The position numbers and the translations under genes were made by a program. The notes under the pieces were generated by a model. It did no database searches. It saw only the letters and a program-made list of their open reading frames with translations, and had not been told where the DNA came from. DNA of 64,000 bases, taken from positions 18,767 to 82,766 of the forward strand of contig VHAT01000005.1 in NCBI GenBank assembly GCA_016872195.1, read 5' to 3'. Positions 1 through 64,000 of this stretch are shown here, piece by piece (the first letter of the stretch is position 1; every line of letters begins with the position of its first letter). The DNA is from Sphingomonadales bacterium (lineage in GTDB: Bacteria; Bacteroidota; Bacteroidia; Chitinophagales; Chitinophagaceae).

Positions 1-205
1 ACTGCACCGTAGGCCCCTCCATGGGCTCGGCCAACGAAGTGGTTTGCATGCTGAAGCCCGTGCTGAATAACTCGGGCAATATCACTACTTGTGTTTTTCC
101 CTTCAATAGATGCAGCTGGGCCTCCAGATGACGTAAATTAGCCTGCTTGTCTTCCCATACCAGATCGGTTTGCACCAATGAAACGAGTAATTCTCCCATA
201 GCCAT
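1..205 (-). CDS. Carbon-nitrogen hydrolase (nitrilase/omega-amidase-like), N-terminal part, truncated by window edge
   Basis: Minus-strand translation from 205: MAMGELLVSLVQTDLVWEDKQANLRHLEAQLHLLKGKTQVVILPELFSTGFSMQTTSLAEPMEGPTVQ; ILPELFSTGF is a typical nitrilase Glu motif. Confidence 0.8.
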   Translation of the reverse strand, partial: MAMGELLVSLVQTDLVWEDKQANLRHLEAQLHLLKGKTQVVILPELFSTGFSMQTTSLAEPMEGPTVQ

Positions 206-685
206 TTATTTGGTTTCGGTCCGACATTCGGCCAAGGCCACTCTGATCAGGTCGGACTCAAAGCCCCTTGCGATCAGATAGTCAGTTGTTTTCTTAATCC
301 GGATAACATACTGAAAGGCCGCGAACTCAGCGTACTTTTTAGCCGTAAGGCCGGACAGTATCAATAGGTATTCTTCTTCTTCAATGGTCTGCAGTGCCTT
401 TTTGACACAATAGTCGCTGATTTTTCTTTGTTTAAGTTCGTAGCGGATGCGGTTTCGGCCCCATCGCTTTACACGCCACTTGCCCCCGGCAAAAGCAAGG
501 GCAAAACGCTCTTCGTTCAGGTAATCATCCTCGATGAGGCTGGCAATGATCGCATCATGCTCCTTTTTTGCACAATTTAGTTGAAGTAATTTCTCCCTAA
601 CATCCTGATGAGAACGCTCTTGATACGCGCAAAAATGCCTCAGTTTTTGTAGGGCCTGCTGGGGGGTCAAGAGCTTTTTATACAT
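206..685 (-). CDS. recX: Regulatory protein RecX
   Basis: ORF 206..979 with likely start at MYKKLLTPQQALQKLRHFCAYQERSHQDV; RecX-like helical repeats (DDYLNEERFALAFAGGKWRVKRWGRNRIRYELKQRKIS). Confidence 0.85.
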   Translation of the reverse strand: MYKKLLTPQQALQKLRHFCAYQERSHQDVREKLLQLNCAKKEHDAIIASLIEDDYLNEERFALAFAGGKWRVKRWGRNRIRYELKQRKISDYCVKKALQTIEEEEYLLILSGLTAKKYAEFAAFQYVIRIKKTTDYLIARGFESDLIRVALAECRTETK

Positions 686-743
686 CTCTCCAAAACTACC
701 TAAAAAATTAGTAGTTTCGCTCGTAACCCACAATAGAGATCGT

Positions 744-1859
744 ATGAAATTCATTGCGAATTCGTCCCTGCTGTTAAAGCAATTACAACACATTTCTGGT
801 GTCATCAATACCAATACCGTTTTGCCGATTCTCGAAGACTTTCTCTTTGAGATCGAAAAAAATAAATTGACGGTCGTAGCTACCGATCTAGAAACCGTAA
901 TGCGGGTACAACTCGACATCGAAGCCAAAGATGCCGGCAAGGTTTGTATACCGGCGCGGATCTTGATGGACTCACTCAAAAATATCGGCGATCAGCCCTT
1001 GACCTTTACGATCGACAAGAATTTTGCCATTGAAATTACCAGCGACAACGGTAAGTATAAAGTGATGGGCGAAAATCCCGATAACTTCCCCAAAGAGCCG
1101 GCCGCCGACGACACTACTTCTTTTACGATGACAGCAGACGCCCTGCTAACGGCTATCAACAAAACTATTTTTGCAACCAGTAACGACGACCTACGTCCGG
1201 CCATGACGGGCGTATTCTTTGAACTAGATAAAAAAGGTATGCAGTGTGTGGCTACCGATGCACACCGTTTGGTTCGCTACAAGCGCACCGATGTAAAATG
1301 CCCAAAGACCGATTCATTTATTGTTCCACGTAAACCGCTCAATCTGGTCAAAGCCGCCATTCCGGTAAGTGAAGAAGAGGTAACACTCAGCTACAACACT
1401 AATCACTTATTTATCCGCTACGGCACCACGCAAATGAGTTGTCGTCTGATCGATGCACGTTTTCCCGATTATAAAGTGGTAATTCCTGCCGAGAACCCCT
1501 ATCGTCTTACGGTTAATACGGCCGATTTTCAAAGTGCTCTACGTCGCGTGAGTATCTTCAGTAATAAAAGTACCAATCAGGTAGCCCTGAATATCTCCGG
1601 CAGCGAATTGCAAATGGCCGCACAAGATGTCGACTTTAGCTTCGAAGGAAACGAGCGCATGAAATGTCAATATGCCGGAGAAGATCTGGTAATTGCCTTC
1701 AACGCAAAATTCCTGATCGAGATGCTAGGCGCAGCCGACAGCGATGAAGTAAACCTGGAGCTCTCCACTCCCACCAAGGCCGGCTTGCTTAAACCCCGCG
1801 ATTTAAGTGATCACGAAGAGTTGCTGATGCTGGTGATGCCGCTGATGCTAAATCAATAA
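744..1859 (+). CDS. dnaN: DNA polymerase III subunit beta (sliding clamp)
   Basis: 371 aa, MKFIANSSLLLKQLQHISGVINTNTVLPILEDFLFEIEKNKLTVVATDLET; C-terminal LMLVMPLML. Confidence 0.97.
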   Translation: MKFIANSSLLLKQLQHISGVINTNTVLPILEDFLFEIEKNKLTVVATDLETVMRVQLDIEAKDAGKVCIPARILMDSLKNIGDQPLTFTIDKNFAIEITSDNGKYKVMGENPDNFPKEPAADDTTSFTMTADALLTAINKTIFATSNDDLRPAMTGVFFELDKKGMQCVATDAHRLVRYKRTDVKCPKTDSFIVPRKPLNLVKAAIPVSEEEVTLSYNTNHLFIRYGTTQMSCRLIDARFPDYKVVIPAENPYRLTVNTADFQSALRRVSIFSNKSTNQVALNISGSELQMAAQDVDFSFEGNERMKCQYAGEDLVIAFNAKFLIEMLGAADSDEVNLELSTPTKAGLLKPRDLSDHEELLMLVMPLMLNQ

Positions 1860-1909
1860 AGGGTCTTACGACGCTTGCTCTCTCGTTAGTCCCAGAAACG
1901 ACACCGCCT

Positions 1910-2737
1910 ATGAACTGGTCTTCGATGATCGACTACTTTAAAGATCTCGAGCAACGACCGCTCGAGCGAATGGGCATTTTAGTCGGAGGGCTTTTATTTT
2001 TTTGGATCCTCGAAGGGGTCATTCCGATCTTTCCTCTACGGTACCGCACGAACAAACTCCGTCATGCCGCTGTAAACTTTGTCTTTACGGTCATTCACCT
2101 GATCATTCACAGTATACTGGCCATTGTTATCGTCTGGCTTTCGGACTGGTGTCAGCAACACGCAATAGGGCTTGTACACTGGACATCGGCCTCCATCGGC
2201 TGGACGATCCTGATCGGTGTACTTGCTCTCGATTTTAGCAGCTGGTGGGTACACTGGGTAATGCACCGACAGCCCCGGCTTTGGAAATTTCACCTGATAC
2301 ACCATAGCGATACCAAAGTAGATGTCACTACCGGGTTACGACATCATCCCGGTGATAGTTTATTGAGGGGCTTGTTCTTTATCCTCTTTATTTTTTTATC
2401 GGGGGCTCCTATGTATGCGGTAATGATCTATCAAACCCTGGTGGTGGGTTTTACCGCTTTTACGCATGCCAATATCGCATTGCCCACAGCGATCGACAAG
2501 GCACTTAGTATCTTGTTCGTATCACCCAATATGCACAAGGTTCATCACCACCGCTTTCAACCGTATACCGATACGAATTACGGGGCTGTTTTTTCGATCT
2601 GGGATCGCTTGCTTGGCACTTTCTCAACGCTGAGCATACACGATGTTCAATATGGTATTGACCGATATTATCCGGCCGATAAAGATGAAGACCTAAAGAC
2701 CTTATTGAAAAAACCCTTTCAGCGCTCGCAAGATTAA
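1910..2737 (+). CDS. Sterol desaturase/fatty acid hydroxylase family membrane protein
   Basis: His motifs HWVMHR, HLIHHS, HKVHHHR with TM segments. Confidence 0.88.
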   Translation: MNWSSMIDYFKDLEQRPLERMGILVGGLLFFWILEGVIPIFPLRYRTNKLRHAAVNFVFTVIHLIIHSILAIVIVWLSDWCQQHAIGLVHWTSASIGWTILIGVLALDFSSWWVHWVMHRQPRLWKFHLIHHSDTKVDVTTGLRHHPGDSLLRGLFFILFIFLSGAPMYAVMIYQTLVVGFTAFTHANIALPTAIDKALSILFVSPNMHKVHHHRFQPYTDTNYGAVFSIWDRLLGTFSTLSIHDVQYGIDRYYPADKDEDLKTLLKKPFQRSQD

Positions 2738-2749
2738 TTTGACCTTAGT

Positions 2750-3472
2750 ATGAAGGCTATTGCCATGATCCCCGCCCGCTACGAGGCCTCTCGCTTTCCC
2801 GGAAAACTCATGCAGTTGCTCGGCGACAAGACCGTTATTAGAAGAACCTACGAAGCAGCCCTCCATACCGGGTTGTTCGATGAGGTCTGGGTAGTAACCG
2901 ATAGTGACCAGATCGCTTCCGAAATAAATTCGATCGGGGGCAAGGTCCTTCGTAGTAAGCAGGCACACGAAAGTGGTACCGACCGAATTGCCGAAGTAGC
3001 ACGCGACATGGCGTTCGATATAATCGTAAATGTGCAAGGAGATAGTCCTTTTATTAAAAAAGAACCGCTGCTGCAATTACTGCAAGCATTTACAGACCCA
3101 TTCGTTCAGGTCGGATCGCTAATGCGCCCCTTGACACAGGCCGAAGACATTCAAAATCCCAATGTGGTCAAAGTGGTGGTGAATCAGAAAAATGATTCGA
3201 TCTTCTTTAGTCGCAGTGTGATTCCCTTTCCCAGAGATCCGCAACAAGCAGCGCCTTACTATGAGCATGTGGGCGTGTATGCCTTTCGCAAAAAAACCTT
3301 GTTCGACTTTACAAGTTGGTCCTTGACCCCCTTGGAGAAAACGGAAAAGCTGGAATGCTTGCGTTTGTTAGAGCACGGTGTTCCGATCAGGATGGTGCTG
3401 ACGCCCGAAAAAGGAGTAGAGATCGACACACCCGAAGATCTTGAAAAGGCGCGAGGGTTATTAGGTCTATAA
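2750..3472 (+). CDS. kdsB: 3-deoxy-manno-octulosonate cytidylyltransferase
   Basis: MIPARYEASRFPGKLMQLLGDKTVIRRTYEAAL; VVNVQGDSPFI-like motif; EKLECLRLLEHG. Confidence 0.93.
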   Translation: MKAIAMIPARYEASRFPGKLMQLLGDKTVIRRTYEAALHTGLFDEVWVVTDSDQIASEINSIGGKVLRSKQAHESGTDRIAEVARDMAFDIIVNVQGDSPFIKKEPLLQLLQAFTDPFVQVGSLMRPLTQAEDIQNPNVVKVVVNQKNDSIFFSRSVIPFPRDPQQAAPYYEHVGVYAFRKKTLFDFTSWSLTPLEKTEKLECLRLLEHGVPIRMVLTPEKGVEIDTPEDLEKARGLLGL

Positions 3473-3557
3473 TGGTCGATCCGGGCACAAACAACTACTT
3501 CCTACTACCCTCCGCTACTGTACAATACGGTCTCGTGTGTACAACGTATACGTTCTA

Positions 3558-6476
3558 CTAATTGATCCTGATATCGCGTACCTCTCGCTGCATAAAGCGT
3601 GGCATACCCGGCATTCCCTGAGGTTGTGTCGCGTTCTTGCCTCCCATGCGATTTAGATTAAATAAGAAGCTGACCAAGAAATAGCGGCGAAGCACCATGC
3701 TACGGGTATCTTGCAAGAAGTTGTCTCCGGCATTACGGGTAATGCTCTCATTTTGGTTGAGTAGGTCATTGACAGAAAATTTCAATTCGCCATTCTTTTT
3801 CTTGAACATCAACTTGCTTACGCTCGCGTTCCACAAGGGTATATTTTGATTAAACCCTTCGGCCCGGCCCGTATTGATCAGATAATCGAAATTACTGGCC
3901 AGTAAGATTCCTTTAGGGAAGGTAAAGGTAACATCCGCATTATAGGTCTGTGTCCAGAAATCTTCGTTGAGTTGTGTATTGATGCTATAATTAAGATTCG
4001 TGTACGTCAGGTTGGCCCGCAAACCAAAATCGATCTTTTCTTTGTTGATACTAATACCCGCTCCTTGGGTAAGCGCCAGTGTTTTGGTCACATTCTCGAG
4101 CTTATTGACCAAGCTGATATCACGGAGATACAACATGGTATTGGTCAAGCTGATATTAGACCCTTTTAGTTTCGGATTCTTAAATGGAAGTCCGAGCGTG
4201 AAGAAAGAAAACGCACGCAAGTATCCATCTACGTTAGCATAGGTTGTGGTTTGCACCGGACCTCGCACGGAGATACTATTGACAATACGATTTTGTGTAG
4301 TAGTAATATTGAAGTTAGCCGCTACAAAACGGAATGTTGCCAGATTGAATGTATTATAGCCAATATTGAAACTATGATTGAATTCTTGCTTCAAATTCGG
4401 GTTACCAATGCGGACGTTCAATGTATCGGTCACATCCGGAACATTTTGCGATTGGGCCACCGTGGGTTGGTTGGTTCGGCCATTGTATGCAACGCGCAAA
4501 TTCTTGCTACGCGTCGGGGTAAAATTAAAATTGGCCGTGGGGAATAGATTGGTAAAGGTTTGACGACTGATGGAGTCTTTGTTCGTCAGCGCCTGGTAGC
4601 TGTGATTCTCGAGTTCGGCCTGTTGCACGCCAAGACCGAACTGATAATTATATTTTTTCTCTTGCAGACGATAATTGACCCCTACCCGATGGGCCGTAAA
4701 TATATTTTTAAACTCATTGGTCTGTAATAAGTTCGGGTTATCGTATTTCCCATTACTGTTATTGTAGTTAAAGGTTTCCTTTTCGCTACGACTAAAGTTG
4801 TTGGTATACGCATAATTGAACTCAAGCAATTTGTTGAGACCCAGTGGTTCGGTATACGAGGTACTCACCACATTGTTTCGGGTTTTGGTTTGCTGGTTGT
4901 ACTGCTGATTTTGAGAGAAGTTCAATCCGATACTGCCGTTGGGACGCAAGAAAAGGTTATTGGCAATGGTCTTCCCATCCGCTTCGCTGCCTCCGATCGT
5001 ATTATTCAACCCGACCGTTAGGGTTCGTCCGATCTTGCTGAACTTTCTTCTTAGCAAGACATTGTTATTGATATTATACCCGTCGCGCACATTGGTATTT
5101 TGCGAGTTGGTCTGAATGGCAAAAAAAGACGCCAATGGTGTTTTAGAGATCGTACTGCTGCTATCAAAACTGGTATTGTCTGAGTGTTGCAGCGTTACAG
5201 AGGGGGTATATAGTATTGAGGTCAGCGAATCAAACTGATGCTCGAATCGAACATTGATCCGGTGATTATGATTGATATTTTCTGAACGACTGCTACGATT
5301 TTGATTAGCCGAAGAATCGTTAACAAAAAAAGTTTGACGAAGGATGGTCTGCTCTTGTACCGGACGATTATCAGAGAAAAAATAACTGCCCGTCAACTTG
5401 GTCTTACCCCCATTCCATTCATTAGAAAAGTTCGTACCCGTAGCAAGCGATCGAATAATGCCGGTATTTCCGCCACCACCAAATCCACCGCCACCGCGAC
5501 CACCGGTCATGGTCATGGATACCATGCCGCCACCACCGCCGCTACCCATGGTGATGGTCGTCATGCCGCCACCGCCACCGCCAAAACCACTAAATCCTCC
5601 CATGGCGCCAATAATATCATTAAAAGAAAATCCTTGTTTGTTGATATTGTTAGCATTAAAAAGTACCGAGATGCGATTGTTGCCATCGAATTTGTTGAAG
5701 CTCAAATTACCCTCATAGCGGTCTTTACTTCCATACCCTGCCAGGGCTCTTCCAAAAAATCCTTTATTGCGATCTTTTTTAAGTTTGATATTGATGGTCT
5801 TGCTACGACTTCCATCATCGATCTTGGTAAACTTAGCCTGCTCGCTCATATCATCAAAGACCTGCACACTCTCAACCATATCGGCCGTCAGGTTCTTGGT
5901 CGCCAGCTTGGGATCGTTTCCAAAAAATTCTTTCCCATCTACCAAAATACGTTGCACTTGCTCACCCTGTGCTTTTACACCGCCTTCTTTGTCAACTTCC
6001 ATGCCCGGAATTTTTTTGAGCAGGTCTTCGACCGTAGCGTTGGGCACTGTTTTAAATCCGCTGGCATTGAATTGCACCGTATCGTTCTTAACAACAATGG
6101 GAGATTCGCTCGTAACCACAACTCCTTCGAGCATCTTATAATCCTTATTCATGGTCAGCGTTCCCAGATCGATCAATTTCTTTTCGGCCGTAATAGAGAA
6201 TGATTGTCTAATTTCTTGAAGGCCTTTGCTACTTACCACCAGTTTATATTCTCCGGGCAGCAGGTTTTTGATCTCAAAACCGCCCTGTTTACTCGACAGC
6301 GAAAAACTAGCCAACGCAGAATCGCGGGCACTGATCACCGAAACGGTCGCATCCGCAACAGGTTGCTTGGCGGTAGAATCGATGAGCTTTCCCTTAATGC
6401 TGCCATCGGCCCGCTGGGCAAAAACAGAAGGGGACATAAAGACAAAAAGGAACAGGAACAAGATGGATATTCTCAT
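3558..6476 (-). CDS. Outer membrane beta-barrel protein with N-terminal carboxypeptidase-regulatory-like domain (TonB-dependent-receptor-like)
   Basis: Signal peptide [21 protein letters not shown], CarboxypepD_reg-like [21 protein letters not shown], plug-like [28 protein letters not shown], barrel C-terminus. Confidence 0.9.
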
Positions 6477-6621
6477 AGCGTTGTAAATGGTGCGCAAAGA
6501 TAGACGCAAAACAGCTCTTGTACTTGCTGATAAATCGTTAAATCGTCCGATTTAGTGGATAGACAAGGCCGGATGGCGCAAAAACAGGATAAATGGAAGG
6601 AAGATCAAGTGAAAAAATCGA

Positions 6622-9600
6622 TCAACTAAACAGGTATTCTACGTCTTCGCGAGTAAGGGTCTTCACAAAACCCTGATCATCGGCAATAATATCTTTGGCC
6701 AGATTGCGCTTTCGCTCTTGCAATTGCAGAATTTTATCCTCTATCGAGTCTTTACAGATCATTCGATACGCAAAAATATTTTTGGTTTGCCCAATACGAT
6801 GCGTACGATCGATGGCTTGTTGCTCTACAGCAGGATTCCACCAGGGATCCATTATGTAAACATAATCCGCCGCAGTAAGATTTAGACCCACACCGCCCGC
6901 TTTCAACGAGATCAAAAACACCCGAACCGACTCGTCTTTTTGGAAGCGCTGAATGGCTTTTTCCCTATCAGGAGCCGAGGTGCTGCCATCAAAATACACA
7001 TAGGAAATACCCAGCTCGTCTAGTTTGGCGCGAATCAACGAAAGCATTCCCAAAAACTGAGAGAATACCAGCGCCTTGTGCGAACTAATACCCTCACTTA
7101 GCTCTCTGGACAACTCATCGAGCTTAATGGAATGATTGGGGAATTTATCTTGCTCATTCAAAATAGCTGGGGAATCACAGATCTGACGAAGCTTCATCAA
7201 GCCCTGAAGGATAGTGAGTTGAGATTTTTGAATTCCTTGTGACTCAATTGAACCAAGTATGTGATTTCTATAATCATTACGATAAGCATCGTAAATACTG
7301 CGTTGTTCCTCCTCCATCTCACAGAATAGAACGACTTCTTGTTTTTCGGGCAGATCCTTGGCCACTTGCTCCTTGGTACGACGTAAAATAAAGGGATAGA
7401 GTAGTTTTCGCAAATGCTCCTTGCGGTCTTGCTCACCCAACTTATCGATAGGGATGGCGAACTCTTGTCGAAAGAATTCAACCGAGCCAAGCATGCCCGG
7501 ATTTAAGAAATTCATTTGCGCGTAAATATCGAAGGTGTTATTCTGCAACGGAGTTCCGCTCATGCAAAGACGGTGACGGGCTTGTAACAACGAGGCGGCC
7601 TTTGTCACTTTGCTTGAGGGATTTTTGATTGCCTGTGACTCATCCAGAACAGCATAGTCGAGTGCAAGTGTACTCAGTAACTTGATATCACTTCGTAAGG
7701 TACCATAAGTAGTAATGGTAATATCGTGATCGTCCAGCTCCTCTTTTTTTCGAGTACGTGCCGGTCCATGATGGATCCGAAAACTGAGCGTGGGCGTAAA
7801 CTTCTTGATCTCGTTCTCCCAATTGTAGATGAGTGTGGTGGGGCAAACCACCAGGGCCTTTAATTTTCCTTCGGTGCGTTTATAGTATTCCAAAAAAGAA
7901 AGCGCCTGGACTGTCTTTCCCAATCCCATATCATCGGCAAGTATGCCACCCCAATTGATACCACGCAGATAGTTGAGCCATTGGTAACCGGCTACTTGAT
8001 AGGGGCGCAAGACCTCACTTAACGGGCCGGTCAGTGCGATCGATTCGATCTTATCGAACTGACGAAGTTGCTCATACTTTTCTTCGAGCTGTAACTCCAG
8101 ATCTTCGTCTTGCTTATTAGCATATAGCTCGTCCACTACACCCAAATGATAGCGGGAGAGCTTTAAGCTATCGGTCTTACCTTCTCCCACCCTGAACAGT
8201 AAGGCATATTTCTTTAGCCACTCGTCAGGAAGCACCCCTAATGTCCCATCACCCAATTGCACAAAGGGTTGTTTGTTGGCTAAGGCATTCTTTACATCGG
8301 CCACCGTTACCTGTTGATCACCAAATACAATATTCACCTTGGCATCGAACCAATCGGTATGACTGCTAATAAAGATGCGCGTCTGGGGTTTGGCGGTATT
8401 GAACCGATACTGCTTCAGGTGTTCAAATCCAAATACGGGTGTTTTGGCTTCCTTCATCGCGTCAATAAAAAGGAAGAACCAATTATTGCGTAATACATCG
8501 GAGCCCTTTAAGGCCAAGGTGCCGTCTTCTTTATTATATACAAACCCGGAATGAAGACTTTGCAACTTTTGTAAAAAAGCTTCTTCCTTTTCGGTTTGCC
8601 GCTTAATGATCAAGATACCGTTTCCTTGCGGCACCAACACCCTGAGCCCATCGCTGAACCCGGCTTCGTATCCCTGGTAAACAAAACGGGGGGTAAACAA
8701 GAGGTAATCTCCCTTTTCACTCAGCAAGACCCTTGGCTCGGGAGCAGTTTGGGAGATCTCTGTTGTAAGCGATCTGTCAAATTGAACCGAATAGCTTTTT
8801 GAGAGGGGCAATATTCTTTCTTGCAGCGCTTGCTGCCATTCCCCGGGCTGAATAAGCAACTTACCCGAAGATTTGAATTGTTCGATCAGTAAGATGGTCT
8901 CTTTGTTCTTCCAGCAAAAACCCTGATGATTATAGAAATAGAGCAACGGCGTAGTGGCTTCATTATCGGTCAGGTCCAGTTCGGCAATGCCGGCCTTTAC
9001 TTTGCACTGCAAGGTGTACTGGCTATTCTTTTTTACCTGAAACACCGGAACGGCTTCAGTGGTCTGCAATTGAAGCGAGCGTAAATGAGCCGTCTTAAAA
9101 GACTTCCCTTCTGGCAACATATACACAATAGCCTGTTGACCGAACTCCTGAAACAAACGATGTAGTTTCGGCTGCAAATATTCGGTGATCAAATCCTTGG
9201 TCTCTTCCGGCAGATCGTCGGCTTCGTCCTGCAAGATATTTTCCCAAATACCCGAGAAAGGAGAATTCCGATTCACGTATTTATTGATCTCCGAATCCTG
9301 CAACTTGCGTATCACTTGTAAAAGCGAAGCATCTTCGGCACTAAACGTATCGGTATTGACAAACCGAGTGATATCGAGTTTTTCTACCGGTCCGATCAGA
9401 CTATCGTTTTGCTCACTAGGTTCGCCAATGACCGCGTCTACTGAAAATCGAGGGAAAGACTTTTTATTGAAATTAAAGACCAGGCCCAACCGTTGTGAAG
9501 GTGTCGATACGTCGGGTAAGACAGGTGTCTCGGTAAGCTCGGTGATCTTTTCAGGAAACGAGCGAAGAGCCGGACGAGTGGTGGGTGCTACTACGGCCAC

Positions 9601-10386
9601 GCGCTTAATAGAAGCATCGAGCACCCGCAAAAAGGGTTTACCTTCTTTATAAGCAAACTCGAATTTTCCCTTCAGGTCATCTTTCAGCGAATATCCGTAG
9701 GCTTCGAGCAGTTTATTTTTCTCTTTGTCCCAATTGCGGATGCTATCAAAATAGCCAGACCCATAAGTATTCAGCAACTGTAAGAAAACGATCACCTTGG
9801 GTAAACAAAGCGGATGCTCGGTATCGTCATAATCACAGCTGGTATCGAAATTGCGCTCCTCATTTTTTTTGATCAACACCTCGTAGGTATTGCCATCGAG
9901 AACCACTTGTGCTTTGACCGTTTCGTTCTCTGCATAATCGATCCTCGCCTTTTTTGTGCGTAAAAAGGTCTCTGCCTCCATGAGTGTTTCAGAAGAGCAA
10001 AGCAAACGAAGATGCTTCAGATCGATCGACCGCATCTTCACTGTAGTATGACGCTGGTCGTAACGCAGATGTCCGGTTTGCAGATGACCTCGATCGAGAA
10101 GCTCCTGCAATTGAAACAAGGCCGCCACTTCGTGACGACAGATATCCCCTAAGTTGTAAGGGCAGCCGCAACGAAGGGAAGTAGCCTTAGGGTCTCTGAA
10201 ATGATGGATCTGAACCTTGTAGTACGTGCTGTAACTATCGTCCTTTACACGAAACGTGGCCGTACCAAATAACTCATCGTACTCCACTAACTCTACATAC
10301 CCAATAGCATGTATCTTTTTACCACGCTTGATCACCTCATCGGTGCCATGCGTATAAATATGTTTTACTAAATGGGGGAGAGCCAA
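6622..10386 (-). CDS. SNF2-family DEAD/DEAH-box helicase with N-terminal SWIM zinc finger
   Basis: GGILADDMGLGKTVQALSFLEYY, DESQAIKNPSSKV, GLNLTAADYVYIMDPWWNPAVEQQAIDRTHRIGQ; CGCPYNLGDICRHEVA SWIM-type motif. Confidence 0.95.
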   Translation of the reverse strand: MALPHLVKHIYTHGTDEVIKRGKKIHAIGYVELVEYDELFGTATFRVKDDSYSTYYKVQIHHFRDPKATSLRCGCPYNLGDICRHEVAALFQLQELLDRGHLQTGHLRYDQRHTTVKMRSIDLKHLRLLCSSETLMEAETFLRTKKARIDYAENETVKAQVVLDGNTYEVLIKKNEERNFDTSCDYDDTEHPLCLPKVIVFLQLLNTYGSGYFDSIRNWDKEKNKLLEAYGYSLKDDLKGKFEFAYKEGKPFLRVLDASIKRVAVVAPTTRPALRSFPEKITELTETPVLPDVSTPSQRLGLVFNFNKKSFPRFSVDAVIGEPSEQNDSLIGPVEKLDITRFVNTDTFSAEDASLLQVIRKLQDSEINKYVNRNSPFSGIWENILQDEADDLPEETKDLITEYLQPKLHRLFQEFGQQAIVYMLPEGKSFKTAHLRSLQLQTTEAVPVFQVKKNSQYTLQCKVKAGIAELDLTDNEATTPLLYFYNHQGFCWKNKETILLIEQFKSSGKLLIQPGEWQQALQERILPLSKSYSVQFDRSLTTEISQTAPEPRVLLSEKGDYLLFTPRFVYQGYEAGFSDGLRVLVPQGNGILIIKRQTEKEEAFLQKLQSLHSGFVYNKEDGTLALKGSDVLRNNWFFLFIDAMKEAKTPVFGFEHLKQYRFNTAKPQTRIFISSHTDWFDAKVNIVFGDQQVTVADVKNALANKQPFVQLGDGTLGVLPDEWLKKYALLFRVGEGKTDSLKLSRYHLGVVDELYANKQDEDLELQLEEKYEQLRQFDKIESIALTGPLSEVLRPYQVAGYQWLNYLRGINWGGILADDMGLGKTVQALSFLEYYKRTEGKLKALVVCPTTLIYNWENEIKKFTPTLSFRIHHGPARTRKKEELDDHDITITTYGTLRSDIKLLSTLALDYAVLDESQAIKNPSSKVTKAASLLQARHRLCMSGTPLQNNTFDIYAQMNFLNPGMLGSVEFFRQEFAIPIDKLGEQDRKEHLRKLLYPFILRRTKEQVAKDLPEKQEVVLFCEMEEEQRSIYDAYRNDYRNHILGSIESQGIQKSQLTILQGLMKLRQICDSPAILNEQDKFPNHSIKLDELSRELSEGISSHKALVFSQFLGMLSLIRAKLDELGISYVYFDGSTSAPDREKAIQRFQKDESVRVFLISLKAGGVGLNLTAADYVYIMDPWWNPAVEQQAIDRTHRIGQTKNIFAYRMICKDSIEDKILQLQERKRNLAKDIIADDQGFVKTLTREDVEYLFS

Positions 10387-10535
10387 TTTTTTGTTACGTT
10401 AACTATAGGCCGTGAATAAAAAGGATAACCTACAAATCTAAAGGAATGTGGCCCGTATTTCCATCAATAAAAAAAGAAAAATATAAAGTAGCCCCCTCGG
10501 GTAAAGGAGTCGATAAATTTCGTACCTTAAAGGAT

Positions 10536-11264
10536 TTATTTTTTTATGACCAGCTTCCCATCCTCGTAAAAGGGAAGTACGTTGGCCACATCGGGTGTTA
10601 GACAAAATCGAATATCCTCAATTAACCCAAAACGCTGGACCAATCGGTGGTAATGTGTTAACTGCGGAGCGAATCCGGGCAGATCATCCTTGTGCTGACG
10701 ATATAGAGAAGAGGCCATAAGAGAACTATCGCAGTGAATGGTAAATTGCTCTTGCAGTCTTTCTATGATCGCTCCGGCAAAAAGGGTGTCTTCGAGATTA
10801 AAGCGATCTTTCCAACCCGCACAACCCAATACTACGTTTCTATTTTGTTTTTGCAGGTAATCACAAATAGCACCCAGGTTCGGAAAACTACCGGCTACAA
10901 TGGTATGGGCATTGCGATCGAGTGCCATTTGTAAAAGTCGCGTCCCATTGGTGGTGGTCAACACCAGGGTACGGCCACCAATAAAGTCGCGCGTGTATTC
11001 TAGCGGAGAGTTTCCGTGCTGTAATCCCTCAGCGATCATACCGTCTCGCTCACCGGCCGCCACCCCATCGATATTTTTACTCATCTCGATCGCTTTCGGT
11101 ACTGAATCTACCGGAATAACGGCACGAGCTCCATTGAAAAGTGCGGAAGCAATGGTAGAGGTGGCCCTAAAAACATCGATGATCACCACTACACTATCAG
11201 AAAGGTCGTATAAATGAAGTAAGGCCGGAGAAAGAGACGTAAAGAGCGTAGGTTTTGATTTCAT
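10536..11264 (-). CDS. 2-phosphosulfolactate phosphatase family protein (ComB-like)
   Basis: VVVIIDVFRATSTIASALFNGARAVIPVDSV, GERDGMIAEGLQHGNSPLEYT, LTTTNGTRLL. Confidence 0.9.
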   Translation of the reverse strand: MKSKPTLFTSLSPALLHLYDLSDSVVVIIDVFRATSTIASALFNGARAVIPVDSVPKAIEMSKNIDGVAAGERDGMIAEGLQHGNSPLEYTRDFIGGRTLVLTTTNGTRLLQMALDRNAHTIVAGSFPNLGAICDYLQKQNRNVVLGCAGWKDRFNLEDTLFAGAIIERLQEQFTIHCDSSLMASSLYRQHKDDLPGFAPQLTHYHRLVQRFGLIEDIRFCLTPDVANVLPFYEDGKLVIKK

Positions 11265-11281
11265 GTAGATATAATTCGCTG

Positions 11282-11758
11282 CTATTTGATTAGTATTTTT
11301 TTCCAACGATCTGTTTCGGCAAATCGTTTAATGGTCTCGTTGCGCTGTTGCAAGAGCGACTCCATGTACTTAGTAAAGTAGAGGGCGTTGAACCAGCGAC
11401 CCATTCTGCCATAAGGCATCTCGAAACTGAGCAGATCGATCAGCAACATTCCATTATCGATCGCCTTGAAATAATGTTCATGACGCATGGCGCTCAGATC
11501 GCCTTGCACCTGCACTTCGATGATCATATCAGGACGTTGCACTTCGACATACTTGACCCGTTGGATTCGCTCTTTGAATAATTGATGAGAGCGCCAGGTA
11601 ACCGTATCTCCTTTCTCGATCAGACCAAACCGAGTACCCGCTACCGCCTCGAGCTTGTACGGGCTCATTGACTCTTTATAAACGGAAATATGACGACTGA
11701 GGTCAAAGACCACTTCGGAAGAAGCCGCAATAAAGGTGGTAAGATGGATCGTAGGCAT
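11282..11758 (-). CDS. SRPBCC family (START-like) protein / cell division inhibitor-like
   Basis: MPTIHLTTFIAASSEVVFDLSRHISVYKESM...FNALYFTKYMESLLQQRNE. Confidence 0.75.
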   Translation of the reverse strand: MPTIHLTTFIAASSEVVFDLSRHISVYKESMSPYKLEAVAGTRFGLIEKGDTVTWRSHQLFKERIQRVKYVEVQRPDMIIEVQVQGDLSAMRHEHYFKAIDNGMLLIDLLSFEMPYGRMGRWFNALYFTKYMESLLQQRNETIKRFAETDRWKKILIK

Positions 11759-11770
11759 AAGAAGAGCTAA

Positions 11771-12862
11771 CTATACGAACGGAAATTTTACAACCTGTGC
11801 CTTCAATTGCTTATCGCGCACTTGAATAAAGATCGTATTGTCAAGTCGTGATTGCGCCGTTTGCACATAGCCCATCCCAATGGCCTTGCCCAGGGTGGGC
11901 GACTGCGTACCCGAGGTAACGACCCCGATCGTGCTACCCGCTGCATCATTGATCTCGTAACCATGACGAGGAATTCCTTTATCGATCATCTCAAAACCGA
12001 CCAGCTTCTTTGTTACGCCTTCGGCTTTTTGACGAGCAAAGAATTCTGAACTGGTAAATTCTTTGGTGAATTTAGTGATCCATCCTAATCCGGCTTCGAG
12101 TGGAGAGGTCGTATCATCAATATCATTTCCATATAAACAGAATCCCATTTCCAAACGCAGCGTATCTCTGGCACCCAGTCCGATCGGTTTTAATCCTTGT
12201 GGGCCCCCTATGGTAAAAAGGGCATCCCAGATAAGATCGGCCTCTCCATTCTTATCCTCAAAATAGATCTCGACACCCCCGGCCCCGGTATAACCGGTAG
12301 CGCTGATCAACACGTTGTCTACGCCGGCAAATTTCCCTTTTACGAACGTATAGTATGCCAGGTTGACCAGATCGAGATCGGTAAGGGGTTGCAATATGCG
12401 AGCGGCCTGCGGCCCCTGCACGGCCAACAAACAAGTCTTCTCAGAGATATTGTGCATCTCTACCCCTTTGTGATTATGCTGTTGGATCCAAGTCCAGTCC
12501 TTTTCGATATTCGATGCATTTACCACCAACATATAGGCCTTGTTCTCTTCGAGGCAATACACCAAAAGGTCATCTACGATTCCGCCTTTATCGTTGGGGA
12601 AACAACTATATTGAACCTTACCGGCAAAGAGTTTGGAAGCGTCATTGCTGGTAACCCGCTGGATCAGGTCAAGTGCATCGGGGCCCTTAAGCACAAACTC
12701 ACCCATATGACTCACATCAAATACACCGGCATTTTTTCGCACCGTGGCGTGCTCATCATTGATTCCGGTATAGGAGATGGGCATATCGTATCCTGCAAAA
12801 GGAGCCATTTTGGCTCCTAAGGCGATGTGCTTTTTATAAAACGGGGTGGGCTTTACGGACAT
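11771..12862 (-). CDS. gcvT: Glycine cleavage system aminomethyltransferase (T protein)
   Basis: [75 protein letters not shown]. Confidence 0.95.
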
Positions 12863-12906
12863 GTGCTTTTTTTGAGAGCACAAATGTACGCCAAACCGGG
12901 CTTGTT

Positions 12907-14907
12907 CTATAGGGCGCCGGGAGAGGTAGCCTCGTTGATCGGACGCAGCATTCCGTCAGGCATCATTTTATAAATAACGCCATACTCGTAGGGAAAATCT
13001 GCATTATTCCAGTCTACTTCGCGTAACCGGCCCTTGTTTAAGCGGACCTCCAACTCGCCCAACGTGAGCTTTTCTTTGATGGACTCATCAAAAGAAATGG
13101 TCTTTCCGACCGGAATTTTCACCACCAACTTGACCTGCTGGGCGCGATACTTATCTTTTGCAGCGATCGAATAGTGGCTGGGCAGGTCAACGATCATTCC
13201 GGTATCGGCCTTATTGGATACCTGAATCAAGTTGCTCATCGTGTTAACGGTATAACCAAGCGCCTCTGCGCGCTGAAGGGCCTGTTGACTATTTCGCCCG
13301 GTGGCACTTCGTATAAGCTCCAGGTGAAAAGAACTGTCCGGACTAATCGTGGTCTCAATAACCAAGGCCGAAAGCTTCAGCGAGTCCTTGGTGAGATCCC
13401 AGCCCTTTTCTTCGCCCTCAATATGTATCCAGGGGATCTTGTTGCTGTACATAATGGCAGGCTGCGAGACTGTAAGGTGTATAGTGGCCGGATCAGCAAC
13501 TGAAATCGGCACAGTGGTGACGATCTGCTCTCGAGTAGAGAATTCCTTACCCATGGTGCTGACAAATAAAAACATGATGATCCAGCCTACTGTCCACAGC
13601 GAAAAAAAGCTATAGCGCAGCACGGCATTTTTTTTCTTATATCCCAGTATCCTTCTGATCAGCCAGATAATAAATCCAAGCAGCGGAACCAATACGAATA
13701 AAATGACTGCAGCCCAAGCCAATAATTGCTGCGTATTGTTACCCCAAATAAAGGCTTGATAGGGCCAAGTGACTACCCCCACAAAAAATACAGCCAGAAG
13801 CGATACCATGAGCGAAAAAGCCAGAATGCCAAAAAAGAAAGCAAAGAATACTTTGATCAATAAGCCGATCGCATATAAAATACTTCCGCCAAGGGTACGA
13901 TCTTTACCGCTAAACTTTTCTTGTACTTGCTGATGGACCTCGCCGACTACTTTTTCGGCCTTACCCGGTAGCTCATTGGCGACAGCCTCTACTTCTTTAC
14001 CCCAGCTGCTTACTTTTTCTTTAAACTGCTCCGCCCCCTGTCTTACCTGTTTTTGAATAGAGGCCAGATCGATCTTCTCTCCGCGCATCTCCATTTTCTG
14101 ATAGGGGGTAATTGCCTTGGGCAGGATAATCCAAAGGGTGATATACATAATAAAGGAGAACCCGACCAATGAGCCAAAACTGAGGTTAAATAAGAGGAAC
14201 GTAAAATCGTCGTCGGTCCAATTCAGAATGGAAAAAAAGACCTGCAAGAGCAAAGGAGCTAAGAAAATAAGCCTGATCGTTTTGACGGATTTATCAAAAT
14301 AGGCCGCCAAGCCGCCAGCTACGCCACCCAATACTTTATTGTCTGGGTCTCTATAAAAACGTTTGCCTTTATAGGGCTCCACGGATGCGAAAGGAAAGAT
14401 GATCCATATTAACACATATCCAAATAAAATCAACCCAAAACTCGAAAAAGCCAAGAGCACCAGTAGGGCGCGCACAATGGTCGGATCGATCCCCAAATAA
14501 GCAGCCAATCCGCTGGCCACCCCTCCAATGATCATGTTATTACGATCTCGGTAGAGTTTGCGGGGTTCAGGTGCTTTTGTTCTTGTATTTTCTTCTGTCG
14601 CTGCCGATTCCGCACCAGATTGGTTTTTTTCTTCGGCAACTCCCTCTTGTGCCAGCGCTTCGGGGCTTCCCATTTGTGCGATCAAGATTTGCACATCTGC
14701 TTCTGTAATACAAGGACTTCCTTTTTTAATCTTTTCATTCATCAATTCGGCTATTCGGCCTTCGATATCATTAATGATCTCTTCGCGCCCCTCTTCGCGG
14801 TCAAAAAATTGGCGGAGGGTAGCGATATAAGCTTGAAGCTGTTCAAAGGCAATTTCTTCGATCGATAAGATCTGCCCGCTTAAATTAATGGTGATGATCT
14901 TTTTCAT
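12907..14907 (-). CDS. PspC domain-containing membrane protein (two PspC repeats)
   Basis: [38 protein letters not shown] and [34 protein letters not shown]. Confidence 0.9.
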
Positions 14908-14954
14908 GAGGCGGCTGATTAGTAGTATTTTTTATTAAAATGAATTGAGATAGA

Positions 14955-15296
14955 TTAGAGATTGGTGGGTTTGGGCGAGATGGCCTTATTGACCGCCTCA
15001 GAAAGTTCTTTCCAGGTTTTTTCGAGTTCGGTATAAAAAAGGAGGCCTTTTTCGGTCAGAGAAAAGTATTTGCGGGGGGGACCCGAAGGGCTCTCCACCC
15101 AACGGTAGGTAAGCATTTCAGCATTTTTGAGGCGGGTTAAAAGGGGGTAAAGCGTCCCTTCCAAAATGCTTAAGCCGGCCGAACGCAACTCATCTACGAT
15201 ATCACCAGGGTAGGCCTCGCCTCTCTTAATGGCAGAAAGAATGCAAAACTCCAGAATCCCTTTTCTCATCTGGCTCTGTGTATTGTCTATATTCAT
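14955..15296 (-). CDS. PadR family transcriptional regulator
   Basis: MRKGILEFCILSAIKRGEAYPGDIVDELRSAGLSILEGTLYPLLTRLKNAEMLTYRW. Confidence 0.92.
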   Translation of the reverse strand: MNIDNTQSQMRKGILEFCILSAIKRGEAYPGDIVDELRSAGLSILEGTLYPLLTRLKNAEMLTYRWVESPSGPPRKYFSLTEKGLLFYTELEKTWKELSEAVNKAISPKPTNL

Positions 15297-15448
15297 GACT
15301 ATTTAAACAATTGAGGAACAAAGATAATACAAAAATATAGTACCATGCATTACAAAGTACCTTTTTTTATTAAATTTTTTGTCCCCCCACTAAAACATAA
15401 TTGATGGAATCCTATAAATACCGTTTTTTTTACCGATTTTTGAGGAAT

Positions 15449-16504
15449 ATGACCCAAAAAATAGCGCTTTTTGCCCTTTTTGGCCTGATTTTGCTCTCTA
15501 GCGGATGTGCCGATAAATATCAATCCTATCGGTCCCTTTATCCTTTTAAGAGTCCATCAGGGCTACCGGATTATACCAATTTGGACTACTGGGCGGCTCA
15601 TCCTGATAAAAAAGATCCCTCGGACAGTATCCCCAAACCACTCAAAACAGCACCCGGCGATACCCCAGCTGATGTATTCTTTATTCATCCTACCACTTTT
15701 ACCGAAAAGAAAGAGGCCGCAATCCCCAACGCAGCCATTGATGACTACTATATTAATGCAAAGACAGATTATTCGACCATCCTTTTTCAAGCAAGTGCTT
15801 TTAATGAACAAAGTCGCGTATTCAGCCCTCGTTACCGGCAGGCGCATATCGGTAATTTTTACAGCAACGACTCCTTGGCCTCACTAAAGGCCTTACAATT
15901 GGCGTACTCCGATATACGAACTGCGTTTCGCTATTATCTGGAACACTATAATAATAAGCGTCCGATCATTATTGCCTCGCATAGTCAGGGCGCCCTAATG
16001 GCCATAGAACTGCTCAAGGAATTTTTCGACAATAAATCGCTTCAACAACAATTGGTCGTGGCCTATGTAGTGGGATGGCCGCTCGAAACAAGTCAATTCA
16101 AAACACTCAGCGCTTGTATAACCCCCTCGCAAACGAATTGTCTATGCAGCTGGCGCACTTTTAAAATGGGATACGAAGCGCCCTGGGTGACCAAAGAAAA
16201 AGAAAGAAAGACCTCTCTGATCGTTACCAATCCCATCACCTGGACAACCGATACTAATTTTGTATCACGCCAGCTAAACAAAGGCTCGGTGCTGACACGC
16301 TTTAATAAAGTGTATAAAAAAACAACGGATGCGCAGATCAAAAATGGTGTCGTGTATTCGTACCGCCCCCATTTTCCGGGCAGCTTCTTGTATCGCACCG
16401 ATAATTATCATGTGGGTGATATCAACCTATACTATTTGAACGTTCGCGAAAATGTGCGAGAAAGAGTAGGCGCCTTTCTGGCTATGCCAACTCAACGTCA
16501 ATAA
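15449..16504 (+). CDS. DUF3089-type alpha/beta-hydrolase-like lipoprotein
   Basis: Lipoprotein signal MTQKIALFALFGLILLSSGC; DVFFIHPTTF; nucleophile-elbow-like IASHSQGALMAIELL. Confidence 0.75.
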   Translation: MTQKIALFALFGLILLSSGCADKYQSYRSLYPFKSPSGLPDYTNLDYWAAHPDKKDPSDSIPKPLKTAPGDTPADVFFIHPTTFTEKKEAAIPNAAIDDYYINAKTDYSTILFQASAFNEQSRVFSPRYRQAHIGNFYSNDSLASLKALQLAYSDIRTAFRYYLEHYNNKRPIIIASHSQGALMAIELLKEFFDNKSLQQQLVVAYVVGWPLETSQFKTLSACITPSQTNCLCSWRTFKMGYEAPWVTKEKERKTSLIVTNPITWTTDTNFVSRQLNKGSVLTRFNKVYKKTTDAQIKNGVVYSYRPHFPGSFLYRTDNYHVGDINLYYLNVRENVRERVGAFLAMPTQRQ

Positions 16505-16570
16505 GCTCGCTGACCTTGGTCATGGGTTGCCGCAACGCCTGCGTTTATCTTTAAGACAAACGCAGACCCC

Positions 16571-17398
16571 ATGAGGACAATACTAGTACCCACCGATTTT
16601 TCTCCCATAGCCACCAATGCCTTGCACTATGCCCTGGAAATGGCCAATGCTATAAAGGCCCATCTAATGTTACTGCACGTATACCAGGTGCCGGTCAGTT
16701 ATAGTGATGCACCCATTGTACTGGTCTCTATCGATGAGTTAAGAAAAGCGGCCGAACGAAAAATGGAACAGGTGCGAGAAGTCGCACGTAAAATATTACA
16801 TGGAGATCAAAAGATCTATACCGAAACGCGGCTGGGTAATGTAACAGACGAACTCGAAGCCATCTGCGAAAAGATCAGACCCTTTGCCGTTGTAATGGGC
16901 ACAAAGGGAGCCTCGGCCTTTGAGCGGGTTCTCTTTGGCCGCAACGCATTAAGTGCCATTCGCCACTTGCATGTACCGGTCATTTGCGTTCCGCCCGGAA
17001 AGACCTTTGGAAAAGGGATCAAAAAGATCGGTTTCGCTTGCGATTGCAAAGAAGTGGTAGCGACCACCCCCACTCGAATTATTCGCGACCTGGTTAAAAA
17101 TTTTGAGGCCGAGTTATATGTGCTCAATGTAAATACCGATGGACGTGATCAAGAAGAAAAACCAGAGCAGACCGTTTTACTCGAAACCTTATTGAGCGAC
17201 TTGCGACCCGTTTATTTTTTTCTGGAACATAACGACATCGAGGATGCCATCAATGAGTTTGCTGAAAAAAACAACCTGGACCTGATCATCAGTATTCCCA
17301 AACAACATAAGTTGGTCGATAAGCTCTTTAAGAAAAGTTCAACTAGGCAATTGGTCTATCAAAGCCATGTCCCCGTTATGTGCATTCACGAAGAGTAA
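16571..17398 (+). CDS. Universal stress protein, tandem UspA-like
   Basis: MRTILVPTDFSPIATNALHYALEMANAIKAHLMLLHVY; VVMGTKGASAFERVLFGRNALSAIRHLHVPVICVP. Confidence 0.92.
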   Translation: MRTILVPTDFSPIATNALHYALEMANAIKAHLMLLHVYQVPVSYSDAPIVLVSIDELRKAAERKMEQVREVARKILHGDQKIYTETRLGNVTDELEAICEKIRPFAVVMGTKGASAFERVLFGRNALSAIRHLHVPVICVPPGKTFGKGIKKIGFACDCKEVVATTPTRIIRDLVKNFEAELYVLNVNTDGRDQEEKPEQTVLLETLLSDLRPVYFFLEHNDIEDAINEFAEKNNLDLIISIPKQHKLVDKLFKKSSTRQLVYQSHVPVMCIHEE

Positions 17399-17478
17399 AG
17401 AAGGTAAAGCAAAAACGTTTCTCTTCGCTCGGTGATTACGAATAAGCGCGAGGAGAGAAGGTGTCGAACGGATACTCG

Positions 17479-18921
17479 TTAAAATTCGGCAGAGCCCGGT
17501 GTACGCGGAAAGGCGATTACATCGCGGATATTGTTCATTCCGGTCACAAATTGAACCATGCGTTCAAAACCCAGTCCAAATCCGGCATGAGGCACGGTTC
17601 CAAAGCGGCGGGTATCGAGATACCACCAGAGTTCTTCTTCGCCAATGCCCATGGCCGCCATCTTTTGTTGCAGGTTTTCCAGTCGCTCTTCGCGCTGCGA
17701 CCCTCCTACAATTTCTCCAATACCCGGTGCCAGTATATCCATAGCGGCAACAGTTTTACCATCATCATTTTGACGCATGTAAAAAGCCTTGATGCCGGCA
17801 GGATAATTATAAAGAATAACAGGTTTCTTAAAATGCTTTTCGACCAGATAGCGTTCGTGCTCACTTTGCAAGTCCATGCCCCATCCGGTAATCTCGTACT
17901 GAAACTTCTTTTTCTTATTGTAGTTGCTTTCGCGCAATATGTCGATAGCCTCGGTATACGTTAAGCGTTCGAATTTATTTTCGGTTACGAAACGTAGCTT
18001 TTCGAGCAAGCTCATCTCGCTGCGCTTATCTTGTGGTAACTGCTTTTCTTCTTCGGCCAGGCGCTGGTCCAAAAACTGCAGATCATCGGCACAATGCTCC
18101 ATGGCATAGCGAATGATATACCCGATAAATGCCTCGGCCAGATTCATGTTATCTTCCAGATCATAGAAGGCCATCTCGGGTTCTATCATCCAAAACTCGG
18201 CCAGGTGACGCGTGGTATTGCTATTCTCGGCACGAAAGGTGGGGCCAAATGTATAGATCTCGCCAAAGGCGGTGGCGCCCAGTTCTCCTTCGAGTTGACC
18301 ACTTACCGTCAAGTGGGTGGAGCGGCCGAAAAAATCTTCTTTAAAATTGATCTGCCCCTCTTCGGTACGCGGGGCCGATCCATCGAGCGGCAATGAGGTA
18401 ACTCGAAACATTTCACCGGCCCCTTCGGCATCGCTGGCGGTAATAATAGGTGTATGGAGATATAAAAATCCTTTTTGATTAAAGAACTGATGCACTGCGA
18501 ACGATAAGGCATGACGAACTCTAAAGACGGCCGCAAAGGTGTTGGTACGAAAACGCAAGTGTGCTTTTTCGCGTAGAAATTCAAGACTGTGTTTTTTCGG
18601 TTGCAATGGATATTTTTCGGCATCAGAATCGCCTAAAATCTCCACCGAACTAGCTTGTAAATCTATTTTTTGTCCTTTACCCAGCGAAGGCACTACTTTT
18701 CCGGTCACCTTTATGGAGGCCGATGTAGTAATGCGTGATAATAAATTATCCGGAAACTGACCCAGGGTTAACACAACTTGTAGATGCGCATTCGTGCTAC
18801 CATCATTTAATGCCACGAACTGGTTGTTGCGAAACGTGCGCACCCAGCCCATTACCGTCACCTCTTGGCCGGCGGGTTCCTGGAGCAGCAACTCCTTAAT
18901 CTTGATTCTATTGTTGAACAT
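17479..18921 (-). CDS. asnS: Asparaginyl-tRNA synthetase
   Basis: FRTNTFAAVFRVRHALSFAVHQFFNQKGFLYLHTPIITASDAEGAGEMF; C-terminal GFGLGFERMVQFVTGMNNIRDVIAFPRTPGSAEF. Confidence 0.97.
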   Translation of the reverse strand: MFNNRIKIKELLLQEPAGQEVTVMGWVRTFRNNQFVALNDGSTNAHLQVVLTLGQFPDNLLSRITTSASIKVTGKVVPSLGKGQKIDLQASSVEILGDSDAEKYPLQPKKHSLEFLREKAHLRFRTNTFAAVFRVRHALSFAVHQFFNQKGFLYLHTPIITASDAEGAGEMFRVTSLPLDGSAPRTEEGQINFKEDFFGRSTHLTVSGQLEGELGATAFGEIYTFGPTFRAENSNTTRHLAEFWMIEPEMAFYDLEDNMNLAEAFIGYIIRYAMEHCADDLQFLDQRLAEEEKQLPQDKRSEMSLLEKLRFVTENKFERLTYTEAIDILRESNYNKKKKFQYEITGWGMDLQSEHERYLVEKHFKKPVILYNYPAGIKAFYMRQNDDGKTVAAMDILAPGIGEIVGGSQREERLENLQQKMAAMGIGEEELWWYLDTRRFGTVPHAGFGLGFERMVQFVTGMNNIRDVIAFPRTPGSAEF

Positions 18922-19156
18922 GAACAGGTGCTTAGGATGGCAAAGGTAAGCCCTGGGCCCCGTGGAGCTGACAACAGACAATTGAAAAAATTTTCGGAAT
19001 TCGGGCTTTTATAGTAGTATTGCAATTGAAAGAGGCTCATTCGGGCCGGTTTCTTCTCAACTTTCTTTCGTTTGCCGCCTCTTTTATCTGCTTAACATTC
19101 AAATTTCAATTGACAAGACGGGTTGGTGTTGCTGAGGACCTGATCAATTTTCATTC

Positions 19157-20788
19157 ATGTACGATATATTACAACTGAACGACATGCTCGTTCCCGAGTT
19201 GCTCGATATTGCAGAGCGGCTCAAGATCCCACAGGCCAAAAGGCTTAGTAAACAAGATCTTATTTATAAGATCCTTGACAGCCAGGCCATTGCAGACGCC
19301 AAACAAGCAAAAGGAACCGAACCTAATCATACACATAAACGCATTGTAAAAACCAGTACCGGTATTGCCAGCGAAGAAGCCATTGTAGAAAGTGGCGATA
19401 CGCGCCCCCCTCATCCCAAACAACTATCCATGACTGCTAAAAACGAAGACAACAAACCCAAGAAAAGAGGAAGACCTAAAAAAGAAGAAAAACCCGAAGT
19501 GGGGCCGGTAAAACAAAAAGCCGGTGAAGAAACGCCGTCGGCCCCTAGCAAAACCGACTTATTGGCGCAGACCATCCTGCAAAACACCCCGGAGCCCGGC
19601 GCTATGCCCGAGTCCCAAGGGGGACCCGCTCGTTTTGTACCTCAAAAGAAAGAGCCCGTCTTTACCGTTGAGTTCGATGGTATGATCCCCGCCGAAGGCG
19701 TGTTGGAAATGATGCCCGACGGATACGGCTTCTTGCGCTCTTCTGATTACAACTACTTGTCTTCGCCCGACGACGTATATGTATCTCCCTCCCAAATAAA
19801 ATTATTCGGCCTTAAAAGTGGTGATACGGTTTGTGGTGCTGTTCGCCCTCCCAAAGAAGGAGAAAAATATTTTGCACTACTAAAAGTCGATCTGCTCAAC
19901 GGAAAAAGTCCCGACGAAGTACGCGACCGCGTTCCCTTCGATTATTTGACTCCTCTATTTCCGTTCGAGAAATTAAATCTGTTTACCACCCCTTCGGAAT
20001 ATTCTACACGGATCATGGACCTGTTTACCCCCATTGGAAAGGGGCAACGGGGATTGATCGTGGCGCAACCCAAGACAGGTAAGACCATGTTGTTAAAGGC
20101 CGTGGCCAATGCCATTGCTGCCAATCATCCCGAATGCTATCTAATGATCGTGCTGGTCGATGAAAGACCCGAAGAGGTTACTGATATGGAAAGAAGCGTT
20201 AAGGCCGAAGTGATCGCTTCTACTTTCGATGAACCCGCCGAAAAACACGTGAAGGTCTCTACCATGGCCCTCAATAAAGCCAAGCGACTCGTAGAGTGCG
20301 GCCACGATGTAGTGATCTTGCTTGATTCCATAACGCGATTGGCACGAGCTCACAATACCGTGGCGCCCGCTTCTGGTAAAGTATTATCCGGTGGGGTAGA
20401 GGCCAATGCCATGCAAAAGCCCAAACAGTTCTTTGGAGCCGCTCGTAAGATCGAGAATGGTGGCTCTCTTACCATTATCGCTACCGCCCTGGTCGATACC
20501 GGTAGCAAAATGGATGAGGTGATCTTTGAAGAATTCAAAGGAACCGGTAATATGGAATTGCAACTCGACCGCAAGCTCTCTAACAAACGTATTTATCCGG
20601 CCGTAGACTTGAACTCTTCTTCTACCCGTCGTGACGATCTGCTACTCGATGCGGCAGCGCTGCAACGCATGAACCTATTACGGGTATACCTGGCCGATAT
20701 GAATATCGAAGAGGCGATGCGCGAACTACAAAACAGGATGAAGGGCACCAAGAGCAACGAAGAATTCTTAGCATCAATGAACAGATAA
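19157..20788 (+). CDS. rho: Transcription termination factor Rho with Bacteroidota-type N-terminal low-complexity insertion
   Basis: [78 protein letters not shown]; basic insert [15 protein letters not shown]. Confidence 0.97.
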
Positions 20789-20794
20789 TTTCAG

Positions 20795-20819
20795 AGAGGA
20801 CTTCGGTCCTCTTTTTTTT
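20795..20819 (+). terminator. Intrinsic terminator downstream of rho
   Basis: AGAGGAC-TTCG-GTCCTCT perfect 7-bp stem with TTCG loop followed by a run of 8 T. Confidence 0.9.
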
Positions 20820-21920
20820 ATGCCCGTTCAGCGTATCGATATTGAACAGTTTCTTTCATTAGCCGCTTCTCATCCGGTATTGGATGTACGAAGCCCGGGC
20901 GAATACACGCATGCCCATATTCCCGGTGCCATTTCGTTTCCGCTTTTTACCGATGAGGAGCGAAAGATCGTTGGTACCACCTACAAACAAAAAAGCAGAG
21001 AGCAGGCCATTAAGATCGGACTTGATTTTTTTGGACCCACTATGAAAGACAAAGTGGTCACCGCCGAACAAATCGCTGCTTCTTTTTATAAAAGTGATAC
21101 CCCTCGTAATGCAACACTACTTGTTCATTGCTGGCGGGGTGGGATGCGCAGTGCGGCCATTGCCTGGTTGCTCGACCTGTATGGATTTACCGTCTATACA
21201 TTGGCAGGAGGCTATAAACGGTATCGGAACTGGGTATTAGACGAATTGAGTAAACCCCATTCATTACGAGTGATTGGAGGATACACCGGATCCGGAAAAA
21301 CAGAACTATTGCAAGCACTCGCTAAAGCAGGAGAGGCCGTAATCGATCTAGAAAAGATCGCATCGCACAAAGGATCAGCCTTTGGAAGTATTGGGTTGCC
21401 AAAACAACCCGGGCAAGAACAGTTCGAAAATAATTTGGCCGACGCCCTATATTCATTATACGCAACGGTTTCTATTCCTGAAGAGCCGGTTTCTGCCGTA
21501 AGCAAGTCCGGTCGCCATTCGCCACTTATTTGGATCGAAGATGAATCACAGCGCATCGGACAAGTTAATCTGCCGAGCCCTTTTTGGACCACCATGCGAC
21601 AGGCTCCCGTTTATTTTTTAGAGATCCCCTTCGAAGAAAGACTATCGCATATCGTGGAAGAGTATGGAGCGCTCGATAAGACGGCCTTGACCGATGCAAC
21701 CATTCGCATCACCAAAAAGCTGGGACACCTGCAAGCGCAACAAGTTGCCGATTTGCTAGCTGAAAACAATATTCGTGCAGCCTTTGAAATCTTACTTCGC
21801 TACTACGACAAACTCTATGCTAAGTCGTTACAAAATCGCACCACACTAGAACAGCAATTAACCAAGATCGAATCGTCGAAGACAGGGGCGGAGAATCTAC
21901 GGCTGGTGTTGAAAGGCTAG
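20820..21920 (+). CDS. mnmH: tRNA 2-selenouridine synthase
   Basis: Rhodanese domain with LLVHCWRGGMRSAAIAWLLDLYGF, P-loop GGYTGSGKTELLQAL, IEDESQRIG. Confidence 0.94.
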   Translation: MPVQRIDIEQFLSLAASHPVLDVRSPGEYTHAHIPGAISFPLFTDEERKIVGTTYKQKSREQAIKIGLDFFGPTMKDKVVTAEQIAASFYKSDTPRNATLLVHCWRGGMRSAAIAWLLDLYGFTVYTLAGGYKRYRNWVLDELSKPHSLRVIGGYTGSGKTELLQALAKAGEAVIDLEKIASHKGSAFGSIGLPKQPGQEQFENNLADALYSLYATVSIPEEPVSAVSKSGRHSPLIWIEDESQRIGQVNLPSPFWTTMRQAPVYFLEIPFEERLSHIVEEYGALDKTALTDATIRITKKLGHLQAQQVADLLAENNIRAAFEILLRYYDKLYAKSLQNRTTLEQQLTKIESSKTGAENLRLVLKG

Positions 21921-22108
21921 CCTTTAACTACATTTTCATCTGCAAAAATCAATTTTGCGTATTTCTCACAAGTAGATCTACGTGGTTTTAGCTTGTCTTT
22001 TTCCACAAACGCTTTTTCGTGCTTTAGTACGGGGGAAAATTATATAGCTTTTGACTTCGCTAAGAAAACAGTGCCGCCCTTTTTAGTACCATACAAAACC
22101 CCTTAACA

Positions 22109-23188
22109 ATGAAAACACTAGTTTTATTATGTTCATTGGCAACAATTTCTTTTGTTGCATGTAAGAAAAGCAACACTGGCGAAAGTCAAGATTTTGCAAT
22201 GATAGATGTTACAAAAAAATACAAGGACATCGCATTTGTAATCATTTCTACGGCAAAAACTAACGATAATTTCAGAACAATCGCCTATTCAGAATGTAAC
22301 AAACAGAAATATGGCGATTACTATATTAAGTTAAAAGAGCTTATAACCCTTAACGCAACTCATAAATATTGGGATTCTGCTACCGTTACAAAGCTTTCAT
22401 ACTTGGAAAAGGCGATAACTGAAACCAAACGTAATGACGTAACCATATTTATTCCCTCAATTGAAAAACACCCTGAGAAAGCAACCCAAAATAGAAATCA
22501 GTCAAGAACAGAGGCTTACGAAGAACCCATTGCTGTAATCGCCACAGAATATGACAATCCAACGCAAACAAGTCCTGGATATATAGTTGAAAGCAATGGC
22601 GTTTTAACTTTTTACCAGACTATAAACGAGACTTTTGCCTGAGAACATGATGTTTGGGTGGTGGGTGAAGAAGAAAATTGCTCACCAGAGAATATGGTTG
22701 CTGCAGTAGAAGATACTGCTATATTGACATATGGAAGGGTTAATGGTGGTGCTGAATATGGAGGCATAATCAAGGTTACTGACTGGTCCTTAGTAGAACC
22801 TTGGGTGGCAGGTAAAGTTGAATTTCGTTGCATAGTTTTTAAAGGTGCTGGAGGAGGAGGTTCGGTTCATGACAAACCTTATGGCAAGTGGCGTAGGCAA
22901 AACTTCGATGGAGTATTTAAAGATTTTGGCACCTTTTTGTTTAACTGGAATATTTCTAATATTGGAGATTGGACAACTGAAAAATGGATTGAAGAAGATG
23001 GTGGAACAAGTAATGCTATTTCTAGCTCAGTATCATGGAGGGACGCATTTGGAATTACTCATACAACTACTATTACATCGCCAGCGAAAGACAGAGATGA
23101 TGACCTTGGGCTAACGATTATTCAGTTTTCTGATAACATAAACCAAGAATATGATTTAGGTGGAGTAAAAATTAAAAGAAGAAATTAA
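22109..23188 (+). pseudogene. Lipoprotein-like hypothetical protein interrupted by one in-frame TGA (22640-22642); two track ORFs (22109..22642, 22658..23188) in the same frame
   Basis: MKTLVLLCSLATISFVACKK...FYQTINETFA-TGA-EHDVWVVGEEENCSPENMVAA...; 22658-22109 = 549 = 183 codons, so no frame change. Confidence 0.7.
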
Positions 23189-23256
23189 TAAAAGAAGGTT
23201 ATCGTGAAATTTAATAACCGTTGATTTTATTAAAAATCCTACTCAAATAAATATTT

Positions 23257-23865
23257 ATGAAGTTTCATTTTTCACTTCTTGCGGTTTTTTTCTTATTCAC
23301 ACAATGTATCGCCCAAAAACAACAACTTCAGTTTGCTCTTGGGACAAATTTTAATGGTACCGGGGATACAAAAGGGCTCGGATTTTTAACAGAGTATAAT
23401 AAAAAATTCAAGAAGAGGCTTAGTTGGTCTGTTTCATTAGGAGGGACAATTAATGATGGATCGTTTGGTATACTTTATGAATACCCCCAAGGTCAACAGA
23501 GGGATGGCTCAGTCCGCTATACGATTGCAGGTTTCCAAGGAACATCTCATCTTGGCTTTAGTGTTTTTAGCTCAAATACAGGTAACCTTGTTTTTCGTCT
23601 AGGCAGTGTCATAAGATACCAATCTTCATCCTATTGGGATATAGTAAATATTTTGTACGAGCCTATAACAGGGCTACCATATCCAGTTATTGTTTTCGAA
23701 AATACAAGTCCACAAAAGACACTGGCGTTAGGTGGAAGCAGTCAACTATCATATAGTTATACATTAAAGAACAGAATTTGCCTAGGCATATTAGCAAGCT
23801 TCCAGTTTGACACACAAGGAGATACTATTTCTCAGCTATTATTTACAATTGGAAAGCGGTTTTGA
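23257..23865 (+). CDS. Hypothetical secreted/outer-membrane protein
   Basis: 202 aa, signal peptide MKFHFSLLAVFFLFTQCIAQ, beta-rich C-terminus. Confidence 0.6.
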   Translation: MKFHFSLLAVFFLFTQCIAQKQQLQFALGTNFNGTGDTKGLGFLTEYNKKFKKRLSWSVSLGGTINDGSFGILYEYPQGQQRDGSVRYTIAGFQGTSHLGFSVFSSNTGNLVFRLGSVIRYQSSSYWDIVNILYEPITGLPYPVIVFENTSPQKTLALGGSSQLSYSYTLKNRICLGILASFQFDTQGDTISQLLFTIGKRF

Positions 23866-23964
23866 CCCACACTTGAAACAGCAGAAGCCAAGCGGAATAA
23901 CAAAGCTTTCTTTTTTAGAAACTTGTCTTCCTTTTCTACAATTAAAAACATTTGATCTGTATCT

Positions 23965-24444
23965 ATGTTTCGTGAAATGATTGATTCAGTTTTTGGTTAC
24001 GTAGTTTCTAGAATAATTGATCCAATATGTACTACGATTTGGAAGTGGGCGACTTTCCTCTTCTATAAAACATTTACTTGGCAAGGAATAAAAATAGCTG
24101 GTGAATGGGAAGCACAGGCAGAGAGTAAAGAAACTACTTTTCACGAAGTGTTTAATATTAAACAAAGTGGATTCAGGTTGTCTGGTGATTATAGTGTTAA
24201 AAATGTGTTTAAGCATGAAGGAGGGGCAGTAAACTCAAAGTATAAACTTGATGGAAAAGTCATTAATAACTATGTAACATTTATATGTTATATCAATTCG
24301 CATTCCGAGTATGGGGTAGCAACATTCATTCTTGAATTAGTTGATGGAGGTAGTTCTTTGGAGGGAAAGTCGCTTTGGTTAGACCGAAATGGCCGCAAAA
24401 TTGTATATTATCCTAAGTACAAAATGAGCAGAAAAAAATATTAA
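23965..24444 (+). CDS. Hypothetical membrane-anchored protein
   Basis: 159 aa ORF, N-terminal hydrophobic segment, AT-rich islet composition. Confidence 0.55.
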   Translation: MFREMIDSVFGYVVSRIIDPICTTIWKWATFLFYKTFTWQGIKIAGEWEAQAESKETTFHEVFNIKQSGFRLSGDYSVKNVFKHEGGAVNSKYKLDGKVINNYVTFICYINSHSEYGVATFILELVDGGSSLEGKSLWLDRNGRKIVYYPKYKMSRKKY

Positions 24445-24497
24445 CACCTTCAGTTGCTTTCAAAATATATCGTTCTGTTATTAACTACTTTTAACCC

Positions 24498-25172
24498 ATG
24501 GACGGCCGTATAGAAAAAATCAAATTTTCCTTTTCCTGCAACGAAAAGCTTTCTAAAATGAGGCCTTGTGCGGAGGGTTTGCATTGCCCAACTTGTAATA
24601 AATCTGTCGTCGACTTTAGGCAGAAAACCTTAGCCGAGTTGACAAGACAGCTGGAAGAAAACGAATCTGTGTGTGGCATTTTCTCAACAGATCAAATGCT
24701 GAAAAAAAGAAAGACATTCCAATTTGGCCGTCTTGTGGCGAGCATTTTTATTGCCTTGGGCCTTGGAACAATAAATAAATCTGTCTTTGGTCAAACCGGG
24801 GCCGGTGATACTTTATCTGCCTACCAAGAACAGAATAAAGATGAAAATAATTTCATTGGAGGCATAGTAGAAACCCCTGCAATATTTAAATATGGGGGTG
24901 ATAAACAACTTTCCGATTTTTTATCTAAAAACATAACTTGGCCAAAGAATGGACGGCGAGGATATGTAGAGATATTCTTCGCCATCGATACGGCCGGGCG
25001 GCCCGGACAAGTAAAAATAATAAAGAGTCTGGGTACGGCAGCAGATAAGGAAGCAATTCGATTGGTAATGCTTTTGGAATTTACCCCTTCCACCAAGTAT
25101 GGCAGAAAAGTGAAAGAGTACAGGCGCTTGTCCATCCCCTTCAATATGCGAGGCAAGAAGTACATATTGTGA
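24498..25172 (+). CDS. TonB C-terminal-domain protein with N-terminal Cys-rich ribbon
   Basis: FSFSCNEKLSKMRPCAEGLHCPTCNKSVVDFRQKT followed by TM and TonB_C-like YVEIFFAIDTAGRPGQVKIIKSLGTAADKEAIRLVMLLEFTPSTKYGRKV. Confidence 0.75.
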   Translation: MDGRIEKIKFSFSCNEKLSKMRPCAEGLHCPTCNKSVVDFRQKTLAELTRQLEENESVCGIFSTDQMLKKRKTFQFGRLVASIFIALGLGTINKSVFGQTGAGDTLSAYQEQNKDENNFIGGIVETPAIFKYGGDKQLSDFLSKNITWPKNGRRGYVEIFFAIDTAGRPGQVKIIKSLGTAADKEAIRLVMLLEFTPSTKYGRKVKEYRRLSIPFNMRGKKYIL

Positions 25173-25233
25173 CAGACCGACTAAAAAGCCCTTACTGACC
25201 TATTCATCATTTTTCCCTTTGGGAGGTTCAATT

Positions 25234-25260
25234 AATTGTAATAACTTTGTAATTACAATT
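25234..25260. promoter_or_regulatory. Dyad operator overlapping mazEF promoter -7 box
   Basis: AATTGTAATaACtttGTaATTACAATT; central TAACTTTG (25242-25249) matches TAnnTTTG; TTTG at 25218-25221 gives a 20-bp spacer. Confidence 0.75.
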
Positions 25261-25266
25261 CAACTT

Positions 25267-25512
25267 ATGGAAATTTCGTTGATCCAAATTGGAAACTCAA
25301 AGGGTATACGTCTTCCTAAAACCATCATCGAGAAATACAAGTTTCAAGGATCCTTAGAGCTTGTTTTTGAAAAAGAGTATATTATACTAAAGCCAAAGAA
25401 AAAACCCCGTGAAGGTTGGGAAAAGAGCTTTCAGGAAATGCGAAAAAACGGTGATGATACTCTACTTATTCCAGATACTTTTAAGGATGAAGAACTAGAG
25501 GAATGGAAATAA
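25267..25512 (+). CDS. mazE: AbrB/MazE-type antitoxin
   Basis: MEISLIQIGNSKGIRLPKTIIEKYKFQGSLELVFEKEYIILKPKKKPREGW. Confidence 0.88.
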   Translation: MEISLIQIGNSKGIRLPKTIIEKYKFQGSLELVFEKEYIILKPKKKPREGWEKSFQEMRKNGDDTLLIPDTFKDEELEEWK

Positions 25513-25826
25513 GGCAATACCAGATTGTTTTGGTAAATCTTGATCCAACTATTGGTCGTGAAATAAGAAAAACCCGACCATGTGTGGTCATTTCACCAAA
25601 CGAAATGAATGATTTTTTACAGACGGTCATTATTGCCCCTATGACTAGTGTGATAAAAAATTACCCCACGCGAGTTCCTGTCAGGCATAATAAAAGAAAT
25701 GGGAGTATCGTACTTGACCAAATTAGAACAGTGGACAGAAGAAGATTGATCAAGGCCTACAAGTGCTTAACGGCAAAAGAGGTCCTGGTGATAAAATCCG
25801 TCCTTCAAGAGATGTTTGTATTATAA
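25503..25826 (+). CDS. mazF: MazF/PemK-type toxin endoribonuclease
   Basis: QYQIVLVNLDPTIGREIRKTRPCVVISPNEMND...TRVPV...GSIVLDQIRTVDRRRL; overlaps antitoxin ORF by 10 nt. Confidence 0.92.
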   Translation: MEIRQYQIVLVNLDPTIGREIRKTRPCVVISPNEMNDFLQTVIIAPMTSVIKNYPTRVPVRHNKRNGSIVLDQIRTVDRRRLIKAYKCLTAKEVLVIKSVLQEMFVL

Positions 25827-25856
25827 TTGTTGGGCGCAAATCTGTAAAACTACCCC

Positions 25857-26915
25857 ATGACCACACCACTTCTCACTGAATTTTCAAAAGGCGGCGGCTG
25901 CAGCTGTAAGATCGCCCCGCGGGTACTCGAAGAGATCCTGCACTCCACCATCGCACGTCCGCACGATGCGGCTTTGTTAGTGGGCTACGACACCAATGAC
26001 GATGCGGCGGTATATGATCTGGGTAATGGCATGGCGCTGATCTCTAGCACCGATTTTTTTTCGCCCCTTGTCAACGATGCATTCACCTTTGGTAAGATCG
26101 CAGCGGCCAATGCCATCAGCGACATCTATGCCATGGGAGGAAAGCCACTGGTAGCGATCGCTATTTTGGGTTGGCCCATAGATAAATTGCCCAATGCCAT
26201 GGCTCAACAAGTGATCGAAGGAGGTAGAACCATTTGTCAAGAAGCGGGTATTCCCCTGGCCGGCGGACACAGCATCGACAACCCCGAACCACTCTTTGGG
26301 TTGGCGGTTACTGGGATCGTTCCGATCGAAAATCTAAAACGAAATAATACGGCTCAAGTGGGCGATTGGTTACTGCTTACCAAACCCCTGGGCACGGGGG
26401 TACTGGCGAGTGCCGATAAAAAGGGCTTGCTCGACACCGAGCATCAAACCGTTTTATTGGATGCCCTTTGCTCTCTCAATCAGATCGGAACCGAACTCGG
26501 AAGCATCAAGGGAGTCCATGCCATTACGGACATCACGGGCTTTGGCATCATGGGGCATCTTATCGAAATGATAAAGGGAAGCCATGCCAGCGCGGCCATT
26601 TACTACGACCAGCTGCCCATATTGCCCCGCGTACAGGAGTTGATCACACAACGTATCTTTCCGGATGCTACTACTCGTAATTGGAGTGCTTATCAAGATA
26701 AGATCCGATTTGAAAAGGGGGTGAACGTAATGGAAGCCTTTACGCTACTGCCCGATCCGCAAACCAACGGAGGATTGCTGATCAGTGTAGCACCCGATGC
26801 TCTCGCGGCGGTGCAACAATTATTAAAAGACCGGGGCTTTGAAGCACATACAGAACCGATCGGGCAAGTAGTGGAGGCAACAGAAAAAACATTGATCATT
26901 TATCCTGGTCGGTAA
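25857..26915 (+). CDS. selD: Selenide, water dikinase (Cys-containing form)
   Basis: FSKGGGCSCKIAPRVLEEIL; DDAAVYDLGNGMALISSTDFFSPLVNDAFTFGKIAAANAISDIYAMGG. Confidence 0.95.
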   Translation: MTTPLLTEFSKGGGCSCKIAPRVLEEILHSTIARPHDAALLVGYDTNDDAAVYDLGNGMALISSTDFFSPLVNDAFTFGKIAAANAISDIYAMGGKPLVAIAILGWPIDKLPNAMAQQVIEGGRTICQEAGIPLAGGHSIDNPEPLFGLAVTGIVPIENLKRNNTAQVGDWLLLTKPLGTGVLASADKKGLLDTEHQTVLLDALCSLNQIGTELGSIKGVHAITDITGFGIMGHLIEMIKGSHASAAIYYDQLPILPRVQELITQRIFPDATTRNWSAYQDKIRFEKGVNVMEAFTLLPDPQTNGGLLISVAPDALAAVQQLLKDRGFEAHTEPIGQVVEATEKTLIIYPGR

Positions 26916-26920
26916 TTTCG

Positions 26921-27367
26921 CTAAAAAACCAGATTTTCCTTATTGCGAATTTGATCGGTAGAAAGCTCGGCCACCAATTGTACGGCCGGAATCTGTCGTA
27001 TAGTTTGAATCGTGGTCTGGATAGAGGCTTCACTGACCTCATCTTCTTTCATCAACCATAAAAAATCCAGGTGCTTGAACTCGGGCAGTAAAAATTCGCC
27101 GTCAAACTTATTGTTGTATATATAATGCTCTAAAGACCCGGTGGGTTCGCGAAACTCATAGACCGAAAAAAAATATTCGCGTTTTTTATAAATGCGTTTG
27201 ATCTCCAGTTCATTGATCCGAAAATCGAGGCCGATGGTATGATTCAGGTGCCAGCAAAACTGATACCCCCGTATGGGTGCAACGATGCCTAAGAGACGTG
27301 TTCCCTCAAAAAAGGCTTCTGTTATCAGCGAATTATCGAGGACCAGCTTGTTGACCCGTTCTGCCAT
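26921..27367 (-). CDS. IPExxxVDY-family-like hypothetical protein
   Basis: 149-aa class protein resembling a Bacteroidota family (LVLDNSLITEAFFEGTRLLGIVAPIRGYQFCWHLN); call from recall. Confidence 0.5.
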   Translation of the reverse strand: MAERVNKLVLDNSLITEAFFEGTRLLGIVAPIRGYQFCWHLNHTIGLDFRINELEIKRIYKKREYFFSVYEFREPTGSLEHYIYNNKFDGEFLLPEFKHLDFLWLMKEDEVSEASIQTTIQTIRQIPAVQLVAELSTDQIRNKENLVF

Positions 27368-27400
27368 AGGTTGGTCTATACAAGATACAACTTATAGTCG

Positions 27401-29053
27401 TTAGAACTGAATATCGGCCACCATCTGTTCGGAGCCGCGCTGATACAACACTTTTACACGGTCACCTTTCTTGAATTTTCCAAGCGTTTGCATATAGCTC
27501 TCCATTGAGCCGATCTTATAATCACCTATTTGCAAAACAATATCGCCGGCGCGAATACCTGCCTTTTGAGCAGGACGACCTTCGCTGACACCATCGGCTC
27601 TTACTCCTGTTCCGCTATAGGTATAATCGGGCATAATACCCATAGAAACACTAAAGCGTGCCGATGTTGTGGTTTGCGTTTCGCGCGTTTTTAAAAAAGC
27701 CAATCGCCCTGTCTTATCGGTTTGGTCGATCAGTTGTTCCATGTGGCGAAGTATGGTTACCATTCCCTTGTAGTTGATGCGATCAGCATCATCGCTGGGC
27801 TTATGATAATCGGTATGCAAACCGGTAAAATAAAATAAGACGGGAATGTCTTTGCGATAAAACGAGGTATGATCACTTGGACCCGAGCCGCTCGAATCGA
27901 TCTTTACCTGAAACGCAGTCTTGGTATTATTGTTAACCACCGAAGACCAGTATGGAGATGTTCCGTATCCCCCAATAGTAACAGTTTTGGTGCTATCGTT
28001 CAGGCGACCCACCATATCCATATTGATCATGTAATTGACCGTCTTGAGATCGATGGTAGGATTCTCAACGAAATGTTTTGATCCATAAAGTCCCAACTCC
28101 TCGCCAGAAAAAGCAATGAGTAAATAATTATTCGAGCGAGCGGCCGACTTTTTTAATTCGGAACCCAATACCAACAAGGTGGCCGTACCACTGGCATTAT
28201 CATCGGCTCCGTTATGAATAGCCGCCTCTTTTTTCTCGTATCGAGAATTTCCATCTTCTCCATACCCAAGGTGATCGAAATGAGCGCCAAGCACCACGGT
28301 GGTAGGGGCGCCGTTATTTATATAGCCGATCACATTCGACCCGCTTCGGACTACATCGCTCAGCGAAGCACGGGCATCGAGTTCTAGCGAAGCAATTTCT
28401 TGATTCAAAAAAGGAGCGATCGCGTTATGTTTGATAAAAAAGACCGGAAGGTTTACCAGCGGTAGTTTATCCTTGGCGTTAAAGCTAAGTTTGTCGTCTA
28501 TGGTGCTACTGTTATACCAAAGTAATGCTTCCGCACCTTTTTCTTTGGCCTTTGTGCTGAATTCATAAATGTACCCCGCCAAGTCAAAATGAGGATTGGT
28601 CTTATTTTCTTCGAGTACCTCATGCAGATCGATCATCCAGGGTGCGCCCATTTCGCGTAATCCTGGCGTAAGAGTACCCGCAACAGACCCGGTGGCGCTA
28701 AATGAAAAAACAAAGAACTCTTTTTCGGGGGTCAGTGCTTTTTTCGCTATGATCAACTTCGCATCGGTTCCTATTTTTTTTCCTTCATTAACAGAAAAGG
28801 GTTGATAATACCCTTCGGTGCCCTTTGGGATCAGCCCAGACAGTTGAAATTGCCCGGCAATGTATTCCATAGCTAGTTTTTCGCCGGGGGTTCCCGTGCG
28901 GCGGCCTTCGAGCCGATCATCGGCCAAAAACCGGACATGGCCTTCGAGGGTGTTTTGCAACGAACTGTTTTTCTTATCAAGATGTCGCGTAGTCGTGCAA
29001 GCGCTCAGCACAAGCAATACTATAGCAAGCGGAAATTTTGTAAAAACTCGCAT
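27401..29053 (-). CDS. M28-family aminopeptidase lipoprotein with PA insertion and C-terminal PDZ domain
   Basis: VVLGAHFDHLGYG, HNGADDNASGTATLL, SGEELGLYGSKHF; PDZ-like GRPAQKAGIRAGDIVLQIGDYKI; LSACTTT lipobox. Confidence 0.9.
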   Translation of the reverse strand: MRVFTKFPLAIVLLVLSACTTTRHLDKKNSSLQNTLEGHVRFLADDRLEGRRTGTPGEKLAMEYIAGQFQLSGLIPKGTEGYYQPFSVNEGKKIGTDAKLIIAKKALTPEKEFFVFSFSATGSVAGTLTPGLREMGAPWMIDLHEVLEENKTNPHFDLAGYIYEFSTKAKEKGAEALLWYNSSTIDDKLSFNAKDKLPLVNLPVFFIKHNAIAPFLNQEIASLELDARASLSDVVRSGSNVIGYINNGAPTTVVLGAHFDHLGYGEDGNSRYEKKEAAIHNGADDNASGTATLLVLGSELKKSAARSNNYLLIAFSGEELGLYGSKHFVENPTIDLKTVNYMINMDMVGRLNDSTKTVTIGGYGTSPYWSSVVNNNTKTAFQVKIDSSGSGPSDHTSFYRKDIPVLFYFTGLHTDYHKPSDDADRINYKGMVTILRHMEQLIDQTDKTGRLAFLKTRETQTTTSARFSVSMGIMPDYTYSGTGVRADGVSEGRPAQKAGIRAGDIVLQIGDYKIGSMESYMQTLGKFKKGDRVKVLYQRGSEQMVADIQF

Positions 29054-29152
29054 AGGGGTATAATTAACCGGCAGCAAAGTTACCAACTGTCCGGATGCTT
29101 TGTGCATTAAGCCCGAGATTTTGGGGGATGGTTTGGCGCTCAGTGTCTACTT

Positions 29153-31282
29153 TTGCATTCTATTATTAACAGCTTGAGTCAGACCGGTCTGCATATTGCG
29201 TTAGTGGGTAATCCCAACAGTGGTAAAAGCTCGCTTTTTAACTGTCTGACCGGACTGCAACAAAAGGTGGGCAATTTTCCGGGGGTAACGGTCGAAAAAA
29301 AACTGGGATCCGCTGTTATTGGAGAGGTTTCGGCCTCTATCATAGACCTGCCTGGCACCTATAGTCTCTATCCAAGAAGGCTCGATGAGTGGGTTACTTA
29401 TCGGGTGGTCATGAACGAAGAGACAGATATTGTTCCCGATCTGATCGTGGTGGTGGTCGACGCCAGCAACCTGAAAAGAAATCTTCTTTTTTGTACCCAA
29501 TTGCTCGATCTGAAGCGACCAGTCGTAGTAGCCCTTACTATGATGGATCTGGCCCGCCAGCGCGGCATCAAGATCGATATTGGAGCGCTGGCTCGTGAAT
29601 TAGGCGTAGCGGTGGTAGCGGTAGATCCTCGAAAAGGAAAGGGGGTAACGGAATTAAAAAAAGCGATCGGGCTTACCTCACAAGGTGCCTATAAAATTCC
29701 TCCCCGCGATTTTATCGATAATCTTAGTTTGGCCCCACTCGCGATTCAAAAAATAAAAGCGATTGCGCCTGATTGCAGTGATTATAAAGCCATTCACCTA
29801 CTTACTCATAACGATTCGTTTGAGTTGCCCGCTTTATTTCAACAGCAGGTGGAGTCCATTAAAAAAGAGGTTGCCTTTACGCCTACTAAAATTCAGGCCG
29901 AAGAGATCTTACAGCGTTATGCCCGTATTCGACAGCTTATGCAGATCGCCGTTGCTGAGCCCGATCCGCTGCAGCGAACCCTGCGTACCGAAAAACTAGA
30001 TACGATCTTGTTGCATCGGCGCTGGGGATATCTGATCTTGCTTTCCGTTTTGTTTTTATTTTTCCAAAGTGTGTTCGTCTTGGCGCAATATCCAATGGAC
30101 TGGATCGAAATGGGAATGGGGCAGTTGGGAGAATGGACGGCAGACCAGTTACCGCCGGGCATGCTAACCGACCTGCTGGTCAACGGTGTCTTAGCCGGGC
30201 TGGGGGGTATTGTAGTATTTGTTCCGCAGATCATGATCTTATTTGGGATCATTACCCTGCTCGAAGATTCGGGTTATATGGCACGCATTAGTTTTTTATC
30301 GGACCGGCTAATGCGCAGTGTAGGGCTCAATGGGAAAAGTGTTATGCCCATGATCAGCGGATTTGCCTGCGCAGTCCCGGCCATTATGAGCACCCGAAAT
30401 ATCGAGAATAGAAAAGAGCGATTACTTACCATCTTGGTTACGCCCCTTATGAGTTGTTCGGCCAGACTGCCGGTCTATACGACCATTACCGGATTGGTAA
30501 TTCCTAATAATTATCTATTGGGGTTTCTTAGCGTACAAGGGTTGGTGTTATTGGGCATGTATATGATGGGCATCATCATGGCAATGCTTGTTTCGTATAT
30601 CGCGAACCTGTTCATTAAAATTCAAGAAAAGAGTTTTTTTATTCTGGAGTTGCCCTCTTACCGTGCGCCCCGCTGGTCCAACATCTTGCCCACGATGCTC
30701 AGCAAGGCCAGGATCTTTGTACTCGATGCAGGTAAGATCATCATGATCATCTCCCTTATTCTTTGGGGCTTGAGTTCCTTTGGTCCGCAAGCGGGCATGC
30801 AGAAAGCGCAGCAACAATACGAAACAGCTGTGTTGTCTGGAATACCGAAAGCACAAGTCGAAAGAGAATATCAAACCGCTAAGCTCGAAAATTCATTCGC
30901 CGGTTTGCTCGGTAAGACCATTGAACCAGTCATTGCCCCCCTTGGCTTTGACTGGAAGATCGGCGTGGCGCTCATCACCTCGTTTGCGGCCCGCGAAGTT
31001 TTTGTGGGAACAATGGCCACGCTCTATAGTGTGGGAGACGACGATAGTCATTTGCTCACCGAAAAAATGCGTGCAGCCCTGCGACCAGACGGTAGTCCTG
31101 TATTTACACTGGCTACCGGGTTATCACTAATGATATTCTATGTGTTCGCCATGCAGTGCATGAGTACGCTGGCGGTAGTAAAAAGAGAAACCAAATCTTG
31201 GAAATGGCCCCTTATTCAACTAGTGTATATGACGGGGCTGGCCTATTTACTAAGTTGGTGCTGCTACTTATTGTTTCGCTGA
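29153..31282 (+). CDS. feoB: Ferrous iron transport protein B
   Basis: GLHIALVGNPNSGKSSLFNCLTGLQQKVGNFPGVTVEKK; SCSARLPVYTTITGL; start uncertain (no ATG; TTG at 29153 or 29174). Confidence 0.95.
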   Translation: MHSIINSLSQTGLHIALVGNPNSGKSSLFNCLTGLQQKVGNFPGVTVEKKLGSAVIGEVSASIIDLPGTYSLYPRRLDEWVTYRVVMNEETDIVPDLIVVVVDASNLKRNLLFCTQLLDLKRPVVVALTMMDLARQRGIKIDIGALARELGVAVVAVDPRKGKGVTELKKAIGLTSQGAYKIPPRDFIDNLSLAPLAIQKIKAIAPDCSDYKAIHLLTHNDSFELPALFQQQVESIKKEVAFTPTKIQAEEILQRYARIRQLMQIAVAEPDPLQRTLRTEKLDTILLHRRWGYLILLSVLFLFFQSVFVLAQYPMDWIEMGMGQLGEWTADQLPPGMLTDLLVNGVLAGLGGIVVFVPQIMILFGIITLLEDSGYMARISFLSDRLMRSVGLNGKSVMPMISGFACAVPAIMSTRNIENRKERLLTILVTPLMSCSARLPVYTTITGLVIPNNYLLGFLSVQGLVLLGMYMMGIIMAMLVSYIANLFIKIQEKSFFILELPSYRAPRWSNILPTMLSKARIFVLDAGKIIMIISLILWGLSSFGPQAGMQKAQQQYETAVLSGIPKAQVEREYQTAKLENSFAGLLGKTIEPVIAPLGFDWKIGVALITSFAAREVFVGTMATLYSVGDDDSHLLTEKMRAALRPDGSPVFTLATGLSLMIFYVFAMQCMSTLAVVKRETKSWKWPLIQLVYMTGLAYLLSWCCYLLFR

Positions 31283-32178
31283 TTGATGGGTGGGGTCCAT
31301 TTGTCTTTGGGCTCAAAGTGATCCCATAGCATCGTGGCCATTGATCGCGCCAGGGTCCAAGCCTCATTGTCGTGCGTCCAGCGTTGGTCTATATTGTTCT
31401 TGGTAAAGATGCAAAATACAAAAGGCCTATGAGGGGCGTTCACGATCATGGCCTCGCTGCGCGACGCGTTGACACATCCGTTTTTGCTAAAGACCTCTAT
31501 ATAAGGAGGAAAGCAACCGAGCGATTCATCCTCATCCCAAAAATTGCGGCTCATAGCCCTTAGCATTTTTTCGCTCGCATACGGAGAGAACACCTCTTTG
31601 CGATAGATCCTTTCGAGTAGAAGCCCCAGTTCGGCAGGCGTGGTTTGGCCCCAGCCGTATTGCGTTCTATTCGCTTCGCGACCGGGCGTTCTCGAATTAA
31701 CATAGGTCGACAAGAGTCCTTGTTCATTTAAAAGTTGGTTGATGCGTTGACCCCCGCCAGCTAGCGATTGCAACCAGAGACTGGCTGTATTATCACTGGT
31801 GGTCATCATCAACATAATTATTTTTTTTAGCGCAATCTTTTCGCCGTCCTTGAACGATCCCAAAATATCTTCCCCGGTATACAACAGCGAATCGCGATAA
31901 ACATGCTGACTATCATACTGAAGTTGGCCGTTTTGCACAGCGGCCGTTATCCCTAGTAAAATGGGTACTTTGACAATGCTGGCAGTAGGAAAAATAGTAT
32001 CGGCATGATAGACCGCGATCTTTCCGCTGCGAAGATCCTTAATATAAACACCCACTTCTCCCCGAAATCCCTTTAGGGTAGTTGCGATTTTTGCTTCCAG
32101 TTTTTTATCGTGTGGTTGAGCGATCAGTAGTGTTGATACTGTCAACCCCAAAAGAAAAAAAACGATCAAACGATACAT
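31264..32178 (-). CDS. Class A beta-lactamase-like serine hydrolase
   Basis: TASIVKVPILLG (SxxK), TTSDNTASLWL (SDN); KTG-like position reads SKNGCVN. Confidence 0.8.
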   Translation of the reverse strand: MYRLIVFFLLGLTVSTLLIAQPHDKKLEAKIATTLKGFRGEVGVYIKDLRSGKIAVYHADTIFPTASIVKVPILLGITAAVQNGQLQYDSQHVYRDSLLYTGEDILGSFKDGEKIALKKIIMLMMTTSDNTASLWLQSLAGGGQRINQLLNEQGLLSTYVNSRTPGREANRTQYGWGQTTPAELGLLLERIYRKEVFSPYASEKMLRAMSRNFWDEDESLGCFPPYIEVFSKNGCVNASRSEAMIVNAPHRPFVFCIFTKNNIDQRWTHDNEAWTLARSMATMLWDHFEPKDKWTPPINQRNNK

Positions 32179-32181
32179 GTA

Positions 32182-33489
32182 TTATTTTTTTGGCGTCCGC
32201 ATATAATCCAAGACTAGCGCACAGAATGTTTTAACGCCGGCAGGCATTCCGCTGTTATCAACATAAAAATCGGGTGTGTGATGTGGTGCGGCCTTTCTTG
32301 GATCGTTTCCCTTGGGCATACCCCCTACGGAAAAAAAGAAAGAGGGCGCCTTGGTTCCATAGAAAGAAAAATCTTCGGCGCCGGTAACCCAATTCGTATC
32401 GCCCACATTGGCAGCCCCCAGCGTACGCTCGATGGTAGGTACCATTTGCTTTACGAGTTCGGGAGTATTATAGGTAACCAATGTTTTTGTCTCGATCATG
32501 ACGTCGGCGGTGGCTCCGCTGGCGGCGGCAATAAGAGTGGCGGTCTGTTTGATCTTTTCGTGGACGATCTTTTGCATCTCACTGTCGAGCGTGCGAATGG
32601 TTCCCTGAATAGTACAAGTCTCCGAAATAATATTCTGACGAACCCCTCCATTGATCATACCCACGGTAATAACAACAGGGGCCTTGGTCAATTCCATCTG
32701 GCGACTTACGATACTCTGTAATCCACCGATGATCTGGGCCGATATCTGAATGGGATCCACACCGCGCCAAGGTTGTGAACCATGGCTACCCTTTCCATTT
32801 ACTTTTATTGAAAACCAATCTGCCGCGGCCATAAAGGCGCCCGGCTTGTAAAGCACCTTGCCCGCCTCTAGTTCGGAAGAAATGTGCATACCAAAGATCA
32901 CGTCTACCTTCGGGTTGTCCATCACTCCTTCTTTAACCATTAAGGGTGCGCCACCCTCCTCTCCCTCGGGAGCCCCTTCTTCGGCAGGTTGAAAAATAAA
33001 TTTTACACTGCCTTGTAATTGATCTTTCATAGAGGCTAATACCTCGGCAGTTGCCATCAACATAGCCACATGGGTATCGTGGCCGCAGGCGTGCATGACC
33101 CCAACTTCGTTACCATTATAAATGGCCCTTTCTTTAGAAGCATACGAAAGAGGTGCTCGCTCGGTAATTGGAAGGGCATCCATATCGGCACGCAATCCGA
33201 TACAAGGTCCTGGTTTGGCGCCCCGTAACAGACCTACCACACCGGTTTTGCCCACCCCCTCGGTTACTTCGATGCCCAAGGAGCGAAGATGGTCCGCCAC
33301 CAGACGGGCTGTTTTTACTTCACGATTCCCTAATTCGGGATATTGGTGAATGCGCTCACGCCACGCATTGGTCTTTTGTTGTAGAGCATCGGCTTTTGCA
33401 AAAGCAATGCTATTAAGATCGGTTGTTTTTTGCGCGCTAGATAAAAGAGTGATAGAGAACAGGCAAAATAAAAGGGTAGCTTTTTTCAC
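32182..33489 (-). CDS. M20-family metal-dependent amidohydrolase
   Basis: GLRADMDALPITE, MHACGHDTHVAMLMATAEVL, FQPAEEGAPEGEEGGAPLM. Confidence 0.93.
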   Translation of the reverse strand: MKKATLLFCLFSITLLSSAQKTTDLNSIAFAKADALQQKTNAWRERIHQYPELGNREVKTARLVADHLRSLGIEVTEGVGKTGVVGLLRGAKPGPCIGLRADMDALPITERAPLSYASKERAIYNGNEVGVMHACGHDTHVAMLMATAEVLASMKDQLQGSVKFIFQPAEEGAPEGEEGGAPLMVKEGVMDNPKVDVIFGMHISSELEAGKVLYKPGAFMAAADWFSIKVNGKGSHGSQPWRGVDPIQISAQIIGGLQSIVSRQMELTKAPVVITVGMINGGVRQNIISETCTIQGTIRTLDSEMQKIVHEKIKQTATLIAAASGATADVMIETKTLVTYNTPELVKQMVPTIERTLGAANVGDTNWVTGAEDFSFYGTKAPSFFFSVGGMPKGNDPRKAAPHHTPDFYVDNSGMPAGVKTFCALVLDYMRTPKK

Positions 33490-33595
33490 AATTCGGTGGT
33501 TTGATGTGAAATTACACCAATTGATTCTTTTTCTACCCTTCGACCGACCCGGTCTTTGCTGATTAGCGCAGAATATTTTATATTTTTAAAGCACC

Positions 33596-34834
33596 ATGCT
33601 GCTTCGACACCTCCCCTTTTTACGGGCTGTTTTTTGGCACAGTATTTCTGCTTTTGGCGGACCGCAGGCACATCTGGGGATGATGTTAAAGACCTTTGTT
33701 CAAAAAACCCCCTATGTAACAGAAGAAGAACTGATGGAATACAACGCATTTTGTCAGTTGCTTCCCGGCGCATCCTCTACTCAAACGCTGGCCCTGATCG
33801 GATATAAGCGCGGTGGGGTGCTGTTAGCGTCGCTAACCTTGTTGATATGGATCCTTCCGGCCAGTATTCTCATGGGTGCTTTTTCTTTTTTGCTGGTCAG
33901 CTTAGAGGGCCAGGAGGCCCAATTCGAAATTTTCCGCTTTATTCCCCCTATGGCAGCCGGTTTTTTGGCTTTTTCGATTTTGAGAATTTTTCCGTTGTCT
34001 ATAAAAAATCCGATCACCTGGGTGATCATGCTGGTAAGCGCGGCCGCCACCGGCGTTTTGTTTGGCCGACCCTGGCTAGTGCCCTTGTTGATTGTGGTAG
34101 GTGGCATTGCCACGAACTTAAGTACCCGACGTATTCCGCAAGGCGCCGACAAACCCAAGGCTGTTCGTTGGTGGAATTTTTGGCTCTTCGGAATTATTTT
34201 TATTGCCGCCGGTATTCTCAGCGAAACCGCCCGCACCAACAACTGGGATGAGCGAAAGCCCATCAACCTTTTTGAAAACACTTATCGCCTTGGAAGTTTT
34301 GTTTTCGGGGGCGGACAAGTATTACTACCGATGATGTACGAACAGTGGAGTGTTCGACCCGCCAATGTAAAAGAAAAAAATCCCAATGCCATTCAGATCG
34401 ATCAAGATAAATTATATACCGGTATGGGGATCGTTCAAGCCGTTCCGGGACCTGTGTTTTCAGTCGCTTCATTTACGGGTGGCTTGGCTTTAAAAGACCA
34501 GGGAAGCGCAATGCAATTATTGGGTTGTCTGATTGGCACTATCGCCATTTTTTTACCCAGCGCCCTATTGGTCTTGTTCTTTTATCCTGTTTGGCACAAC
34601 CTAAAAAAATATGCGGTCGTATATCGCTCGCTCGAGGGGATCAATGCGGCGGTGGTGGGGATCATGATCGCCTCTACCCTTTATATTTCAAAAGATATTT
34701 CATTGACAGACGGTAATGTGATCAGTAGTATCAATCTGCTGGTAATACTGGCTACGGTCTTGTTGCTGCGCTTTACCAATACTTTTTCGGCATTGATCGT
34801 TTTGATTTGTCTGGCGCTGGGTTATTTTTTATAA
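33596..34834 (+). CDS. chrA: Chromate transporter, two-domain ChrA
   Basis: [23 protein letters not shown]...[27 protein letters not shown]; second-half [15 protein letters not shown]...[19 protein letters not shown]. Confidence 0.93.
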
Positions 34835-35394
34835 TACCCGCCTCTTTCTATTTCTTCTATGACCACATCGGGCAACATGTAGCGAATTGATTTTCCCTTC
34901 GCGATACAATCACGTATATAAGTAGAAGAGAGTTGAAGTATCGGGGCATCAATAACCCTGGCCTTAGCCCCCAACAACTCTTCGGCCTTGTAACCCAGCC
35001 GAGGATAAACGAATATTTCGTATTCCTTAATAAGTGTTTGATAGTTTTTCCAGCGAGGCAGATTCTGAAAACTATCTGCTCCCATGATGATACAAAATTC
35101 GTTTTGCGGATATTTTTCTTTCAAGTACAACAGTGTATCGATCGTATAAGAGGGTTTAGGAAGCGAAAACTCAATATCGCTTGCTTTGATCCGGCTGTCG
35201 TGCTCGGTGGCCAGGGTTACCAGGTGCAGGCGATGATAGGCGTCAAGTAGCGTATTCTCTTTTTTCAGCGGATTTTGCGGCGATACCACCATCCAGACCT
35301 TTTCTATATCGGTCTCATTCAAAACATAATTGGCCACAATCAGATGACCCTGGTGAATGGGATTAAAGGAACCGAAATAGAGGCCAATTTTCAT
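34822..35394 (-). CDS. nadD: Nicotinate-nucleotide adenylyltransferase
   Basis: [46 protein letters not shown]; ISSTxIR-like [21 protein letters not shown]. Confidence 0.94.
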
Positions 35395-35411
35395 TTATAA
35401 TACAATTATTA

Positions 35412-35642
35412 TCAATTGATTAAGTCGACAAAAATGGCATCGGCTTCGTTGATTCGCAGGCTTAGATGATATCCTGCTACCGATACAGAAAGGGGGTCGC
35501 CCAAGGGGGCTATTTGCTCTACCAAGATGGTCTCGCCCGGAACACAGCCCATTTCCATGAGTTTTAGAAATATATCGTTGTTTTGAAACTCCTTTATTAC
35601 TCCCGACTGGCCCGGCTTGAGTTCAGATAATCGACACACCAT
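35412..35642 (-). CDS. feoA: FeoA-type ferrous iron transport protein A
   Basis: MVCRLSELKPGQSGVIKEFQNNDIFLKLMEMGCVPGETILVEQIAPLGDPLSVSVAGYHLSLRINEADAIFVDL. Confidence 0.9.
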   Translation of the reverse strand: MVCRLSELKPGQSGVIKEFQNNDIFLKLMEMGCVPGETILVEQIAPLGDPLSVSVAGYHLSLRINEADAIFVDLIN

Positions 35643-35707
35643 GATCCGAATATTATTTTGCAAAGCTACCCTTGTTGAGTGGTATTTCTTTACGATTTTT
35701 GATATTG

Positions 35708-36226
35708 ATGAGCTCAGAATCAAAAGTTTATTTCTTCTTCGAGAAACGGGGGTTCTCCTTAACTAAAAGGGCCTTGCTAAAGTCTTTTATTGAAACACTG
35801 TTTAAGAAAGAGAAAACCCCACTTGAGTCGATTAATTATGTTTTTTGCTCCGACAAAAGACTTTTAGAGATAAATAGGGGCTACCTACGCCACGATTATT
35901 ACACCGATATTATAAGTTTTGACCTTTCTGGGCACGGCGAACCCCCGCACAAGGCTGGCTCACCAGCAAGGGCTTCCGGAAATCGCAAGGTAAAGGGGGC
36001 GCCAGGTAAGGTGGCGGAGATCTATATAAGCGTAGACCGGGTTAGAGCTAATGCGAAAAAGATGGGTGTCTCCTTTAGTAATGAGCTACACCGGGTAATC
36101 TTTCATGGCGCGCTCCATATTTGTGGCTATAAAGACAAAAAAGTATCAGAAAGGCTCACAATGCGTAAAAAGGAGGATCAATACCTTGTCTTATGGGGGT
36201 TTGTTCCACGTGGAACAAGGGCATAA
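35708..36226 (+). CDS. ybeY: rRNA maturation RNase YbeY with internal low-complexity insertion
   Basis: YYTDIISFDLS...VAEIYISVDRVRANAKKMGVSFSNELHRVIFHGALHICGYKDKK; C-terminus VPRGTRA is encoded by the parS-like palindrome. Confidence 0.88.
   Translation: MSSESKVYFFFEKRGFSLTKRALLKSFIETLFKKEKTPLESINYVFCSDKRLLEINRGYLRHDYYTDIISFDLSGHGEPPHKAGSPARASGNRKVKGAPGKVAEIYISVDRVRANAKKMGVSFSNELHRVIFHGALHICGYKDKKVSERLTMRKKEDQYLVLWGFVPRGTRA
36201..36218. promoter_or_regulatory. parS-like centromere site (perfect palindrome)
   Basis: TTGTTCCACGTGGAACAA, 18-bp perfect palindrome containing TGTTCCACGTGGAACA. Confidence 0.85.
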
Positions 36227-36303
36227 TGGTTTAATACATACTCCGGCATTTAATAGGTGTCTCCCCGCAACCCATAGGCGCTTTCGCGTTATCTTTGCAG
36301 CGC

Positions 36304-38166
36304 ATGTTCAAAGAATACGATGTTATTGTGGTTGGAGCCGGTCATGCCGGCTGCGAGGCGGCGGCTGCCGCCGCCAATATGGGCTCTTCTACCCTATTGG
36401 TTACCATGAATATGCAAACTATTGCCCAAATGAGTTGCAATCCCGCGATGGGCGGCATTGCGAAGGGTCAAATTGTAAGAGAAATTGATGCCCTGGGCGG
36501 CTATTCGGGTATCGTAACAGATCTATCTACCATTCAGTTTAGGATGCTCAACCGGAGCAAGGGTCCCGCCATGTGGAGCCCGCGTGCTCAAAACGACAGA
36601 ATGCTTTTTCACCTGAAATGGCGTGAAATGCTTGAAAATACCACCAACTTAGACTTCTATCAAGATATGGTGGTGGGATTATTGATCAAAGGGTCTGTTT
36701 GCTACGGCGTAAGAACGGGCCTGGGTCACGAGATTAAAGCAAAGTCGGTCGTTTTGACCAACGGAACCTTTTTGAATGGAATCGTGCACATTGGTGAAAA
36801 GAATTTTGGGGGCGGCAGAATGGCGGAAAAAGCAGCTACGGGAATTACAGAACAGCTTGTAAATCATGGGTTTGAAAGTGATCGCCTTAAAACAGGAACC
36901 CCCCCTCGAATAGACGGCAGAAGCTTGGACTATACTAAAATGGAGGAGCAGCCTGGTGATGAGCTAGTCACTGGGTTTTCGTACACCGAAACACCGAAAC
37001 CCACAAAACAAAGAAGCTGCTGGATCGCTTACACCAATAATGATGTACACGAAAAACTCAAATCGGGTTTTGATCGCAGCCCCATGTTCGCCGGACGTAT
37101 AGATGGTGTTGGCCCCCGTTACTGTCCCAGCATAGAAGACAAGATCAATCGCTTTGCCGAAAGAGATCGGCACCAGCTTTTTATTGAGCCAGAGGGGTGG
37201 AATACGGTGGAAATCTATGTAAATGGGTTTTCAACCTCGCTTCCAGAAGAGGTTCAATACGATGCTCTTCGTAAAATTAATGGTTTTGAAAACGTTAAGA
37301 TGTTCAGGCCGGGGTATGCAATAGAATATGATTTTTTTCCACCCACCCAGTTGAACTACTCCCTCGAAACAAAGCTCCTTAAAAACCTGTTTTTTGCAGG
37401 ACAAATTAACGGTACGACCGGATACGAAGAGGCGGCTTGTCAAGGCTTGATGGCTGGTATCAACGCGCATCGATCAGCGAAAAACCTCGAGCCTGTAATT
37501 TTAAAAAGAAGTGAGGCCTATATCGGGGTCTTGATCGACGACCTGATCAGCAAAGGAACACAAGAGCCCTATCGCATGTTTACTTCACGGGCAGAATTCA
37601 GAACCTTGCTACGGCAAGACAATGCCGATCTGCGTTTGACCGATATCAGTTTTGCCTGGGGCTTAGCCACTAGAGACAGAACGGAAAAAGTACAAACAAA
37701 AAAAGAGGAGATTGAAAAAATTAAAAAAATTCTCTTCTCGTTATCGCTCGAACCGCAAGAAGTAAATGGTTGGCTACAACAAAAAAATTCGGCGCCCATA
37801 ACAGAAAAACAAAAGGCGCAAAAGATCTTATTGCGCCCCGACGTATCGCTCGAAGAGTTTGCTACATCCATACAAAAAGTTGGAGATGCCCTGTTTTCGT
37901 TTACAAAAGAAAGTATAGGACAAGCCTCTATACAGATCAAGTACGAAGTATATATAGAGAAAGAAAAAGAGCTGGTGCAGCGGATGGCACAACTAGAAGA
38001 GTTGGAGATCCCAGAAAGCTTCGACTACTTGAAGCTTTCCTCGTTGGGCAACGAGGCGCGTGAAAAACTAATTCGGGTGCGGCCAAGAACGCTCGGGCAG
38101 GCGAGTCGTATTTCGGGAATTAATCCCAGTGATGTGCAGATACTAATGGTATATATGGGCCGCTAG
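36304..38166 (+). CDS. mnmG: tRNA uridine-5-carboxymethylaminomethyl modification enzyme
   Basis: MFKEYDVIVVGAGHAGCEAAAAAANMGSSTLLVTMNMQTIAQMSCNPAMGGIAKGQIVREIDALGG. Confidence 0.97.
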   Translation: MFKEYDVIVVGAGHAGCEAAAAAANMGSSTLLVTMNMQTIAQMSCNPAMGGIAKGQIVREIDALGGYSGIVTDLSTIQFRMLNRSKGPAMWSPRAQNDRMLFHLKWREMLENTTNLDFYQDMVVGLLIKGSVCYGVRTGLGHEIKAKSVVLTNGTFLNGIVHIGEKNFGGGRMAEKAATGITEQLVNHGFESDRLKTGTPPRIDGRSLDYTKMEEQPGDELVTGFSYTETPKPTKQRSCWIAYTNNDVHEKLKSGFDRSPMFAGRIDGVGPRYCPSIEDKINRFAERDRHQLFIEPEGWNTVEIYVNGFSTSLPEEVQYDALRKINGFENVKMFRPGYAIEYDFFPPTQLNYSLETKLLKNLFFAGQINGTTGYEEAACQGLMAGINAHRSAKNLEPVILKRSEAYIGVLIDDLISKGTQEPYRMFTSRAEFRTLLRQDNADLRLTDISFAWGLATRDRTEKVQTKKEEIEKIKKILFSLSLEPQEVNGWLQQKNSAPITEKQKAQKILLRPDVSLEEFATSIQKVGDALFSFTKESIGQASIQIKYEVYIEKEKELVQRMAQLEELEIPESFDYLKLSSLGNEAREKLIRVRPRTLGQASRISGINPSDVQILMVYMGR

Positions 38167-38197
38167 TCTATTCTATACAATATATCCTATACGACAA

Positions 38198-39631
38198 CTA
38201 GTCTTTCTTATTTCGATCCTGCTCTCTTTTGGTGAGCGTATTGCCCTCGGGACCACTAATAGTGCCCCGACAATTGTTACTTCCACAACCACAGGTAAAG
38301 GGCTCCATGCGAGGGTCCAAGAAGGTCGCATAGTCTAATGTGAGTTCCTCGTTTGCCATTATGGCCCGTGTCGTGCATACATTCAACCCGTCGAAAACGG
38401 TATTGGCATTACAGCTGTGATTTTGTGGAGCCCAGCTGGCCGGATCTTCGTCCCAAAGGGCAAACACTTCTTCGCTTATTGGATAAGCATAGCGACGAAA
38501 TCGCAACTGCTGTTCGCTGTTCCAACTCTTATCGATATACCGTTTAGTCACCAGCCGTTGTGCGCGCTCTTCGCCGCAGTAGATCACTTCGCCTGCCGCT
38601 ATGTTTCGGGTGGCATAAATCCCGTAGCCCGATATGGAATCTCCTTTTACATAGTAGGGCTTTTGCTTTCGTTGATGGCGCGCAATACCCTCATTGATGA
38701 TCTGCTCTAAAAAGCCACGCTTGCCCGCAGGGTCGTAATTAAGTATATAATCGGCCGACCCCTCGTATCCATCCTCATAAAACACAGAGCAGGTTAGGTT
38801 CATTTCCAAAAAATAAAGCTCGCCCTTGTTATTAACCCGAAAATCGAGCCGCCCATATCCTACACAACCAGCCGTAATAAATATTTTTTTGCTCGCGTCG
38901 CGTAGTGCTAGCTCGAGCGCAGGGTCGTTGCAGGGTATATTCGAAGCGGGGTGAAGCGCCGATGTTTTTAGCGCATAGGTCTTAAATGCATCTCCCTCCG
39001 GAAAAATATATTCTACCGGCTTGTAGACAATACAATCGCCGGGCTTGCTGTCGGCGGCAACCAATACAGTAAACTCGCGACCCTCAATATACTCTTCGAT
39101 CAACACGCGATCGAATTCTTCCAAAAGGGATCGACATTTATTTTCGAGCGCTTCTTTGTCTACGACCAACGAATCTCTCCCCACACCCAGGCTGTCACCC
39201 GCATAGGCTGGCTTAACAAAAAGAGGAAAACGAAGCGCAGACAACACGGATTCTATTTCAGAAAGGTGGGTAATTGCTCGATATGCTGGGGTAGGAACAT
39301 CCTCACAATAGGATACATACTTCATCAACTCTTTGGGAAGATCATATACGCGAGAAGGGGGGCCGGTAAAGGGAAGGTTGAGTGTTTCGAGAGCATAGAT
39401 CACGTCTACCCCGGGCACCTCCCAATCGGGATAACCCTCGCAAAGGTTGACAAAAATATCGTACTGCTTTTTTGATAACGCTCGTAGCTGCTTGTGAGTA
39501 GTAAGCTTATTTAAAAAGACGTGGTCTACTTCGGCACCGGGTAATAGGCGAGCAAGATTCCGGGGTGGATCATAATTCTTATAATCTACTCCCGTTGTCG
39601 AATAATCCGGTTGCAACACACACACTCTCAC
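38198..39631 (-). CDS. Fusion protein: N-terminal Ddl-like ATP-grasp ligase + C-terminal SET domain with post-SET Cys motif
   Basis: FPLFVKPAYAGDSLGVGRDSLVV, RVLIEEYIEGREFTVLV, GRLDFRVNNKGELYFLEMNLTC; then GYGIYATRNIAAGEVIY, NHSCNANTVF, NEELTLDYA, CGCGSNNC. Confidence 0.88.
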   Translation of the reverse strand: MRVCVLQPDYSTTGVDYKNYDPPRNLARLLPGAEVDHVFLNKLTTHKQLRALSKKQYDIFVNLCEGYPDWEVPGVDVIYALETLNLPFTGPPSRVYDLPKELMKYVSYCEDVPTPAYRAITHLSEIESVLSALRFPLFVKPAYAGDSLGVGRDSLVVDKEALENKCRSLLEEFDRVLIEEYIEGREFTVLVAADSKPGDCIVYKPVEYIFPEGDAFKTYALKTSALHPASNIPCNDPALELALRDASKKIFITAGCVGYGRLDFRVNNKGELYFLEMNLTCSVFYEDGYEGSADYILNYDPAGKRGFLEQIINEGIARHQRKQKPYYVKGDSISGYGIYATRNIAAGEVIYCGEERAQRLVTKRYIDKSWNSEQQLRFRRYAYPISEEVFALWDEDPASWAPQNHSCNANTVFDGLNVCTTRAIMANEELTLDYATFLDPRMEPFTCGCGSNNCRGTISGPEGNTLTKREQDRNKKD

Positions 39632-40767
39632 TATACAGCTTTTGCTTTTTTACTTTTGATGGCTTGTGGCATTTCGGCCCGGGTAATGGCATCGAACAAA
39701 ATAGCTTCAATAACTTTTGAGTAGCTGATCTTGGATGCTTTGATGATGGCCCCTATAGAGGTATAGTTTTCGTCTTCGCTAAGTCCGCATTGCGCGTTGG
39801 CCTCCAGTACATAGAGCTGGCCAGTATCGCTGTCTTGTCTAATGTCGATTCGTGTATATCCCCTTCCGCCCAGGGCGGCATACGCCTCGAGGCTTAGTTG
39901 TTGCAGTTTTTTTCGGAGTGTGGCGGAAACGGGGCCATACTCATAAAAATTTTCTTGTTGGGGCATGGGGGCTTCGTCTTCATATATTTCCCAAAGCCGG
40001 TCAAAAGAAAGAAAACGTTCTGTGTCGGGTAAAGACGGATGAAATAGTCTTTCGACGGGTTCATATACCCTACATCCGGGAAGATGGTTAGAAGACCCGG
40101 TTATAAAGGTGGTGAACTCGGGTCCCTTTACGAACTTCTCTACAAAAAGACCGTCGGCTAGCAGGTTCCAGCCCCGATATCCTGTTGATAACTCTTTTAC
40201 GCGTTGGTGTAACTCCTCTTCGCTATTCACCACGTTTTTTACTGAAACCCCCATGCTTCCGCCCGATACGGCCGGTTTGATGATCATCGGGGTGCCCACC
40301 CGCCCACATACCCCTTTTAAAGAAGAGGGGCGCCCACTGATCAACTTCCAAGGGGCTGTCGATACACCGGCCTTATCAAAAGCCCGCTTCATGGGTATTT
40401 TTGAGGTGGTAATATTATAAAAGTGCTGGTCCGAGCCAGTATAAACCAGCCCATGCTCTTGCAGGGCGTCTATTACCGATACGCCGGGTGCACCATTTAT
40501 TTCATCTCCATCACAAAGGTTTAGAACAAGGGGTTGGTGCTTCTTTCCGGTTTTTGCAATACTGGCAATCGTGGTCCTAAAATTTTTCAGGGTTACGGGT
40601 GTCCAAGTCCAACCCACGCCTAATTCTGAAAAAACAACCTCATACTCTTTTATACTGTGTGTAAAGTCGTAGTAGTGAGAAAGGTTGGGGTCGTTGGTTT
40701 CCAGCTCGGGGGCTAAAACCCAAACATGATAAGCGGAGAGGTCAACGGGGGGGGTGCTGTGCTTCAT
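39631..40767 (-). CDS. Ddl-like ATP-grasp ligase
   Basis: TPMIIKPAVSGGSMGVSVKNVV, GLFVEKFVKGPEFTTFI, GYTRIDIRQDSDTGQLYVLEANAQCGLSEDENY. Confidence 0.87.
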   Translation of the reverse strand: MKHSTPPVDLSAYHVWVLAPELETNDPNLSHYYDFTHSIKEYEVVFSELGVGWTWTPVTLKNFRTTIASIAKTGKKHQPLVLNLCDGDEINGAPGVSVIDALQEHGLVYTGSDQHFYNITTSKIPMKRAFDKAGVSTAPWKLISGRPSSLKGVCGRVGTPMIIKPAVSGGSMGVSVKNVVNSEEELHQRVKELSTGYRGWNLLADGLFVEKFVKGPEFTTFITGSSNHLPGCRVYEPVERLFHPSLPDTERFLSFDRLWEIYEDEAPMPQQENFYEYGPVSATLRKKLQQLSLEAYAALGGRGYTRIDIRQDSDTGQLYVLEANAQCGLSEDENYTSIGAIIKASKISYSKVIEAILFDAITRAEMPQAIKSKKAKAV

Positions 40768-40771
40768 TCGA

Positions 40772-41278
40772 TCAGGCCACTTTTTTGCGGGCTTTACGGG
40801 TAAGGCGCTGTGTGATGTAATCGGTAAACCGATACTTTGTTACTTGCTCCCGGTTTAGAAAGGACGCGCCCCTGACCTCGCCAATGCAAGAGGGGGTTCC
40901 ACAAAAACAGCGAAAGGGTTGTTGCATTTCCCACTCGGTGGAGGGATAAAAAAACCCAAGCTCTTCACCTGCGGCAATAGGTGTAAGCGCGACCAACTTC
41001 ATGGTAGTGGTATCAAAAAAACAATTGGGTTCACAACTGTGGTTGATGTACTGCAAATAAGAAGGTTGCAGTGTGATGTGCTTGTTGGTTCCGGTTTGCA
41101 CAGTCAAATACGTTGGTCTCGAAGAAATACTTCCTGAACCAAACGAAGCAATTTCTTCTCCTTGTTTGTAGGCGCGTTTTGTAAAAAAACAACGTTGCTG
41201 ATTAGTCTGATTCAGTCTGGTTTCTGCAAAACCGTGATCTTCTACCAGCTGGTAGTGTGTTATGAGTTCGGCTGTCAT
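40772..41278 (-). CDS. Stand-alone SET domain protein
   Basis: RCFFTKRAYKQGEEIASFG, INHSCEPNCFFD, PIAAGEELGFFYPSTEWEMQQPFRCFCGTPSCIGEVRG. Confidence 0.87.
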   Translation of the reverse strand: MTAELITHYQLVEDHGFAETRLNQTNQQRCFFTKRAYKQGEEIASFGSGSISSRPTYLTVQTGTNKHITLQPSYLQYINHSCEPNCFFDTTTMKLVALTPIAAGEELGFFYPSTEWEMQQPFRCFCGTPSCIGEVRGASFLNREQVTKYRFTDYITQRLTRKARKKVA

Positions 41279-41362
41279 GGGGTAGTAATCTATAGGAAAG
41301 ATAGACTGCGATCGCGTTGGTTTGAGCGTTGTTGCACTAATGTGAATAAGTCAACAATAACC

Positions 41363-41872
41363 TTACCGGGGTTTCTTATAAACTGGTACGGTACTACAGG
41401 GTTCTCCGTACATCAGGGTCTTTACGATTGGTAAAAGGCGCTTGGTAATTTCAGCAAAAGCAAACTCTCCAATGGGGGTGTCGCCACAGCCCTTTACAAT
41501 AACTCGCTGATCCGTATAACTAGCGAGGTCAGCAGCATCTATGTTCTTTAAAAAGAGATGTTTGAGCAGCTCTTGTTCTGTTCCCATATACAGGTCGGAG
41601 CAGACGGGTTGCAAATAGCTCGATAATAACATATAGGCCCAAACGGGTATAATAGCATCGGCCGAACAGGTAATAGCAACGGCTTTGCCTTTATACAAAG
41701 ACCAATCTGCTTGCTTTAGCGACTCTCGAAACTCTTTTTCCTTTACGATCAGGCCCATAAAAAGATAGTCCTTGATATCGAAAAGGGCAATCTCTTGTTT
41801 GGGATACCACTGTTCCAGATCTAGTGATATCAGACCGCTTTCTGCCACCTTATTGACAATCCGGTCAGTCAT
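41363..41872 (-). CDS. DUF2480-family-like protein
   Basis: MTDRIVNKVAESGLISLDLEQWYPKQEIALFDIKDYLFMGLIVKEKEFRE...VIVKGCGDTPIGEFAFAEITKRLLP. Confidence 0.75.
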   Translation of the reverse strand: MTDRIVNKVAESGLISLDLEQWYPKQEIALFDIKDYLFMGLIVKEKEFRESLKQADWSLYKGKAVAITCSADAIIPVWAYMLLSSYLQPVCSDLYMGTEQELLKHLFLKNIDAADLASYTDQRVIVKGCGDTPIGEFAFAEITKRLLPIVKTLMYGEPCSTVPVYKKPR

Positions 41873-41884
41873 AGGGCTGTTTGA

Positions 41885-44005
41885 TTAATAGCGGTTTTGT
41901 CGCTTGTCTTTGATTTTTGCGGCATTGCGCAAAATTCCAACGGGGTTTTGGGGACTATATTGATTACTGAATGCTTGTACCGCCTGTAGGTAACGGCTTT
42001 GACGAAAGCTGTTGATATCGCCTTGCACCACCGGCGTTGTTCCGGCATCGTCCACACGAATAACAAAAACGCCGCTCAACCCCTCAATCGGGCCAACCAG
42101 GGCCTTGCCTTTATTGGCGGGGTTAAACGCGGCTCCAGTTACTCGGGGCTCATACCCAAAGGTTCCAGTTAGGGCTCCACCCATTCTGATGCTATCGGCC
42201 ACCTCGATGGCCTTGCCACCCAATGTGGCGGCGGCCGCTTCTAAAGAGGCGAGGGTGCCCAGCTTTTTACTTATATAGGCGGCTTTCTTTTTGTTTCTCA
42301 AAAAGGGATCCACAGAGGCCTTTACAGTGTTAACCGATGCGGTTCCTTCTTCTTGCACATCAAAAAGGGCGGCCACAACATAATTATTCTCGATTCTTTC
42401 GGGCTTTAAGACGTCTCCCTTGTCGGCATCGTAAATAGCGCGAACAAAGGATCGGGAAGAACCGACGCCCCTTACCTCAAATGAGATGGGTGTAATGTCG
42501 GTGGCAACTCCTTTGAATAAGCCCTGCGGTTTTATCTTTTCTTCATAGGCCTTTTCGAAAGAAGCCAAGTCTTTACTGTAGCTGGCAAACTCGTTTGCCT
42601 TGTTTAGGGCCGCATTGTCTGTTTCTTGGCTAACGACGATCTCTTTAGAAAGTTGGGCTATCTTATACGCTGGTCCCGATCCTTTCTGTGATAATATTTC
42701 TACGTAATGAAAGCCAAAATCCGTTTTTACAATGCCTTTAGATCCAGTGCCGCGCAAAAAGATAAAATCGTTGAAGGGTCCTACCATTTGCCCAGAGGGA
42801 ACATTCTCGTATTTGCCGCCTGTTGCTTTGCTTCCCTGATCGTCAGAGAAGTTAACCACCAAAGAGTCGAAGTTGGCGCCCCTGGCAACTGCTTTTTGTA
42901 GACTATCACAAAGATTGTATGCTGTTGCTGAGTCGCGCCTTTGTGTACTAATCAATATATGTCTAATAGAAACCGTATCGGGCATGGTTGTTTTGCCCAC
43001 CATGCGAGCCAGTGTGTAGGTGCTCGCATCCAAATAGGGACCATATACCTCACCCACGGGAGTTCTAAAGATTGAATCTCGCAGTTGAAGCTGAATCGCC
43101 TTGGCGCTAATGTATCCGTTGTAAAATTGTCCGCCTTCTCCAGCTAAAAATTGATCGAGGTCCTCGGCGGCGTTAAACCGATCCTTAAGGGTTGACACCT
43201 CGTTTCTTGTGGCCGCACTGTCGGAGGAAGAGGGGCTTGCGCTAAAGAGCACATAATATATACTGCGACTCTCTTGTTGCTTGAATTGGTTGGCGTGTTT
43301 TGAAATATAGTCTTGAATCTCCGCATCGCTAACGGTTACGGCGGAGTCTGGAATATTAGTATATAATTCTCTTACCAGCGAAATACGAGCCATTTGGCTA
43401 CTTTCTGCATTTTGTTTTTCAATTACCCAACGGGGATAATTGGTCGTGGTTGAGAACAAAGAGGTATATTTTTCTGATTTGCGCATATTGGTTAGCGCCT
43501 TTATATAATTACTAATACCCGCCTTTTGCTCGGCCGTTCCCGTGCTCAGTAGTTGGTCGATATTTTGTTTGGCGAGTGCACCATTATAAAGACCGGTTTT
43601 GCTATCGCGAAACTGGTTTTGGAGGTCTTGGGGTGCGTTTACACCATATAGTATATCATCGCTTTCTTTCTGGGATACATTAATGCCTAGAACGCCTAGC
43701 TCTTGGTCCAAGAGAACCTCAGCAACCGATTGCCCCCAAGCTTGTTCAATAGCTTGCTGCGTCATGGCGGCATTTTGGGGGTAACCCTGGGCCTTCATAT
43801 TTTCTTCGGCTTGAACAACTAATTTATTGAACTCTTCAAAAGCGATATCCTTTCCGTTTACAGAGCCAACCGACTTCTCTTGCTTATTTCCGGTCATATT
43901 AAGAAACTGGAAGCGGTCCATTAAAATAAAACCCACCATCGCCAACACAACAAGAGCAATAGCAGGTATGGCGTACTTGTCTCTAATCGTCTGAATAATA
44001 GACAT
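41885..44005 (-). CDS. PpiD/SurA-like membrane-anchored peptidylprolyl isomerase
   Basis: MSIIQTIRDKYAIPAIALVVLAMVGFILMDRFQ; parvulin-like SIRHILISTQRRDSATAYNLCDSLQKAVARGANFDSLVVNFSDDQGSKATGGKYE. Confidence 0.9.
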   Translation of the reverse strand: MSIIQTIRDKYAIPAIALVVLAMVGFILMDRFQFLNMTGNKQEKSVGSVNGKDIAFEEFNKLVVQAEENMKAQGYPQNAAMTQQAIEQAWGQSVAEVLLDQELGVLGINVSQKESDDILYGVNAPQDLQNQFRDSKTGLYNGALAKQNIDQLLSTGTAEQKAGISNYIKALTNMRKSEKYTSLFSTTTNYPRWVIEKQNAESSQMARISLVRELYTNIPDSAVTVSDAEIQDYISKHANQFKQQESRSIYYVLFSASPSSSDSAATRNEVSTLKDRFNAAEDLDQFLAGEGGQFYNGYISAKAIQLQLRDSIFRTPVGEVYGPYLDASTYTLARMVGKTTMPDTVSIRHILISTQRRDSATAYNLCDSLQKAVARGANFDSLVVNFSDDQGSKATGGKYENVPSGQMVGPFNDFIFLRGTGSKGIVKTDFGFHYVEILSQKGSGPAYKIAQLSKEIVVSQETDNAALNKANEFASYSKDLASFEKAYEEKIKPQGLFKGVATDITPISFEVRGVGSSRSFVRAIYDADKGDVLKPERIENNYVVAALFDVQEEGTASVNTVKASVDPFLRNKKKAAYISKKLGTLASLEAAAATLGGKAIEVADSIRMGGALTGTFGYEPRVTGAAFNPANKGKALVGPIEGLSGVFVIRVDDAGTTPVVQGDINSFRQSRYLQAVQAFSNQYSPQNPVGILRNAAKIKDKRQNRY

Positions 44006-44562
44006 AATATTATATATTAAAGGAGTGCAAAAATAGGGGAAAAACTGTGGAAAAACCAGTCGTTTGATCAGATCCCCTGGCTTCTTTTCGGGGCTCCTTC
44101 TTGGGGCAAGAAGTAAAGAATTTTCCAACAGCTGGTGTTAATTAAGTCGGTTTTTTTGTTAATATCTCGCCGTGAAACGTGAAAGGAAAACGGGAAAATT
44201 GGGTGGTTTTTTAAGGGTTAAGTTGCTTTCTGACTTCCACTGTTGGATTCTTATCTTAAATCCACAAACAATAAAGAGTGGCTTATTTAATTAATAATAA
44301 ACAGTTGCTTTTTTTTTATCAACTAAGTAATGTTAATATCATTCTATATAAATAATAATCAATCACTTACTTTTCTCTTTCTATTCAACCACCTGTTAAT
44401 ATCTAAAAATAAACCTACTAGATTCTGAGCTTATTAACATATTAACACCCCTAATAATAATAGATTTTTATAAAAAAAAATATACTAATACTATTATAAA
44501 TACAGAATAGAAAGCTGTTTTTAGTTTTTGAAAAAGCCACTTCAAAAGCGGAATATTGTGCC
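44006..44562. other. Long AT-rich divergent intergenic region with iterated TGTTAATATC elements (candidate oriC or regulatory region)
   Basis: Three exact TGTTAATATC copies (44157-44166, 44331-44340, 44394-44403) plus inverted near-copies at 44430-44447; AT-rich tract before nadA. Confidence 0.5.
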
Positions 44563-45546
44563 ATGGAACTAGATTTACAAGATGGGTATCTCGATATACC
44601 GGTAGCGCCAACACTGAATCTTTTTGAGGAGATAAAAAAACTAAAAAAGGAGAAAAATGCGATTATCTTGGCGCACTACTACCAAGATAGCGACATTCAG
44701 GAAATAGCCGATTACATAGGGGATAGTTTAGGCTTAGCGAGAAAAGCACAAGAGACCCATGCAGACATGATCGTTTTTGCCGGGGTTCATTTTATGGCCG
44801 AGACCGCCAAAATTTTAAATCCTTCTCGAAAAGTAGTGGTGCCCGACCTGTTAGCGGGTTGTTCTCTGAGTGACAGCTGCCCCCCGGCCCTCTTTAAAAA
44901 ATTCAAAGAAAAGTACCCCGACCACAAGGTGGTAAGTTATATTAACTGTAGTGCGGCAATCAAGGCACTAAGCGATGTAATTTGTACCAGCTCTAATGCT
45001 GTTTCTGTTGTTAATAGCTTTCCCCAAGACCAGCCCCTGATCTTTGCGCCCGATAAAAACCTCGGTCGCTATGTGAATCAAAAAACAGGACGCAAGATGA
45101 TACTTTGGGATGGAGCCTGCATGGTGCACGAACTCTTTAGTCTCGAAAAAATAATACGCCTAAAAGGTCGCTATCCCAAGGCAAAGCTGATCGCTCATCC
45201 AGAATGTGAAGAATCGGTTTTAGAACTGGCAGATATGATCGGCTCCACGACGGCGTTGTTGAAATTTAGCAAAGAAGATCCTTGCACAGAATTTATTGTG
45301 GCTACAGAGGCGGGCATATTACACCAAATGGTAAAAAACTCTCCCCAGAAAACATTTATTCCGGCGCCGCCTAATAATAATTGCGCCTGCAATGAGTGTC
45401 CGCATATGAAACGAAACACACTTGAGAAGATATATAACGCCATGAAATATGAGCTTCCTGTTATCGAAATGGAAGAATCGCTACGAATCGCGGCCAAACG
45501 ACCCATGGATGCCATGTTAGCGATCAGTAAGCAGGCGGGACACTGA
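44563..45546 (+). CDS. nadA: Quinolinate synthase
   Basis: [74 protein letters not shown]. Confidence 0.97.
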
Positions 45547-45815
45547 TAAAGAACACAACATGCAGTAAGCTGATCATTATCATGCCCGCAATAGCCCAGG
45601 TCATCTGTATCGCGGAGTCTTCCCTATTATATTTGTTCTATGATGCTTCTTTGATAGGTCGGTCAGCAAAAAATCAGATATATCGGTTTAAAGGACCGTA
45701 AACTGATTGACCGGTTGGCAGCAAAAAAAGGCTGCGCCTGACCAAGACGATCAAGAACGCAGATAGATGGTTGCAGAATAACCGCCGTAAAAAGCGATAC
45801 ACTGCAAGTGTTGCG

Positions 45816-45853
45816 GGCAGGACTGGGTTTTACGATTCAGTCCTGCTTTTTTT
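45816..45853 (+). terminator. Intrinsic terminator (plus orientation)
   Basis: GCAGGACTG (45817-45825) / CAGTCCTGC (45838-45846) perfect 9-bp stem followed by 7 T. Confidence 0.8.
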
Positions 45854-47513
45854 ATTTCCGCCGCGTTTGACCACCTCCAACACCAATAGAAAAAGAAAGG
45901 CGCTCAAAAGCACCACAAAAAATAACCAGCCAGCCAACAGTGATATTTTAAATAATTCCCTTAGCCCTGGAATAAAAAAAATCCCACCGACTAACAATAA
46001 GGCCGAAAAAAGTAAGATTTGTGCAGCCCTATTTTTTACGAACGAAACATAAAAGGGTTGAGAAAGGGATAGCATAGAAGAGATCAAAAAAACATTTCCC
46101 ACCACCAGCAATAAGGTGCCCGCAAAAAAACTCTTCTTAAAGAACCAGCCCAAAAAAATAACGCCTCTTTTTTCTCGGGGAGGCTGGTGCATTTGGCCCG
46201 TTTCTCCCGGCTGTGATTCAAAAGCCACTGAACAGACCGGATCGATAATCAACTCTAAAAAAACAATTTGTACCGGAAGCATTATCGTCGGCAGGTCAGC
46301 CCAAAAGGCGGGAATCAAGACAAGACCCACGATGGGTATATGTATCGAAAGAATATAAAGCATCGCTTTTTGCAAGTTGCTGTAGATCCTTCTCCCCAGC
46401 GAAATGGCACGAACCACCGAAATTAAAATATCATCCAACAAAACAAGGTCGGCGGCCTCTCGTGCTACATCGGTTCCTTTCTTTCCCATCGCAATACCAA
46501 TGTCCGCGGCCTTAAGGGCTGGTGCATCATTAACACCATCGCCCATCATCGCCACCACTTCTCCGTTTTTATGAAAGGCCTTTACGAGCCGCAGTTTTTG
46601 AGAAGGTAAGATGCGTGCATAAACCCGGCAATTGTTAACCTCAATAGCGAGTGTCTCATCTTCTAGCTTTTCGATCTCATCTCCTGTCATTACTTTTCCG
46701 GATAAACCAATCTCTTCAGCAATTTTTTTTGCCGTTGCCGGATGATCACCTGTGATCATGACCAACCTGATGCCGGCAAGCCTACAACTTTCCATCGCCC
46801 CTTTCGTTTCTGGCCTGATCGGATCTTCGAAACCCAGTAACCCTAAAAAAGAGAAGCTAAACCTCGATGGGTGATCGGGAACCCGATTGGTTTCTACCGA
46901 GGCACTAGCTACACCCAAGACACGATATCCCCTTTCGGCCATGGTATGTAGCGCTTTGTGATAATTCCTTTCTTCTTGATCGCTCAGATTACAAAGACGA
47001 AAGATTGTCTCGGGAGCCCGCTAATAGCTGACTTGTTCCCGCTACGGTCTTATGTACCGAAACAGATTCTCCAGAAACCAGCGACTCATCTGCGTATAAA
47101 CCCGAAGATTCGAGCAATGTTGCGTCTGCTGCCACACGATCGCCGGCAGACAGTAACAACCAATCTCCCGGAACCACCTCTCTACCCGGGATTCTCTCTG
47201 CACGCCCATCTCGTAGTACCAGCGCCCGAGGGGCCGACAAATTTTTTAAGGCTTCCAGCGCGTGTGACGATCGTTGTTTTTGAAAAAAAGTAATGGCAAT
47301 GATCAACACCATTGCCATAGACAAAACGAGTCCTTCTTGATAATCTCCCAGCACTATATAAAGCGCCGCCGCCCCTACCAATAAAAAAAAGAGCGGCTCG
47401 CTAAAGACCGTCAGCAAAAATTGCCAGGCACCACCACCTTTTTTGGGTTCCAGCTCGTTATACCCCACCCGCTGCAGGCGAATTTGTGCTTACTCTTTGC
47501 TTAAGCCACCCAT
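45830..47513 (-). pseudogene. Cation-transporting P-type ATPase pseudogene (early stop, catalytic core missing)
   Basis: MGGLSKE-TAA-AQIRLQRVGYNELEPKKGGG; actuator SLVSGES; ORF 45830..46942 resumes at MAERGYRVLGVA...MITGDHPATAKKI...MMGDGVNDAPALKAADIGIAM; no DKTGT segment present. Confidence 0.88.
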
Positions 47514-47575
47514 GCAGACAAAGTAGGCAAGCCAAAATTAAATTCTTACCTTGTAAGGTCATCACCCCCCTAATT

Positions 47576-48091
47576 ATGGTCAGCATGAAATGGCTATTAC
47601 TCTCCGCTGTTTTTTTCATTTGTTGTCAACGCGCCCTGGCGCAACAAAATTTTGCGCCCACCAACCTTGGCGGGCCGGCCATGAAATATCAGGGACTACG
47701 CGATACAGATCTGTCCCCCAATGCGGAACTGCGCGAAAAGGGTCTCAAAGAATGGCGCGCCAAGCGAGACACCACCCTGGCTAAGGCTAAAAAACTATTG
47801 GATGAAAAAAATTACGTAGCGGTCAATCAACTTCTATTTCCCTATGATTACCTGGAGCCCGAAGACGCCCTTTTTTATGAATACCTTGGAAAAAGTTATT
47901 TCTATTCAGGACTACACCAGGTATCATTGGATTGTTTTTTGATTTCGTATGAGCAAAAAAAACAAACAGAACTTTTATATTTTATAGGCCAGTGTCACGA
48001 AAAGCTGGGTAACGAAAAAGAGGCCACCAAATTTTATAAGAAGGGGGCCAAAGAGGGGGATGCTGCTTGTAAGTCAAAGCTTGACCAATAA
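47576..48091 (+). CDS. TPR-like hypothetical exported protein
   Basis: MVSMKWLLLSAVFFICCQRALAQ signal; YFYSGLHQVSLDCFLISYEQKKQTELLYFIGQCHEKLGNEKEATKFYKKGAKEGD. Confidence 0.65.
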   Translation: MVSMKWLLLSAVFFICCQRALAQQNFAPTNLGGPAMKYQGLRDTDLSPNAELREKGLKEWRAKRDTTLAKAKKLLDEKNYVAVNQLLFPYDYLEPEDALFYEYLGKSYFYSGLHQVSLDCFLISYEQKKQTELLYFIGQCHEKLGNEKEATKFYKKGAKEGDAACKSKLDQ

Positions 48092-48103
48092 TTAAAGTAT
48101 ACT

Positions 48104-51100
48104 ATGAAAAAGTTTTTATTCGTAGCTATTTTCCTGCCTCTCGCGACAGCGACCTTGGCACAGACAAAAAAGAATGCCAGCCTTGCTCTGCCCGAAAAGG
48201 CGAATCTCGATTTGTTAGACCATGTATCGTATCGGCTTATTGGTCCGTTTCGGGGAGGAAGGAGCGGTGCTGTTGCAGCAAGTTATAAATCGCGCAACAC
48301 ATTTTATTTTGGTGCCACCGGCGGCGGCGTGTGGAAAACAACCGATGCGGGAAATTCGTGGAAAAACATTAGCGACAATTATTTCGGCGGCTCCATTGGT
48401 GCCGTAGAAGTAGCACCCTCTAACGAGAATATTATTTATGTGGGAGAAGGCGAGAACACTATGCGTGGAAATGTCTCTGAGGGTTTGGGAGGAATGTGGA
48501 AGAGCGTCGATGGTGGAAAAACCTGGAAAAACATCGGACTTGCTGATGGAAGACATATCACCAATATCATTATTCATCCCAACGACCCGCAAACCGTTTG
48601 GGTGGGCGTAATGGGGCATCTCTTTGGACCCAATACCGAGCGCGGCATATTTAAGACAACCGATGGCGGACAAAACTGGAAAAAAGTTCTCTATATCAAC
48701 GATCAAACCGGATGTAGCGATCTGGTGATGGAGCCGGGTAACCCCGCTGTCTTATATGCCGGAACCTGGCGGTTGATCAGAACGCCTCATAGTTTGGAGA
48801 GCGGCGGTGAGGGCAGCGGACTTTGGAAGAGTGTCGATGGGGGCGAAACCTGGACCAATTTAACTATGACAAAAGGACTCCCCAAGGGCATATGGGGTAT
48901 TGTGGGTGTGGCCGTAGCGCCCTCTAATACCAATAAAATATATGCGATCATAGAAAACGAAAAGGGGGGGTTATTTATGAGTGCCGATGGGGGCAAGAGC
49001 TGGTCTTTGCAAAGCAACGACAATAATATCCGTCAGCGTGCCTGGTACTATACAAAGGTTTTTGTAGATCCTAAGAACGAAAACATTCTGTACTGCCCCA
49101 ATGTGAATTTTATGAAAAGCCGCGATGGGGGCAAAACGTTCCAATCGCTCAGAACACCCCATGGAGATCATCACGATCTGTGGATCGATCCGGAAGACGG
49201 AAAAAGAATGATCGTTGCTGACGACGGCGGCGCCCAGGTTAGTTTTGATGAGGGCAATACCTGGAGTACGTATTTGAATCAACCCACGGCTCAACTTTAT
49301 CGTGTAAGTACCGATAATGCTTTTCCGTATCGGGTATTGGTGGCGCAGCAAGACAATTCAACCCTGCGTATTCGCTCCTCTACTTACGGCTCTTATATTG
49401 GGGAACAAGATGCGGAGTCGACCGCCGGTTCAGAGAGTGGCTATGTAGTAGCGGATCCCCTTAATCCCAATATTGTATACGGAGGAAATTACGGCGGATA
49501 TCTTTCCCGCTATGATCATACGACCGGAGAGAATCGAGCCATTTCTGTGTGGCCCGATAATCCAATGGGGGCCGGTGCAGATGTTTTAAAATTTCGTTTT
49601 CAGTGGAACTTCCCCATTTTTTTCTCACCCCATAATCCCAAAAAATTATACTGTGCCGGTAATGCCCTTTTCGCAACCGAGAACGAAGGAGCCAGTTGGA
49701 CACAGCTATCTCCCGATCTGACCACCAACGATAAGACGAAACAGTTTTCGAGCGGTGGACCCATTACCAAGGATAACACCTCGGTAGAATATTACTGCAC
49801 CCTATTTACCGCCACAGAAAGCCCCCTGGAAAAAGATTGTATCTGGACGGGTAGTGACGACGGACTCGTTCATCTGACTCGCGATGGTGGAAAAAACTGG
49901 AGCAACGTTACGCCTGCTAATGCACCGGCGCTGATGATGTGGAATGCGATAGAGATAGACCCCTTTAAAAAAGGAGCGGTCTATATTACAGGTACCCGCT
50001 ATAAGCTAGACGATTACACTCCTTATATCTACAAGACCGAAGACTATGGTAAGACCTGGAAGCTGCTTACCGCGGGTATCGATAAAATGCATTTTACGCG
50101 CGTTACCAGGGCCGACCAAAAGCGCCCCGGGCTTTTATATGCCGGTACCGAGTTTGGTGTGTATATCAGTTACGACGATGGTAAAAACTGGCAACGCTTT
50201 CAACAAAATTTACCTATTACACCGGTCACGGATATTACCATAAAAAATAACGACCTGGTCGTAGCCACGCAGGGCCGCTCTGTTTGGATCATTGACGATC
50301 TCTCGATGGTGCAACAATTGGATAATAGTATTGCCAACAAAAAGTTGCACGTGTATCAACCTAATCCGGCTTATCGAGTAGCCCCGGTACAAAGCCGGTG
50401 GGGTGCCAATAGTTCAATGCCGCCAACTGCAGCGGCCAATCCACCAAAAGGGGCAGTAATTAATTTTTACAGTCAACAAATTTCAGATAGTAGTAAGGCG
50501 TCGGTTGCCATTTTTAGTACTGATGGAAAAGAGATCAGCCGCACTACCACCGAATCAAAGAACAACCCAATCAAGCTAAACAAAGGATTCAATCGTTTTG
50601 TATGGGACCTGCAATATCCGGCTGCCGAAAAACTGGATGACTTGATCTTGTGGAATGGGGTGCCTGGAACCATTACGGCACCCCCCGGTATGTATTATGC
50701 AATGATAACAGTAGATAATGATTCTGTTCGGGTGCCCCTTCAATTGGTGGCAGACCCTAACTATCGTTGCTCTTTAGAAGACTATACGGCGCAGTTTATC
50801 TTTTTGCAACAAGTGCAAGGCACCTTTAATGAAACTATCAAGGCAATAAAAAATATTCGTCAGGCTCGCAACCAGCTAAAGGATTTTGTACAGCGCCAGG
50901 GAAAGTCTTGCCCTAAAGAGCTGAGCCAATTATCAGATAGTTTGATAAAAGCGATGACGACCATTGAGGAGCAATTGCACCAGACCAAGGCAAAGAGTGG
51001 CCAAGATGTGCTCAACTATCCCATACGCTTAGATGATAAATTGAGTGGCGTCTTCGATATGGCGAGTAGTGGTAACATGGCCCCCCCGCAACAAGCACGC

Positions 51101-51232
51101 GATGTCTATGCGGTATTGGCAAAAGAGGTAGATGGGGCCACCCGCCAATTAAATCAACTGCTCGAAGAGGGGCTCAAGGCATTCAACAATATGGTAAAAG
51201 AAAAAGGCTTGCCCGTTATCGTATTGCAATAG
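48104..51232 (+). CDS. VPS10/sortilin-like BNR-repeat glycosyl-hydrolase-type protein
   Basis: Repeated VWKTTDAGNSWKNIS, MWKSVDGGKTWKNIG, IFKTTDGGQNWKKV, LWKSVDGGETWTNL, MSADGGKSW motifs; signal peptide. Confidence 0.9.
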   Translation: MKKFLFVAIFLPLATATLAQTKKNASLALPEKANLDLLDHVSYRLIGPFRGGRSGAVAASYKSRNTFYFGATGGGVWKTTDAGNSWKNISDNYFGGSIGAVEVAPSNENIIYVGEGENTMRGNVSEGLGGMWKSVDGGKTWKNIGLADGRHITNIIIHPNDPQTVWVGVMGHLFGPNTERGIFKTTDGGQNWKKVLYINDQTGCSDLVMEPGNPAVLYAGTWRLIRTPHSLESGGEGSGLWKSVDGGETWTNLTMTKGLPKGIWGIVGVAVAPSNTNKIYAIIENEKGGLFMSADGGKSWSLQSNDNNIRQRAWYYTKVFVDPKNENILYCPNVNFMKSRDGGKTFQSLRTPHGDHHDLWIDPEDGKRMIVADDGGAQVSFDEGNTWSTYLNQPTAQLYRVSTDNAFPYRVLVAQQDNSTLRIRSSTYGSYIGEQDAESTAGSESGYVVADPLNPNIVYGGNYGGYLSRYDHTTGENRAISVWPDNPMGAGADVLKFRFQWNFPIFFSPHNPKKLYCAGNALFATENEGASWTQLSPDLTTNDKTKQFSSGGPITKDNTSVEYYCTLFTATESPLEKDCIWTGSDDGLVHLTRDGGKNWSNVTPANAPALMMWNAIEIDPFKKGAVYITGTRYKLDDYTPYIYKTEDYGKTWKLLTAGIDKMHFTRVTRADQKRPGLLYAGTEFGVYISYDDGKNWQRFQQNLPITPVTDITIKNNDLVVATQGRSVWIIDDLSMVQQLDNSIANKKLHVYQPNPAYRVAPVQSRWGANSSMPPTAAANPPKGAVINFYSQQISDSSKASVAIFSTDGKEISRTTTESKNNPIKLNKGFNRFVWDLQYPAAEKLDDLILWNGVPGTITAPPGMYYAMITVDNDSVRVPLQLVADPNYRCSLEDYTAQFIFLQQVQGTFNETIKAIKNIRQARNQLKDFVQRQGKSCPKELSQLSDSLIKAMTTIEEQLHQTKAKSGQDVLNYPIRLDDKLSGVFDMASSGNMAPPQQARDVYAVLAKEVDGATRQLNQLLEEGLKAFNNMVKEKGLPVIVLQ

Positions 51233-51252
51233 GGTAATACAGCTTCGCAAAA

Positions 51253-52217
51253 CTATTGCACTAATAGATAGTAGAGCGGAAAACCAACGGTGATATTAAA
51301 CGGAAAGGTAACTCCCAGTGCCATAGGTATGTAAAGCCCGGGATCTGAATCGGGTGCCGCTAAGCGCATGGCGGCTGGCACCGCAATATAAGAGGCGCTT
51401 GCTGCCAAGATCGCAAAAATAAAACGTGTCCCAACAGAATCACTAATAAAGTGGCTCAGCATGGCTACGGCGCAGCCGTTGAAAAGGGGTATTAGCAGAG
51501 CAAACAAGAATACAAAAAGCCCATGCTTTTTAAAGCTCGAAAACCGTTTTACTGTTATCATCCCCATCTCTAATAAAAAAACCGCAAGAAATCCTTCAAA
51601 GATATCGGTGGTAAACGGGGTGATGCCTTCGGCTTGTTTTGAGTCAGCGACCATTCCAATAACCAGACTGCCCACGATCATCAGGACGCTGCCATTCGAT
51701 ATGGCGTGTTTTAAGATCCCTAGCATATTAACGGACTGTTCGCGCTCTTTATCGTATTGTTTGATCAACACGAAGCCCATAATGATAGCTGGAAATTCCA
51801 TCAACGCCATTACAGCCATCATGTGCCCACCAAAGGGTTGGCCCTGGATCTCTAAAAAACTTACGGCCGACACGAACGTAACTGCACTTACTGATCCATA
51901 CGAAGCCGCGATCGCGCCTGCATTACTAACCCCAACCTTATTTCGGAGAATGTAAAAAGAATAAACAGGAATTATTGTTGCCAAGGCCATACCGAATAAG
52001 ACCGAGGCCCAGATCTCGATACCCGAACCTCCGTGTTCCAGTTCTTGTCCCCCCTTAAATCCGATCGAAAAAAGTAAGTAAAGAGAAATAAACTTAATGG
52101 AGGTGGCGGGAATTTCCAGATCGCTTTTAAGAAGAGCCGCAACGATCCCTAACAAAAAAACAACAAGGTCGGATTGGTCAGATTAGATACTAAAATCTCG
52201 AAACTGCTGTTTTCCAT
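51253..52217 (-). pseudogene. SbtA-like sodium-dependent bicarbonate transport permease with N-terminal frameshift in a 7-nt homopolymer
   Basis: Main frame LLGIVAALLKSDLEIPATSIKFISLYLLFSIGFKGGQELEHG; upstream ATG (52217) frame reads MENSSFEILVSNLTNPTLLFF then TGT TAG. Confidence 0.75.
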
Positions 52218-52226
52218 TAGTGGCGA

Positions 52227-53583
52227 TTATCGGATTTTACTAAAGGTAAGCCGCTTACCCCGTTGATCATCGATTATATTTTCTCCATCAAAAACCACCG
52301 CCCCATTGACCAGCGTCGTTTTTGACTCTACTCCTAACCCTATTTCCAACCAAGGGAGACCATTTACACTTATAGCGAAGACTGTCTTCGGTAATTTGCC
52401 AGGGGCTATTTAAATCGACCAACACCAAGTCTGCAAAATATCCCTCCCTTATAAAACCCCGCTCTTTTATTTTATACACGTCGGCAACCCGATGACTGGT
52501 TTTCTCCGCCAGTTGCGTAAGCGTGAGTTTTTTATCATGATAAAATTCCAGTAGCATGATCAGCGAATGCTGGATCATCGGCCCACCGGGTTTGACCTGG
52601 TCGTATATACCTTCTTTCTCTTGCCAACTATGGGGTGCATGATCGGTCGCCACCATATCAATCTGATGATCCAATAAAGCTTTCAATAGCACATCGGGAT
52701 TACCCGTTGGTTTTACAGAAGGATTCCATTTGATCTTGTTACCCAACCGCGCGTAATCGTCAGTGGTAAAGACCAAGTGATGAACACATACCTCCGAGGT
52801 GATTCTTTTGTTGTCTCCTGGCGGTATCGCCTCAAATAACAATCCCTCGGCTCCGGTAGAAATATGCAAAACGTGTAAGCGATTATTGAAACGCTTAGAA
52901 AGCCCTATCAAACTTTTGGTAGAGGATAGACAAGCGAGTTCATCCCGAATAATGCTATGAAAATGCGGAGGAATAGCATCACCGAAGGTTTGTCTCGCCT
53001 TCGCGTAGTTATTTGCCATGATCGCCTCATCTTCGGAATGCAGGGCTACCAGGTGTCCGGTACGCGCAAAAAGTTTTTCGAGATAAGGGTGATTATTACA
53101 AAGTAGCGAATGGTTCTCGTCGAAATACAAACCATCATCGGTAAGCCCGCACACATCCTCTGTTCCCAACTTTAGCGCCTCTTCCATATTATCTCGGGTG
53201 AGCCCCATAAAAAAGGAATAGTTCGCGACCGAATTGGCTGCGGCAATCTTATATTTTTCTTCTAACGCCTCTACCGTAATCGTATTGGGAATCGTATTGG
53301 GCATATCCATAAACGAGGTGACCCCACCCGATACAGCCGCCCTCGATTCAGAGGCAATATCACCCTTATAGGTTAAGCCCGGGTCTCTGAAGTGGACGTG
53401 TGCGTCGATAACGCCCGGTAGCAGTACAGCGCCGTCCGCCTCTATTTCTTGATAGCGTAGTTCGGGGGCTAACGAAATGTGACGATCAATTTTAGCGATA
53501 CGCTCCTTATGAATATGAATATCACCGACCAGTTCGGTGCCTTCGTTGATAATGCGAGCGTTTTTAATTAGTAAATGACTCAT
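52227..53583 (-). CDS. pyrC: Dihydroorotase (type I) with apparent C-terminal frameshift near 52343; track ORF ends at 52288
   Basis: GVIDAHVHFRDPGLTYKGDIASESRAAVSGGVTSFMDMPNT, GLTDDGLYF, ATDHAPH; restored C-terminus EIGLGVESKTTLVNGAVVFDGENIIDDQRGKRLTFSKIR in +1 frame. Confidence 0.88.
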
Positions 53584-53812
53584 AGTTATGGATTACAAAT
53601 ATCGCAGTACATCGGGTCCTCTGTCTTTTTTCCAGCCGGAAACTCCTCTTTTTTTCAAAACCGCAACGCTGGCAACGGTAGTTGTATAAAAGAGGCGAGC
53701 GGGTTGGGCTTCCACAACCTTGACAAGGCAGGCCGGCCTCAGCGCGGGTAAACAAGGCACTCTTTTTTATAATAAAAAAGAAAGAATTCTACTTACAAAG
53801 GTAAGCTATTCC

Positions 53813-56281
53813 TTAGCGCTTCTTTCGCTTGAGTTTTTGTGAATCCAGAAAGTAAATAAGCCTTGCCGTAAGTTCTCTGCCTTGGGGCATTCTAAAGACC
53901 TCTACCAGGTTTTGGCCGTATTTCGAAAAGCGCATCCCGTCAATGGAGCGGTCGAGAGGCATCCAGTTTTTCCAGCCAACAATCAATCGGCTGCCGTACA
54001 TGAAATCCCAGGTGTAAAAAAGATCGAGATTGTACGCATTATAGTTATTATCGTTTCCGTCAATAAAGGGCCGGTCGATCCAGTATCCTTTTGCATCGAT
54101 ATTATAAAATCGTTCGTAGCGGACGCTACTCCAATAGTGCCGCGCCCGCAAGGTCAAGAACATACGGGGTGTAAAATTATAAAGACCCGACACCAGGGTA
54201 GTAAACTGTTTTACATCTCGCCAACCCACGATGGGTTCCCCATTCGCTTCTCTTCTAAAGGCATAACCCACATTTCCATTATCACTGTTACCTGATCCAC
54301 TCCACTCGATACTGAGTCGATCGCTGAAACGGAATCGAAGTGTCAGCTCGTAATTTATGTATTCCGCATTGCGAAAGGCGGGGGTTTGTCCCATTCCTAG
54401 TTCAAGCCCTGCATACAGCCGCTTTCGACTATCCGTACTACCATTGATACCCACGTAATGCCAAGGCATCATACGTATCATACGGCCGGGCGTACGCAGC
54501 TCAAAATAATCGTGTTGCCAACTGGGCTTTGTAACATAGTAGATGGTGAGGTCCCAAAAATTTTTGAAAAAATGAAAAGCAGAGGCATCTACCTGTAGTT
54601 CTTGCCAAACAAAGGGCTTGTATAATTGCTGGTTGGTAACGCGCAGTGAGTATCTATAACTTAAAAAGTTCTTGGTGGGCGTAAATTGATTGTAGCTGAC
54701 CTGCGCAGACGAGGTTACTTCGTTGGGCGCCTGTAAAAATCCCAAGTCGTTGGGATCATATCGGTCTGATTCTATATTATTGTTTACATTGAACTGGATC
54801 TTGCCGCTGACCTTACGAAGACTCAGCGTGGTGTTAAACCCGTCGTAGGGGTTTGTTCCCATGATCTTACTGTACCGCCCGGTGCCCACAATGCCGTAAT
54901 TGTTTTTCTTATCATAAAGTGCAAAATCTAGCGCCGACACATTCGCATCGCGTGCGGTTCCGCTACGCATCACATTTGTATTGGTAAAGGTAATCGACGA
55001 GCGCCCCTTGAGTGCCTGATCGATAACGATAAGACTGTAATTGGTGAGGGGCTCCGTCTCTATCGATTCTGTTTTTCCCGTCTGCTTATTAAGTATCGAT
55101 GCCATCATCGGCGCCCCAACGGCATTGAAAACACCGATCCCCAAATTCTTTTTATTTCTTCCGGAGAATTTAGAGGCGTTGATCAATTGGGTAAGCCCCG
55201 GATTTTTTATGATCTGTAAATTTGGGTCATTGGCCACGCGATTTTTCACTTGCCAGTAGCCCGAGGGCGTCAGGCCAATTCGTCGGCTGTAAAAAAGCCC
55301 AGCCTTATTGAACAATTCGGTCCCCTCGGTAAAGAAAGGACGATTCTCTTGAAACTGCACCTCAAAAGGAGACAGGTTCAAAATTAGGTTATCAGAGATC
55401 ACTTGTCCGAAATCAGGAACCAGGGTAGCATCGAACGTAAAGCTCTCATTGACCCCCCATTTAACATCCATGCCCCCATTGCGAAGCCATTCATTTACTA
55501 ACCCTCTTGTTGTGGGGGTATTGCGAAAGCCCGTGGTTACATAGGGTAAGAAGGAGAGTCGAAGCGCGGGCTCTATATTTGTAATCCCCAGCACATTCCC
55601 AAACTGGTTTACAAATCCTGCTATGTTAGGATCCACCGGATTCCAAAAACTACTTTCGTTCAACCTTCTGCTGAATCGCTGAAAATTGATACCCCAGCGC
55701 TGTTCTTCGCTTTTCGAAAAGCGAAGGGAGATATACGGGATTCTCATCTCAAGGGCCCACCCCTCATCGGTAAAGGCCACGTTACTTTCCCAAACCGCAT
55801 CCCAGCTATAATCGCTGGGTAGTCCGAACATCGATTGTATAGCAGGAGATATCCTTGCATCAGATTGTACATTACGACTGGTTACCACAAACTGAAACCC
55901 ATTTTGATCGTCGTTATATGTATCGAGAAAGATCGAAAAATAATCAATGTCTTGTTGTTGCTCCCCATCACGAGCCGTCAACTGTTTACGAACACTTGAC
56001 GGATTATCATAGTTCTTGGCCGCTACATACAAGGCCTCATCATCATAGAGCAACCATACTTCTGTACGCAGCGAAGCCGGCTTACCATAATCGGGCGAGT
56101 TGATAATAAAACCTGTTGCGGGTTCTGTCTGTTGCCAAACGCTGTCTTTGATCAGCCCGTCTATTTTGGGGGCCACCTTGGTGCGAACAGCGGTTATATT
56201 CTTAAGGGGTATGGCAGCCGGGGCTTGGGTAAAAGCCGTTACGGAACCGCAAAGCAGAAAAATCAAAAAGAGATATCGCAT
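53813..56281 (-). CDS. DUF5916-type outer membrane protein with N-terminal CBM9-like domain
   Basis: IDGLIKDSVWQQTEPATGFIINSPDYGKPASLRTEVWLLYDDEALYVAAKNYD...FRFSDRLSIEWSGSGNSD. Confidence 0.85.
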   Translation of the reverse strand: MRYLFLIFLLCGSVTAFTQAPAAIPLKNITAVRTKVAPKIDGLIKDSVWQQTEPATGFIINSPDYGKPASLRTEVWLLYDDEALYVAAKNYDNPSSVRKQLTARDGEQQQDIDYFSIFLDTYNDDQNGFQFVVTSRNVQSDARISPAIQSMFGLPSDYSWDAVWESNVAFTDEGWALEMRIPYISLRFSKSEEQRWGINFQRFSRRLNESSFWNPVDPNIAGFVNQFGNVLGITNIEPALRLSFLPYVTTGFRNTPTTRGLVNEWLRNGGMDVKWGVNESFTFDATLVPDFGQVISDNLILNLSPFEVQFQENRPFFTEGTELFNKAGLFYSRRIGLTPSGYWQVKNRVANDPNLQIIKNPGLTQLINASKFSGRNKKNLGIGVFNAVGAPMMASILNKQTGKTESIETEPLTNYSLIVIDQALKGRSSITFTNTNVMRSGTARDANVSALDFALYDKKNNYGIVGTGRYSKIMGTNPYDGFNTTLSLRKVSGKIQFNVNNNIESDRYDPNDLGFLQAPNEVTSSAQVSYNQFTPTKNFLSYRYSLRVTNQQLYKPFVWQELQVDASAFHFFKNFWDLTIYYVTKPSWQHDYFELRTPGRMIRMMPWHYVGINGSTDSRKRLYAGLELGMGQTPAFRNAEYINYELTLRFRFSDRLSIEWSGSGNSDNGNVGYAFRREANGEPIVGWRDVKQFTTLVSGLYNFTPRMFLTLRARHYWSSVRYERFYNIDAKGYWIDRPFIDGNDNNYNAYNLDLFYTWDFMYGSRLIVGWKNWMPLDRSIDGMRFSKYGQNLVEVFRMPQGRELTARLIYFLDSQKLKRKKR

Positions 56282-56370
56282 AGCAGCTGCAAAAGTCCAC
56301 TAATCTTTTGTAACGTAGTAACATTTTTACAACAAGGGGGCTATAAGGTGGTAAACGGTCGCCAACGGGT

Positions 56371-58257
56371 TTACCAGCCAATCCCGTAATCTTCTCCATG
56401 GTTGCTTGAGCCCCCCCAAAAGGAGCCATGCTTCCAGTCAAAGAAGATCGCATTGATCGGCCCCGAGGTACGATCATCATAACTGATCTTGTACCCCATT
56501 TTGGTAAGGGCTTGCCGAACCGACTCGGGGGTTTTATCATTCAATAAAATATTCCCGGGCTTGGGTTTTCTATCTTTGATCGTATTCCCGCCAAGCGACA
56601 ACCAAAGTTGATTACTGTTGATGTTGGCCGCCTCACTGGCTTGTTGTACGGTCATATTGAATTCGACCATATTCAAAAAGAACTGCAATAAATTTTGATC
56701 TTGCGTATCGCCTCCTTGAACCGCAAAGGATAAAAAGGGTTTTCCATCTTTTAGTGCAAAGCTGGGTGTTAAGGTGACTCGTGGCCTTTTACCCGGGGCT
56801 ATCACATTAAAGGGATTCAGGGTGGAGTCCAGTACAAAACTTTGTAGTCGCTGACTCATCCCCACACCGGTCTTGCCCGCAATAACGGCTGGAATCCAGC
56901 CACCGCTTGGAGTAATGGATACGACCCAGCCTTCTTTATCGGCCGCCTCCACAGAGGTGGTACCCCGCCAAAGCCTGTCTTGGTACGCTTCACTTGCCTG
57001 TGCGATCGCCGCACTATCGTGTGCTGGTACAAAATTTCTGCTACTGCTGTCATTCAAATCGATGGCCTTTTTTCTGATCAGCGCTGCAAAGGGATTTTGT
57101 TCTTGTTGAAAAGGATAAGGATCACCGGGGCCGATAGTAATATCGTTTTGCAGAAGATTTAGCTGAGTTGCCCGCTGTTTTGCATATTCTTTACTGAGCA
57201 ATCCACGGATAGGTTCTGCCGGCGCAAAACCCGGATCGCCATAATAAAAATCTCTATCGGCAAACGCCATGTTCATCGATTGGTAAATGGTGTGGATGTA
57301 TTCGGCACTGTTATAACCCATTTTTTTAAGATCGAAGTTTTCTAGTATGTTGAGTGCTTGCAGCATAACGGGCCCCTGTGTCCATGATTGAAGTTTATAT
57401 ACTTCGATCCCCTTGTAGTTGGTCATCAGGGGTTCTTCCCATTGGGGTTTCCAGGTGCTCAGGTCTTTTTTGGTAATAAGCCCTCCTTGTTCTTGACAAG
57501 CTCTTACGAACTCATCAGCAATATCTCCTTTATAAAAACGATCATAGGCGGCCATGATCGCTGTTTTTCGGTCGGCTCCTTTTGCTAAGGCCTGTTGTTC
57601 GGCCTCCACCATTTTTTGTAGGGTATTCAGCAGGTCTTGTTGTACAAAGATCTCTCCCGCGCGGGGCGCTTCGCGCACTTCTCCCAAATGAGGCAATAAC
57701 GTAGTTTTACTGTATGACCATTGTTTAATCCTCTCTTTGTTTCTTTCTATACTGTTGGCTGTTTGTGCATCAATGGGATATCCAGCGGCTAATTCCATAG
57801 CGGGCGCAAGAACCTCTCGTAAACTTTTAGTGCCATAGGTTGCCAGCATAAAACAAATTCCTCCGGGTGTTCCGGGTGTGGTAGCAGCCAGTGGGCCGTA
57901 TTCCGGTGGAAAAGCATACCCCTTCTCTCTAAAGAACGCTGCCGTTGCACCCGTAGGAGCCACCCCCATTGCATTGAGTGCAATTACTTTTTTTGTTTTG
58001 GGGTTATAGATCAGCGCTTGGGTCTCTCCACCCCAGCTAAGCACATCCCACATAGTGCAGGTAGCGGCCAGCATGGCACAAGCCGCATCTACGGCATTTC
58101 CTCCTTGTTGAAAAAGTGTAGCGCCCGCCGTCGCTGCCAGGGGTTTGCCGGTAATGGCCATCCAGTTTTTGGCGTGTAGCGGTGGTTTTTGTGTTTGTTG
58201 TGCGATCAGTGGCAGGCTCATCAGAAAGAGCATCCAGAGGCAAAGTAGTTTTTTCAT
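56371..58257 (-). CDS. ggt: Gamma-glutamyltransferase
   Basis: MAITGKPLAATAGATLFQQGGNAVDAACAMLAATCTMW; WRGTTSVEAADKEGWVVSITPSGGW. Confidence 0.92.
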   Translation of the reverse strand: MKKLLCLWMLFLMSLPLIAQQTQKPPLHAKNWMAITGKPLAATAGATLFQQGGNAVDAACAMLAATCTMWDVLSWGGETQALIYNPKTKKVIALNAMGVAPTGATAAFFREKGYAFPPEYGPLAATTPGTPGGICFMLATYGTKSLREVLAPAMELAAGYPIDAQTANSIERNKERIKQWSYSKTTLLPHLGEVREAPRAGEIFVQQDLLNTLQKMVEAEQQALAKGADRKTAIMAAYDRFYKGDIADEFVRACQEQGGLITKKDLSTWKPQWEEPLMTNYKGIEVYKLQSWTQGPVMLQALNILENFDLKKMGYNSAEYIHTIYQSMNMAFADRDFYYGDPGFAPAEPIRGLLSKEYAKQRATQLNLLQNDITIGPGDPYPFQQEQNPFAALIRKKAIDLNDSSSRNFVPAHDSAAIAQASEAYQDRLWRGTTSVEAADKEGWVVSITPSGGWIPAVIAGKTGVGMSQRLQSFVLDSTLNPFNVIAPGKRPRVTLTPSFALKDGKPFLSFAVQGGDTQDQNLLQFFLNMVEFNMTVQQASEAANINSNQLWLSLGGNTIKDRKPKPGNILLNDKTPESVRQALTKMGYKISYDDRTSGPINAIFFDWKHGSFWGGSSNHGEDYGIGW

Positions 58258-58290
58258 AGTAGAAAGAATAGCGACATTCAGTTGCGACCA

Positions 58291-58539
58291 TTAAAAAATA
58301 TCAATTACCGCATTATAAAGTAGCTCACCCGCTTTATACGATAATCCGAGCAACAAGGGATAAGCCAAGAATAGCCAAACATAATCTACCACGCGTAGGA
58401 GACGAAACGTAGCTGATCCTTTTTGAGTGAGCAAACTAATAAATTCGTACCAGCCAATAATACCCGCACGAGCAATAATACCGTTCAGCAAAATGGCCCC
58501 GACCAAAATACACCAGCCGATAGCAAATATTTTTAGCAT
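58291..58539 (-). CDS. Small membrane protein, unknown function
   Basis: 82 aa, two hydrophobic segments. Confidence 0.6.
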   Translation of the reverse strand: MLKIFAIGWCILVGAILLNGIIARAGIIGWYEFISLLTQKGSATFRLLRVVDYVWLFLAYPLLLGLSYKAGELLYNAVIDIF

Positions 58540-58611
58540 AGTAAAAGAAAGGTACTTATAAAATAAGAGAAGCTCATTTTGTTTCTGGCAAAGCCTTTGC
58601 TTACCCTGCCG

Positions 58612-58767
58612 TTACTTCGGTGTTTTTCCCTTGGTATTTCGGCAATGCTCACTACAATAGCGAACTTCGTCCCAATTTTTCTCCCATTTCTTTCGCCAGG
58701 TAAATGGCCGCCCACAGACCAGGCAAATCTTTTGAGGCAAGTTCTCTTTTTTGATCTGCTTTTTCAT
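58612..58767 (-). CDS. DUF2256-family small zinc-ribbon protein (absent from supplied ORF track)
   Basis: Translation [51 protein letters not shown] (51 aa), CxxC...CxxxC. Confidence 0.85.
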
Positions 58768-58787
58768 ACCATACGATGTAGCGAGTC

Positions 58788-59519
58788 TTATCGGCCTGTT
58801 GGCCGAATCGAAAATAGCCAGATCGAAAGTAAAACCAATATCGCCATGGCCATTGCCGTGTAGGCTATTTCAGGCACATCTCCCAGCCGTTTTACATATA
58901 CGCCATAAAAAGCCCAAATAACAGCGATCGCCAAAAAGGGGTTGGCTAATTTTTTCATAACCCACCCTACTACGATCGCGGCCACGATCAGGATGCCAAG
59001 GGTACTAAAGATCTGAATCGAAAAAGGAATGCTAAGCCGCAGTGATATTAGCCAGGTGGTAACATTGGCGATCGTGGCAATACAGATCCACCCCAGGTAA
59101 ACACCAAAAACGATCTTTTGTAACATCCCCTTTTCGGTAGTAGCTTGTTGATTGATCCGGGCCAGTACCGCCAGCAGGGCCAACATGATCACCAGTGACA
59201 AGCCAATATATTCCAGTTGCCAAGCCACAATCCATCCCGCATTCAAAGCACAACTGATCAAAAAAAGAAAACTGTTCGAAAACTGTTTCTCGCCGCTGCG
59301 TGAAAAAAATTGGGTGATCAAAAAAACAAATACCAGGGTATAGATCAAACTCCAAATCGCAAAGGTTTGATTAGCGGGTGTAAACAGGTTGCTATACTTA
59401 TCGGATAATTCCCGAATCGACTTTCCCCCTAATTGCGTTACCACGGACAAGTAATTCACATAAAGTGAAGCCGCAAAAGCGAGCAGGTTGATCCATTTGA
59501 TCGCGATCTCTTTTTTCAT
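58788..59519 (-). CDS. TspO/MBR-like tryptophan-rich membrane protein
   Basis: [29 protein letters not shown]...[21 protein letters not shown]. Confidence 0.75.
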
Positions 59520-59593
59520 GGCAAACCCGTATTTACAATAAAAGTACTCGAAAATTTTCAAGTAATTTTGCTTGCCATATCTATTTCTCGTTC

Positions 59594-60337
59594 ATGATCA
59601 AGATAGCGTTGAAGAAGCTGAATACTGTAGTGCTGGCAATTATATGCTGGTCGTCTGGTGTAACGCTATATGCGCAGTATAAAGATCTTGGTAGTTGGAA
59701 TATTCTTCATATTAAGTATACGAAAAGTCATCGGCTAAGTTTTTTCGGAGAGGCACAGCTTCGTTCCTTGAAATTTTACGATCAGTTTCATTATTATGAG
59801 TATAAGGGCGGGGTACAGTATAAGCCCACCCAAGGGCTACAACTGGCCTTGGGTATGGGCAGCTATCAAACCTATCGAGAAGGAGGAAACTTTATAACCC
59901 CCAAGAATAATAGTGAGTTTAGGCTTTGGCCGCAGGTAGTTTTAACCCAAGAGGTGTTGGGTGTTAAGATCGAGCAGCGCTACCGCGCCGAAATGCGTTG
60001 GACCAGCAATGGTTTTCGTAACCGGTTTCGCTACCGATTGGGTAGTTTTTTCCCATTTGGAAAAGAGGTAAGGGGATACAAACCTTTTCAATTGAGCCTG
60101 AGCAACGAATTATTCTTTACCGGTCGAGAGCCTTATTTTGAGCGAAACCGTCTGCAGATCGCTATCAATTATAAGCCTGGTCGTCATACGACCTTACAAC
60201 TGGGCTATCTGCATCAATTCGATTACCGGATCAATGACGAGATCGGCCGCGACTTTTTGGTGATCGGGTATTATATCGATCTGTTCAAAAAAACAAGATC
60301 GGCTCCCTTGCCATCAGGGGGAATAAGAGAAGATTAG
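59594..60337 (+). CDS. DUF2490-like outer membrane protein
   Basis: LGSWNILHIKYTKSHRLSFFGEAQLRSLKFYDQFHYYEYKGGVQYKPTQGLQLALGMG...QRYRAEMRWTSNGFRNRFRYRLG. Confidence 0.78.
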   Translation: MIKIALKKLNTVVLAIICWSSGVTLYAQYKDLGSWNILHIKYTKSHRLSFFGEAQLRSLKFYDQFHYYEYKGGVQYKPTQGLQLALGMGSYQTYREGGNFITPKNNSEFRLWPQVVLTQEVLGVKIEQRYRAEMRWTSNGFRNRFRYRLGSFFPFGKEVRGYKPFQLSLSNELFFTGREPYFERNRLQIAINYKPGRHTTLQLGYLHQFDYRINDEIGRDFLVIGYYIDLFKKTRSAPLPSGGIRED

Positions 60338-60678
60338 CCCTTGGAAGTCGAAGCGGGCTTCTTTTTCTTTAGCAACAACATGTAGTCCGCCACTGCTTCG
60401 ATCTGCTTTTCAGTGAGCATATTTTCCCAAGCCATCATTGAGGTATTGGCTACTCCTTTTTTGATGGTCTGGATAATCGCTTTTTTGGTTTCACCTTGCT
60501 TCCACTTGGACGTTAGTAGCGAAGGCGCTTGCCCTCCTTCGAGATTCTTTCCATGACAAGCGCTGCAATAATTCATGTAGACGTCGGCTCCCGGCGGGTT
60601 CTGCTTTTGTGCCGACAATCTGTTCATTACAAGAAAGAATAGTCCGATACTAAATAATTTTTTCAACGTAGTAGCCAT
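60334..60678 (-). CDS. c-type cytochrome
   Basis: Signal peptide, CSACHGKNLEGGQAPSL heme motif, MMAWENMLTEKQIEAVADYML. Confidence 0.9.
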   Translation of the reverse strand: MATTLKKLFSIGLFFLVMNRLSAQKQNPPGADVYMNYCSACHGKNLEGGQAPSLLTSKWKQGETKKAIIQTIKKGVANTSMMAWENMLTEKQIEAVADYMLLLKKKKPASTSKG

Positions 60679-60682
60679 AAAC

Positions 60683-62920
60683 TTACTTGGTTTTATATCC
60701 TAATTTTTCGGGTGTGATGGGCAGGTCTCTCACCCTTTTACCGGTAGCATTGAATATGGCATTGGCGATTGCTGCCGCTAAGCCGATCAAGGCGATCTCT
60801 CCCAGTCCCTTTGCCCCAATAGGATTGATGATGGGATCTGGCTTATTGACAAACCATACCGTAGTCTTTGGAATGTCGGTATGAAGGGGAACTCGATAGC
60901 CAGCAAAACTGGCATTGATAATTTGTCCTGTGGTATGATCAAATTTCAACTCTTCTTTCAATGCCATACCGATGCCACCGACCACCCCCCCTAGCATTTG
61001 GCTGCGGGCGGTATTGTCACTGATGATCTTTCCGGCATCGGCTGTAGTAACTACTTCCTTTATTTTTATTTCCATGGTTTTAGGATGCACATGCACTTTT
61101 ACAAAGTGACAAGAAAAAGAGTTGGTGGCATGTTTTAACTCTTGTGCGTTGGTACCCTGTGAATCTTTCGTGATCTCTATAAATGGTTTTTGGGCTGCGA
61201 TCAATAATTTTTCAATCGTCACGCGTTGCCCCTCCCAGCTTATTATACCATTTTTCGTGTCAATCGCTGTCGCTGTTGCGCCTTTGAATCCTTCGAGGTG
61301 AGTGAGCGCCAGCTCTTGCAACGATTTTTTTAAGGCCTCACAAACTAAATATACCGCAGTGCCCAACGTAGAAGTAGTAGTCGATCCACCTTGTGTTGGA
61401 CCCGGTGGTAGATCGGAATCTCCCAGCGTAAACCTGATCTTATCTGGTGACCACTGTAAATTGTCCGCTGCAATCTTGATCATAGCGGTCGTTGTGCCTG
61501 GCCCCATATCGCTGACAGCACTTTGCAGGGTCAAGGTTCCATTGGGAAGCAAGATAGCCCGAACAGAGGCTTGTCCTCTGCCCGCTCCGAAAACGCCATT
61601 CGCCATTCCGTATCCTACCAACATCCCCTCTTCTTTTTTACTGCCGGGTACAGCAGGACGATTATTCCAACCGATCAACTCCTTCCCTTTTTCGTAGCAA
61701 TCCTTCAAGTAGTTCGATGACCAAGGCAGCTTGGATTCGGGGTTGATCGCTGGGAAATTCTTTACGCGCAAGGCCACCGGATCCATTTTTAGTTGATGCG
61801 CTAACTGATCGATACTACTCTCTAGGGCAAAGCAACCCGTAGCTTCTCCGGGTCCACGCATCCAGGTGGGTACACTTACATCGAGGGGCAATAATTTATA
61901 ATTGGTTTGTACATGATCGCAGGCGTACAAGAAACGAGAGGCATTAACGATCCCTTCTCTAAAATCTTCGTAGCGGGCTGTCATGCTAATGGCCTGGTGA
62001 TCGATACCCAGGAATTTTCCGTCTTGATCGGCACCCATGGTCAACTGCTGCCATGACTGCGGACGGTAGCCTGTCAGGTTGAACATCTGTGGCCTGGTCA
62101 GCACAACTTTTACGGGGCGTTTTAATTTTTTGGCCGCAATACAAGCAGCCGGTACATTATGCCAAGGACGCAAGGCATTACCAAAAGCACCGCCCACATA
62201 GTTTACGATCACCCTAACATTTTTATCAGGAATAGCAAATAATCTCGCCAGAGTCCCCTGCATCGACTTCGGGCCCTGTGTTTTATCGTAAACCGTCAAC
62301 TTATCGTCTCCCTCCCATACAGCAATGGTCGCCTGCAATTCCATGGGACTATGCACTTCGATCGGTGTTGTGTATTCTCCACTCACCTTAACAAAGGCAC
62401 CCTCGAGTGAGGCAGCATTACCTCTTGAATAGGTACCACTGGCTTTTAGTTTTGCGGCATCTTTTCTGGCCGAATGAAAATCGGTCTCAAAGGGTTCGCT
62501 TTGGTATTGAATGCTCACTAGTAGCGCGGCCGCGTTGGCATTTTCAAGACTATCGGCCACCACCAGCGCAACGGGCTGTCCATAAAAACGAACGATATTA
62601 TCATATAAGACCTTTAGTCCCCACCATTGTCTTGGATTTTTGCCTCCATCGGGTAATAAGGGTTCGTAGCCGGGCGTGGCAGGACAGTTTTTATACGTAA
62701 TAATATCCAATACACCCTCTGCCTTCCGTGCCGGTCCCTCTTCTATAGTGAGAATGGTTCCTTTGGCAATGGTGCTGCAAACAAAAACACCATAGGCAAT
62801 ATTTTCGATGCGATGCTCGGCAGCATATTTGGCGCGACCCGTTACTTTTTCTATGGCATCGGCCCTTGGGCTATCGTTTTCTAGGAATTGATTTTTTTCC
62901 ATACTTGTCAGTGCTGGCAT
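60683..62920 (-). CDS. Xanthine dehydrogenase/aldehyde oxidase family molybdopterin-binding subunit
   Basis: DAIEKVTGRAKYAAEHRI, GPKSMQGTLARLFAIPDKNVRVIVNYVGGAFGNALRPWHNVPAACIAAKKLKRPVKVVLTR, IGAKGLGEIALIGLAAAIANAI. Confidence 0.92.
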   Translation of the reverse strand: MPALTSMEKNQFLENDSPRADAIEKVTGRAKYAAEHRIENIAYGVFVCSTIAKGTILTIEEGPARKAEGVLDIITYKNCPATPGYEPLLPDGGKNPRQWWGLKVLYDNIVRFYGQPVALVVADSLENANAAALLVSIQYQSEPFETDFHSARKDAAKLKASGTYSRGNAASLEGAFVKVSGEYTTPIEVHSPMELQATIAVWEGDDKLTVYDKTQGPKSMQGTLARLFAIPDKNVRVIVNYVGGAFGNALRPWHNVPAACIAAKKLKRPVKVVLTRPQMFNLTGYRPQSWQQLTMGADQDGKFLGIDHQAISMTARYEDFREGIVNASRFLYACDHVQTNYKLLPLDVSVPTWMRGPGEATGCFALESSIDQLAHQLKMDPVALRVKNFPAINPESKLPWSSNYLKDCYEKGKELIGWNNRPAVPGSKKEEGMLVGYGMANGVFGAGRGQASVRAILLPNGTLTLQSAVSDMGPGTTTAMIKIAADNLQWSPDKIRFTLGDSDLPPGPTQGGSTTTSTLGTAVYLVCEALKKSLQELALTHLEGFKGATATAIDTKNGIISWEGQRVTIEKLLIAAQKPFIEITKDSQGTNAQELKHATNSFSCHFVKVHVHPKTMEIKIKEVVTTADAGKIISDNTARSQMLGGVVGGIGMALKEELKFDHTTGQIINASFAGYRVPLHTDIPKTTVWFVNKPDPIINPIGAKGLGEIALIGLAAAIANAIFNATGKRVRDLPITPEKLGYKTK

Positions 62921-62925
62921 TTCGT

Positions 62926-63531
62926 TTAGACGGTTTTTCCTGATTCTTGTACAGAGGCTATCGCATCCACTATATTTTGATAGGCTCCGCAACGGCAAAT
63001 ATTACCGGACACATATCGTTGAATATCTTCGCGACTACCCGCTCTTTTTTCTCGGATACAGGCAATACCCGACATGATCTGTCCGGGGGTACAGTACCCA
63101 CACTGCATGGCATCGTGGACCACAAAGGCCTCTTGTAAAGGATGTAGTTGATCTTCTTTGGCCAAGCCTTCGATGGTAGTTACTGTTTTTCCATTGTTAA
63201 AAGTAGCCAGCGAAAGACAACTGTTCATTCTTCTTCCATCTATATGCACTATACAAGCTCCGCATTGTCCCATGGCACACCCCTTTTTTGTTCCGGTCAA
63301 CCCCAATTGTTCGCGTAAAAAGTCTAGCAGTGTTGTGCGGCCGTCTATTTCGGCGCTGCGCTCAATGCCGTTTACGAGCAGGGTGATTTTTTCTTTGGGG
63401 ACCGGTTGGGGGATGGCGTTCTCAATGGGGAAGGCCTTGACCAACATGGTCGGGGCCAGTGAAAAGGCCGCCAAGGTGCCGGTCGTGCGCAAAAATTGGC
63501 GACGACTGTTTTGATAGCAATATTTTTTCAT
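62926..63531 (-). CDS. (2Fe-2S)-binding subunit of molybdenum hydroxylase with Tat-like signal
   Basis: NSRRQFLRTTGTLAAFSLA; GCAMGQCGACIVHIDGRRMNSC; MQCGYCTPGQIMSGIAC...SGNICRCGAY. Confidence 0.94.
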   Translation of the reverse strand: MKKYCYQNSRRQFLRTTGTLAAFSLAPTMLVKAFPIENAIPQPVPKEKITLLVNGIERSAEIDGRTTLLDFLREQLGLTGTKKGCAMGQCGACIVHIDGRRMNSCLSLATFNNGKTVTTIEGLAKEDQLHPLQEAFVVHDAMQCGYCTPGQIMSGIACIREKRAGSREDIQRYVSGNICRCGAYQNIVDAIASVQESGKTV

Positions 63532-63708
63532 GGCAAACGATTAGTATGAAGATACTAAAAAACCCAGCGCTTTAGTTCTATAAAAACATAGTACAATCAA
63601 GAATAATCCGTTGTAAGTAGTACACTTTCGGATTACTCGACCTAAGATAATGACCCGCCCCTTCGCCAGAAGCCAAGGCAGTGTACGTTTTGCTATCCAG
63701 TAGCGGTC

Positions 63709-64000
63709 TTAGTAAAAGAAAAAGAAAAAGTAAAGAGCCGCTTCGATACGTCGAACACCTTCGAAGTAGCCAAACGTGGAGCCCGAGGCTGATTTAACCC
63801 GGCCATCCTCTACATAACCGATAGTGGATCCGCTGCTGTTCTTTACTCGGCCATCTTCGAAGTAACCAATAGTAGATCCGCTGCTGTTTTGAATACGCTC
63901 CATGGAGTAGTAGCCGATCGTAGAGCCACTACTATTTTTGACCCTTCCTTCTTCGATATAACCGATCGTAGAGCCGCTACTGTTTTTTACCCGCCCGTTC
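63709..64000 (-). CDS. Tandem 16-residue repeat protein (5-fold beta-flower-like), truncated by window edge
   Basis: Repeats NSSGSTIGYIEEGRVK / NSSGSTIGYYSMERIQ / NSSGSTIGYFEDGRVK / NSSGSTIGYVEDGRVK / SASGSTFGYFEGVRRI, then EAALYFFFFFY. Confidence 0.8.
   Translation of the reverse strand, partial: NGRVKNSSGSTIGYIEEGRVKNSSGSTIGYYSMERIQNSSGSTIGYFEDGRVKNSSGSTIGYVEDGRVKSASGSTFGYFEGVRRIEAALYFFFFFY
63757..64000 (-). repeat. 48-bp in-frame tandem repeat (at least 5 units, continuing past edge)
   Basis: Recurring cAGCAGCGGaTCyACkATyGGyTAy motif with 48-bp period on minus strand. Confidence 0.8.

Follow-up and report, generated by a model that had tools for sequence, protein, structure and literature searches.

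A three-gene operon in a genome of the Chitinophagaceae encodes a SET-domain protein, an ATP-grasp ligase of the Ddl superfamily, and a second ligase of this kind that carries a SET domain in the same polypeptide. We propose, with a probability of roughly one half, that the product of this operon is a small metabolite, methylated and amide-linked, which is made without the ribosome and in many species is exported. ATP-grasp ligases form amide bonds from a carboxylate by way of an acyl-phosphate, and known members of the Ddl superfamily join amino acids. An earlier note, written from the letters of this DNA, had described the trio as one of no characterized function, and nothing contrary was found in the open-access literature, which yielded no paper on the system. 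The published comparisons of the ATP-grasp and SET families by Iyer, Aravind and colleagues (about 2009-2011) may mention SET/ATP-grasp neighborhoods.

The operon lies in a stretch of 64,000 nucleotides, the whole of which is referred to as the window. We report the anatomy of the operon, the intact active-site residues of its products, the purifying selection acting on its genes, its conservation as a unit, the kinship of the standalone SET protein to the methyltransferase BurB, and the linkage of the system to a transporter gene in relatives.

Organization of the operon

The arrangement first noticed, a SET, an ATP-grasp and an ATP-grasp:SET gene on one strand, with a 4-nt gap between genes 1 and 2 and a 1-nt overlap between genes 2 and 3, agrees with both the open reading frames and the Pfam domains (Table 1).

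Table 1. Location of the operon's genes and modules in the window
Feature	Coordinates	Strand	Support
Gene 1, standalone SET-domain protein, BurB-like, 168 aa	40772..41278	minus	Pfam SET 9.5e-12
Gene 2, Ddl-superfamily ATP-grasp ligase, 378 aa	39631..40767	minus	Pfam PF07478 (Dala_Dala_lig_C) 1.7e-16
Gene 3, ATP-grasp:SET fusion, 477 aa, GTG start	38198..39631	minus	PF07478 1.6e-20 and PF00856 (SET) 5.6e-10, one chain
Gene 3 ATP-grasp module, residues 1-322	38666..39631	minus	PDB Ddl alignment over residues 80-280
Gene 3 SET module, about residues 326-463	38243..38656	minus	Pfam SET; KMT2/ASH1L/BurB matches

The three open reading frames are real genes, far beyond chance. In all comparisons among the window and three close relatives for which dS is estimable, each gene has a dN/dS (NG86) of 0.04-0.08, which indicates purifying selection; in two comparisons of the fusion gene the synonymous sites are saturated, and no ratio is available. 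The GTG start of gene 3 is supported by its relatives, which begin with MKVCVLQPDYS at the same residue. The operon is preceded by 84 nt and followed by 31 nt of flanking sequence, beyond which lie genes for a DUF2480 and a PpiD-like protein (upstream, same strand) and a convergent gene named mnmG from its sequence (downstream). These flanking genes differ among relatives and are therefore outside the system. Rfam and tRNA scans were empty, and a promoter and terminator scan, which gave scores barely above those of shuffled sequences, was set aside.

Distribution and variants of the operon

The trio reaches well beyond this strain, a point on which the earlier note had made its proposal depend. 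A search of species genomes with the patterns of the fusion gave 352 matching stretches, 347 of which encode a relative of gene 3. The best 80 of the 347, which are the closest to the window, were fetched and surveyed for neighbors, with genes called by longest open frame rather than by a gene finder. These 80 fusions are 60-85% identical to that of the window, and the named taxa among them are all Bacteroidota, mostly Chitinophagaceae, including Terrimonas, Sediminibacterium, Hydrotalea and Ferruginibacter. Among the same best 80 of 347, a standalone ATP-grasp gene adjoins the fusion in 69 of 71 assessable loci, and a standalone SET gene lies upstream of it in 57 of 67.

Gene order is conserved across the genus, in which the fusion is at least partly kept in 28 of the 34 relatives searched (best E below 1e-130 in 27; in the remaining one, G028, it ends at a contig edge). 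An intact fusion is absent from the other six, and G014 holds a remnant only. In an evenly drawn sample of the order, 40 of 299 genomes had the fusion at E 1e-40 or better; G100, which is among the 40, has an ATP-grasp protein that lacks SET. The count in such a sample of the phylum was 17 of 396. The sample of the class gave no fusion outside the family. Outside the class, many matches came from a single genus, which we call Chlorobium-like because its genomes carry bchI and bchD, and others from three further families. No relative of the window's fusion was found on viral contigs, and the idea of viral cargo was rejected; the plasmid search returned no fusion, its matches being Ddl-type ligases only; and a role in defense was rejected, PADLOC having no match for the three proteins or the transporter.

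The most distant fusions, in other classes of the phylum, are 37-39% identical to that of the window. Four loci from the Chlorobium-like genus (L151, L152, L155 and L161) have, in this order, SET, ATP-grasp:SET, an ABC exporter with ATPase, and a further short SET; no standalone ATP-grasp gene was seen in these four or in the loci read outside the order. At L158 the fusion is followed by an ABC membrane protein and a SET protein, and in one lineage a DUF1295 gene occupies the usual place of gene 1. Genes 1 and 2 are themselves joined as SET:ATP-grasp in G019/L036, which is a second, independent fusion with the same logic. Such a second fusion, and the retention of the first at 37-39% identity in other classes, bear out the earlier suggestion that ligation and methylation belong to one pathway. 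Gene 2 is 27% identical to the fused ligase over 309 aa and is a paralogue of it and an addition to the system; across classes the fusion is the constant part, with SET and transporter genes as recurrent partners. Distance correlations are 0.60 between the fusion and the ATP-grasp protein, 0.60 between the fusion and the transporter, and 0.77 between the fusion and mnmG; since neither partner exceeds mnmG, these values say nothing special about co-evolution. Close to one of the distant fusions are genes of peptide processing, namely those for an N-formylglutamate amidohydrolase, a MATCAP protein and a GSH-synthetase-like protein.

The SET domain of the fusion protein

Both SET modules bear the marks of the superfamily, an NHxCxxN motif, a Tyr in the catalytic position and post-SET zinc Cys residues. 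The NHSC and post-SET signatures quoted previously are present in gene 1 (NHSCEPN at 79, CFCGTPSC at 124) and in gene 3 (NHSCNAN at 404, CGCGSNNC at 447). That account needs one refinement, in that the SET-N GxG motif is absent from gene 1 and present in the fused SET domain, as GYGIYA at residue 335. The fused domain also keeps EELTxDY and the post-SET CxCx4C, and its residues N404, H405, C407, E428, T431, D433, Y434, C447, C449 and C454 are invariant across classes. It matches KMT2/histone lysine methyltransferases and BurB about equally; as it retains GxG and resembles the histone enzymes about as closely as BurB, a peptide or protein lysine could still be its target.

These features give some weight to protein modification, in which the ligases would add amino acids to a target protein and the SET domains would methylate lysines on the same protein; we regard this as unlikely, albeit the likeliest of the alternatives. 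The ATP-grasp superfamily includes protein-modifying enzymes such as RimK and the tubulin ligases, and further members of this kind are reportedly predicted for other clades in one published study. The fused SET domain has a complete canonical signature of the type found in KMT2/MLL, ASH1L and SETD2, with GxG, NHxCxxN, EELTxDY and the post-SET CxCx4C all shared, and matches KMT2 and ASH1L. There is also a human protein, TTLL12, that joins a SET-like domain to a TTL-like, ATP-grasp-type ligase domain in one chain as gene 3 does; TTLL12 itself is reported to catalyze neither histone methylation nor tubulin ligation (PMC3520985), and it differs from gene 3 in that its ligase is of the TTL rather than the Ddl type, whereas the catalytic residues of gene 3 are invariant. 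Against protein modification, the ligase domains of the operon are of the Ddl type and not of the RimK or TTL type, the standalone SET protein resembles BurB and lacks GxG, ABC transport genes are linked to the system, and among the loci examined the operon has no conserved neighbor that encodes a protein substrate. The fused SET domain further departs from the lysine methyltransferases in being bacterial and joined to a ligase.

Linkage to an ABC transporter

The earlier note saw no transporter beside the trio, and the window indeed has none there, but in relatives an ABC transporter gene is specifically linked to the system. Among the best 80 of 347 loci, a PF13748 (ABC_membrane_3) gene is the next downstream on the same strand in 31 of 71 assessable named loci (34 of 80 overall), 44-189 nt from the fusion, and a full ABC exporter accompanies the fusion in the Chlorobium-like genus. 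A set of 59 relatives has 16 PF13748 genes, spread over 14 genomes that all belong to the genus, and 15 of the 16 genes directly follow the fusion; between the sixteenth, in G014, and the decayed remnant of a fusion there are about 2.7 kb. No PF13748 gene is present in the window's own 1.9-Mb genome, and export by a PF13748 protein is therefore no general step. No similarity is detectable between the exporter of the Chlorobium-like genus and the membrane protein of Chitinophagaceae.

RiPP systems commonly include ATP-grasp ligases, a methyltransferase and an ABC exporter. A RiPP-like, graspetide-like pathway would have its precursor encoded elsewhere, with the ligases making lactam or lactone links and the SET domains methylating the peptide. 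The class of graspetides has been surveyed (PMC8939145), and these and other ATP-grasp peptide systems share with the present one an ATP-grasp ligase, a transporter and a tailoring enzyme. We nevertheless consider this explanation improbable. The absence of a precursor peptide beside the trio, already remarked on, is borne out by the operon of the window, which leaves no room for such an open reading frame, and the gaps before the transporter elsewhere span only 44-189 nt. The ligases match Ddl best, a SET protein takes the part of the methyltransferase, and neither the PF13748 nor the Chlorobium-like transporters contain a peptidase domain.

The standalone SET protein

Gene 1 has BurB as its best match in the PDB (1.1e-11 with the single sequence; 5.6e-19 with a profile, versus 6.8e-9 for the best histone methyltransferase). 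Its AlphaFold model (pLDDT 92.6) likewise finds BurB first in Foldseek (9l4v/9l4t), at 1e-9 as against 3e-6 for histone methyltransferases. BurB, or MSMT, of Burkholderia thailandensis (PDB 9l4t, 9l4v) is, like gene 1, a small, single-domain bacterial SET protein with a post-SET Cys cluster, and the two share a 13-residue spacing and a Y-x-S-T-E following the Tyr in the catalytic position. For the window's protein taken singly the relationship is remote: aligned with a BurB orthologue over 104 aa, it is about 36% identical. BurB methylates free methionine, which it contacts through the main chain (PMC12542666), so that the substrate of gene 1 cannot be read from its residues. Because the standalone SET protein is closest to BurB in sequence and predicted fold, methylation of a small molecule is likelier than methylation of a protein lysine. 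The premise of the earlier note that SET domains methylate lysine amines is thus not the best guide, the nearest relative of gene 1 being a free-methionine S-methyltransferase.

This kinship is also the ground for supposing a bur-like methionine or sulfonium pathway, in which gene 1 would supply S-methylmethionine on the way to DMSP or a compound derived from it. A true BurB orthologue (E 1.7e-73) belongs to a polyketide/aminotransferase cluster, whereas gene 1 sits with ATP-grasp ligases. In the best 80 of 347 loci, none of the partner genes of the DMSP pathway (aminotransferase, aldehyde dehydrogenase and polyketide genes) is a conserved neighbor of the trio. Since such a pathway also leaves the two Ddl-like ligases unexplained, we hold it to be very improbable; S-methylmethionine made by gene 1 could, in a different role, be a substrate of the ligases.

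The ATP-grasp ligases

Both ligases have the marks of the ATP-grasp superfamily, namely the fold, the Lys, the glycine-rich loop, the Asp and the E-x-N. The motifs reported for them earlier, KPAVSGGSMGVS and KPAYAGDSLGV, are present, as are the E-A-N (322-324) and E-M-N (276-278) triplets. In gene 2, K164, E210, D308, E322 and N324 are invariant in an alignment of 18 orthologues, and in the fused ligase K140, S147, G149, E179, GREFT (184-188), R261, D263, E276 and N278 are invariant from Chitinophagaceae to the Chlorobium-like genus. The AlphaFold model of gene 3 (pLDDT 87) finds Ddl folds as its best Foldseek matches, with E down to 3e-20. The proposal of the earlier note also hung on a SET fold and on intact ATP-grasp residues, and AlphaFold models with Foldseek matches to both SET and Ddl folds, together with intact active-site residues, sustain it.

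The ligases had been described as Ddl-like, and by Pfam and by fold they do belong to the Ddl superfamily, but neither reaches any NCBIfam Ddl cut-off; both score 80-90 bits (at best 83 for gene 3 and 90 for gene 2) against cut-offs of 243-246. The HGxxGEDG motif, which we take to be the PS00843 signature, is absent from both, with NLC(E/D)G in its place, and is found in the genome's own Ddl, which served as a positive control. This genuine Ddl, encoded elsewhere in the genome, passes several NCBIfam cut-offs. A housekeeping Ddl function was rejected on these three counts. With Ddl and with ATP-grasp amino-acid ligases such as BacD, which the gene 2 profile also matches (4.6e-5), the ligases of the operon share the fold, the glycine-rich loop, the metal-binding E-x-N and the conserved Arg/Asp; they differ from Ddl in missing the cut-offs and HGxxGEDG, and one of them is fused to SET. 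Least probable of all is a role in the cell wall or in resistance, with alternative D-Ala-D-X ligases remodeling peptidoglycan: Ddl/Van-type ligases are indeed the best structural matches, but the NCBIfam Ddl/Van cut-offs are missed widely, the Tyr of Ddl aligns with Thr223 in the fused ligase, the genome keeps its own Ddl, and the fused SET domain and linked transporter would be left unexplained. Gene 2 also contains a near-invariant stretch, FLSFDRLWEIYEDExPMP, rich in acidic and aromatic residues, which, as a guess, would suit a cationic (methylated) substrate.

Discussion

We favor the synthesis of a small methylated, amide-linked metabolite by this operon; its small-molecule substrate, the order of the steps, the target of methylation and the export are inferred. 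The SET enzymes would transfer methyl groups from S-adenosylmethionine to an amino acid or amine, the standalone SET protein acting, as BurB does, on the side chain of a free amino acid. One or two Ddl-like ligases would activate a carboxylate with ATP as an acyl-phosphate and join it to an amine, and the fused protein would perform one step of each kind, ligation and methylation, on a shared molecule. The product would most simply be a dipeptide or an amino-acid conjugate, and in many relatives an ABC-type membrane protein would move it across the membrane. N-Methyl-bacillithiol, a methylated metabolite of Chlorobium, was considered as a product and rejected, since the methyltransferase NmbA belongs to the Class I Rossmann type (PMC12719100).

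A bolder form of this proposal, which we put forward tentatively and think possible rather than probable, is that gene 3 encodes the first bifunctional ATP-grasp:SET synthetase and that the products of the operon are exported di- or tripeptides, quaternary ammonium or sulfonium compounds of an unknown class common to Chitinophagaceae and green sulfur bacteria. If such a class exists, many bacterial SET proteins now called lysine methyltransferases would be enzymes of metabolite synthesis.

Bacterial SET proteins are routinely annotated as protein-lysine methyltransferases. The presence of two chemistries in one protein, and of a BurB-like SET protein beside peptide ligases, therefore makes this operon a clear test of small-molecule action by bacterial SET proteins. 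As a gene unit it lacks an assigned function, yet hundreds of genomes from an abundant environmental family retain it and it also occurs in green sulfur bacteria; its product, whether exported or intracellular, would be a new metabolite.

Variation of the operon in relatives

In one relative within the genus (L168), the PF13748 transporter gene is retained, the ATP-grasp:SET fusion is reduced to a short 74 aa remnant close to the contig end, and unrelated genes separate the two; the operon has apparently decayed there. At L028, the standalone ligase gene is shortened to 272 aa and a gap lies between it and the fusion; either a frameshift has interrupted the gene or this ligase has been lost. 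The Terrimonas locus lacks the standalone SET gene, and a kynureninase-like PLP enzyme and OMP decarboxylase flank the ligase and fusion genes in a single-strand run. The window's genome also encodes a third SET protein, unlinked to the operon, whose gene overlaps the start of an oppositely oriented, putative (from its sequence) MgtE-like gene.

Positions of features at the fetched loci
Locus	Source	Positions	Feature
L168	G014:C1	6247-10065	transporter, fusion remnant
L028	G016:C28	3036-3854	shortened ligase
L085	Terrimonas sp.	3583-8376	locus without standalone SET
L167	G000:C7	1167-1634	third SET
L148	G532:C3	5040-10791	amidohydrolase, carboxypeptidase, ATP-grasp
L163	Eleftheria terrae plasmid	5782-6303	BurB orthologue
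L165	Tabrizicola piscis plasmid	1124-5582	SET run
L170	G043:C19	5900-7339	GNAT-like, PP-loop-like, SET

Genomic contexts of distant fusion and SET genes

Genes for an N-formylglutamate amidohydrolase, a MATCAP carboxypeptidase and a glutathione-synthetase-like ATP-grasp protein share the strand of the distant fusion at L148, possibly a second peptide-processing context. The Eleftheria terrae plasmid carries a clear BurB orthologue (E 1.7e-73), annotated as a protein-lysine methyltransferase, within a polyketide synthase/TauD/aminotransferase/aldehyde dehydrogenase cluster. At L170, a short BurB-like SET gene directly follows predicted GNAT-like and PP-loop-like ATPase genes, both labels being judged from sequence only. 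On the Tabrizicola piscis plasmid, a SET gene lies in one run with genes for a GHMP kinase, a PLP enzyme, a DMT transporter and alanine racemase, which is likely another small-molecule SET context.
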